Source: Lepidurus packardi (lineage: Eukaryota; Arthropoda; Branchiopoda; Notostraca; Triopsidae). From it: DNA of 64,000 bases. The notes beneath the pieces are model-generated. The model ran no database searches. It had not been told where the DNA came from and saw only the letters and a list, made by a program, of their open reading frames with translations. The stretch covers positions 1,240,001 through 1,304,000 of the forward strand of contig JAKZAN010000005.1 in NCBI GenBank assembly GCA_023053545.1. Direction: 5' to 3'. Position numbers and translations under genes: made by a program. Shown in pieces: positions 1 to 64,000 of the stretch; position 1 is the stretch's first letter, and every line of letters begins with the position of its first letter.

Positions 1-6509
<6,509 letters not shown>

Positions 6510-9500
6510 ATGTTTGATGGATACGATCCACTTGAACACACTAACATATTCCAACGTGCTGGTAAGGTCAGACGACCTGTACCTCCCCTGCTCTCTCCCA
6601 GCGTATAACCCTCGTTAATAATTAGAAATGTATCTGCTGGCCAACATTATTCGCTTTCAACAACCACTTTGGCTTTATTTTCGCAGAAAGTGACGACAGC
6701 GATGAAGAAGGGGGCATGGGCAATGTGAACCGTGTGGTTCTTCGTCCACCAGGACATTCCGGCAAAGCAAAAAAGGGCCACTTATGTTTCGATGCTTCGT
6801 ACGAAACAGGTGGGCATACATGTTGGATGTGTCGTGTGTGGGAATAGCGATCCATTGATTTTGAGAACCTTTTTTAGAAAAACAAATAAAGTAAAAAAAA
6901 ACAAGTAAAGTGTACCGTTAGGAAACTTGGGAAAGGTGGATCATGTTACGGAATACGAATACGATCTGTACATTCGACCGGATACTTGTAACCCACGCTA
7001 TCGCTTCTGGTTTAACTTCACGGTGGATAACGTCAGAACTGATCAAGTGAGTCAGAAGTGGGCGAACTTTCCAGGTTATTTCCGACGATTATCAAGTTGC
7101 GTTTTTTCCTAATCTTCTTCCTTGTCTTTTCCCCATTTCAGAAACTGATCTTCAACATCATCAATTTCAGCAAAGCTCAAACGCTTTTCCGTGACGGTAT
7201 GACTCCGTTGGTGAAATCAACTAGTCGCCAGAAATGGTAAACACTGACGCATTTCTCTCCCAAAGTTTGACTCCTTTTCACTCCATTTTCGGAAAAGGAT
7301 TCGTTTGCCGCAGGAGCAAGTGTTTTACCACAAATCTATCCATCACCAAAATCACTACATCCTCAGCTTTGCCTTCGCCTTCGATCGAGAAGACGACGTT
7401 TACCAATTTGCGTTAAATTATCCGTACTCTTACTCTCGATGTCAAGCCATTTCACGGGTCTTGGAAGACAAAGCTCAGCCTCACCTCCAACGTCAAGTTA
7501 TTGGCCAAAGCCTGGTAAGTAATACAAACATGGACATTTCAAAAACGTACTGTGAGCTCGCACTAATCCTGCAAGTTTCTATCGTCACATAGCAAAAGCG
7601 ACCTATAGAAATGATTTCCATTAGCAATGCTGAGAACTTCCAACCTAACAAGAAGTCTAAAACTATTTTCATCATGGCACGAAGTCACCCAGGCGAAACA
7701 CCCACGTCGTTCGTTTGCCAAGGTGTCACGAACGTTTTGACGTCGACTTTGACTTGACTGCTAATTAGGCACTCTTTTCCATACCCCCCTGCAGGCTTGA
7801 TGGAATTCATCATCAGCAACCACCCCGTAGCCGTCACCTTACGAGAATTTCTCATTTTTCGTATCATTCCAATGATGAACCCTGATGGCGTTTTCCTGGG
7901 GAACCAAAGATGTTCGTTGATAGGAGCCGACCTAAATCGTGCTTGGCACGACTATTCACAATGGGCTCATCCTTGTCTACATGTCGTATATTCCAAGATC
8001 AAAGAGCTGGAAGCCGACAAAGTGATACATTCTATATACTTTCTACCACAATCATAGAACTGTCCAGGTAATGAAAACTGGGCCTGTTTTTTGCAGAACA
8101 CGGGGCTGGATTTTGTAATAGACCTGCACGCCCACAACAGTCTGCTAGGGGCTTTCTTTTACGGCAACACGTACGAAGACTTTCTAAGGCAAGTTATAGA
8201 CCTGCGCGTTTTACTTTATTTGTACAAGTTTCTATTATATATGTCTAAGTTCATGTAACAAGCTCACATAATAAGTTCCTATAATAAATCATTGCACTAA
8301 CCAACACAATTAGGTATGAACGCCACATGCTCTTCCCCAAGCTATTAGCTCCTTTAGCTGAAGACTTTTGCCCGGCCAACTGTCTTTACAATCGCGATGT
8401 CCTGAAAGCCGGCACTGCCAGAAGGTAAACTAGTCCAATTCGAACCCAACCCTCTACCTTTTATATACATAATCATATACACAATCTTTTAAAAGGGGAA
8501 CTAAACTTACGGTTGGCTGCTTAGTGTGTTATAAACTAGGTCTTAAACTGAACAATTAGACATTAAGAAGACATACTAAATAGAGGCCTAGCTTTAGTAA
8601 TAGCCGAGATATGGAGGGATATGTTTCCCAGTAGGCCACTGTGACAAATAAGCACCGGGCCATAACAGCACCGAGTCCACACTTTCGATGGCCATTCTGT
8701 TCATCGAAATGCATGACTTTTTAAACCAATCTTGAAATAGTAGCTTTAAGCTAAGCCCTCTGGCGTTGCGCTAACGACGACAAGGGTTAGACGTGCGACT
8801 ATCACTTACAGTTATTCCAGTTCTGCAAACGATTTCCTCTTCTATTTAATTACACTGTGGTCTTAAAGAAACCACTACAGTTTTCATAAACCTATATTAA
8901 CAGATTTCCGATCGGCTTTTGGAAATAAACAATGCAAGAAAAACTCATACTATGACGTCACCCATGGCGATGGCGAGGTGTATTAATATAAGAGCTAAAA
9001 TTTCGAAGTTCCAGTACCGTTCCTAAAAATACAAATGGAGTCTCTAAAAATAGTGTATCTCATGGCTGTTTCGAGAATACCTGCAGCTATAACATACTAA
9101 GATCTTCTTTGGATTTGATTAGGTTCCTGGCTGAGAATCTACGCGACTCCATTAACGTGTACACGCTGAACGTCTCCATGATGGGATACCAACTTTCGGG
9201 CAGCGACACTGTAACGCGCTACACCGAAGACACGTGTAAGAACATATTCTTTCAAAGGAATTACCCAATCCATCCAAATCTTGTTCCAAATCCCAACAGA
9301 CCAACGACTCGGACGCAATTTGGCCCGGGCGTTCCTGGAATATTACCGTCTCTTGAATCACATTCCGTCCAGCTACCCAGCCTGCTTGCTCCCGCCTCCC
9401 AATCGGGTACGGTTTCCTCCCCATACGTACGGACCCAAAAAGTTAAAGGGGAATGCGAAGAATCCCGAACAATCCACATCGGCGTCAGCAATTGAGTTCC

Positions 9501-9853
9501 CCACATTGCAAGACAAAGAGTCGTTACCCAACCCCAATATTAACAAGCTAAGTATTATAGCTCCAGAAATAGCTACAGCCCCTGGCGGTAAAACCAAAGC
9601 ACTCCAATTCTTCCGCCACGGCGATGATGTGCGGAAGGTAGGAGGCGGGGGGACACTCTCCCGTACTTCCGTCCTGTCGTCCAGTCTACTCTCATGCGAA
9701 TCTATCGAAAGCAATAGCTCCCGATCCGCCGCTCGAGTCTCCATTATCGATTTCAGTAGCTTGGCCAAAACCCGGAGCGATATAATAGGAGTGCGAACCA
9801 ACTTGAACAATCGCCGAAGAAAGACGGTCGCCTACTACTCGGACAGCTTGTGA
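6510..9853 (+). CDS. AGBL4: Cytosolic carboxypeptidase 6-like protein (AGBL4 type), catalytic Glu replaced
   Basis: Eleven exons (6510-6561, 6687-6809, 6922-7046, 7142-7236, 7298-7514, 7593-7722, 7795-8021, 8097-8188, 8314-8424, 9123-9235, 9300-9853) total 1839 nt and 612 residues with every phase consistent. The N-terminal beta domain includes YDLYIRPDTCNPR and NFSKAQTLFRDGM. The M14 peptidase domain follows, with zinc ligands in HPGE (His236, Glu239) and DLHAH (around His334), and the substrate-binding DLNR motif. CCP enzymes remove glutamates from tubulin tails and other proteins in the cytosol. The family motif YTLE, which carries the catalytic glutamate, reads YTLN here (Asn407, codon 9169-9171), so hydrolysis may be lost. 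Intron 8 uses a GC donor (8189-8190). About 200 C-terminal residues are basic, Ser-rich and probably disordered. CCP5 is the main alternative identity. Confidence 0.93.
8425..9122 (+). other. Intron 9 of the CCP6-like gene
   Basis: A 698-bp intron between the exons ending KAGTAR and starting FLAEN. I found no open frame of interest, no repeat and no RNA gene in it. Confidence 0.6.
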
Positions 9854-10501
9854 CGCTTTAAGATTTAAAAAAAGAATCCGAAACAAAAGTTTTCCATAAC
9901 ACTCAAGCTTGAAGCCCTCTTTCGCTTAGAGAAGGGAGAGAAAAAGAAAGAAACGAAACACCTTAGCTCAATGTTCGAAAATGGCACGCACTCTACAAAC
10001 AAAAGCCACACACTGTATTTGTGCAAATATCCGTCCATTTTTAAAACGCTTGCACCACGCTTCGTTCGTTGGCCTTGTGTGCTTTCAGGAGAAAAGTGGA
10101 GGATGACTAGTACTTTGTGTACCTGTTACGCCAAGTACCAGGGACATACACTCGTGGCACGCAATAGGCTACATGTTATAGGTCTCTATCCGTTGTTACT
10201 AAACAACGTAATAATAGAGTGAACCCTTATTGCTTGTGTTAAAAAGTCACAGCACACTTGAAAGGAAAATCAAAACTCGTAAAACTGTCAAAATAAAATA
10301 CAGAAATAATAAAACACTGCCCCTTATGCTCCCTAATCAATCCTAATCGTCCATACGGACAAAAAAAGAAAAGGTGAAAACAACGCTCTTCTGCTAAGTA
10401 TAATAACCGGTGACCTGACACGGAACCAATGGAAGGATGAAAGGTGTGTTTTTTTCTTGTTAAGTTCTTAGATCCAAGAATTTAACTTGCCTGAGTTCTA
10501 C
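9854..10501. other. Convergent 3' intergenic spacer with polyadenylation motifs
   Basis: This separates the stop codons of the CCP6-like gene (plus) and the p24 gene (minus). Plus-strand AATAAA-type motifs occur near 10292 and 10305 and could serve the carboxypeptidase transcript. Nothing else was recognised. Confidence 0.45.
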
Positions 10502-11584
10502 TCACGAATTCCAGGTAGAAGTCTTTTTCCATAAGCGATGGACACGGGATTTGTCATCGAACAAACTCCTCACCATAACAACCTGTGGGGGATTCGTGTT
10601 ATCCATTAAAGCCGAAAGGACACGACATAACACTATTCCGAAACAGCAAATCCTACCTGTATGACTCCTAGGCCAAGCATGGCGGCAATCTGAATCAGTG
10701 ACCAAGAATTGACTCGTGTGTAGTTGGACTCGGCAATATTCCTATCCCGCGCTTCGAAGGCCCGTAACTGATCTTGGAAGTGTTGAGTTTTCATCAAGTT
10801 TCCTCTCACTCTTGCTACAGCGTCCTACACATCCAATAAAGGCATTAAACCTTGAATTTAACCATTTAACTGCAAACATTGAATATATGGACCGAATATA
10901 TATAGTTCCGAATAGATAGACTTAGTATGACCATAAGCAACCTTAATGTCTTGAACTTTTATATCCAGGACTTCCTCAGGCGCCAAGCCGGCAAAGTAGC
11001 CATTTTCGCCCCAAACGTCGTCCTCAGTTTTTCTATCAGAATCGTCGTCACCGTCATCCGTTTCCACGCTAACTTCGAAATACACGGTTTTGGCATTGAC
11101 GGCACTGAAGCTGTTGTCAAAACATAGCCGAAAATCTCCCTGTTCATCTGCCTGGTGCCTATGGAACCATAAAGTAACTTTTAGTTCTATACACCAGGTA
11201 CTAATTTGAAGGAAAAGCGCTCAAAATTACCGGTGAGAACTGTCTGGTTTCTTCATCTCTGAAACCAACAGCCTGCCTGTTGGCGTTATCAAGTTAAAGT
11301 CGATGTCGATATCCCCCTGCTCGCCATCAATAACCTGGAATGTAGCCACACAAAACGAAAGTGAAAATCAAGCCTTTTGCCAGAGATTGTCATGGTTTAC
11401 TTTACTGTACCTGATACTCGATGTCCAAATACTGGCCTTTTTGGACTTGGACAAAGAAACACTCGTCTCTTCCTGCATCTACATTGATCGTAAATTCTCG
11501 ACTAATTTCTGCTGAATAAGATGTTCCCAAGAAGAAGAAAACTAAAAAACAAGGTAACATTTTCACACGCTTGAAACTCTCCAT
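10502..11584 (-). CDS. p24-gamma (TMED1/TMED5-type) cargo receptor
   Basis: Five exons (11584-11411, 11334-11231, 11158-10942, 10824-10657, 10582-10502) give 744 nt and 247 residues with consistent phases. A signal peptide (hydrophobic core about residues 9-22) precedes a GOLD domain, which includes FFVQVQKGQYLDIEYQV and the FRLCFDNSFS segment. A coiled stretch contains LRAFEARDRNIAESNYTRVN, a strong p24-gamma signature, and is followed by one membrane segment (about 206-226). The cytosolic tail begins RSLFDDKS. p24 proteins cycle between ER and Golgi in COPII/COPI vesicles and help sort cargo, including GPI-anchored proteins and Wnt ligands. An unusually acidic insert (TDDGDDDSDRKTEDD) follows the GOLD core. 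Met9 is an alternative start with an intact signal peptide. Confidence 0.92.
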
Positions 11585-13113
11585 ACCAAACAGCCCACGT
11601 CAGAGGACAGCCACAAGAGCTATGCAAGGCTTTGCTTAGCTATGCAACATCAGCAACATGCGGTGTCGTAGTCTTGTTTATGCGCTATTTGTTTAGTAAG
11701 GCTTATTTAATTTATCTATTTATTTGTAAGCGTCCTTTTTTCCAAACGCTAGGAATTTCAAACTATAGTAGAAATTTTCCTTTTTAATGTGTCAAATTGT
11801 GTGTTTTTTATGTTTCAAATAGCTTTTAAGATTTGTCAAGAAACTTTTGTTTTCATTTATGAATTTTTTCAATTACTAATAAGACATTGAACCAAAAATA
11901 TCTTATCAACAAATCCCCAACAGGTTCTCCGATTAAAAACCCAGAGACTAACAATTAACCCGGAAATGGCATCAATACTGTCATACTATTGCAAAACGTT
12001 TTCCGTAAGAAGGGTGACACACTGGTGTCACTCGTGTAGAAAATTTGTTATTGGATCGGAAATGAATTAAGTTAGGTTAGGTTAGCTTAACGAAACCGCC
12101 AAAGAAATTGTATGTGCATCGTTAACCTTGCACTTTCGTTTAATCGATCAACGTGAACTCTTTCACTCCATTAGCTGAAAAATGCATTGTTCGAAAACTG
12201 ACACGCCAGTGTCATTGCTGAGAGCGGAATACATAACACCCGTTTGTCACTAATCTGGAGAACGTGTTGCTACAAACACACAGAGCACGCAGCAAGAGTG
12301 AGAGAATTCCGTTCGAATGAACTCAATGTATTTCCGCCTTTCCAAGTGATAATTCTCTGCTAAAAAGAAAACTCAACTTCTCTCACCGTATGCCGTCAAC
12401 TATTTCAATGTGTAAAGAGCTTCGCTTTTGCCCTACACTGGCCCCCCACTAAAACGAATAGCTAAAAGAGGAAAACGCAACGGAAGCCTAAAAACTTAAT
12501 ACGAAGGTGGCTACGCAAACAACCCAAGAGAGACAAAAATGCATCGTTCCCCACACTAGTAAGTACACGTCTGCTTCCAGTGACACTTGTCCCATTTGAT
12601 AGGATTTTTCCCTAAAAAATGATCTTATATATAGCTCAATTTTCCTTTTTCTCTCAATTTTTCCGGTATGTTTGCTGGTCAAACGCATGCCATCACTTCC
12701 TTTTAAAGTCAAGTACCCATTCCCTTTTCTCCGGTTCAGCTCTTTTGTTTTCCACGTGTTTCGCTATACGACAAAGGTATAAGCTCTTCGTTGAGCCGCC
12801 AATACTTTCCTACGAAAGGATGGTTATACCGAGGAATGGGCGAGAGCGAATTCACTCTCAGGAATCGACGAAATGGTGAGCCAAGGGAGTTTTTCAAGGT
12901 CGCTCTCATGGGAATTTTGCGTACTTTAATGGAGGGGTGAGTGCGTGAATGGAAAGATGTGACGTGTGTCATGCCATGTCATGCAGACGGGGGAAAAGCC
13001 CTGGATGTTGGGTTAGGCTTTGCTTTAGCATTTGTGGTGTGGTCATTGTAAAGATTTCTCGCTTTAAGTCATAGACTGCTTACGAACGTTATTTCACTCG
13101 AGCCTCACTTTCT
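11585..13113. other. Spacer upstream of p24 gene and downstream of UPF1
   Basis: The p24 promoter should lie at the left end and the UPF1 3' UTR at the right end. Apart from the small mobile element at 11918-12269, I see only AT-rich unique sequence without a credible gene. Confidence 0.5.
11918..12269. mobile_element. TTAGG-bearing small element, copy 1
   Basis: A 352-bp non-coding element bounded by CAACAGGTTCTCC on the left and GGAGAACGTGTTG on the right, which are near-perfect terminal inverted repeats. Inside are GGTGTCACTCG, a TTAGGTTAGGTTAG stretch and the conserved TTTCACTCCATTAGCTGAAAAA block shared with the other copies. The flanking 8-mers do not match clearly, which suggests an old insertion. 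It has no coding capacity, so a transposase would have to act in trans. Confidence 0.8.
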
Positions 13114-16100
13114 TCAGTACGGCTGGAAATAAAGAATACAAAAACAAACGATTAGATCCTCGGATTCGTAACGCTTCTCGAAACTTACTTGTGAAAACTG
13201 TTGTCCTTGCGACGCCATGAAGTAAGCGCGATCTGCATGGTAGGTCGAGTCTTGGGATAATAGTCCATCCCCGAGATAGGCTTCCGGCCCTTGTCCTGGA
13301 CCCTGCGATAATCCTAACGATCCCAATTCACTTTGCGAAATGGCGCCAACGACAAAGCCTTGCGAAAATCCCTGCACAACCGATTTTTATTAGCGACTAA
13401 GTTTCCAATAATTGAGTGATGCAATTAGTTTGTTTCTTTTACTTGTGACATTGCCTGGGTAAGAGCCAAGCCCTGGGAGAAGGGCTGGGTATGATCGGCA
13501 CTCAAGCTTTGGTTTTGCGATAATTGACTTCCTTGAGGTCCAGCACGATTAGTATTACTTTTCCCTTTCCCAGGCCCACTTCCAATCTTGTTACGCAAAT
13601 TTTGGCGGGCTGCTTTAAACGAGACGAAAAAACGAGAAATGAGGCACTCTTAACTACAGGGGAAAACATCTATAATATCAACTTCTGAAATTCTGAAAGA
13701 ATGAAAATAAGCCCTCCCATAAGACCAACATCTTCAATCGTTTCAATCTAAAGATAAAAGTGCACGACAAACCAAGAAGGAAATGATTCATACCAAAAGC
13801 ATGGTAAAGCTTCCAAAGTCGATGGAAAACATCTTAAAAGCTGAAAATAATTTTTAAAAAAGGCCAATTTTACCTTGCATGGCTTGCTGATGTTGGTTGT
13901 AGAACCTGGGCGGAACATGAGACATGTTCATAAACATCCCGACAGGCACCGGAATGTTGGATAGGGCAGACTGCGCCTGGCTGCGATCACTGCCAATATA
14001 ACTGACGGGATCATGTAAAGGCCCGCTCGTACGGTACGGATCCATCCCACCTATTCGAAATACAAAATACAAATTGAAACAACATGAGCTATTCCTCTTT
14101 TCTCATAAAAGTAGTCATAAAATACCCATTTTAGACATGAAGGACGAGTCGTAGGACGAGGAAGAAGCAGCCGCACCTGGGTGTCCCATTCCAGGCCCCA
14201 GAGAAATGCCCGACTTGTGGTACACCGAGCCAGGAACGATGGCTTGCCTGGCATCGTACATTGCGGTTTGCATGAAGTGTCCCCCTGGATTACTGGCATT
14301 GATGGGCTTCTTGGGCTTGGGGAACTGCATTTGGCATTCTTTCAAGTTATTCAAGGGGCCTTCCACTAGCACTTTCTGTTCCTTGTAGAAATGCAGCAAG
14401 TGATTCCAAACAGGTTGCTAGAGACCAAAAGAAAGGACTAAATGAATCTTCAGAACTAAATGAGATCTTCTCAGCAATGTGTGCAAAGGTCCTCCAAGAA
14501 ATACTGTACCTTGGAAAGGACTTTCGGATTGCCCACGATGATGACGCCATACTTGGCACGCGTCATGGCCACGTTGAGACGGCGAGGGTCATTCAAGAAC
14601 CCGATACCTTGATGTTCGTTCGAGCGGACGCAGGACATGATGATGATATCCTTTTCACGGCCCTGGAAGGCATCCACACTCGCCACCTCCATCTCTTGGT
14701 AGAGTTTCGCGTGCAAAGAGCCCTGGTACTGCATGTACTGGACGAGGTAGGCGCGCTGGCCTTCGTAAGGCGTCACGATACCGATTTGCTCGGGCTTGAT
14801 GCCGGATTTCAGGAAACGCGTCGCGATCTTTTCGACGTTGGCGGCTTCAGTGCGATTGAGATAGGAAGTGCCCGATCCCGCGATCTCTTCTTGCCCCAGA
14901 GTCACGTAGAAAAACATGGGCTTCTCAGGGGAAGGCCAAGGGAAATCGACCCCCTTCAGGAGCCGGTCTTGGGCGTACACTCCGTTTTGTAAGGAGCCTT
15001 CGTAGAAGAAATTGGACGGGAATTCCGACAATTTCGGGTGCATACGGTACTGCACTTCCAAGCGGAAAGGCCGGATACCCAACACGACTAACCGTTCAAA
15101 CAGAGACTGGGATAAACCCGCTTTGGCCGCCGGTTTGCACATGACAACGGGACCCAACTGACAATGATCGCCTACCAGGATGAGCTAATAGAAAAACAAA
15201 GAAAATGTCACGTTTTTTTATCCTTTTTTTCCCCGTCTTCTTTGTGAATAGGATCATTTACTTGTCGAGCGCCTAAAACTACAGGAACCATACATTCGGG
15301 CTCCGTGGCTTGCATGGACTCGTCGATTAAGATCGAAGCGAAGCGCAGTCTTTGCAGTCGAGGGTCGCCCGCGCCCACGCAAGTACAGCAGACTACATCA
15401 GCCGCTTCCAAGAGTTGACGCTCTGCGGCACGCTTCAGCATGCGGTACCGTTTTTCATCCGACTGGGAGAGTTCTCCCGTTTCTTCTTTCAACTGGGTCA
15501 GTTTCTGAAGCTCCGCGGCGCTACAAATTACAACAAACGCGCAGTTCATATCAATCTTAGGCTGGTATGGACAGGAAAGCCTGTACTTTACCTCTCTAAT
15601 CCTCGAATCTGGTTGTGCAAGGCTAGGAACGAGACCGGCGAGTCAATGGCTTCACGGGATTTAGCGCACAGGCGAACGACTTTGAGACCTGTTTTATGGA
15701 TCTTTTCGGTGAGCTGATCAACGGCGATGTTGGACGGAGCGCATACGAGGACAGGTCCCCCACTTAATTTGGCCAAATGATAGACGATAGTGGCAGAGGT
15801 GACGGTTTTGCCCGTGCCAGGCGGGCCCTGGATGAGTGTCAAGGGACGCTGCAATGCCTGTTTGACCGCAAAGGCTTGCGAGCGGTTCAAATCGGGCAAA
15901 TTCGGCGCAGAGAAATGCTTGGGCAGGTGCACGCGGAACAGGACGTCTTCCACTTCGTGGCCCAGTAGGCGGTGGTAGATGTAGGTGGAAACAGACGTAT
16001 CGTCCACAGCAAACTTCTTCAATGCCAATTGCATCCTGAACCCAAATAAAGAAACATTAAAAAAAAGGTCGAACGTTAGAGAAAACGTGCCAACCTGTCA

Positions 16101-17815
16101 AACGACGTTGCTTTCCATACAAAATCGACCACGAAGTTGGTCGAGCAGTCGGTGGGCGCGCCGTTATTCGTTTTCAACTCAAGGCCAACCTCGTCACCGT
16201 AATTATCCGGAATCTTGATGACGTGGCCCACTCCTGTCCAGTGCTTATGCAGTTCCCCTATATATCGTATGCGCAGTTCATCCCCGTGCATGAGTCGCAT
16301 GTCTAGAAATGATCCTGTATTAAGAAACTTACTCCCAAAAGCAATCCATTATCGGAAAAAGTCAATTAGGCGAAGCAATCCGTTATTAAAACTGATTATT
16401 AAAATATTAGAAATTGTTCCAATGAATTACTACAGAATAAACTCCCATTCAGTTATGAAAATCATTTCCAACTATCCACAACCCAAAACTAAAGCCCATT
16501 TTTACCTGAATCCGTTTTGGCCAAGTTGAAATAGGCTATGTTCTTTTTATTCAGGCCCACGTCCCACCTTACGTGAATGTTGTCCTGGGTTTGGGACTCT
16601 TTTAACTTTTTGTCATAGTCTGCCTCCAATTTCACCAAAGGACCGAAGATGTTCTGGTATTGATATCCATCTTCATATCTAAAAGGAAAGGGTTTCGTTC
16701 TTTAATCCTATTTTTCTTTGGTTGGCTTAAACTGACACTGGGTTTTTACCTTAACAAAACTTGCTGTGGTTCCTCATCAACACCGGGTTTTTCTAAATCT
16801 TGGAAAGTTGCATCCGCGTTTTCTTTCCATAGCTCCTCCAAACGCTGCAACTGCTGCGCGGTGAGCTGGCGAGAACGATTTTGCTCCGCTTCGGAGGGCG
16901 TACGCACCAGCCAGGGCAGGAAGCATCGGTCAGCAATCAAAGGTTTCCATTGGTCAACGTCCCTAATCAGTTAAGGTATTTCAGTTAAGGTTAGGTATTT
17001 CAGTCCAAAAAAGCGGTAAAAATCTTACCAATTCATGTCCTTTAGAGAGCTCTGGGCTGCACAAGGCTGTCTGCAAAGTAGCACCACGACCGAGTCCGCT
17101 TTGGCCGGGATGAACCCCAAAAGGAAAACATTGCGAACGCCACACGAGTAGCATTCCAAGACGGTCTCGCCCAGCGGCCCATCTCTATGCAGACTGACTT
17201 CCTTATGCTTGGATCTCACCAGATGGTTGACAATGTGAGACCCAGAGGTATTGCCTTTGCCATTGCAGAACCATTTCTTGCAGGCCACGCATAGGACTAC
17301 ACAACCGGGGTCATGAATGCCGCAATACTTGCAGGCATGGTTAGGGAGTTCCTGTTAACGATACACAAGGAAGCCCTTGTCATTATGGCATATCAGTTTC
17401 AAGTTTTTGTAGAGTTTTACCTTGGTATAATAGCCTTCTTCCTCTTCGTCTTCAAACTGCAACTCCCCAAGTGCTTTGGCGGTTGCGGCAATGCCAGCTT
17501 CTAGGCCGTTTTCTGCAATCCCGTTCAGCTAAGAGAAAAGAGCCAAAACTGACCGTTAGAGTTGGAGTAACCACAGAACCTTGAACTTGATAAGTCAATT
17601 TTGAATGTCACTGTCAGTTTTACTTGACGGTGATTGTTGGCGAAGCTTAAATGCACCACACTGTCTAGTTGTGAAGCTTGGGTTTGGCTCTGGGATGGTA
17701 ATGTAAAGTCGGTAAAGTCAAACTGGGATCCTTGAGTATCCGCGCCTAACAGGTCTCCATCTTCTGTGTCCAGAAACGTCAAAGTTTGCGACGGTCCGTA
17801 CGCGTCTACGCTCAT
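13114..17815 (-). CDS. UPF1: RNA helicase UPF1, nonsense-mediated decay
   Basis: Fourteen exons (17815-17624, 17528-17421, 17351-17029, 16962-16750, 16678-16506, 16302-16095, 16035-15592, 15520-15262, 15184-14510, 14417-14126, 14050-13874, 13612-13443, 13371-13189, 13122-13114) give 3426 nt and 1141 residues, close to the human length. The N-terminus has the typical TLTFLDTED and [10 protein letters not shown] motifs. The Cys/His UPF2-binding domain starts near residue 101. The superfamily-1 helicase has Walker A GPPGTGKT (about 476-483), [10 protein letters not shown] (Asp620-Glu621), the EVQYRMHP segment and the terminal [13 protein letters not shown] motif. The C-terminal tail holds many SQ pairs, the kind of site phosphorylated by SMG1. 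The protein surveys mRNAs with premature stops in the cytoplasm. The last coding exon carries only Pro-Tyr-stop. Confidence 0.97.
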
Positions 17816-20629
17816 TTTCAGAGTCCAATTGGGTTATTTTTTCTAGTAATAAGGAGGTTTAAGTGATCGGGAATTCGATGCCAAATTAAGATTTTATATT
17901 AAAGACAAAATAGTGTTGAAACACGATGTTTTTTTCCCGACGTCAGCCACTACTGCCCTCTGACATTCGCACGAGGTGCACAACTATGAAAACGCCTCTA
18001 GTGGCCATCTTTTAGTTTCTTTAAGGACCGCGCGTGCCCTAGGCCATGGCTGGCATTCATTGTTGAAATACTTTTCATGACATGTTGCTAAATGATGCGT
18101 TCATTTTGCTTTATGCGGGACGGGGCAATAGGCGAATCATAGCAATGCATACAGCTCTCAATAAAGACGGAAAACAATTCAAGATCGACGCTGCATAGAA
18201 TATCTCTAATTTTATAATGAACTTGATCGAAACGTATACAAATTGAGGACGTTACGAAATGTAGTGAAATCTTGAAATTTGAAAAGAAAACGTAAAATTG
18301 CGATACATTGTAAGGTTGCATTTATACATTATCTGAAAGTAACATTATCTGAAAGTAAATCCACGGTTGAAATCTGTAATACTACAAATAAAAAACGGTA
18401 AAAGGCGTTCCATGCTAGAGTTAGGGGAAGATTTTTTGCAGTGTAGGAAGATTAAAGTAACGCCTTTTTAAGTAAGGACCTATAACTGCAAGACTAACAC
18501 TAATCCTATAGCTATATGCAGTATAGAAAATCATGGCGCGAGGATTTACTTGAACACATTGCCGTTGGGCAAGGGTAAAACAAACTCTCATTTAAAGGAA
18601 AAAAAAGCCAATGAACGGAAAGGTGCAATATGGACAGGGGTCTTAGAAGCGTTTCACTGCTGATAGGCTCTCTTTATTTTCTGTGCTTGGACTATTCCTA
18701 GTCCGTGAGTTAAAAGCGAGAGAAGGAACACCCGGAGAGCAAGATACAAGGAACCGATGATGACGACAATGAGGATTCCCGAGGAGTCTACCAACTAATA
18801 TTTGACATGAGAAAAGTCGGTTTTTCCCTAGTTCCGTTTGACTTCGTTGCTTTATATAGTCCCCAAGTATTCAATGGATTCTTTGGGCGTCAAAGCCTCT
18901 TCGAAGCTTTCCCTCCGTTTCGTTTTAAGCGTGACTATACCATTCTTTTCAACGTCCTGATTCTTTTCTTACGCTATGCTATGACGTCACCCGGAAGCTG
19001 TGATTGCACAGTTTTCAATCGACTCCGTTATTGTTAAAACAAAGCCAAAAAGCGATGCCAGACTGACCCTCCCTGGACCTCGAAAGTCGAAACCTACGAT
19101 ATCAGACAATGCTACGACACCTGTACGATTTCTCCATTCACATACGGATAGCTTTACAACGCGCAGGCTAGGCTAAAAAGAAAACATCGGAATGAATTTC
19201 TATCTTGAAAAAAGCTCCGCCAAAACACTCAAAATGGTCATAAAAACTTGGGTTTAGAAAACAAAAAGGTGTGGGGAACAGGTATAGGTGGGTCCCACAC
19301 CATCAACAAAAAAAAACTCAACCACTCCTTGTGTTTCTCTGCTTCTAATCAGCTAATGGTCCCGGAAAGAAACTTTTCAAGGACTGGAAATTAAAATAGT
19401 TTACTACTACAGTGGAACTCGCTTTAAGAGAGTCGATGTAAAACGAGTCTATTTCCATTGAATTTCAATGGGAATGAAATGGGACTTGACTGAAGATTGA
19501 CATTAAGCGAGTTATGACGCTAAGCGAGTGGAAGTTACGTGGACTCCACTGTATTTAGAATGATTTGCCTTGCATATAGCCGCTGGTGGAAAACACCTGG
19601 GCTGGCTGATTGTGCGTGTGCGTGCGTGCTGGAGGGTTTCGTCTTTTGCGGCATCTCTCCCGATTCTTTAATTTCCACTCGAATTAGCATAAAACGATCT
19701 CTTTACTATACGCTTTTCCAAGGATGGGCCCTTCATTTCCATTCCTTAATGAAATTTTGCTATACTATCAACCGGCCCTTTTTTTACTTTCGAGACAAAA
19801 AAATCAAATCTGAGGAAAAAAGTCTCTGATTTTCGCGCCGCCCCAAAGGGCTACGTGCAATTTCACACAAGCTTCTAATCTCCCTCTTTTCGTTGGACTT
19901 TTCCACTTGTAATATTTAGATACGTTCTAAGTGATTCTCTAGTGACCAATCGGGTATAGACACCAATACAACAAACGACCTTTTAAATGGCGTTATTCAG
20001 CATTATAATATATAACAGATTATATAGGACATAACACCCAGTCTCTCCTGTCAAACGTTACCAATTCCTTTTGGGGGAGATGCAACAGTGCTCGAAGGTT
20101 GGCGAGCTTTTTGAAAGCAAGTGTCGTAAAAACGGCCCATAATTCTTCAGACCCCGGCACTGGTGAATAATTGCGGGCCAAAAGAAAAAGAGCCAACGTC
20201 TTTGGGGTTAAACTGAAACCGATGACGGCACCACCTTTCCACTGGACTTGGCCTTTCTACACCTTTGGGGATAATATGGTCATCAGTATGTCCCGACAAA
20301 AGGAGGAAGGGTCTACCGAAACAACGTCAATGGAGTGTAGGATTGCCCATGCATTCTCGCTTCGAGATCCCCTATAAAGGCATGGGTCTGGGACGTCAAA
20401 AACCGCAGTGGCAGCTTCATTCAACCAGCGAATATCCACACCGACGATCCTTCCCCAGAGAACAACCTTGTACTGTTTGGTTATTGAACTATCAGAGCAT
20501 CCATTCCCAAGCACTTGGTTTCCTCTCGTGTCTGGCGATCCAATTGGCCAAAGTTGATCCTGTTCCAGAAAGATATTTGAATTGAATTTGAATTGAATTC
20601 GAACTGAATTTGAATTGTATATCCGAACC
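17816..20629. other. Intergenic region between UPF1 and the secreted precursor gene
   Basis: About 2.8 kb. It should contain the UPF1 promoter near 17830-18050 and the leader of the peptide gene on the right. A TA-flanked miniature element lies at 19408-19553. Just before the start codon at 20630 is an interrupted GAATTT/GAATTG simple repeat (about 20577-20617). No other coding region is supported. Confidence 0.5.
19408..19553. mobile_element. Miniature inverted-repeat element, pogo/Tigger-like ends
   Basis: A 146-bp palindromic element. It starts TACAGTGGAACTC and ends GGACTCCACTGTA, so the 9-bp terminal inverted repeat TACAGTGGA is perfect and includes the TA dinucleotides expected for a TA target. 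The centre contains a near-palindrome, CCATTGAATTTCAATGG. TA-flanked CAGT-type ends are typical of pogo/Tigger members of the Tc1/mariner superfamily; that assignment is inference from the ends alone. It has no coding capacity. Confidence 0.7.
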
Positions 20630-22785
20630 ATGCAATTGAAATTGTGCTTCTTGATCGCCGTGCTCCTGCCTTTGGTCTTCGCCTTTCCTACGGAATACCG
20701 TTATGACAAGTCGAAAGAGAAATCGCTGAGCAGAAAACAGCAGCATGCTTTGACGAACAAAGCGGGTAAGTTAAGCGATACAAGCTTTCGTGGATTTTCC
20801 TTTGTTCCCTTTTAAACTAGCCATTCAAGTCTTAATCCTGGGAACTCCGTCAATGAGAAGTTACGGAGAAGACCCGTGCAGACGAGCTGCAGTTATATTC
20901 GCATAGTCTTTAATAATTCAGATTAAAAGATACATCTTCTTTAGATTCACTAGATCTAGTTTACTTAGATTTATAAAACTTTGAACCTTTTAAACGGTAA
21001 AGTTTTTAAGAGTGTACAATTCTAAGGATTTCCGAGACTTGAAGATTGTATGAAATCGTGTGAAAGATCTGTTTATCTCCAAGTTTTCCAAGACTTTCAA
21101 GTATTTAAGACTTGAAGGTTTTCCAATTAGCTTAAGTGAAACGGGAACTGAAAATCCCTCATTTCAATTTTCGTAAGTAAATGAGTAGAGTAATAACGGT
21201 CCAATAATGTGTTTACAAACTTATTACTTCCGCTTTCCCTAGTAACCGGCCTGAGCGTAGGCGTTAGGTTAAAATTTATTACCGCCTAGGTGTGGCGTAA
21301 ATTACGCATCCTCAAGCCGGTAAAAAAAAAAAAGAAGGAAGATAAAAAGATGGCTAGTGCGATTTCAGGCTGCTTGGAGCTAAATGACACACTAAACGGC
21401 TATTTGCAGTCGTTTGGCTTTTGAGGTAACAGAACGGAAGTTGGCGTTTGGCCTCAAAATTGCCTTTTGAAGAAGCGCCTCATTCCAAGCCGGGTTCAAA
21501 AGGAAATTTTAGTCCTTCCGTTTCCCTGAGAAAGCCCAAGCGTTTACCTCTAGCCAAGTGTGTATAGTAAAAAGGCTTGTTGGAAGGTATATAGATTTTG
21601 GTGGCCGCCTAATAACGTAGGGCCAAGGGGCAATTTTGTCATGTAATTTTGCCCCTCCATCGTTAACTAATGTCTATTCATCTGTCATGCCCAAATCAAT
21701 TATCTTGTAATCATGAATTTTTCTTTCTTTCTTTCATCTTATCCGAATATTCTAGGAGCAGAAGCGCTTGGACTTGCCGAGCCACCCTCGAGACCGCGCG
21801 CCAGCAAACGTTCGAAAAATGGCTCGAAAACGAGATCAGCGGTCGGCAATCGACGCGCTCGCAGTGATTCTGGACAAGATTTACTTGGTCTGGGTAAGAA
21901 GCCCCGGCCCCAGCTTACTCCTTTTATTAGCGTAGGTGCGTGTGATAAGGATTAGGATCTTGCCGATGCTGAAAGAGAGAGAGGAAGTAATGGGCAAAAA
22001 CGCTTATTAGTTTCGGCACTATAGCAACTTATCTTTAGAAAAAGGGAGGCTCTATACTTAGAAGATCTTGTTTTTGTTGCTCCGGCTCTCACAGGTGTTT
22101 TTGGCGACATGAGGAAGTTTTTCGATGACTTGCGAACCAACATCGACGCCGGCGAAGCCCAAGGTTTGGACCCTCAAGAATTCTCCATCCTCGAAAAAGA
22201 CGGTAATCCACAACTCATTTAAAGGATAGCCGTGGAGCACTTAGCTTTTGAAGCACTTTTCAATGATCTCTTATCTGTATAATTATATACATCATCTATA
22301 GAATTATCTCTTTCTGTTTCTTTGAATTTCTTGGTAAACGTTTATGAAATGACACGGAGAAAGTGTATGACATCAGTGCCCCCTTCTGACAAAAATTATC
22401 AACTTGCTTAGCTTTTCAAGTACTTTTCAATGATCTCTTATCTGTATAATTATATACATAATCTATAGAATTATCTCTTTCTGTTTCTTTGAATTTCTTG
22501 GTAAACATTTATGAAATTACACGGAGAAAGGGTGCGACATCAGTGCCCTCTTCTGACAAAAATGATCAACTACTGGCAGTATTGGAATACTCCAGTATTG
22601 GCAATTGCTTCTCTATATTTACTTTTATTCCTACAGGTGAGGTCGGCCCCAACTACGAAGCTTTCACGATGGAAGCCAACGGTCGTCCCAGACTCCAAAG
22701 CTTCTTCCCTTTGTCCGAAAACGGCCCAGTCCGACACAAAGCCCAGTATGATCCCGCATTACTCTGGACGGGTTTAGGCCGGTGA
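20630..22785 (+). CDS. Secreted peptide precursor, candidate neuropeptide or hormone
   Basis: Four exons (20630-20765, 21756-21893, 22095-22202, 22637-22785) give 531 nt and 176 residues. All three introns are phase 1. The start gives a clear signal peptide (hydrophobic core LCFLIAVLLPLVFA) likely cut before FPTEYRY. No cysteine remains in the mature part. Dibasic or polybasic sites occur at SKRSK and GNRRARS. The extreme C-terminus is PALLWTGLGR followed directly by the stop, that is Leu-Gly-Arg: after removal of Arg, Gly could donate an amide and leave a Leu-amide peptide. A further NGRPR site could be cut at single basic residues. AATAAA lies at 22801, 16 nt after the stop. I do not recognise the family. 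A non-peptide secreted protein is the alternative. Confidence 0.75.
21245..21321. repeat. Short imperfect inverted repeat in intron 1
   Basis: The stretch begins ACCGGCCTGAGCGTA and ends TACGCATCCTCAAGCCGGT, so its ends are imperfect inverted repeats of about 15 bp around a short AT-rich centre with GGCGT motifs. It may be a very small mobile element or a hairpin. It lies within intron 1 of the secreted precursor gene. Confidence 0.45.
22241..22571. repeat. Tandem 167-bp duplication in intron 3
   Basis: Two head-to-tail copies (22241-22407 and 22408-22571), each starting TTAGCTTTT and ending in TTCTGACAAAAAT-ATCAACT, differ at roughly a dozen positions. They fill most of the third intron of the secreted precursor gene. 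Confidence 0.85.
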
Positions 22786-24107
22786 ACAGGCTAAATTCCC
22801 AATAAAATAATAACCCTACTGCAATCTCCCAAGGTTATTAAAAAGGTTTTCATCCTCTTACCCAATCTCGGTGCAATGATGATGTTCACATGGTTTGATT
22901 CGTTACTGAAATTTGTCCTCTGGCGAACTGCGGAAAGGCAACTAGTCCTGCCAGTATTTCAACTTGCGGTGGATCTCCTTAGCTGTTTTTATTTTGGTTT
23001 TGGATGTCCTCTAAGTAATATGCTCCTGAAGAAATACTGAAAGAGAAATACATAACGGATGTCACAGCATTTTGTATTGTACGTTGTGAACATGGAATAG
23101 AATTGTGTACAGTCCAGCCATGCTCTTACTGAAGAGTAAGCTTTGTATCGAAAAACGTTCTCTCTTAAGAAAATCCCACAACACCGGTCTTCACGTTGTC
23201 CTTGCCTGTTTTTTTCGCTTTTTTCCTTCTTTTTGGTTTCACCATGCAAAAAAGTTTTTTTCTCTAGACGCACTTGGTATGCCAAAAAGTATTGCCATGG
23301 AAAGTGTTCTGTCTCCCGTTTGCGTTACAATTCCCAAACAAATAGCTGAGATCCATGTGGGTCCAATTTTTTTGTTTTTTCTTCCTGTTCAGAATTTTAC
23401 CGGAAACCCCGTTCCGCGTCCAAAAAATTTAGACACACATGACTAGACAACATTCTAGCTAGTAACATGGAAAGCTGCTATGACCTGATCAACTATCGTT
23501 TTCGCCACTGCAGGCGCTTCAATAACGAGTGGAATACTTCCCAACTCAATCTGGGGACAGATTTCGTTGCTTAAAACTAACATGGTGCTCCAAAACAGCT
23601 TTCTATAACCCAATGGAAAACCAAAGGCAGGAATTTCTTTTTCTTTTTTTTTGTAGCAGGAATGATTTACAATGCGCCAAGGAAAAACAAAAAAGCGGCC
23701 TAGCGCTGTGGTGGACAACTCCATTTCAGTGTATAGCAAGAAAAAAATAATAATATTAAAAAGAAAAAACACAAAAAAATGAAGAGGGTGGCAATTTTTA
23801 CTAAGAGGTTGCTGAGCCAGGCAAAAATAAGGCTAAAACAACAGTCAATTTTTTTTTACCACTCAGTTCTGGATAGAGACTTGCTTGGTATAAATATATT
23901 ACAAAACTTCTGAGGTCGACTTTCTTTTTTTTTTTAGCTTGTAAGGAAAAAGAACCAGGTAATGGAAATTTTTGTAGTAAACAAAACTTTCGCCTGAAGT
24001 TTCTTTTTAAACCTGGTTCCCCCCGTTCTTTCTGTAACCCCCCTTTTCCCGTCACTGGTTTAAACGGCATAAACCATGAAAAACACAAAACAAGAAAAGA
24101 CCAATTT
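22786..24107. other. Convergent spacer between secreted precursor and MDR gene
   Basis: It holds the 3' UTR of the plus-strand precursor (AATAAA at 22801) and presumably that of the minus-strand MDR gene. The sequence is rich in homopolymer T and A runs. Open frames here show no domain or splice support. Confidence 0.5.
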
Positions 24108-25610
24108 TCACTGGCTGGGAGGACTAAACTGAAGAATAGCTCGGCCGGGAATTTCAGCATTGCACAATCGTCTAATTACATCGTTAGCATCATCAGCAGG
24201 GAAAACACTGTACGGAGGTGGCTCCACCTGCAAGAAATTGGCGTTAATACACGAAATAAATACATAAAATAAATAAACTGAAATAAATCGAAAAAAGGAT
24301 GTGAAAATAACTAGAAAGCACACCTTTTGCGACGCCACCAAATCCACCAATTGACGAAGCTGCTCAATGGAACCAGTTTCCACTGGGGTTAATATTACTC
24401 CATACTCGTCCGCTTTTCGCGAAAATTTGGGCATGAGCCGTTCAGCCGTCTCACTCCCCAAGAAAACGACTCCACTCTGGGAACCAGTCAAGAAAATGAG
24501 CCTCTCAACCAATGCAAAACGCTCTAAACCAAGTTATTTACCTTATTGAGGCATTGCATGGATCTGTTCAAGCTCCGTGAGGTGGTGCCGAAATCGATGA
24601 CGATATCCAAATCATCTTTGCACGCTTCTTTAGTACGTTCGATGAGCACTTTCTCGTAGCAGTCTTCGTTCCACTGAATGACGTGGACATTGGCGCATTC
24701 CAGGGCCAAGGAGAAGCCCTCGTCGCGGAGACAGGCCACCACGATGTGAACACGGTGCTGATCTTTGCTGAAGTAATATCGGGCTAAACGCAAGGCCCAC
24801 AAAGCCAAACCCCCCGTGCCAACCACCAAAATATTGCAAGTCCCTTCATGGGGAGAGAGAGAAACAGGGTTCAAGTTTGGCGAGCTTTGAATGCACAGCG
24901 AAGGGTTATGCTCACGTTTACCTTCCGGTCCTTTGGTCTGGTAAATTTCTCTGACCACAGCTTCCGCTTTCTGCACGGTATTGAGCGCCCAGAGAGCTCC
25001 AGACGGTAGCATTGCCGCTACACTCAAAGGTAAGTTGTCAGGTACCTTGACCAGGTACTGGATCTCGGGTACGCTCATGTATTCGGCGTAGCCAGGTGGG
25101 ACGTCATCGAAAGGATATACAATGACATGATCGCCCACTTTGACATCACACGAAGCATCCACCTGCTCCCCAATCGATTCCACGATCCCTAAAAGCCAAA
25201 TAAACGCAAGAAAAGAAGATCTGATCATTAGTTTAGGATAGCCATGGGATAAAGAATCGAAAAGCTCCGCACCTGCGACTTCGAATCCGGGATAAAAGGC
25301 AGCGTCTCTCATGCCTCTGTGTGACGGACTCGAGGGCACGTAACCACCCTCGCTGCCAATACTACACGTGCTGGATGTGCTGCTCACACTGGACGAGCGT
25401 TGCCTGTAGCATGCTCCGGCACATATCACCTTTTTTTAAAAAAATAAAGACAAACGTTCAAATCAGTGTTCAAATTTGAAAGAAAGGTCTTACTTTGACG
25501 CGGGCGCCTTCCAAAGGCACATCCGGGACCATGACATCGTAAGTGAATGCGTAGTCTCGGACACCCACGCTTGGGCTTTCAATACTGAGTTGCTTGCAAA
25601 TCTTACTCAT
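24108..25610 (-). CDS. MDR-superfamily (zinc-alcohol-dehydrogenase-like) protein
   Basis: Six coding exons (25610-25494, 25429-25273, 25188-24922, 24843-24542, 24476-24324, 24227-24108) give 1116 nt and 371 residues. An acceptor at 25627 just upstream indicates a 5' UTR exon. The GroES-like half includes PGFEVAGIVESIGE (about 86-99) and KVGDHVIVYPFDD. The Rossmann half begins ILVVGTGGLALWALRLA (about 185-201), a GxGGLAxxA nucleotide-binding loop, followed by IDFGTTSRSLN and GVVFLGSE. In zinc alcohol dehydrogenases the GFE position is normally GHE, so the catalytic zinc site appears absent, as in quinone-reductase-type members. A Ser-rich insert (SSSVSSTSSTCS) interrupts the N-terminal half. 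Substrate and pathway are unknown. Confidence 0.87.
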
Positions 25611-25626
25611 GCTGCCGACTCGAGCC

Positions 25627-28600
25627 CTAGAAAATAACCACCACAAATGCATCTTTAGCAAGAATAAAGGTTTCACAGCAGCGTGACTCATCCGGCTTAT
25701 TCACTCAACAGGTTCTCCAGTTTCGGAACCCGGACATAAAATGACACCCTATGTGTCATATATTGTTGCAAAACGTTCTCCGGAAAATGAATGACAAACG
25801 GGTGGCACTCGAGTTAAAAAGGGGTGGTTGGATTGGAAATGCATTACGTGAGGTTTGGGCTAGGTTCGGCTAACGATTCTCATCAACTCTCGTGACGAAC
25901 ATCGTTAAACGTGCACTTCTTTGACTCCACTAGGAGAAACAATAAAAATGCAGTGTTCTAAAGTGACACAAGAGTGTCTCTGTTGGCCGCGGGATACAGT
26001 TTCCATTTGTCATTGAAATCCGGAGAATGTGTTGTCTTCACGACAGTCCTAAATTTCCGTCCAATTTCTCCGCCATTGTCCCAACAGCATTAGGAAGAAA
26101 TCTTCCCATTACAGAAAACCTTTTAAGCTCCAACAAATCCGAATAGTCACACATTGATTGATCACTACTTGTCCAGAGAATGAATTCCTACACTAAACCC
26201 AAAGCGATTTGCGTGAATGAATTGCTCTAATCCTAATGCATTAATAGTAAGATTTGGATTCAGAAAGTAATACATCAAGCAGTTAGAGAAATAACTTGAC
26301 AGATAGAAAGTAAATGCTTGAAGCTTAACTACTTGGTATTACCAACTTCCCACTTCATTTTCAGTTTGAGATTCAAGTTGAGATTAAGGACGCTACTCAG
26401 ATTTGTTTCTAGCTTAATTCATTCTAAAGCTTAATTGCGCTGACGTCCGTTCCTGTACTTTGAAAAGAAAGAAAACTAATCTACCGTTCAGCAGGCAAGA
26501 GACACTCGACAGGCATATTTGTGTTCGCCACGATGGCAGCCGAAGAAACCAAACTACGCAGTTAGTAACTTGAAAATGAAACGGATCCAACAGTCTTGGG
26601 TCCCTTCCTTGTTCGTTTTCAACTTTGGTCCACTTTCTCTTATTGCTCCAAACCACCACCGAAAAGGCTTTGCTTCAATCTCAAGCTTGCCTGAACGAAT
26701 TACGTAATGTCACACTTAAATCTGGTTCATTCCGAAACACAACTGGCAAACTCTTTCCAAGTCTCGCTAAGGTTCGGCTGGGGCACAGTTATTGGCTCGA
26801 TTCAAGGACTAAACTCCAAACAAAAGCTGTCTGGCGTTTTATACGCCGTCACGCTATGCAGTTGCGGGAGCGGGAAAGTGGGCGGGGACATCCGTTTTTT
26901 CTTTCTTTTTTGGCGTTTTCTAGGTCTCCCGCACCTTTGGCTTTCGAACGGGGTGTACACAGTAAGACGGCGTTCACGTCCTGAGCATCTCCTGGGCACG
27001 TGGACAGACCCCAAACTTGACGGGAAAAAGAACACATACGCGCAATCGATTGCAAGCCCATAGCGATCCTAGCCCCACCCATTTACCCGCCTTCCCTCTT
27101 TCCCCCCTGTGCCGCGAAAGTTTCCCCACAGGAACGCCCCCCAGCTGAACTTGACATCGAGGCTGAAACAGTTGTCCATCGGAATCGAACCTTCTCGTTT
27201 TGCGGCGTTCACACAATTCTAAAAACTAAGCATGGGCTGTTTGTCTCACCCGGAAAAAAGATCCAAAGATTCTAAAACTAAGATACATTACTCAACAACA
27301 TCCTCTAAAGTTCTTCTTCGCCATGTTCTTCCCAGTTTGAGGTCACTCTTGCGACAAGTATCTAAACTCGTTCTATTGTAACCCATACAACAGTTTTTAA
27401 CCTCAATTCTCAAGGCCTTGCTTACAGTAGCTAAACTAGTCAACTTGTACCGATTTTTATACATCAAAAATAAAAAATAAAATTTCCTTGGGAAAGAAAC
27501 TTATTTGTGCAGGAGTTTGCGCCAGGACACTGTCTTGCTGTTTCTCTTCGACACAATGATTCCTGCGGGAAACTCCAGCACGTGAACAAAGAAGGGGTAA
27601 GACTTGGAGCCAGTGCCTTGATCACATGATCAGACCGGGCAAAGGTAAAGAATTTGCTATAACGCTTCAGCGCAGTTTTGACACGTTCGCCCTTATTGCC
27701 TAACTAAGGCTGTTTCGTTGACTGACTAATGGAAAGGCGAAACTCAAGTACTCAAATGAATCCTTTATTCCACTGGCCGTTTGCAACCTCCTTCTGCTTC
27801 AAGCTAAGGACATCTCCCTTGTTCTTCCCAAGCCTATGAAAAAATCGCCGAAAAAACAGCAGAAGCTAAGTTATTTGAGGTAAACAAATCCATATAAGGA
27901 AGGGCCAAGGTACAGGACTCATATAATGCTATAGTTTATAAGCGAACGTGTCCACCCTGTACTTTTGGCTCTTCTTACGCTTCTTACTACCCAAGGCGGA
28001 ACAGATGTTTCGAAAGAATACAAAATGAAATAAAGCAAAAGAACCCATCATAGGAAAAGTCAATACTAACCGTGTATCATTTGGAGTTCAAGTTTCTGGA
28101 AGCAGTGAAACGATTGATTGTTAGACAACAACTTCAAATGAGTCAATGTACAGGAAATGATCTCGCAAGTGTGCTAAACCATGCAAGTCACGTCATGGAT
28201 ATCCACATTGCGAGTCATATTTCAAACTGAAAATGGAATCCCGTGCCCTGTTTAGTAAAAGTAAAGTACTGTTTTTATTTGGAAAACAGCGATAGATAGA
28301 CTTGAAGCCCAAATATGATAAGGTATAAAATAGGCAAGGTTACCACGTTATCGTTGTTTACGCCCTCATTTAAAAGCTTACACGTATGTGACCCCATAAA
28401 GTCTGTCCAATGTCCAAGTTAGACGCGCTGCTGCATAGTAATTCTTTTGGTTAAATTTGCCGTTTGTTTACTGTCGAAACCGAGTGGAATATGGCCTTTC
28501 TTGTCTTGCAATCAAGCTTTCAATCACGCATTGACGAAGAACAGTAAACAATACAAAGCATACCTCTATTATATCTACATCTATACGAAGAAAGCAGCAT

Positions 28601-31600
28601 CTACCAAAAAAAGATTTATCATACAAAATACAGTAGAAAATCTAGTTTCGAGTCATTCAATGCATTCGAACGTCGTAACTCTTAGACCAAAGTATTGCTA
28701 AAAGAATCCATCCCTATCTGACCAGGTGATGTTAGTTGCTGCCCTACGTCTTTGCTTTCGTCTTACGTACTGGATTAAAAGTACTGGAAAGTACTGGATT
28801 TTGGGTATTTTTTTTACAGGATTCACTGATAGTCACGTAGATAATATACATACGGAGAAAACCATCTTCACTATTTGGAAAAATCCCAATCTATTTTTCA
28901 CCTTTACGCTTCAAACGCAAAATTAGCGAATTTGGAAGCTGTCTTGCCCTACATGTGATTTGACCGTATCTTTCATGAAAAAAACAATAATATTGATAAA
29001 GTCAGAAAGCTATTTATAAAGTAATAAGTATACAAAAAGCTATCCGCTTGTCGTCGTGTGCGCAGCAGCAATGCGCGTTCATAAACATCCATGTAAAGCA
29101 CTGTGCGCCGCCTTGCGGTAGCTTTGGTGCAACCTGATTCAGAAACGAAGCGCAATGACCGATCCCTCGTGAAAAAAAGCAACCAACTCAGCAACCACGT
29201 CGCAGTTACAAAAACTGAAAAAATAAAAAGAGGAAAAAGACAAACCTGTTTCACTTCAATCTAGGAGCGCCGCACTCCGACGAAGTAAACAACTTCTTTT
29301 TTCTTTCGCTTCCTCTTTTTCAAAGTCTCGTTATCATAATTTTAATCAACCTTGGATGGCGTGGAAAAACGACGTCCCAGGTTGTTGGTTGGTTACGGCG
29401 AACGACATAAAGCGAAAGGATGCTGACAGTTCACCTTATGCATATGAGAATTATGCCTTAACTTCCTGATCATAACGTTCCATCCAGAACCATTCATTTG
29501 GCTATATTACGCTCAAAAAAGGGCAAGTACAGCCAGTTCACGTGCACTGGAAACCAGCCTTCGTTTCGACGTTCGAGCCACGCCGTGTTCACGTGCCGTT
29601 TGTGTGCTCGGCGTTAGTCAGGCGTCCAATAGAAAACCTCGGCACGTTTTAAAGCGAGCGTCGGGTCTGTTCACACCCCCCACATGCCTCCCCACTAGAA
29701 CACGCCCATGGACAATCTACACGTACTGAAGTAAAGGAGGATGAGACCGTTACCAAAACAAGAGTAGAATTGTCTAGTTTTCTTTTCTTGTTTTGGGTTA
29801 TGTGATGACCGCTCCTAATTATGGGTGGCTTGAGAGATTTTCCATGAGCTAGAACGCAACGGGAAAACTAGTGTGACTACTCAAAATAGGGCGATTCACG
29901 TTTCGAGCCTTTAAAAGCGATGCGCTCATGCCAGCCTCCTTAAAGAACGACGCAGAAGAAATGACTAGATAACATTAGGTCTATACTTTTCTAGACCCCG
30001 TCAAGTTGGGAAAGGCCTGAATGAAACCCCCCACTGACAATAAAAGTGCAATAATTGCGGATTTGGTTTGATTTTGTAACTATAGAATCTAATACCTGGC
30101 GAGAGGATGTACAGGGAAACGTAACGTGCCGACAAGTGTGGATCAATTAACCAAGGCCACTGGAAGGGACTTGCAATCCTCTAGCCTTCAAGAAATGCTT
30201 TACAAGAAATGGTTCAGCTCGCTCGCCATGACCTGCACGTCTCTCGCAGTAGGAAATGAAACGGTCGATACCGAACGGAACAGCGCAGGCTCCACCGAAC
30301 ATACCGAAACACATTGGCTGCGCCATGGGGCGAGATTTCTTAGTGTATTTAGTTTATTTACAGTTTTAAATAGCGGATTAGCACGCGATGCCCCAATACC
30401 CCACGAGCTTAAATGGAAGATGATCTAGACAATAAAACCGTGATCATTTTAATTGTATACCCTGTACAGCCTTCTAACGTTATGGCAGGTCATTTGGCTC
30501 ATCAGACACGTTTCATGCCATAACTCAGGTAAGTATTGGGTCTAGAGATAGATAATACAAAGTCTTTCGACAGTTCGGTGACTTGACAAAGGAAAACCGG
30601 AAACCCTGGAGGCCTCGAAGGCAGGCCAAGAAGACCATTTCTTTTGGTAATCTTACTGTTAGGTCATGTTTCAACCGCAGAAACACTCACATTCTTGAAT
30701 GGAAACATAGGATAAAGCTATCTTTGCTCCTCATCATGGTTTTTCTTCATCACACAAGCCACGAAAGGTTGTACATATTAATATTAACAATATTCAATAA
30801 GAATAACAATAATAATACATACTAATACAATTAATAAAGTGTTCATTATTGTTAATATTAACTGTACAATGTCCAAGCTTTTTTGCAGCGTACCTGAATA
30901 GAACCTAAATGCTTCTGAATAGGTGTGAAAACTTGGAATTCTTTTCAAAGTGCAGCTAAACCTCCAACGTATACTTGGGAGTCGATGTGCAAATCAAGCG
31001 GGCATACAGTTATAGATTCGAATACCCAAGGATACATCTTCTGTTGGCTATCCATTGACCCCTGAGGGCAACGCCAATCCGAAAAGGGGGATACAGGCTA
31101 CCGGTGTAAGAAATGGCGGGCTTTCAGGGATGAATAACCGAATTAACCAACCGAAGCTTTTTCTTTCGACCACGAATAATTCATGGTAGCGTGAGAGAAC
31201 TGGGAAACTTAAAAAAGAAAGCGACTGGGAAAGGTTAACTTAACCTAAAGAACTAGATTAGCAAGAATGTCTTTTACTTTTACTTACCTACAAAGAGCCG
31301 AAACGAAAGCAAAACAAACAAATAACGCGTATAACAAACGCCTCACTTGTCAACGTCACCAAGCGGCAACAAACTTTTTGGGGAGTAAAAACCTTGACGA
31401 AAACAAGAAGGGACATCACGCAAGGGTGGTTACATAACTATTTGCTAGAAATGTAAGCCGCGACATCTAGCGAAAGCTTAAAACATTCTATGTCAGGGAG
31501 AAACAATTGCCTAGATTGTCGTCTACAATCGCAGAAAATAGCATTGCAGGCAGTCGAACGGAACGGTAAATATCAGAAGAAATGTGCTACCATCCGTTTC

Positions 31601-31889
31601 CCTGGAAGCTGAGAATCGGCATGGGTGTTGTGGTCCGCGCGAGTTTATATGCCTTCATAATAATATCAAGTGCTAAATCGTCCGAATAGTTCCAAACTAG
31701 TTCTAAATTTCCCGCCGTTTGACATCCTCGTAGTTCGAACCCAAGGATCGCTTTCTAGCCTGCCATTCTTTCCTGCGCTTCAGCGTTCATACGATTTTGG
31801 AGCGTTCATACGATTCTGAAGGCTTGCTTCAACTTGTTTTAGCGCGTGTTTTGGTTTAGCATCCAAAAGCGAGCATTTAGTGCATAATC
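25627..31889. other. Intergenic region upstream of MDR gene and SmF
   Basis: About 6.3 kb without a supported gene. It includes a TTAGG-bearing element at 25706-26034, immediately upstream of the MDR coding region. A GC-richer stretch around 26860-27190 may contain a promoter. Frames at 26625-26984, 30126-30428 and 30583-30825 are open but show no domain, signal or splice pattern. No tRNA or other RNA gene was recognised. Confidence 0.5.
25706..26034. mobile_element. TTAGG-bearing small element, copy 2
   Basis: A 329-bp element bounded by CAACAGGTTCTCC and GGAGAATGTGTTG. It shares with the other copies the CCAGTTTCGGA start, GCAAAACGTTCTCCGGAAAA, ACAAACGGGTGGCACTCG and TTTGACTCCACTAGG blocks. 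The TTAGG stretch has decayed (GAGGTTTGGGCTAGGTTCGGC). Flanking 8-mers TATTCACT and TCTTCACG agree at six positions, consistent with a decayed target duplication. It sits about 95 bp upstream of the start codon of the minus-strand MDR gene, in or next to its leader intron. Confidence 0.82.
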
Positions 31890-32273
31890 ATGGCTGTACG
31901 TACCTATCCAATGTCTAAATGAAACACCATTTTGATAACAAGTCTATTTATTCCAGGCTGGTATGCCCATTAACCCGAAACCATTCCTCAATGCGTTAAC
32001 CGGGAAAGCTATCCTGGTAAAACTCAAATGGGGCCATGAATACAAAGGTTACTTGGTTTCCGTGGATGGGTACATGAACCTTCAGGTGACTCATTTCATA
32101 TGGCACAGATTCTCATTTGATGACTTTTATTTCCTTCATAGTTGGCCAACACCGAAGAGTACATTGATGGAGCGTGCACTGGCAACTTGGGAGAAGTTCT
32201 TATTAGATGTAACAACGTTCTATATATCCGAGGTGTCGAGGAGGACGACGAAGAAGGAGAAATGAAAGAGTAA
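31890..32273 (+). CDS. SNRPF: Spliceosomal Sm protein F
   Basis: Three exons (31890-31895, 31957-32085, 32142-32273) give an 88-residue protein. The first coding exon contains only Met-Ala, supported by a GTACGT donor and by the following [12 protein letters not shown], the typical animal SmF start. Sm1 ([21 protein letters not shown]) and Sm2 ([14 protein letters not shown]) motifs are complete and an acidic tail ([11 protein letters not shown]) ends the protein. SmF is one of seven Sm proteins that form the ring on U1, U2, U4 and U5 snRNAs. The length matches the family. Confidence 0.97.
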
Positions 32274-33482
32274 AATTGTATTTCTTGTCTTAAAACTGCT
32301 CCATACATGCCACCAAACAAACAAGAAAACCGTATGGGTAAAATGGGCTTCTTTTAACTCGCTTTAATTTAGTCCAAGCCGCCTTTACATCCAAGCTACG
32401 TTGTAGGACCCTATTTGCTCTATTCACACACGTAAGTCATGAAGTGTATTTGGCGCTTTACAAGAAAATGTCACCAAGTATGACGATGGGAAAAATGGAA
32501 TGGTCAAGTCGATTGCGACCTCTCGCGAGCCACTTGCGTACAAAACTTTGTGTCATTCGATTGCCATTTGCAAAGAACCCCACCCACTTCGTTATCGGGA
32601 GAGGGGCGAAAATCAAAGTTAGCCATGGGTTCTCTACGCTTTTTACATAATTTCTGCTCGAAGAGAAACAAGAAAACAAATCAACAAGGATCTGCCACAA
32701 AAGCCCAAATCCGACGACAAACAAGAAAAGGACTAAAAACAAAAACAATTTCAAGTAAACCAGGCGATTTCTGATCTGTTGATAGCTTGTTTCGGTGTTA
32801 ACAAATCAAACCAAATAAGTTACGAATGGAACCGAAAAAACCCCACTCTGCATCACGAGATGTGTTGGAAAGGAAGCTTTCAAGTAGATGGGGGGTTTTT
32901 AGCAAAAAAAAAATGACCCTCTTCGGTATTTTTTTCCTGTTCTTTTCATCACGTTCGAAAGGGAAAAACAAACATCCAATTGATAGTTCTGGCTGGAAAA
33001 AAAGCAACAATTTCAGCTTTTCAGATGTTATACAGACTTGAATAAGCGCTTCGACGGTATATAACCCAAAAAAAGGAAAAGCGAACCCCCCTGATTTAGA
33101 TTTTTTGTTTTTTTTTGTTTACGAAAAATCCGGGTAGGGATTGCAGGTGAGGTCAGAAAAGGGCAATGAAAAGTTGTTGGTCACACTATCTTTGCACAAT
33201 TGACAGTAATAGCCCAACTCTTCTTGGTTGCGCCGAGTGGATAAAAACCAACCAAACGGGGGAAACCATTTTTCTCTTTTTCTTAACCCAAGAAAACCAA
33301 CATAACTCATATCATCCTTTTTGCCGTCTTGACAACACACGTGTTTAACAAGTTCGCAACATTCTGCCAGTCAATTTCCCCTTTCCACGGAGTTTCTTCC
33401 GTAATGTTTTGGCGCTGATTTCTTCTTTCCCAAGCCCTGCGAGGGGAGTAGAAGAGGGGGATGGGGAGGCCTAGAGAGTGAC
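32274..33482. other. Convergent spacer between SmF and iRhom 3' ends
   Basis: It contains the 3' UTRs of both convergent genes. I see A/T homopolymer runs and no credible coding region or known repeat. Confidence 0.5.
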
Positions 33483-36400
33483 TCAAAGCACTTCACGCTT
33501 GTTCAAGTGAATGTTTTGCTCCGCACAAAAGTCCTGCATGAGTGGGATGCAGTTGAAATACGAGAGCACACTGAGCACATTCGGATCCTGCAACGGTTTG
33601 ACATAGAGCAAGATGACGAGTCCCACGAACATGACCACAAAGCCGAGGAGGCATACGCCTATGAGGATGAGTTTCCGTCTGCGGTCGTACGCTCCGAAGC
33701 TGACGAAGGGCAAAAGGGCGTACGACAATAAACCGCCCGATAAAAAGCCAAATAAATGAGCGAAATTGTCCACCCACGGCAATAGTCCCAGGAGAAAGAG
33801 TAGGCCGAGAGTGACGAGAAGTTTTCCCAAGGCCCACCAAGGCTGCTTCAACATTGGCCACGAATGAAGCACTTCCACACAGAGACAGGCAAACAAACCG
33901 AACTGCGCTCCAGCCGGACCCACCTACATGAACCAACCAAAACAATAGGTTTAGTAGTTGATAACAATACGAGTTTTCACCTCGGCTCGGTATGGCACGA
34001 AAATGGCCGACGCCAAGTTGCCAGTCACCCCGGCAAAAATGTAAATTGCTCCTAAGCGAAGAGGGCCCAGTAATCGCTCCAAATCCCGCATAAGAAACAT
34101 CTGCACCAGCACGGTCACAGTCAGATGCACGAGCCTTTTTGAAAAAGGGGAAATAGATCATTAGAATGAGCCCAAACTAATCGTTCTCGTTTTCTTTCTT
34201 TCAAAACAGGACCTAACTCTTCAAACGTTCATTTATAATGCTAGAAAGCGGGTTTTAATGAGCAGCGTGTCATTCAGAAGTACCCATAGTTAACTTTCTT
34301 TGAATATTTCGACAAGCATACATCCGAAGGTAGAAATCTTACAAGGAAGACATGCCCATTCTTGAAAGGGCCGCAAAGATGAACTTCCAGTTTCAGAACC
34401 CGGGGTGAAAATGACACCGGATCTGTCATAGTGTTGCAAAACGTTCTCCCGACAAGAAGAATGACAAACAGGTGTCAATCGAGTTGAAAACTGAAAATTT
34501 GGTAGCTGGATTGGAAATGAATTAGCTTAGGTTAGTTTAGCCTACATTATGTTAACGGTTCCCATCAACTTGCGTTGATACGAATCGTTAAAACGTGCAC
34601 TGTTTTTCACTCTCCTAGCTGAAAAAAGAAAAATACATCGTCACAGGCAAGAAGGTAACGCCATAACAGGACCAGGCGCTTTATCACACATTTTCAGCCA
34701 AGACACATGGCTTATATCATCGCAAGTTAATTACTTAAGATGTGCCTACAAATGGAGTAAACGATTTTAAACCATTAGCTAAAGTAATCAGAAGATGAAA
34801 CAGTATGCCTAATTGGAACTGAATAGTGATAGCCATGCGTCTAACCTTGTCGTCACTCGCATAACGCTAAAACTAATTCGCGTAGCTAAAGGCTGATATT
34901 TCAAAATTTGCTTACGAACCAGGCAGTGCACAGAAAGCTTCAGCGTAACTGCACCAATTGGACTATCTTTTTATTTTAATAGGTTAATATTATTATTTGA
35001 TATACACTGCTTGGTGCCTAATCAGGACCTACTTTAATAATCTACTAGCACATACTGTTAAATCTTAGTCTTCCTTTCAACTGTCGGATCTTAAAAGGCT
35101 TTCTTATTATTATTGTTATTTTTTCAGTTTTTTTTACCCAGCATGGAGAAACAGGGAGGTCCATAACCTGTAGAACTGGTCGGGCACTTCAGGGTTATAG
35201 AACGGGATCATTCCGCAGACGCTGTTCATACACGACACCTACAAACGTGGAAAAAACAAGAGACTTGTAAAAAGTACTCGCCTGCGTACAGTTTCTAAAG
35301 AACAAGCTACGCAATGTAATGGGGTTATTTTTTGGGGAGGAGGGGCGTGTTATCAATACGTATTAGTCTATGCGAAAGTGTGTAACCTGTGAGCACAAGG
35401 ATGCCTCTTCATGGAAATGGCCCCGGACAAAGCTGCAATACTCTTGGGTGGCAATTCGACATTCTCCATGGATGCCTAGGCAACAAGGGTGACCAATGAC
35501 TTCGCACACCATGTGCTCTGCTGCTTGCCCTACTCCTGCTGCCACACGTTTGCGACATTTGGGCCACTTGGTGATATCATCCGGCCATTCATAAGGCGCA
35601 ATGGAAGCCGGTTCTTTGCAAAAGCTAACAAATCCAATCAATATGGTTTTCAGAACATTTCCAGATGAGTTAAAGATCAAAAGAAGTTGGAATTCGAGAT
35701 CTGTTTTACTTGGGGTCTTGGCCACACACGGAGCCTGATATGCGTCCCCCCGGACCTGCTTGAACGGGTGTCCATTTCTTCCAGGTCGAGGTTAGATCCT
35801 GTCAAAATACGTCAAAAAAGAACAACAATGTACACCGAAATGTTCGCATGGCTAGGCCGAAACCTGCCCATAACTGCAACCCAAAACTAAAATGGGAAAA
35901 CAACGACGACCATATACCACCGAAACGGAAAGAAGTGAAGTAGCTTAAGAAAAAACAGAAATCATTTTAACGTACGACATTCCTCGGCGAACCCGAAGAA
36001 AAAGTACAAAGCTTTCAGCCAAGACACAAGCATTAGAACACTCCAAGCGATCAGCTGACCACCAAGCAAGAAAAGTAACAAAAACTTGCGATTTATATAT
36101 ATGGGAAATTGACCAGGAGATTACCCCCCCTCCTCCTTTACTCCCAGACTAGACGCAAAAAATGACTTTTTTTCAAAGGATCAAGCACACAAACGAGCAC
36201 AAAACTAAGCCCAAACTCCAAGAAAAGAAAAAAAAGCCAAGCAGCACCACAGTGCTTGAATCCTACTAACCGCCCACAATAGTCATAAAAGAAAACACTC
36301 ATTGCAGTTGGATTGTGGTTGTGCCAATGAAAGTGACCCTTACCGACTCAGCCCGTCCCCGCAGCGCGTGAGGCGACAAAGGAATCACAGACTATGCATT

Positions 36401-39400
36401 AATATAGACAATTCGAGAGGCTCGTTCGCACAATGAAACAATTGAACGTCTCTCATCAAGAATTTCAACTAACCCTTCCTTTTTTTAACTCCTATTTGAT
36501 ACTATTTGCTTTTTGACAAACAGATAACCTCAGCAAAATGTATCAAATCTATATCCATAAAATCACTACATCTTGAAAGGTAAATTACCCCAAAGACTCT
36601 AGACACCAAACAAAAAAGACTCCAACTCACCGAGCACTGTTGGCGGGACGCTTGCACACAGCCCGAATTGTCGTTTCGTATGCAGCAGGCCGTATTTCTT
36701 TCTTTGGCTCGCACCGTTTCAATTTCCGCATGAATCCGGTCATCCCTTCGCATACACGGTGCGTATTTGGCTCCCAAATGGATCAAATCCGCCTACAAAA
36801 CCACTCAGATTACATCACTTACCAACCAAAAGTCTTGCAGCCGGCAATTCAAACTGAATCTGGAATATTTACCGGTCTCGGACCCAGCCAGAAGTTGGAA
36901 GGCTCATAGTAGTCGACTTGCTGAAGCGACAAACTCGTAACCAAGACCTAATCGGGACAAAAAAGTCAAACAATTTAACCCTCAGCCCAAGTTTAAGCCA
37001 GGGAATATTCCGCAGGCCGATGTGGGTAGTTTTAGTCTTCTTACCAATCCTGATCTCCGTGACAACCCAATCCCCACGGACCCGAACCCGTAACAGGCCA
37101 ACGCGAAAATCATGATCAGGACTTGCACGGTGGTGGCCCAGTACGTAAAATACGGTCGATGGTCTTCGAATAGGTTCGGCTGATCTCTTTTCATATCCTT
37201 ATGATCCCCAAACGACCGTCGGAAAGACGCTCTGGGAAAAAAGAAAACACCCTGTTCTTCGTTCCACGCAATGTACCCGAAACAACTTACTGGACAAATC
37301 TTCTCACTAAACCCATGCCGTATTCCCGCCGATGAATAGCCTCAGCTGCCCGACCTGAATCCAAGGCATTGGAAAACACCCCCGATCCTCTTGTTTCCAG
37401 AAACTGTACATGGCTAGTGGCTCTTCTTGTCCTACCAGGCCTAAAACGAACCAAAAGCCACACCATTAGAAAACCAAAGCTAGCAAATGAATAAATTTTG
37501 GCCTGTTCTTCCTGAGCAAAACGTACTTGCTTTGATAGGGAGGAACTCTTGGTGATCGAACGTCCTGGGGTCGAACATCTGTTTGATCCTCGCCCCCCGC
37601 CTCGTCAAAGAAACGCTACATAAGAAAGAAAGTTAATAAAATCAACTAAAAAAATCGATCCAACTCCTAGACAGCCTGTGTGTCCTAGGAACCGTCTTGT
37701 AAGCGAAACTTTGCGTAGTTTAACTTGTTCCCAACTTACTTCTTCTTCCAGAGGCTTGGTCAAAAGTGAGCCTTCTGTATTTAGCACCGGACCACTGGGC
37801 TCTTCGTGGAACACAGAATCCGAGGGTAACGTTAAAGTGTTTCTAGACAAGGGAATGCTCGACTCCGCCGCATGAGTGCCTAGGCCGCTTTTCTTCCACC
37901 GTGACAACACCTTGGATAGTTTGGATTAAAGACATGAAAATCAAAATCAAAAATATACGATTTTGTGGATTCATTTAGTTATTTGAATTTTATCGTGTGT
38001 ATTAGTTCTTGTTTATTTTTTTTATTCAAATTTAAAAAGAAAGAAAAAAGATGGGGTTACCGAAGCCACGTAAGATAAACCATCCCATGTCAATTTGGCG
38101 ACCGATTCGCGCTCAAAAGGCTCAGAAGGCGTGGCAGGTAATTTGCTAGGTAAGTCCAGGCCCCCATCCAAGGCATCACCCCAATTGTGAGCGATTGGCG
38201 CCGTCGTTGTGGGCTCGTCCTCTTCATCTTTGAGCTGTCCATAACGTCTTAAGGCCATTCTTTTGCGTCTGTCGAACCAACGGTCTTGCAAATCTCGTTC
38301 AGACTCCTCGTCGACTCCGAAAAAAATGGCCGTCCTCTTCTTCCAGTACCTAGGATTGAGATACCGAGTTAGCATGGGTCATATCTACATGAATTTTATC
38401 TTAAAGCAACAAGACTGATTTTTCTTGTTTTCCCGATCTGCTTCGGCCGTTTACTTCGCAGAGAACGAAGGGTAACCAAGAAGGAAAAACGTCGTCCAAA
38501 ACAAAACATTCGCGAGTGACGGCGAAAGTTCAAGCCGGACTTGCTGCTCCGATCCCGGTTTACGTCCGTCAACCGTTGTGCATTTCATTATTGCGTCCTT
38601 TCGCTCGTGGCCCAGAGAGGCACAAGTAGCGGCCAGTAGACCCCGCCTCTCCTCTTGGTTACTCTTCCGTTAGCCTTGTTCTTGTTTGACGGGACCGTAC
38701 AATAAGCCACTCTAATATAAGCAAAAGTAAAGGCTCTTTACTCTTTGACAGCTTCCGTTCTGGAAAGAGATGGACCAGCAGCGGCTCTTCCTTCCGGTTG
38801 CGAGGCAGACATTCTGACGGGTCGCGACGACAATGAAGCATTCCCCCGAAGCACGGGTCCAGTGACAGACCGTTGCAAGTCTTGCGCACGTCGGGGAGAT
38901 CCTCCTCCAGCTGTCAACGTCCCACTACCCACAGCAGGTCTGGAAGATGAGGCGTTCGTGCTGGCGGACATGGTCGATCCGGACGCCCCAGAATCCAGCA
39001 ATTTGAATCTGAAATGGCACACACAGAGTTGCAATCATAGCAAAGCAACAAAAGAAAATCTTCTTAGGGCCGACTCTATCGCTTTTTACGGTTAACTTCC
39101 AAATCTGTTGGCCCGGAACAACGGCAATACAAACAACGGGCCTTTTTAACCTGTTGCCTATTTTTCCAAAAACTAAACAAAAATAAAACCATAGCTACAG
39201 TTATAGACTCGCTTACCACCTAGCGACGTCATATATTAGGAAATTCCGGCACAAGTGGAAACTAGATAACAGGCAAACCTAGACTTTCTGATTTGTTACT
39301 ATTTTGCTATTCTTCTTGAGGTCTTCTACACCCAAGTTCTTGTTCCAATCCAATCCTAATTGTGAATTAATCTATAAAATAAATACTAGAAAGACTATAG

Positions 39401-42400
39401 GAATACCAAGCAGAATGTGATCTGATACCTCGGAAGTGGGAGTCTGCTGTACAATTTTTCAGGACATAATAAATGTACTGAATATGTCGCATGTCAATGT
39501 CAAACCAATAACGCCATGTCAATACAAACAAGTTTATGCAGCGCTGCCAATTATTTTATGATTTATCAATTTCTCATCTTGCGTGTCTCGCATATAATAA
39601 AAAAAATCATTAACGATAATACAACATGAATGCCTTGTTAGAAATTCTTCAAACTCTATTTACGCAAGCTGAGCTAATGGTTGTCTGTATACAGCGGTTC
39701 CTGGAGATGTCAAGAAATAATGAGTAATACATTAGCAATAGGCAAATGAAGTTTGCAACTATGAGAAATATATTACCTAAAAATATGTCTTCTGGTTGTG
39801 CACTAGTAACTAAAATACTAGCCCACTAGTTCCCGCGTTTTGGAAAGGCTAACAAACAAACCCGCTTTCTGATTGGACGGGTATCTTTTACGGGTTCCTT
39901 TTTGTCCTAGCATTATCTATCAGTTAATTTATCGTTATCTTGATCGTTATTATACTCCTGATTCTGATTTTACCTTTGGGCTTTACTCGATCCAACGTCA
40001 CTACCATTGTACTTTATTCCGTAATCCTAGCAAAACGAATGAAATTTCCTGTCAATTTTGTATAATAGATTGCAAATGTCAATTTGCCTCCTTTTTATCA
40101 TTCCTTTGGCAGCCTACCTTTCTATCCCATTTTCTTTTTTTAATTTAAATTTAAGAAGGGAACTTCCCAAAGGTTTTTAAGACGCAATAAAACGTTCCAA
40201 GGAAAACACTTGGCTAAGGAAAGGCAAAAACTGTCAAAACAATTCGGCCACCACGTTTCCTACCTGCTAGCTGTGCGTGGGCTGGACTCTAGGGGAGTTA
40301 CACGCGTGGGCATACGATAGCCGTTATCATCGCTCGGATGGGCCCCGCCTCCCACTGTTGCTGGTGCGGATCTGCTGTTGTTTTTGGCACCGCCGCCGAG
40401 ACTCAACCCAGCCATATTAGCCGGTCCATTCATGGCCCCCAGAAGATTAGAGCCCACCTGCTGCTGTCCATGATGCGACGACAAAGTCGGGTTATAGAAA
40501 TGCACATCCGTTCGGTGATGAGGTCCCCCGCCGCAGACGCCACACATTAATCCCTGGTTGGAGGCGCACGTCGGCGATCCGCACAACTGACAAGGCGTTA
40601 AGGTTGAGGCACCGGTCGCTGACGACGTAGCCCCCAAGTAACACAAGTTCAAAGCTCCTGAACTAGGGTGGTACGCCGTGTTGTTGCCCCCCATTGACGC
40701 TGCATTGAAGGGCTGGGCTGCTGACTGCTGCTGGGCCGCCGAGGTGGTGTTATTTAGCCCGCTTTGACTGACACGGGTGTGACTGTTGTAGTTGCTCGTC
40801 AGGGGGCTGTAGTCTGTACTACTCTGGGAACTGAGGCTTTTCAAGGGTGCGTAGGTATATTCCGACGAGGAGCTACTGGAGCTGCTCAGCGCGGTCGTGG
40901 ATTGTTGCTGCTGTTGTTGTTGCTGCAGCGGAGCTGTTCCGAGGTTATTAGGCACACTGGATCGCAAGTAAGGGTCCGATGATCGGGCAACATTATAGCG
41001 TCGTTCATCTGAAGCAATAAAGGGACGAAAAGGCGAAGCGCTGGTACTAGCATTCACATGGCTTCTGTTGCCGCTACTTTGGGTATGGGCCGGAGCAGGT
41101 TGGGGGGGCAAAGAGCGCGCTTCACGTTCACGTTCATGATCACGTTCGCGATCGCGGTCCCGGAGTGGGATTGAATCGGGTCGCAATCGATTGTCCAGGC
41201 CTGCAGCAGGATTGGGATTGGAATTGAGCGGTCGCTTGCTGGCTACAGCCATCTCCATCCGCACTAGCACGGCATAATCCTCCGGTCGAAGTGCTCCTGC
41301 ACGCAACAGTCGGTCCAACACGGATAATGAATCCAGTCGTTGTCGTCGATGGATGGGCCGGAGTGTCGCTACTCCCGATTGCCTGTTTTAAAAAGCCAAC
41401 AAAGTACACAATTAGTTTCTGTTTTTCCTTCTTCTTTTCCCTCTTATTGCCTACTCTTCCTCTTTCGGATCCATGGTTGTGGGGGGTCCAAATTTATTAG
41501 GTTTCAACAAAAAACGTCCACCAGACTTCGGGATAAACGAGAAAATCTATGCGCTAGAAAGGAAATTAACGCTCTGTGTAAGACACGAGCCAGGACGTAT
41601 AACAACAATGAAATGCAGTGGATCAGGAACTGTCTGCCGTGCGTCTTTGTACTTAACTTCCTGCCTAATCCGAGACCTGCCTGGTGAAGACTTGTCACCA
41701 GGCTTGTAGGTCAACAGAAACCTGGTTAACTTATGCGTTCACCCCTCTTTGATTTCTACCACCACGGAACAATACCAAGGAACTAAACCATACACTACAC
41801 TTTTTCCCCTATCCACTACTATTTACCACTGATGTAAAGTAAAACACACTGAACTTGAGCGTGGACCATCACGCGACAACAATGACTAACGCAGCCAAGG
41901 GAACGAGCTTTTCGAACGACAGACGCTTATTGGCGATGCCACGCCAAGCCACCAACAATGAAATTCTCTCGGTTTCAGCACGAAACAACGCGAGCTAAAA
42001 AGCAAACTGTAAGCCTTTTACCATTGGCGTTGAGAAAAAGAAAAAAAAACATGGCGAAATGAAGAGGAGGGAAGAATGAAAAGTTTTCCTCAACGGTTCT
42101 AGGACCGAGTGTTGCACGGCACCAATTTTTTTTCTATACAATGTATCCCTCACCGCGAAGAAATGCTAAGGTAATTGCGTACAGAAACTAGTTCTTTAAT
42201 GTGGCTTGCTTCGCCGCTTAATAGAATTAACCACCAAAAGCTGATAAAGTTACTACCTTATGAGTTCGTTGTTTTGTTTACAGCTTGCCAAGGTACTACA
42301 CGTACATGTACCTTTTTACACATGAGCAGTAACCCCAAACACATAGACGCAATTTCCGGTATGGTTCTAATTTAATTGCGCAACATCTTGGCTTGGCCTT

Positions 42401-44339
42401 TGTTAAAGAAGCCTTATGTCGATGAACATTATCCACTCGTTGCTGACATCGAATAACTGTTGAGCCTCCACCTTTTCGTTTCTACGAGACATCTCATCTT
42501 CTCCGAATTCTCAGAAAACATCTCATAAAAACGGCCATTAAGGCAATTCCAATCCCAATTAGTTTGTCATTAGCTTCAGCTATGGTTATTCCAAAACATA
42601 TCAAGCATGCTATGGTCTGCTAATGTATGTATGTATGCTAATAATATAATAGTATTAAAATAATAATAATAGTAAAAATAATACGAAGAATTAAGAAATA
42701 ATTATAAAAATAATAATAGTATGTCTGCTAATAGTTTGCTAATAATATGTATACGTGTATGCTAGTAGCATTTGAATACACTCAATATGTAAACAATAAA
42801 TTTGACCAGTGTTTGAAAACTTTTCTTAAAAGTCCTTTTTTGTACATTTTCAAGTAAATTTTGACTGACACTTGACATTGTGCTTGCTGATAGCCCTAGA
42901 TGACACCGATACCGATGCGAACTATCAACGAAACCCTCAGCTTTAACTTTCCAGTACAGTAGTGGACATGGAGAAGGGATGTGTTTAATTAGAGAGCGAT
43001 TAAACTAGTTGGCCATTTCCAAACGCGTGCGCTAAGGGTTACCTTTAGCCGTTTATCAAGTTGACAACACGCTGTGTTGGGATCTTCACGAACCGCCAAA
43101 CGGTAACCGTCAGCTCAAGCGTCGGGAAAAAGGCTAACCAGGGTGTATTCGCTCTCTGATTTTCCATGTACATGTGTACATTTTCCATGTTCAAGTGTTT
43201 TCGTCCATGTGCATGTGTACTTGGACGAAAACACTTGAACCTAGCCGCAGTGTATCAAAACAGCATTTTTTTTAAGTATACAACTAAAATTAGTATACTT
43301 TTGGTCAATTGTGTACAAGTAATACAATTAGATATATCCGTTGCATATCCGCCTTTACCACAGCTAAAGATAAACTTGAGTCACTTTGAGAAAAGTAGTA
43401 AGCCCCATAATTGATTGACGATAAGGGTCAACTATAAGTATGCGGCTTGGGTACCCTATAGAGAGGAAGTCCTAGGAAAATCGTCCCCCATTTGTCATTT
43501 CTGGAACGGTGATAATTCACAATACCATTATACCTGGTCATGTCGTGGCTGTTGACGCCCCCACTAGCTAACCGCATTCTCTGGCCACAAGTACATCGGC
43601 GATCCATATCTTGCTGTTGCTGGGTCTGACTTCTCCGCTCGCCCATGCTTGTATCCATTCCCTGATGATGAGCTCGCCGATCATTTCTGGCCGGCCGCAT
43701 GGTGGCGTAGTCGGTCCGGTAGTAGGAAGAGGATCGGTCCAGGTGGTCGTTGTAGCTGCTCAACAATCGGTCTTCGTGCACATGTCGTCCAGGTGAGAAG
43801 AGCCAAGGCTGATGTTGATGCGATGATGCGACGTTGTGAGGGTTGCCATGATGATGATGGTGGTGGCTGTGATGACCATGATGAAGAGGCGGCATGTGTT
43901 GTTGATGATGCTGTTGTTGTTGTTGGTTTTGCTGTGGCAGCGGAGGCGTCAGGTGTCCCAGGACGGGCGGGAGTGAATGACGAGTCTCAGCAGCATTCCC
44001 TCGGTCGCGATCCCAGTGACTCAGCGACGAAGAAGACGCACTCGGCGGGGGTGGAGACGTCGTCGAGCAAGTCAGGGAGGAGCAGGAGGGGGGCACTTCG
44101 GTGGGCGAAGTCACGTCGAGTCCGAGAGGCGGCGTGAGCAGCAATGACGAGTCGAAGTCGAGCAACGGAGGCGGAGGCACGAACGGCAAGGCATCCGTGT
44201 CCCTTAGACTCATCTCCGAGGTTGGCGAAGGTAGGCGTGGCCATGACGGACGCACTAAGGGATGCTGCTGTTGCCCCACGTGCGGAACCTCGTCTTCGGC
44301 AGGCATCATCGACGGCCACGCCTCAACCCTGGGAGCCAC
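33483..44339 (-). CDS. Inactive rhomboid protein (iRhom)
   Basis: Fifteen exons (44339-43534, 41382-40264, 39008-38742, 38349-38061, 37910-37740, 37615-37527, 37440-37291, 37231-37045, 36947-36873, 36792-36631, 35798-35710, 35624-35387, 35238-35138, 34134-33981, 33923-33483) total 4338 nt in one frame. The first in-frame Met is at 44309, giving about 1435 residues. A long low-complexity cytosolic N-terminus (His and Gln runs) is followed by a first membrane segment ([20 protein letters not shown]), the Cys-rich iRhom lumenal domain (including GSVCGQDP and [13 protein letters not shown]) and the rhomboid core. The active-site serine is lost: the motif is GPAGA (about 1291-1295), the iRhom signature, while NFAH keeps its histidine (about 1345). 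iRhoms act in the ER and secretory pathway on EGF ligands and ADAM17-type proteases. A 5' exon before 44339 is likely. Confidence 0.94.
34384..34640. mobile_element. TTAGG-bearing small element, truncated copy 3
   Basis: This lies in the iRhom intron 34135-35137. It starts within the left end (CTTCCAGTTTCAGAACC), shares GCAAAACGTTCTCC, ACAGGTGTCAATCG, TTAGCTTAGGTTAG and the TCTCCTAGCTGAAAAAAG block, then stops before the right terminal repeat. Both terminal repeats are lost or degraded, so it is a relic. Confidence 0.75.
35799..36630 (-). other. iRhom intron
   Basis: An 832-bp intron between the exon ending RQQCS and the small exon beginning DLTSTWKKW. It is unique AT-rich sequence with nothing recognised. 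Confidence 0.55.
38350..38741 (-). other. iRhom intron
   Basis: A 392-bp intron in front of the conserved [15 protein letters not shown] exon. Nothing recognised in it. Confidence 0.5.
39009..40263 (-). other. iRhom intron
   Basis: A 1255-bp intron of AT-rich sequence between two low-complexity N-terminal exons. A short plus-strand open frame at 39873-40148 has no domain and is not supported. Confidence 0.5.
41383..43533 (-). other. iRhom intron with AT-rich repeats and a long hairpin
   Basis: A 2151-bp intron between the two N-terminal exons. It holds an interrupted (AAT)n/(TATG)n low-complexity stretch at about 42620-42770 and the perfect inverted repeat at 43189-43240. Confidence 0.5.
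43189..43240. repeat. Perfect 19-bp inverted repeat with 14-nt loop
   Basis: The left arm GTTCAAGTGTTTTCGTCCA (43189-43207) and its exact reverse complement (43222-43240) flank a 14-nt GTGCATGTGT-containing loop. The flanking sequence repeats CATGTACATGTG motifs. Either strand of a transcript could fold into a 19-bp hairpin. It lies inside the first visible iRhom intron. Confidence 0.85.
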
Positions 44340-46570
44340 CTGTCAAAATGCAAGGGAATTTAAGTTTTCGTACTCCTTTATTTTTTAGTTTCTTTCAGGA
44401 AAATAGCCTATAAAGCTGCAGCATGTCCTCTAAAACTTGATAATTCTAGATTACGAGAAAGAAAAGAGTTGGGTTATGTGTTAGTCTGGGAGAACTAAAT
44501 TTTCGGAGACATCAGGAAATAAAGTAAAAAAAAGAGGGTCGGGAAAAAGGGCAGGAAGGGGCTTCCATGTGCAAAGAGGCACGTGGCGAAGGTGGTTAAA
44601 GTAAGAGGCAAACGCGAAGGGGCTCTTCCATGTAAAACGGTTGCGCCAGACTATTGATTCACAGTTATAAGAAGCAACTCCGGAGTGCAGAGAAGCGAAG
44701 GGGCAAGCAAAATGGAATGAAAATTACACGGCCAAGATCAATGAAGGAGAAACCCCTTTTCTGTTTGTTGCTCTCTTGCTAGCTCTTGCTCTGTGCTTCA
44801 CTTCCATGCTGTCTCACCTAGGCTCGCAGCTTCTTCACATGCTTTCCATCCAAAGCAAAAATAAAAAATCCAAGTTTGGCTCCAGTTCCTTTAACGTTAA
44901 TCAAAAGAAAAGGAGCGGAATACAGCTCCAAGTTTGGATCGGAAACTGATGCTGCCATCTCTGAAGCTTGTCCATCAATTACACAACAATGAAAAGGATA
45001 TAGCGTCTAGCAGCGAAGTCTGTCAAAAGAATCTCCAAAAAGACAAAGAAAAGTATAAGAGCATCGATCTTTGAGGTCCTTCGTCTCTGATCCGCTCAGG
45101 AAATTATTTGCCGTGCACAAGTTTCATACGAACCCGACGACTTTCCATATAAAAAAATACAACTCCACACTACAAATATGCGTTTCAATTTTACAGCGGA
45201 TCTTTGTGCTTTCTTTCATTTTCGTCAAGTTCCTCAAGCCAAACTAAAACTACCGTAACCTCCATTTCCTCAAGCCACGCATCATTTGAAACACACGCAA
45301 GATCTTCTGCCAAATTTTTCAGTAAATAATTGCTTCAAAGCAATGAGTTATACGTTAAACGAGCAGTCAGTGGGTACGAAGTAAATATTGCTGCGTCTCT
45401 TGGTGGGTATCTCAAGGTTGGCAGAATTGAAACTGTAGCTCTAAGACCAACAATTAAGCCAGTGCATTTGAAATCTTCCAGCATTGTAATTCTTCTCCTA
45501 GAAAACAAAAATTCTTTCGTTTCTAATTTTGATGGTCCTATTTGGTTTCGTTTTCTGTTACCGAACTGTGTTCTCTTATATAATTCGAAGGCGTGGCGCA
45601 ACTCACGAGCAAAGTTTTTTTTACCAACGCTTTTGTACAATTTCCTCTTTGCTCCATCACCCGCAGAGAGCGAATCCCCACCAGCAAAGCAAGAGGACAA
45701 AAGAAACCGAGATTGTGTACTCTTTCTTAGTTAACCTATATTGATATAATTACATTAGGTATAGGTGTTATTGTCAACCGCCAGCTTCCAAAACAAGACA
45801 AATCCTACAGATCGCGCAGCATGGTTTCTGTATTTCTACCAGACGTTTTTTTTAATATTCCCTAATCCTTATATATTCCATATTCCATAATAGTTTTTTC
45901 CATAATCCTTGTGGCACCAAAATAATACTGATTATCGTTGGACATTTGCACTAACCATCTTACTGTTAAAAGAATAATGGGAACAGAGTAAGGCTGGTTT
46001 TTCTTTTGCTGTCTGTCGACTTACTGCCAGGAAGGGATCCGACAGTAAATAAGCACGAAAGCGGGTAATATCGCGTGGGCGAATTAAGGGAGACCCAAAA
46101 CATGTACACGGAAAGAACTTATACAGCAAGAGAAAGACACATTTGGCTTCGAATTAGCTGCACGACCGGGAGCTTTTCGGTCAAAGTTCAATTCTTAGAA
46201 CACTTTGTGCAATAACTAGCCTGGCATCAGATAAGTATTTAAGAAAGAGAAAGGATAAGCCAAGACTTTACGAAAAGTGTCTCGAATTGAAAGTTGTCGA
46301 TCATAAAGTGCTTTATTCTTATTACATAAATAATTACTATATAAATGTATTAAGAAAAACTTAAACGTTTCCCCCATATAGCTTTCTGCAAATGTACTCG
46401 TGTTCCGGTCTGACGTCAACTTGTTGGCTTTGAAAGGATTCGGAGGAGCTATACGTATCTAGTACGTATTGGTACTTGAGCCTAATATGTACTTTGCATA
46501 TTCCCTTCCAAAACTGAGCAAACGCGCACTCGAACTAGAGGGCTCTTATAGAAAAAATTTAGAGCACAGG

Positions 46571-46650
46571 TTTAAGGCTCCCGTATACCTTGGCTTGTTG
46601 ATGCGAAACAGTCACAGCTGGTGCTCATGTTTGTTATTGTTTCGCGAAAG
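46571..46650. repeat. Dispersed 80-bp repeat, copy 1
   Basis: The segment from TTTAAGGCTCCCGTATACCT to TTTCGCGAAAG matches 62731-62811 at most positions in the same orientation, including GTCACAG-TGG-GCT. Its wider boundaries and family are unknown. Confidence 0.6.
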
Positions 46651-47243
46651 CGGTTACGTAAGAAAGTAAAAAAGGAACGTACAGCTAATTGAACACAGCA
46701 GCACCTTCCGTGAATTCACTTGGATAAGGTCTTGTTTCGTGCATAGAACGACGAATTCTGTCATTTATCTTGAATGTATATTGAATGTATCTTAGTGAAT
46801 AATGTATTGGAATCCTATGCGCTAATAGTACTGGCCTAAAATGCCGTTTTGCTTTACTGTAAAAAGTGGTGGTAGAAATACAGACATTTACAGGGAATAA
46901 GCGTTAGTCTGAATTCCAAACTGAAAGAAGTATAGAAATAGAAGTCCCTGAGCAGGATTAAATCGATTTTTTCCTAGAGTCCCGGAATGATTAAGAACGT
47001 AGCTACGTATTTTATAATAATCTATTACATCTCATTATGACATGATAATAGTAAGGAGGAGTTCAATAACAAGTAAGAAGTTCAATAATATAATGAGATC
47101 GCCTGAGAAATATGTGTCTGTTCTAATGTAGGGTGACACTATAACGCTCCAAGGCATTAATCGTCATGATGATGTTCATTTCTATGTCGTGCTAGATGAG
47201 AAGCCGTTCCTACTGCTTCATCTAGCCAGAGATAGTGCAAATG

Positions 47244-47346
47244 CTCGCTGTCTGATTCGCAGAAAAGATGGAGCAATATCTCTCGAGTTGCAAACTCGTC
47301 GTCTGATTCGCAGAAACTATGGAGCAATAGCTCTCGAGTTGCAAAA
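47244..47346. repeat. 51-bp tandem duplication
   Basis: Two copies of a 51-bp unit, with shared cores CTGATTCGCAGAAA and CTCTCGAGTTGCAAA, lie head to tail. The unit length is a multiple of three, so a short open frame (47189-47401) repeats a peptide motif, but I see no other sign of coding. Confidence 0.7.
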
Positions 47347-50300
47347 CTGCTGGGTCTTGTCCGTCACAATGTCAAAAACTTTTCCTCTCGCACACAATTG
47401 AGATTAAGTGGCAATTAAAACTAACTTATCAACTGTTACTATTTCCTACAATTCTTTCCCATCTTCGAAGAATGGCTGCCGTGCAATGAATTTGGTTTCA
47501 TAAACCAGCATTATTGTTGACTACAATGCCCGACTACCAATCCTATCGTGCATTATAATACCAAATTATTTGGAATGCTTTTCCCACAAAAGGATCCAAA
47601 GGACCAAGACAGATCGAACGGCGACAAGCGAAACTGAATAATCACGCGTCGTTCCCCAACTTTCATTGTAGCAACTTTTTCTCCCTCACTCATAAGATGT
47701 AACCGTTAGCCACTCGTCTTTTGGACTTCTACCAATCCGACACAACTGTTCTAAATTGCCAATATTCCTCCTTTTCTGTCATGCTCTTGACTTGATTGAG
47801 TGTGTGTCTACCGCAACAATAATAAGGCTGTCTTGTGTGCGCTTTGTACAGTCTTCCAACGTAATGCAGTCTTGCACAGGCTTCGTAGTGCTGGCGCATA
47901 CTATAAACTCAAAAATGCAACATTAAGTAAACCAAAAGACATGCATAAATGCGCTCTAATTTCCTTATTTTTCCCACAGCATCACCCCACTTTATATTAT
48001 TAACTATTAAAATCGTATTTTACATTTTAGGAGTATTATCTAAGCTTAGCTAATCACGAAGCCTCAGCAGGAGACACCGGCCTGAAAGATTGCACCGAGT
48101 AATTTCCCATAAGAAGAATGTACTTTACTCCTCTATTCCGGGAAACGTTTCAGTGATCACGTAACGTTCTTTACCAAATCGCGAACATTGCCGACGTGGG
48201 AAAAGCGTTTCTAACCGCTTTTAAGCGTTTCTAACGAATAATAACAAACATCAGTGACCTCTGCGACTGTTTCGCATCACTAAGATTCCAATATTTAGTC
48301 TACAAAATTCGCTCATAAATTCTTACATTTGGAAAAAGTAAGGAAAGCTTGAGCCAGCCGAAGCATTTTTTCGCCGTGAAACTTAAATCCATTTGAATTC
48401 ATATTTTTTGTTAAATTGGAACGTGAAATTGAATGCTACGAATTTGGAACTGTCCTAAAAAACAAAATAACCGTCCGTGAATATTGTATAATATATAGTG
48501 TATAATAACAGTACCTTATAAAGGTTGGAAACTTTTTGCAAGAAACTTAAAAAAAATCAAAGTGCAAAAAGACCAATCTAGAATCTTTTCATTTTAGAGT
48601 AGATGGACTCAGCTTGAACTAATTCTATTCCAGTTCAGGCGGAATGTAATTTTCTAGATATTTTTCATTATTTTTGGTTCAAAACTTTTTTTAAGTTTGT
48701 GTAAAATAGTTGACCTTAGCGAAGTAAAGAATTCCGAGCCTACACATATCAGTTTGGGTAACAAAAATACTAAAATCTAAAAAAAAATAATTAGAAAACA
48801 TGAACGGAAACTTAAAAGATGCCTAGTAAATGGAGGGGATAGGTTTACCCATTCTTGGGTTTTTCAATCATGGTATCGATTCAAGTAAAGTACCCCACTT
48901 TTCTGTAGCGGGGTATTGCGAACGTTTCTGCATCGTCGTCAAATCCCGGAGAATGGAAGACGCGTAAGGACGGTAGACATATACCCATCGCAGCAAGAAT
49001 GCCGCTGAAACGAGGTGCCAGCTTTTCTCTCCTCCTCCAGCACCACTTTAGCCTTTTTTTATACGCTTTAATATGTATGCAGGTGGGGTGTAAACGAGAG
49101 AAGATGAAGTAAAGGCGGATATCGGGAACGCGCAAACATATCCAAAGTGAGTAAAAAGAGATGGATTTTCCCCTGGCAAGTGTGGCCGTGGGAGTTCTTG
49201 ACGAGCCTTACAGCAAAGGGGGGACCACGTTTAGTCTAACTTTTCTACCATGGACAAAAGTCGGCTGCCATCAGCCTTCAAAATCGCGTCCTGAGATTAT
49301 GATGGGTTCTTATTGTACACATTATTCTAACCACAATGAACTTCGTTTCAATTTTCTGAAGAGTCGTTCCCGAGTTATCGATTTGCGAAGTTCGGGCATT
49401 TTCCCACCAAGAAAGCCGTGACGTAGCATCGGTGATGTGAAACCCTAAGGCCTGGCTTACGGGCGCTTGAACGGCTTTCAGTACTTACTACATTTAAAAA
49501 AAAAAAACTATAGGTTCTAACAATTTAATAGCGGAAACTGCCTTGGTGATTTTCCTTGAAACGGCATAGGCCACTTGCTTCATTTCAATACAAAGCGCAG
49601 TTTCAAAAGAACTACACCTCAGGGGATTTTTTGTTAGATACTTGGAATATACAATTGCAGAGCAGAACTTTGAAATGTTTTACCAAGCTGCGTAACGTTT
49701 ACAACAGGAAAACGTAATTTGTAAGGCACTTTAGTTAAGATTTATAACACTACTTAACAGAAATGCAGTGCTAGCGGCGTTACAAATACAAACAGTAAAC
49801 AATGAATTGCTATCGTCATTCGCCGTTTTGAAACGCGTTTGGCGGACCCGAACCGCGAATGGAGTTTTAAAACCCCCTGCGTCCATTTATTTTCGAATTC
49901 GAACTTTTGGCAATGGAATATGGTTGTTACCTAGCGAAAAGCTACTATATGAGATTGATACTGCAAAAAATAATGACGATGAAAAAAATAAAATCTACGA
50001 AAGAGTTGAATTCGGCACTTGAATTGGTAAAATATATATCCCAATCTGAAACGGGCGTTTGACTTAGGCCGGAGAGTAACAATGTAAGAAAGGCGAGTTT
50101 ATTCTCGATGACTATAAGATGAAGCTCGGATCCGGAAGAAGTATTTTACACCACAAAAGAAAAAAAAGTCCTCTAATACGTAAGCAACGCCAAGTCAACG
50201 GCCTTTCAAAATGTCAGCTACGTGCCAAAGAAGTCGTCTGCACTGGTATATACGCGCCACACTGGCTCAGACGACGACTCCACTCTCTTTTATCTAAAGA

Positions 50301-53300
50301 TGCATGCTTATGCCGTTGTTTTCATTATTATTTCGTGTGGCTCTTCTTCTTTGAGAACTTTCTCTGGCAGTCTAGGATGCTTACAGTGCTTGAACGCTCG
50401 GCCGTACAGTACACAGAAAATAGATCGAATGTTTGTACGTCGCATGGCCAGCAGCCAGCAGTGGCGTTTTTTACTTTGACTATTGGATTTGGGAAATACA
50501 GTACAAACAAAAACCACACATTTACGGCAAGAAATTGCCATACTAAAATTACAATAATAGAAAAGCAAATTTATTAATAAAAGGCGTTACGATAAAAATG
50601 TATTAATTTTAATAATAAAATTATCATAAAAATTATGAATAAAAAAAGTGCGTTAAATTTATGAAGCGGTGTGGAATTGTTAAAACGGCAAGCACCTTTT
50701 AAAAAATCAATGAAAAGCTAGGTTGTGGTAATGTCAGGAATTCCTAACTTTCCCCATCGCCTGCCGAAAGGACGCAGCCATACAATAATGAGTTAGTGGA
50801 CAAAAGAAACAATAAATAAGGTCCCGAAAGTAAAGACACGCAGCAAATCGACTGGCTCAGGCCGGACTCGAGCGTTTTATCTGGCCTGATTTTAGTCATG
50901 GCTCAACAATTAAAAATAACGTAGCCTTAGTTAAATATACAGTATTCCCTGCGAAAACTCTTAGGTGCATGTAACGGTTTTTCTGCTCTGAGGATGCACA
51001 AAGTTCTATTACGATGACTTTTATTCGCGCTTCGCTTTCATCGCCCACAAAAATTCTGGCAGTAAATAAGCGAATCATAATTACGCTACGGCCTTTTCTA
51101 GCTATGCTTTGAGCCGTTGAAACGACTATTACACATGCCGGAGCAACGCTAAGAAACCCGGGCCGGTGTATGCCAACTAACCGAACAAATGCCGGTCCTG
51201 GGTACTCTGCCACTAACGTTCGATCTGCTTTTGTTCGGGGGAAGCGATATTTACTCTATACAGTAACATGATCGAAGCTATACAAACACAGAAACTATAT
51301 ATACACATATGGTAACAATTCGTTGGGGTTGCCTAATGCAACACCGTTCGCCAAATTCTATAAGTCTACCAATACATATGGCAAACGGCGTTACAATTAA
51401 GACATTTGTTGATACATATACGTGCACTTCTATTTATTGTTAAAAAAAAATTCAACGAAAATTGCTTTATACGCAGTCTGGATCCTGTAAACACTGATCG
51501 AAGTTGCTCGGTGTTACAGTCTAAGAATGTGAAACCCTAGATTCAACCTTATCCAATGTCACAGACGATTCAATCTAGGCTTTAATTGCCCCGAAGCAGA
51601 ACGCGGCTCTTTCCACCCAGAAAAGAAAACGAAACCCACTGGGCGATTGCATAGAATCCTATAAAGTTTCCTCAGTGGCCATTCTTGTCTAATAAGACCG
51701 GACTCGCCTGAGTTGTGTGAACCAAGAGTCTCAAGAGTAATTTGAGTGATGGGAACCATTTTACGCCCCCTTGTTCAGCACAGCGCCGCTCCTTACGAAA
51801 GGGACGGGTTTCTTGCCGAACGTTTATCGGGGGTAGAGCCGAGCTTGTTCGGGGGGCCAAGTTGTTAGGACTTTGCCATAATTGTTGTCCTTTGTTTTAC
51901 TCTATAGGGTAACTTACGTAGACTTTCTCTAGCTCTTGGGCATAGACATGGCAGCAGCATTGCTGTGCTCCCGCGCTCGCACAAGTTCGGGGAAAAGTTC
52001 TCCCCCACCAAAAAAGCGCTTCGTACCCAACTCGCTGGCGTTACTAGTACACTTTCCAGTGTGGGCGGGTTGGAAAGTCAGGAAAACGAGCTCGCAGGGG
52101 CTTGGCACAGGGGCTATTGATTTTCGTGCTGCTCGGTTCCGTCCGTTGCAAACACTCTTTCTTCTCTCTCTCTATTTCTCTTTCCCTTTCCCTTCCCTGT
52201 AGCCCTTGTTCCTCTCCTTTTCGTCGCCTATTTCTACAGCAATTCCTCTTTTCTTCGCTGCAAGGGGTCCTGGTCAGAACTACGCTGGAGGGCCACGGCG
52301 AACGAATCCGAAGGCGCCTGCCCGTACCTTAGGAAGCTCCTCCTCCAGTGGTAAAGACGTCGGGACAGTTGGGGTGAAAATCCACCAAAAACATACATAA
52401 TGTAGATGGAGGGAAGGGGACGGAACAAAATAGATATCTTCTTATTTCTTTCCCTTTCCTTTTTTGTTGCTGTATTCTAGCTCTCGGTATACGCTTGCGA
52501 CTGTCGATCGGAAGATGAGCCACGCAAAATAATGGAGGGGTGCTCTGGCAACAAAAAGCCCAGACGGGAAAGGTTACTTCGGAAAACTAGGGCATAACGT
52601 GGAAAACCGGGGATCAGAAGGGGTTTTAACATGGGATATAGAATTATAGCTGGGATGAAGAGGAGAAGGGGAAGAAGTAGTCTCTGCTACCCCATATTAC
52701 TGCGCAGACATCACCACACTTTCCTCTCTGCTCCTTTACCTGTAAGTACGAAAAGAGGTGGGATCTGCCATGGTTTCGCACGATGCCGAAACTCGCAATA
52801 ATCCTTTACCTCGGGATTTCTGCAGCACTAGCCCGCGGTCGCGTGGCAGAAGAAATCGGAAATAAAATAAAGAAAAGGGGAGGGACGGTTCAACTCACAC
52901 TAGAGGGCTTCCACTGGCTTGGTTTGATCTGGTTTGGCTTGGCTGTATAACTGCAGTAATAATAAGAGGAAGACGGAAGAAAGAAACCTCACTAGCATAC
53001 GTAAAACCTTCTGGAATTACAATCATGTGTCCCGAAGGTCATCCCATGCTGGGACAGGCGCCTTTTCTATATTGACATGGCGTAGTAATCCAGTACTCGA
53101 TGATTCGTATCCATTGAAATCCGCATGGAAGATATGAGCCAAATCTGCGCAGTTACGCCGAACACAATAATCCAAATCGATGGGCTGAGGAGGAGGGAAG
53201 CTTGTTCTTCACGGGTTAAATCAACATTCACTTTTTTTCGTAAGGGAGGGGGAGTAAGTAGACTTGCACCCAAGTATAGAAAGCTTTCACATTCCATTCG

Positions 53301-54838
53301 ATAGAGCCATTGCTGCACGCACTGCACGCACTTTTCGACCAGCCCTGGTTAATGTTGTCGTTCCATGACAAACGTAGATTAGCACAAACACACACCTTGG
53401 GCGACGAGGAAAACCCTAACCAAGATGGCGATATCCAAGAATGGCGTAACAGAGGAGTAAAACCAGATCGAACCAAGCTTCACTTCCTAGACTGTCGTCT
53501 TGCTGCAGAAATTGCGAGTGAAGGCTAGCGTTGGGTTTGTTCTTAACATGGTTTCACTTGGAGCTGAAACGATGGGTTAAGACAATTCGAGTGGTACAAA
53601 GCCCATCACCGGGGACCAAATGAAGCCTTAAAGGGAGGCGTCTTGCGAGTTGTTTCTCGACTGGGTATCCAAAACGATGTCTACAGGAATGGATCACGGT
53701 TTTGGTCAGTGCACTCTCAATCCACCACTTGAAAAAAGCGAAAGTCTCACTAAAGATGTGTCCTGCTTGCTCGCCGAATGCCTGTGTCAGTTAAAGTTTG
53801 CATAGCAATGACGTCTTCCAGGCCAACAACATCATGCTCCTAAGACAAGACGTTCCCGGTTCCCGTATGCGTGTGGCAAATCCGCGACGACATGGCGGAC
53901 ACAGCAAGGAGCCGTGTTGGTGGCTCCTGCAATGCTCGGCGCAAAGGACCGTAACATTCTGTCTTGGGAGTTGGGAAGCGGAGATTTTGAATCGACTTTT
54001 TTATTTTTATTTTTTTAATAACAGACTGTCTTTCAGAACATAGTGCTATAGGTTTTAAGCAGTCCAAGGATAGCAGTAATTAGGATTTTGAGCGATTTTT
54101 TGCAAATCAAGCAAACGCCGAAATGAATGCTTTCAGTGGAAGCTATCGCCATCTGTGGTTAAAACAGGAATGTTTTCAGTAAACATTCGATTGGCGCGAA
54201 TTAAATTAACATATACTGTGTTCATACTTTCAAATAAGTTAGACTTGGCTAAAGGCTTCTTGCAATAATTTTATAAATTTGGTAACGGGATAGCAAAAGA
54301 TTATTGTGGTGTGTTAAAAGGCTCTGGGGACATGTCTTGAAGTTTATTCCCATAGTTACGGCCTACAACATTTACCCAGAAATTCTATAGTATGTAATAA
54401 AGTTTAAATTTAAGTAAAAAACAACAACTTGGTAATAATATACAAAACAATTTTAAAAAATCTTCGTTTATTTACGTGAACTATGAATACGTTGAATGCG
54501 AGGCAAATTAATTGCAACCAGTCGAGTTTGGGTCAATATCTGTATGTATGTTAAAAGTTGATTCTAGCAAAATGACGGCACTTTCCTACAGGAGCTATCT
54601 TACGATTAACACAAGACTCAGAATGAAACCGAGTTAACATTTTGCTTCATTCCAAATGCAATCTGTTTTTGATTGAATTTAAAAAGGAATAAGCCTTTAT
54701 ATTGAAGTATTGAAGATCTGTCTTCACTGCTACTCGACTTTGGGGGAAATAGCTATGTACTGATGATGCGAGTCAGCCTGCGAATTAGTGTGAAATATGA
54801 TTTATCAAAGTTCTCCATAGGTCTTGAACCTTCAACTC

Positions 54839-57009
<2,171 letters not shown>

Positions 57010-57367
57010 GTTGTTGGCAGAGCTGCAACGAGGGCGCTCGAAAATTTCGCGAGCGACGAGCGAGTTCGGTCGTTTAATTTTTTGGCGAGCGCGAGCGAAT
57101 AGCAGGAAGCAATCGCTATTTGTTACGCCATCTAACGGGCAAGCTTTTAGACTATGTAGGAAAGTTTAGTAAATAATTTTCGTTTAATAAATTTTCACAC
57201 TCCACGTTTAAGAATTTTTTACACTCCACGATGATTTTTGTAGTTTTATTGGGCTATGTGTGGGATAGCTAACAAATAAAGAATCAAAGGTTGTAGAAAG
57301 TTCCGTTTTATTATTGAAAGTTGCAGTTCTTTCCCTAGATGGCGTTTAAAAACGAGCGTGAGTGCGC

Positions 57368-57876
57368 CAACAGGTTCTCCAGTTTCGGAGATAAAAATGA
57401 CACTAGTGTGTATTATGGTTTGAAAACGTTCTCGGAAAACCAATGACAAACGGGTGTCACTCGAATTCAAAAATGGTAGTTGGATTGTAAATACATTAGT
57501 TTAGGTTAGGTTAGGTTAAGTTAGGATAGGTTAGGTTAGGTTAAGTTAGGATAGGTTAGGTTAGGTTAGGTTAGGTTAGGTTAGGTTTAGGTTAGTTTAG
57601 GTTTGATTAGGTTAGTTTAGGTTTGATTAGGTTAGGTTAGCTTAGGTTAGGTTATTAAGTTAGGTTAGCTTAGGTTAGGTTATTAAGTTAGGTTAGATTA
57701 GGTTAGCTTCACGATTCTCATCAATTTTCGTTGATGAGAGTCGCTAAAATTTGAATTTTCTTTCACTCCACTAGCTGAAAAAAGAAGAATTCATTGTTGG
57801 CCAATGACACACTAGTGTCATGTTTGACCCAGTGACACTTTACGTACGTATGTAACTAAATCCGGAGAACGTGTTG
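57368..57876. mobile_element. TTAGG-bearing small element, copy A, with expanded array
   Basis: A 509-bp element with CAACAGGTTCTCC and GGAGAACGTGTTG ends, flanked by a perfect 8-bp duplication GAGTGCGC (57360-57367 and 57877-57884). It shares its arms with copies 1 to 3, but the central TTAGG-like tract is expanded to about 200 bp (57500-57707), made of TTAGG, TTAAG, TTTAGG and TTGATTAGG variants. An inverted repeat, CTCATCAA and TTGATGAG, follows the array. It is non-coding. The ends do not fit a superfamily I can name with confidence. Confidence 0.88.
57500..57707 (+). repeat. TTAGG-like array in copy A
   Basis: Imperfect tandem units of the arthropod telomeric pentamer TTAGG, mixed with TTAAG, TTTAGG, TTAGC and GATTAGG variants. 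A matching array at 59020-59238 lies in copy B. The array is interstitial and confined to the element. Confidence 0.9.
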
Positions 57877-57903
57877 GAGTGCGCACAACAGGTTCTCCAG
57901 TTT

Positions 57904-58884
57904 CCCTCGGTGGTCATCGGTACTGGCAGCAGAACTGTACGCCATCAAGGAAGCGCTAGCAATTATCGAGAATTCGGATACAAACAAATACCTTATCCTT
58001 TCGGACTCAAGAGCTGCACTCAGTGCTATTGCTTCATATGGAAGGAGGGCCTACTTCGAAATAGTACAAGATATTCAGAATAAAATACGGTTGTTACAAA
58101 CAAACAACTTTGACATAACGTTGCAATGGGTTCCTGCACATATAGGTATCGCTGGTAACGAAGCAGCAGATTCGGCGGCAAGGATTGGAAAAAACTCAAA
58201 TCAGACAATTTTAAGAGAACTCACAAGACACGAAATCACAACCGTAATCAAACAGAAGATAGAACAAAAAGTACTTCAGCGATTAAAAAACAGCTCTTTA
58301 CAAAATCTTGTTCAATCTGCTACAAACATCAGGCCAGCACCCTGGTTATTGCACAAAAACAGAAAAATGGCAGTAGTTCTTTTAAGACTGAGATGTGGTC
58401 ACGGAAGTACAGGAGCATGGCAGCATAGGTTCAAATTAAAAAGAAATAGCGCATGTGATAGATGTGGCGAGAGAGATGATACGGTGGAACATAAGGTTAT
58501 AAAATGTCTGTATAACTCAATGGAACGTGAATTCCTCAAGAATAAAATGATTAAAGAAGGAATAGAATTTAAACTCGAGAACATTCTGGGGTTTGGCAAA
58601 CTTACGGAACATAAGCAATTTTTAGCACAATCATATCTGGCGGACTTCATAAGAATAACAGGACTAGTTGATCTCATCTAAGTAATCGGCTCGGTGATGG
58701 TCTAAACTCTATCACCTTTCATACCATGCACTTTCTTTGGCACGTCCATTCCAATTAAAGTATGTAAATTCGTGCGTGGACCAGAGAAGACAGAAGGAGT
58801 AGACAGCGACATCAAGTGGGAATGCTGCAGACGACGATGCGATGACGATTCGCCTGTCGTCTATAACAACACAAAGAAGAAGAA
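57904..58884 (+). mobile_element. 5'-truncated non-LTR retrotransposon (RNase H-bearing clade)
   Basis: About 980 bp inserted in the left arm of copy B. The 13-14 bp sequence AGGTTCTCCAGTTT is present on both sides (57890-57903 and 58884-58897). The plus strand carries the 3' part of an ORF2-type frame, a 3' UTR of about 200 bp and a short (AAG)n tail. The combination of severe 5' truncation, long target duplication and simple-repeat tail is typical of target-primed insertion. The RNase H domain with a Cys/His knuckle points to the I/R1/LOA group rather than L1 or CR1. Confidence 0.9.
57905..58681 (+). pseudogene. ORF2 C-terminal fragment: RNase H and zinc knuckle
   Basis: An uninterrupted frame of 258 codons runs from the truncation point to the TAA at 58679-58681. 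The RNase H portion has AAELYAIKEAL (catalytic Glu), LILSDSRAAL (Asp) and GNEAADSAA (Asp); the first catalytic Asp, normally in a D-G-S motif, is missing because the insertion is truncated. WVPAHIGIAGN is the usual motif before the last Asp. A C-terminal CDRCGERDDTVEHKVIKC gives a C-x2-C-x8-H-x4-C knuckle. The reverse transcriptase and endonuclease are absent, so the fragment is dead. The intact frame suggests a recent insertion. Confidence 0.9.
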
Positions 58885-59019
58885 GGTTCTCCAGTTTCGG
58901 AAATCCGAGATAAAAATGACACTAGTGTGTATTATGGTTTCAAAACGTTCTCGGAAAACGAATGACAAACGGGTGTCACTCGAATTCAAAAATGGTAGTT
59001 GGATTGTAAATACATTAGT

Positions 59020-59238
59020 TTAGGTTAGGTTAAGTTACGATAGGTTAGGTTAGGTTAAGTTAGGATAGGTTAGGTTAGGTTAGGTTTAGGTTAGGTTAGT
59101 TTAGGTTTGATTAGGTTAGTTTAGGTTTGATTAGGTTAGGTTAGCTTAGGTTAGGTTATTAAGTTAGGTTAGCTCAGGTTAGGTTATTAAGTTAGGTTAG
59201 ATTAGGTTAGGTTATTAAGTTAGGTTAGATTAGGTTAG
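59020..59238 (+). repeat. TTAGG-like array in copy B
   Basis: The counterpart of the array in copy A, with the same higher-order pattern, including AAGTTAGGTTAGATTAGG blocks. It has one more terminal block than copy A, consistent with slippage after duplication. Confidence 0.9.
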
Positions 59239-59527
59239 TTTCACGATTCTCATCAATTTTCGTTGATGAGAGTCCCTAAAATTTGAATTTTCTTTCACTC
59301 CACTAGCTGAAAAAAGAAGAATTCATTGTTGACCAATGACACACTGGTGTCATGTTTGACACTTTACGTACGTATGTAACTAAATCCGGAGAACGTGTTG
59401 GAGTGCGAGCCGCTCTATATTTTTTAGAACATCGAGCGAAGGAGCGGTTCGCTCCAGATAAAATGCGACTAGCAAAAGAGTGAGCGCGTTCGAAAAAAAA
59501 CGAGCGATCTGCAGCTCTGGTTGTTGG

Positions 59528-59954
59528 CAGCACTGGTACCAAGCTTTCGTCACGTCGGACGGGTTCCGGCCTGATGAAAGCTCGGAACCAGGTCGAAAGC
59601 CCGCAACCAAACGGTCAGCTTTCACTGTTTGCTTTGGAATTTTCATCCGTTTCAAAACTTCAAGGAACTATAATTGCAGAAAAAGCCACTGGTCTTTCAC
59701 TAAATTAAAAAAAGATTGCCATTTGGAAAGAAGTAAAACGTTAATTTTTTCTCCTCCGTTTAAAAAATAAAATAAAACCGAACAACCTGACAACCCCGCA
59801 GTCCTAGACGCTTCACTTTTGCGCCGAAAGTGTTTCGTTAGGGAGATAGACACGATAGAAAACAGCCCCCAGGCGCGCATGGCATCCATAGTTCTGACGT
59901 TTCTTTCATGTCGTGTTTACCTTTTTTTTTGTGTGAAATAAACACTGAAAAATT
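59528..59954. other. Region upstream of the DHHC gene
   Basis: This is the right flank of the hAT-like element and the probable promoter and leader of the palmitoyltransferase gene, with T- and A-rich runs before the start codon at 59955. No coding region is seen. Confidence 0.45.
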
Positions 59955-61159
59955 ATGCCTATATTTCGAAAAGATCCATGCGGGATCGTCTGTCTAGTCA
60001 TTACATATATAGCGGTGTTTTACGCAGATTATGTCGTTGTACGATGGATCATTATTCAAACTATGCATACCAGGTGGGTTCATTTAATCATTTCTATCCC
60101 CTGCGACGTGCCACTATGTGTGTCGTCGTTATTACAACCAAATTGGTCTGCAGTCATAGTGGAAACCTGCGAGCCTAATCGCTTTTCATTTAATGTAATT
60201 TAATTTCCCATTCTATAGTTTGTGGGGTCCACTACACATGATTTTGTTCAACACCATCATCTTACTCTTAACCATGTCACATCTGCGAGCCGTTTTCTCG
60301 GACCCTGGTCTCGTATCACTGCCTCACAGTAGGTTGGACTTTTCTGATATAAATTCGGGTAACTTTCAGTTGATTTAGAATTCCCTCAAATGATCGTAAT
60401 ACTTCCATGTCACCATTTAAGCATTGTTTTTTCTGTCTTCCATTTGGCTAAAGGTTCGCTTAAGGATAATAATAAAGAAGACTGGACAGTTTGTGCACGG
60501 TGCGAAACCTACCGTCCTCCTCGAGCCCATCACTGTCGAATCTGCAAGCGTTGTGTACGACGAATGGATCACCACTGCCCATGGTAAAAAAAATAGCTTA
60601 TTTTCTCTTGTTATATACTATACCTAACGCTTACGGATGAATGGAACGTACGGGCAGGATCAATAATTGTGTTGGGGAATGGAACCAAAAATACTTTCTC
60701 CAGTTTCTGACTTACGTGGGGATGTTGTCGGTGTACGCGATTGCCTTGGTAGTGGCGTCTTGGGTAGGCGAGTGCCATGACTGCACCAAAGACCGTCAAA
60801 TAACTCAAACCAGAATGTAAAGAATTTGCCTTTTAATTGACGTTACTCTTTACGTTATTTAAAAAATTGACCTAAAAGCGTTTAAAATTGGTATTTCTAG
60901 TCTACATTCCGTCATATTGGTGGTCGAAAGCGGTCTCTTTGGCCTCTTCGTGACCGCCATCATGTGCGACCAACTCCAGGCCGTGTTCACCGATGAAACG
61001 GCCGTCGAACAAGCTAAACAGCAAGGCCCTTTCCGTCCTAGACGACCTCGGATGGCTTTGCTGGCCGAAGTGTGCGGCAGAAGTAACCCTCTTCTGTGGC
61101 TGCTTCCTTGCCAGCAAGCTCCGACCGATCTTGAACATTTCTCATACTACGATGTTTAA
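59955..61159 (+). CDS. DHHC palmitoyltransferase (ZDHHC3/7/21-like)
   Basis: Five exons (59955-60073, 60219-60358, 60454-60583, 60658-60816, 60901-61159) give 807 nt and 268 residues with consistent phases. There are two membrane segments at the N-terminus, then the Cys-rich domain [31 protein letters not shown] with catalytic Cys near residue 128 in DHHC, the [15 protein letters not shown] motif, two more membrane segments and a short cytosolic tail. DHHC enzymes transfer palmitate from palmitoyl-CoA to protein cysteines, mostly at Golgi and plasma membranes. The DPGLV motif after the second segment fits the family's DPG signature. The protein resembles a conserved insect DHHC group; which vertebrate subtype is orthologous is unclear. 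The next gene, in the same direction, starts 1.1 kb away. Confidence 0.95.
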
Positions 61160-62305
61160 AGCATTTCATTAACTCAGAAGAGCCAGGGAAAACATTGGCT
61201 GCTGTCGTCAACTCTATATTACATAAGTATATTACAATCCATCTCTAGCCAACACAAAAGCTCTAAAAATAAGTTTAAAAAAAAAAGAAGAAGTTGAAGG
61301 ATACTTCTAGACGAAATCTTGAGAACCACATAGAAAGTTTGTCGAAAACCACGTAGAAAGTACTTTGATTTTTTTGAATTTATCCAGATAATACTCTTTG
61401 CTGAAGTGTTCTTTGAGGAGTAACGAATTTATGAAACCAAGTAAGCAAAATTCCGTTTCCTTTTGAAAAGTACTATTGGAACTTTGGGAAAAAGGACGTA
61501 TCGTGTATGTGTGACTTGCATGGGTATCTTAGAACATTTAACGTTTGAAAAAAGCCACCCAACTCCGTAATTGGAACATTCTTAAGCCTGTATTCCTTGA
61601 TTTCAATGGTTGCACCCGTCAATGCTTATCGCCCGCGAGATACTGTGAATGAAGCAAAAGCCATTTGCCCTTATGGCCGCCCCCCCCCGCATACAAGTTG
61701 CGATATGTCAGTGTGCTCTTGTACATAGAAAACTGAAAGTCGTAATTGTGCGTCGCCCATGTGATAAGTGCAAAAGAAGACAAAACCAGATTTGACGACC
61801 ACAACGGCGATTTTTACTTGTGGCAAATTTAATATATTATGCACTGCTAAAACAGTCGAGCTTGTGTTTTGCTAGTTTTATATTTTTCTCCTCCTTCAGA
61901 GATTCAAATATTAGCTCCTCGTTGGCTTGGGCTTCTAAGGAGTTGCGTAATGGGGTTAATGGTAGCCATACTTGGGTTTCGGCATATCCTGTCGACGTCA
62001 GGTTAGGCTATTCACTGTTGTCTTCCGGTGACTGCGTGCACACCTGTTGCATTGTGTTTCGGAAAGCCAGATTGTGTTTTATCGAGACGTCTTGGAATCT
62101 TGTGCTCTATTACTGGCTGTTACGCGAAAAGCTCGGGGGAGGACGACAAACTCTTGGGGAATGTTACGTTCTACGTGATAGAGTGCAATTGAGAGTGTTC
62201 GTCGAGCCTTGCTGCAAGCTGGTAGTGGAAGTTGGGAATTTGGGACGTCCCCAAGGAGCCGGACCGTGTACCTTTTAAAAAGGTAAGAACTAAAATTAGG
62301 GAATT
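61160..62305. other. Spacer between DHHC and SPTLC2 genes
   Basis: It contains the DHHC 3' UTR and the SPTLC2 promoter and leader. A donor-like GGTAAGAAC at 62281 could end a leader exon just before the start codon. The open frame 61820-62278 looks fortuitous: no domain, no homologue recognised, and it lies in the probable leader. Confidence 0.45.
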
Positions 62306-63976
62306 ATGGCGCGGGAAGAGGAGTGCTTCGAAAGCGTGCCGCTGCATATAGCGATCGTGACGTACATGAATTTCGCACTGTGGTATGTCGTGTGGGTCGT
62401 TCGCGAGTTCATTAACCAAACGTTCCTAGGCGATAAGATTGTCGTTGATAAGACGGTGAGTCAAGCCACAAATATTGTACAAGATCTTATCTAGCTTGTT
62501 TAGTTTGTGTTTTTTTTGTTGCAATTTTTAAGGGTTATGTTCCGCTGGTTTCAAGCTTTGAGAGTCTGTACCGAAGAAATGTTATGCGACAAGCAGGAGA
62601 CTTGTTCGATGCACCCATTTGTAGCACACCCGGACCGACGTTTACCCTCAAGAATCGCGTTTTCAATTCCAACCGAAAGGTTCTGTAAGTTTTGTCAGAC
62701 TTTTGACTGCTTTAAGTGGACCCTTAAAAAGGGTTTAGGCTCCCGTATACCTAGCTTATTGACGCGAAGCAGTCACAGATGGCGCTGGTGTTTGTTTCTT
62801 TTTTGCGAAAGTATGTTCATGAAATGGTTTTTAACGAAAAAGTTTTCGTTCAAAACCATTCGCCCGCACCGAGCTAAGAGACATGGGAGTCTTAAGGGCA
62901 TTTATAAGCTAAGACTGTGTGGGTTTTATTGCTCAATTGATATATTATCTGGTATTCCAAAAAGGTGTACCGGCACTACGAGCGAATGTCTCAACATGGG
63001 GTCCTACAATTATCTGGGTTTCGCGCAATCCAGTGGCCCGTGTGCCGAAGCGGCCGAGGACGTAACGATGAAATACGGGGTGGGAGTGGGATCCACCCGA
63101 GCTGAAATTGGTAAAAGGAGAGGGGAAAAAAACGTCATTTTTGCTAAACATTCTTTTATGTGTACAGGTACCTTGGCTGTTTTGAAGGATTTAGAAGCAC
63201 TCGTGGCCAGATTCCTTGGAGCTGAAGATTCGGTCGTGTTTGGTATGGGCTTCGCCACGAATTCGCTGAATTTACCGACTCTGATGGGCAAAGGCTGTCT
63301 GGTCCTCAGTGATGAATTCAATCACGCGTCTATCGTACTGGGCTTGCGCTTGTCAGGCGCCACCATACGAGTGTTCCAGCACGGAAGTACGTAATAAAAC
63401 ACCTATTATTTATGCTGACGAAAAGGAAAGAAGGAATTTGTAGCTCCAATTGTTACTTGTAATGTATAGACGTAGCGCATTTGGAGCAACGCCTGCGGGA
63501 AGCGGTTGTGGACGGCCAGCCACGTATCAACCGACCTTGGCGCAAGATACTAATCGTCGTCGAAGGCGTTTATTCGATGGAAGGCTCCATTGTGCGCTTG
63601 CCTGAAATCATTGCCCTCAAGAAGAAGTATAATGCCTATCTGTACCTGGATGAAGCCCATTCTGTGGGTGCAATGGGACCTCGTGGCAGAGGTGTCGTCG
63701 ATTACTACGGATGCGACCCTAGCGAGGTGGATATACTCATGGGCACTTTTACCAAAAGCTTCGGTTCCGCTGGAGGATACATAGCGGGCTCCAAAGTATT
63801 TTCCGTTTTTTTCGTACATGTTTTTCAAACGTTTTTGAAATGTTTGTAGAATCTCATTAATTATATACGAACGACAAGCCATGCAGGCTGTTACGCCACG
63901 TCCATGTCTGCGCCAGTAGCCCAGCAAATTATTAGCTCAATGAAGATCATCATGGGAGAAGATGGCACGGATCAAG
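62306..63976 (+). CDS. SPTLC2: Serine palmitoyltransferase subunit 2, 3' end beyond window
   Basis: Six exons (62306-62455, 62533-62684, 62965-63110, 63168-63386, 63470-63795, 63850-63976) are visible, encoding 373 codons; the last ends in phase 1 at a donor, so the gene continues. An N-terminal membrane segment ([18 protein letters not shown]) is followed by GYVPL and the fold-type-I PLP enzyme core: [53 protein letters not shown], and the PLP-binding lysine in [13 protein letters not shown] (Lys318). The subunit pairs with SPTLC1 in the ER membrane and condenses serine with palmitoyl-CoA, the first step of sphingolipid synthesis. The intron 62685-62964 contains a dispersed repeat. The start fits the family's short N-terminus. 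Confidence 0.96.
62731..62811. repeat. Dispersed 80-bp repeat, copy 2, in SPTLC2 intron
   Basis: This matches 46571-46650 in the same orientation, from GGTTTAGGCTCCCGTATACCT to TTTGCGAAAG, with scattered substitutions. It lies in the second SPTLC2 intron and leaves an open frame across the intron, which should not be read as coding. Confidence 0.6.
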
Positions 63977-64000
63977 GTACATTCTTTTTAAGCGAAGAAA

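Follow-up and report, generated by a model that had tools for sequence, protein, structure and literature searches.

Stacked MITE-like transposon units at a fixed offset from a CTCF-like motif in Lepidurus packardi

Non-autonomous transposon units are known to pile up as MITE multimers or nested self-insertions, in which stacked units have target duplications in common. In bacteria, Tn7 recognises a sequence at attTn7 and, without disrupting it, inserts beside it in one orientation and at a fixed offset, using a target-selector protein of its own. To our knowledge, few DNA transposons of animals select their sites according to a constant distance from a host motif. The available text of the respective reports describes that insertion of the retrotransposon Tf1 in fission yeast is predicted by Sap1 sites and needs fork-barrier activity (PMC5371812), that P elements home when they carry insulator or Polycomb DNA, with DNA of en, bithorax and eve acting regionally rather than site-specifically (PMC3261919), and that the P-MITEs of Anopheles gambiae carry 8-bp target duplications and P-element-derived ends, the parental TIRs measuring 27-31 bp (PMC1562414). 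Here we describe a nested transposon locus of Lepidurus packardi and follow its constituent families through the genome assembly (108.6 Mb, 344 contigs). The locus lies in a 64,000-nt stretch that was analysed as a whole and is called the window below (G000:C4:1240001-1304000).

Layers of the nested locus

From the outside in, the locus comprises a hAT-like element, two head-to-tail MITE-like units of ~510 bp and, within the distal unit, a 5'-truncated non-LTR copy. A sequence-only reading of the window had described this nesting, and both the locus and its coordinates were borne out, as every junction reads as claimed in the assembly sequence. The features are as follows, in window coordinates.

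57010-57017 (left) and 59520-59527 (right), no strand: GTTGTTGG, 8-bp target duplication of the outer element, both copies read
57018-59519, + strand: outer hAT-like element, ~0.46 kb minus its inserts, inverted ends CAGAGCTGCA matching at 10/10
57337-57344, + strand: AGATGGCG, CTCF-like core within the outer element (genome row G000:C4:1297338-1297380)
57360-57367 (left) and 57877-57884 (right), no strand: GAGTGCGC, target duplication of unit 1, both copies exact
57368-57876, + strand: unit 1, MITE-like, 509 bp, motif-proximal, with ends CAACAGGTTCTCC / GGAGAACGTGTTG and a TTAGG-rich middle
57886-57903, + strand: 5' end of unit 2, interrupted by the retrotransposon, junction read
57890-57903 and 58884-58897, no strand: AGGTTCTCCAGTTT, 14-bp target duplication of the non-LTR copy, both copies read
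57904-58883, + strand: 5'-truncated non-LTR copy with a GAA-rich tail, 3' part of ORF2, RNase H (PF00075)
58898-59400, + strand: remainder of unit 2, probably the older unit, judged by target copies and not by divergence
59401-59408, no strand: GAGTGCGA, right target copy of unit 2, GAGTGCGa, 7/8 against GAGTGCGC

Elements of the hAT superfamily have 8-bp target duplications and CAG.G ends, and both were found in the outer element (GTTGTTGG and CAGAGCTGCA, respectively). Its left arm gave 13 matches in the genome, of which, besides the element itself, just three start at its first base (78, 78 and 82% identity), so that it belongs to an old, low-copy family. The earlier claim that the hAT-like element came first holds.

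The pair of units is another matter. With the insert subtracted from unit 2 (span 57886-59400), units 1 and 2 agree over most of their length, with 468 identities in 479 aligned bases and 38 gap columns, and the pair had been taken for a dimeric element that arrived next as one object. That is not the best reading, since the target recurs in the bases that separate the units, a feature unexpected for a jointly moving dimer, and neighbours in other arrays belong to different subfamilies; two separate insertions at a near-identical 8-bp target are the better reading of the focal pair. The spacer between the units, given earlier as 8 bases, measures 9 (GAGTGCGC plus A). A target duplication at each junction is exact for the outer element, unit 1 and the non-LTR copy, whereas the pair of unit 2 is imperfect (GAGTGCGCA on the left, GAGTGCGA on the right). 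This imperfection looks as if one base had been gained before unit 1 arrived, so unit 2 was probably in place first and unit 1 later inserted beside it. A check of layer divergence had been suggested, and here the two units tie (98.1/99.4 against 100/98.1% to the consensus), so that divergence gives no order for them. The retrotransposon did come after unit 2 and the outer element, as had been stated; relative to unit 1 the statement does not stand, as neither interrupts the other, and the supposedly directly readable order ends with either unit 1 or the retrotransposon as its last event.

The focal non-LTR copy corresponds to the 3'-terminal ~980 bases of a longer family, with the RNase H-bearing 3' part of ORF2 open over 57905-58681. 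Of the twelve loci fetched for this family, ten have close copies, at 97.9-99.3% identity to the focal one, and two have distant relatives only (~77%) and were unmatched in the family alignment. The longest stretch common to two fetched copies (L029 and L030) is 5645 bp at 99.75%, and ORF2 of the long relative in L029 carries endonuclease (PF14529/PF03372), reverse transcriptase (PF00078) and RNase H (PF00075) domains. These ORF2 domains, together with the 14-bp duplication and the 5' truncation, are consistent with an RNase H-bearing (I-like) element. A second copy, in L024 (C4:4926000-4929500; the same insertion as in L034), has the truncation base of the focal copy (the T before CCCTCGG) and its own target duplication, AGGTTCTATTG(T), in which the AGGTTCT target start is common to both; the two copies are apparently independent insertions with one truncation point.

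The unit family and its fixed-offset motif

Exact unit tips were detected 497 times genome-wide, against 7 for the backwards pattern used as a control. At 44 places in the fetched loci (a tally by place, identical end pairs included), 34 target pairs were exact over 8 bp, four of these shifted by one base, three had one mismatch and seven had no pair within one mismatch; unit sizes at the 34 exact-pair places ranged from 343 to 675 bp. Being short and numerous, with inverted ends and a target duplication of constant length, the units have the sequence features of MITEs. The base just outside the target copy was T in 18/32 5'-side and 17/26 3'-side flanks, which suggests a weak symmetric T-N8-A target preference.

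Stacking of these units was found well beyond the focal locus. Two outward-facing tips lay at most 30 bases apart at 14 junctions, compared with 0.018 expected, and the spacers measured 8, 7, 8, 7, 9, 8, 8, 7, 1, 10, 9, 19, 8 and 5 bases (7-9 bases in 10/14). The junctions fall in 12 arrays, two arrays holding a pair each, and 12 of the 14 are tail-to-head (p 0.006 against one half, if independent) as judged by tip letter, which is only a proxy for orientation because some units have CAACACG at both ends. In most of the arrays scored, neighbours belong to different subfamilies, as in L012 and L040, where one unit is 98-100% and the other 76-86% identical to one consensus, and in L012, L015 and L019 the target pair of the proximal unit takes in 1-3 bases of its neighbour's tip. 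The longest array among the loci fetched (L041/L042, C1:9885499-9886407 and beyond) comprises four units or more, and three of its spacers are the same AAATTTCC sequence. A head-to-head pair occurs in L020 (C5:12032713-12032746), where reverse-complementing the outer duplication GTATCCGA gives the 8-bp spacer TCGGATAC, as if a flip had taken place at the centre of a palindrome.

Within the outer element of the focal locus, GATGGC occupies 57338-57343, with 24 bases between its end and the tip of unit 1; the earlier reading did not mention this motif. It was first seen as GATGGCG at one fixed position in the left flanks of many units. Across the 108.6 Mb, GATGGC followed by 10-40 bases and a tip occurred at 96 places, 89 of them at a gap of 22-25 and 80 at 23-24, with individual gaps (counts) of 13 (1), 21 (1), 22 (4), 23 (30), 24 (50), 25 (5), 26 (1), 28 (1), 30 (1), 31 (1) and 34 (1). 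Chance expectations derived from an assumed base composition are ~2.8 across all 31 gaps and 0.18 at gaps 23-24, and the reversed motif was found at a single place, as opposed to 96 forward. Tips lacking an exact GATGGC in range number 401 of the 497, a figure that includes array-internal ends, mismatched cores and motif-distal ends. Among the 43 of the 96 strings that were listed, three spacer families recur on C1, C2 and C3, ACTGATGTTTGTTATTGTTTTGC nine times, ...GGTAAATTTCC five times and ACAGTTTTGAC... three times, and other motif-bearing repeats thus seem to be hit repeatedly as targets. The window also has other members of the unit family, diverged or incomplete (11918-12269, 25706-25957 and 34527-34638), and no motif was present in the flanks that were read there (both sides of the first, the 5' side of the second).

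Variants of the core keep the same phase. AGGTGGC lay at gap 23-24 in six of seven places and AGRGGGC in four of four, and AGRMGGC, meant as a negative control, was phase-locked too (six places, gaps 21, 21, 23, 23, 23 and 24), so that the fourth core base appears looser than the K of CTCF. The motif was likewise detected when loci were fetched irrespective of it, on the basis of resemblance to the units, tip pairs or junctions. From the 89 flanks of these loci we kept 57 (31 5'-side, 26 3'-side), dropping 30 that were array-internal, one near-duplicate and one window copy, and a match of at least 6/7 to AGRKGGC at gaps 21-25 was present in 20/31 5'-side and 8/26 3'-side flanks, compared with one and three flanks, respectively, for all other gaps up to 51. 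Inside the units themselves, 0 of 10 examined held a 6/7 core. By entry, 14 of 22 solos had a 6/7 core on at least one side (gaps 20-28) and eight had it on neither, with L044, which has no core, counted as a solo despite a tip 1 bp from its 3' end; all 14 of the 14 array or outer-flank entries had the core, L041 and L045 being outside this scoring.

The motif also has a polarity with respect to the units. On contig C1 up to 10.83 Mb, GATGGC at gap 22-25 preceded 15 of 43 CAACAGG (5'-type) tips but only 2 of 57 CAACACG tips (p 6e-5), two of the 15 having identical spacers that may reflect one event. The fixed offset, its one-sidedness, the orientation bias and the excess of tight junctions follow directly from these counts. 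Order within arrays was scored where the motif could be located, against a consensus of eight solo units and leaving out L020, L044, L045, L051 and L064. The motif-proximal unit was closer to the consensus in nine of ten arrays (L012, L014, L015, L017, L019, L037, L039, L040 and L047), a closeness that reflects subfamily as well as age because of how the consensus was built. The exception, L021, has the older-looking unit nearest the motif (95.7 vs 98.2%, 5' end only). The units of L039 are ordered in accordance with their motif, which lies on the opposite side, and the order in L041 agrees as well, its motif lying outside the fetched stretch.

A candidate factor and competing explanations

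Many target sites carry the CTCF-like core AGRKGGC, though AGRMGGC is also found at the same gap. A set of 23 flanks, required to have nothing more than GGC together with either A as first or G as second base of the core, was aligned at gaps 22-25; R at core position 3 and K at position 4 were present in 23/23 and R after GGC in 20/23, and upstream of the core C occurred at -4 in 16/23 and Y at -1 in 20/23. Set against the CTCF consensus, CCASYAGRKGGCRS in the available text of PMC6746451, this profile fits in its main features and is weak at -5, -3, -2 and the last S. The motif probably acts through bound CTCF, which we infer to be the best candidate factor. The human zinc-finger region matches colinearly at C6:9708848-9710557 in four segments, of 57, 66, 66 and 49% identity, which mark a CTCF-like zinc-finger gene. 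We call it CTCF-like only, because the top total score went to a different zinc-finger locus, at 42% identity, query residues 164-216 were unmatched and a stop is present in two of the four matches, perhaps as intron read-through.

Other routes to the motif were considered. Binding of YY1/Pho needs ATGG, and AGGTGGC and AGRGGGC sites keep the same gap without it, which argues against this factor. Self-targeting through the tip sequence was discarded, as the motif is present at solo insertions too.

We think it probable that fixed-offset, oriented and repeatable insertion beside a CTCF-like motif, acting through bound CTCF, causes the stacking. The units would be non-autonomous, MITE-like cut-and-paste elements with 8-bp target duplications, whose transposase would insert 15-16 bases beyond the core (AGRTGGCG, with a preceding Y and a C four bases before), the element's 5' end usually facing the motif. 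Bound CTCF would either tether the transposase or expose a stretch at the edge of its footprint. Such an insertion would leave the motif undamaged and the adjacent target copy at the same offset, and the same base positions would then be open to renewed insertion; the site may be hit again precisely because the motif survives. Each new unit would land between the motif and the older unit, producing mostly head-to-tail stacks with the younger unit motif-proximal. We infer serial insertion, with re-use of the site, at each array. The motif at 57337 likely explains the focal stacking, where the pair would represent a two-step stack, and since an intact motif allows repeat insertion at the same spot, a nested pile such as that in the window would be a likely outcome.

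The main rival to this explanation leaves CTCF uninvolved and has the transposase itself read AGATGGCG directly, like a site-directed transposase. A near-invariant gap (80/96 at 23-24) coupled with an orientation bias is what would be expected of one protein complex, and AGRMGGC sites keep the gap too. However, the motif in the unselected flanks extends to CTCF positions (C at -4 in 16/23, Y at -1 in 20/23), and the core is absent from 10/10 units examined, though the sequence that a transposase reads in a target may differ from the one it binds in its own ends; we regard direct reading as rather unlikely. A weaker form of our own explanation dispenses with tethering and proposes that DNA is merely at its most open where a footprint, of CTCF or another factor, ends. 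The enrichment of piggyBac and Tol2 at CTCF sites in mouse cells, described in the available text of PMC5333637, would fit such passive exposure, but openness predicts insertion on both sides and in both orientations, whereas the reversed motif occurs once against 96 times and the element is oriented, so we consider exposure on its own rather unlikely.

The stacks might instead be tandem duplications made by unequal exchange, or dimers moved as one object, and the repetition of the target duplication in spacers, including the three identical spacers of L041, is compatible with either. We reject both as improbable: neighbours differ strongly against one consensus in most scored arrays (as in L012 and L040), in L012, L015 and L019 the target copies extend 1-3 bases into the tip of the neighbour, and a new target in the middle is unexpected for a moved dimer. 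It has also to be considered that motif and tip are parts of one larger repeat, the 96 places then being copies rather than insertions, as some targets are indeed repeats (the spacer families of 9, 5 and 3 strings). Clustering of the 43 listed strings at 0.75 similarity nevertheless gives 27 clusters, of which 23 lie in the same gap range (22-25), and the 8-bp target copies vary between sites, which makes this very improbable, and we reject it too.

The 8-bp target duplication of the units fits the P superfamily in length and also fits hAT, whose CAGRG-type ends differ from the CAACA ends of the units. We detected 28 matches to PF21787 (P-type transposase) in the genome, and no coding element with unit ends was seen near those examined. 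Locus L031 stops just short of the best P transposase match and has only two tip-like places with three mismatches each, and the search for a transposase-coding relative turned up a ~1-kb unit in L042 with a longest frame of 75 aa. There is a unit tip 5 kb upstream of one match (C1:10096490), a proximity that may be due to chance. Another, at G000:C4:1084988-1085392, lies in an open frame of 1006 codons and may be an intact P element.

Implications and comparison with known systems

That a eukaryotic cut-and-paste transposon uses CTCF as a landing beacon, with base-level precision and in a preferred orientation, its copies marking germ-line CTCF sites and its stacks recording repeated hits in order, is a proposition on which we are evenly divided. 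The N terminus of CTCF and cohesin lie on one side of the motif, and if the proposition is true, the insertions would fall on that side. A CTCF beacon would make the family a natural record of germ-line CTCF occupancy and provide a means of directing insertions to the vicinity of insulators, and the transposon could reuse a site without breaking it. With such a mechanism, neither duplication nor en-bloc movement would be needed to account for tandem MITE arrays, whose unit order it predicts.

In literature on CTCF-directed transposon insertion, mainly open-access and as far as the available texts extend, we found no base-precise insertion beside CTCF motifs. MITE multimers are likewise stacked, whereas the stacking seen here is tied to an external motif, a fixed offset and a polarity. 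Oriented insertion at a fixed offset is common to this family and Tn7, which differs in being bacterial and having its own target selector. For piggyBac and Tol2, the available text describes enrichment around CTCF sites and does not describe a fixed base offset or orientation (PMC5333637). The P-MITEs of A. gambiae have 8-bp duplications in common with our units, and a motif offset is not described for them in the available text (PMC1562414). Regulatory DNA steers a DNA transposon both in P-element homing and here, although the homing fragment, in the text available, must be inside the P element (PMC3261919). Finally, Tf1 and Sap1 pair a yeast retrotransposon integrase with a host factor's sites (available text of PMC5371812), whereas in L. 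packardi a cut-and-paste element is paired with a CTCF-like motif.
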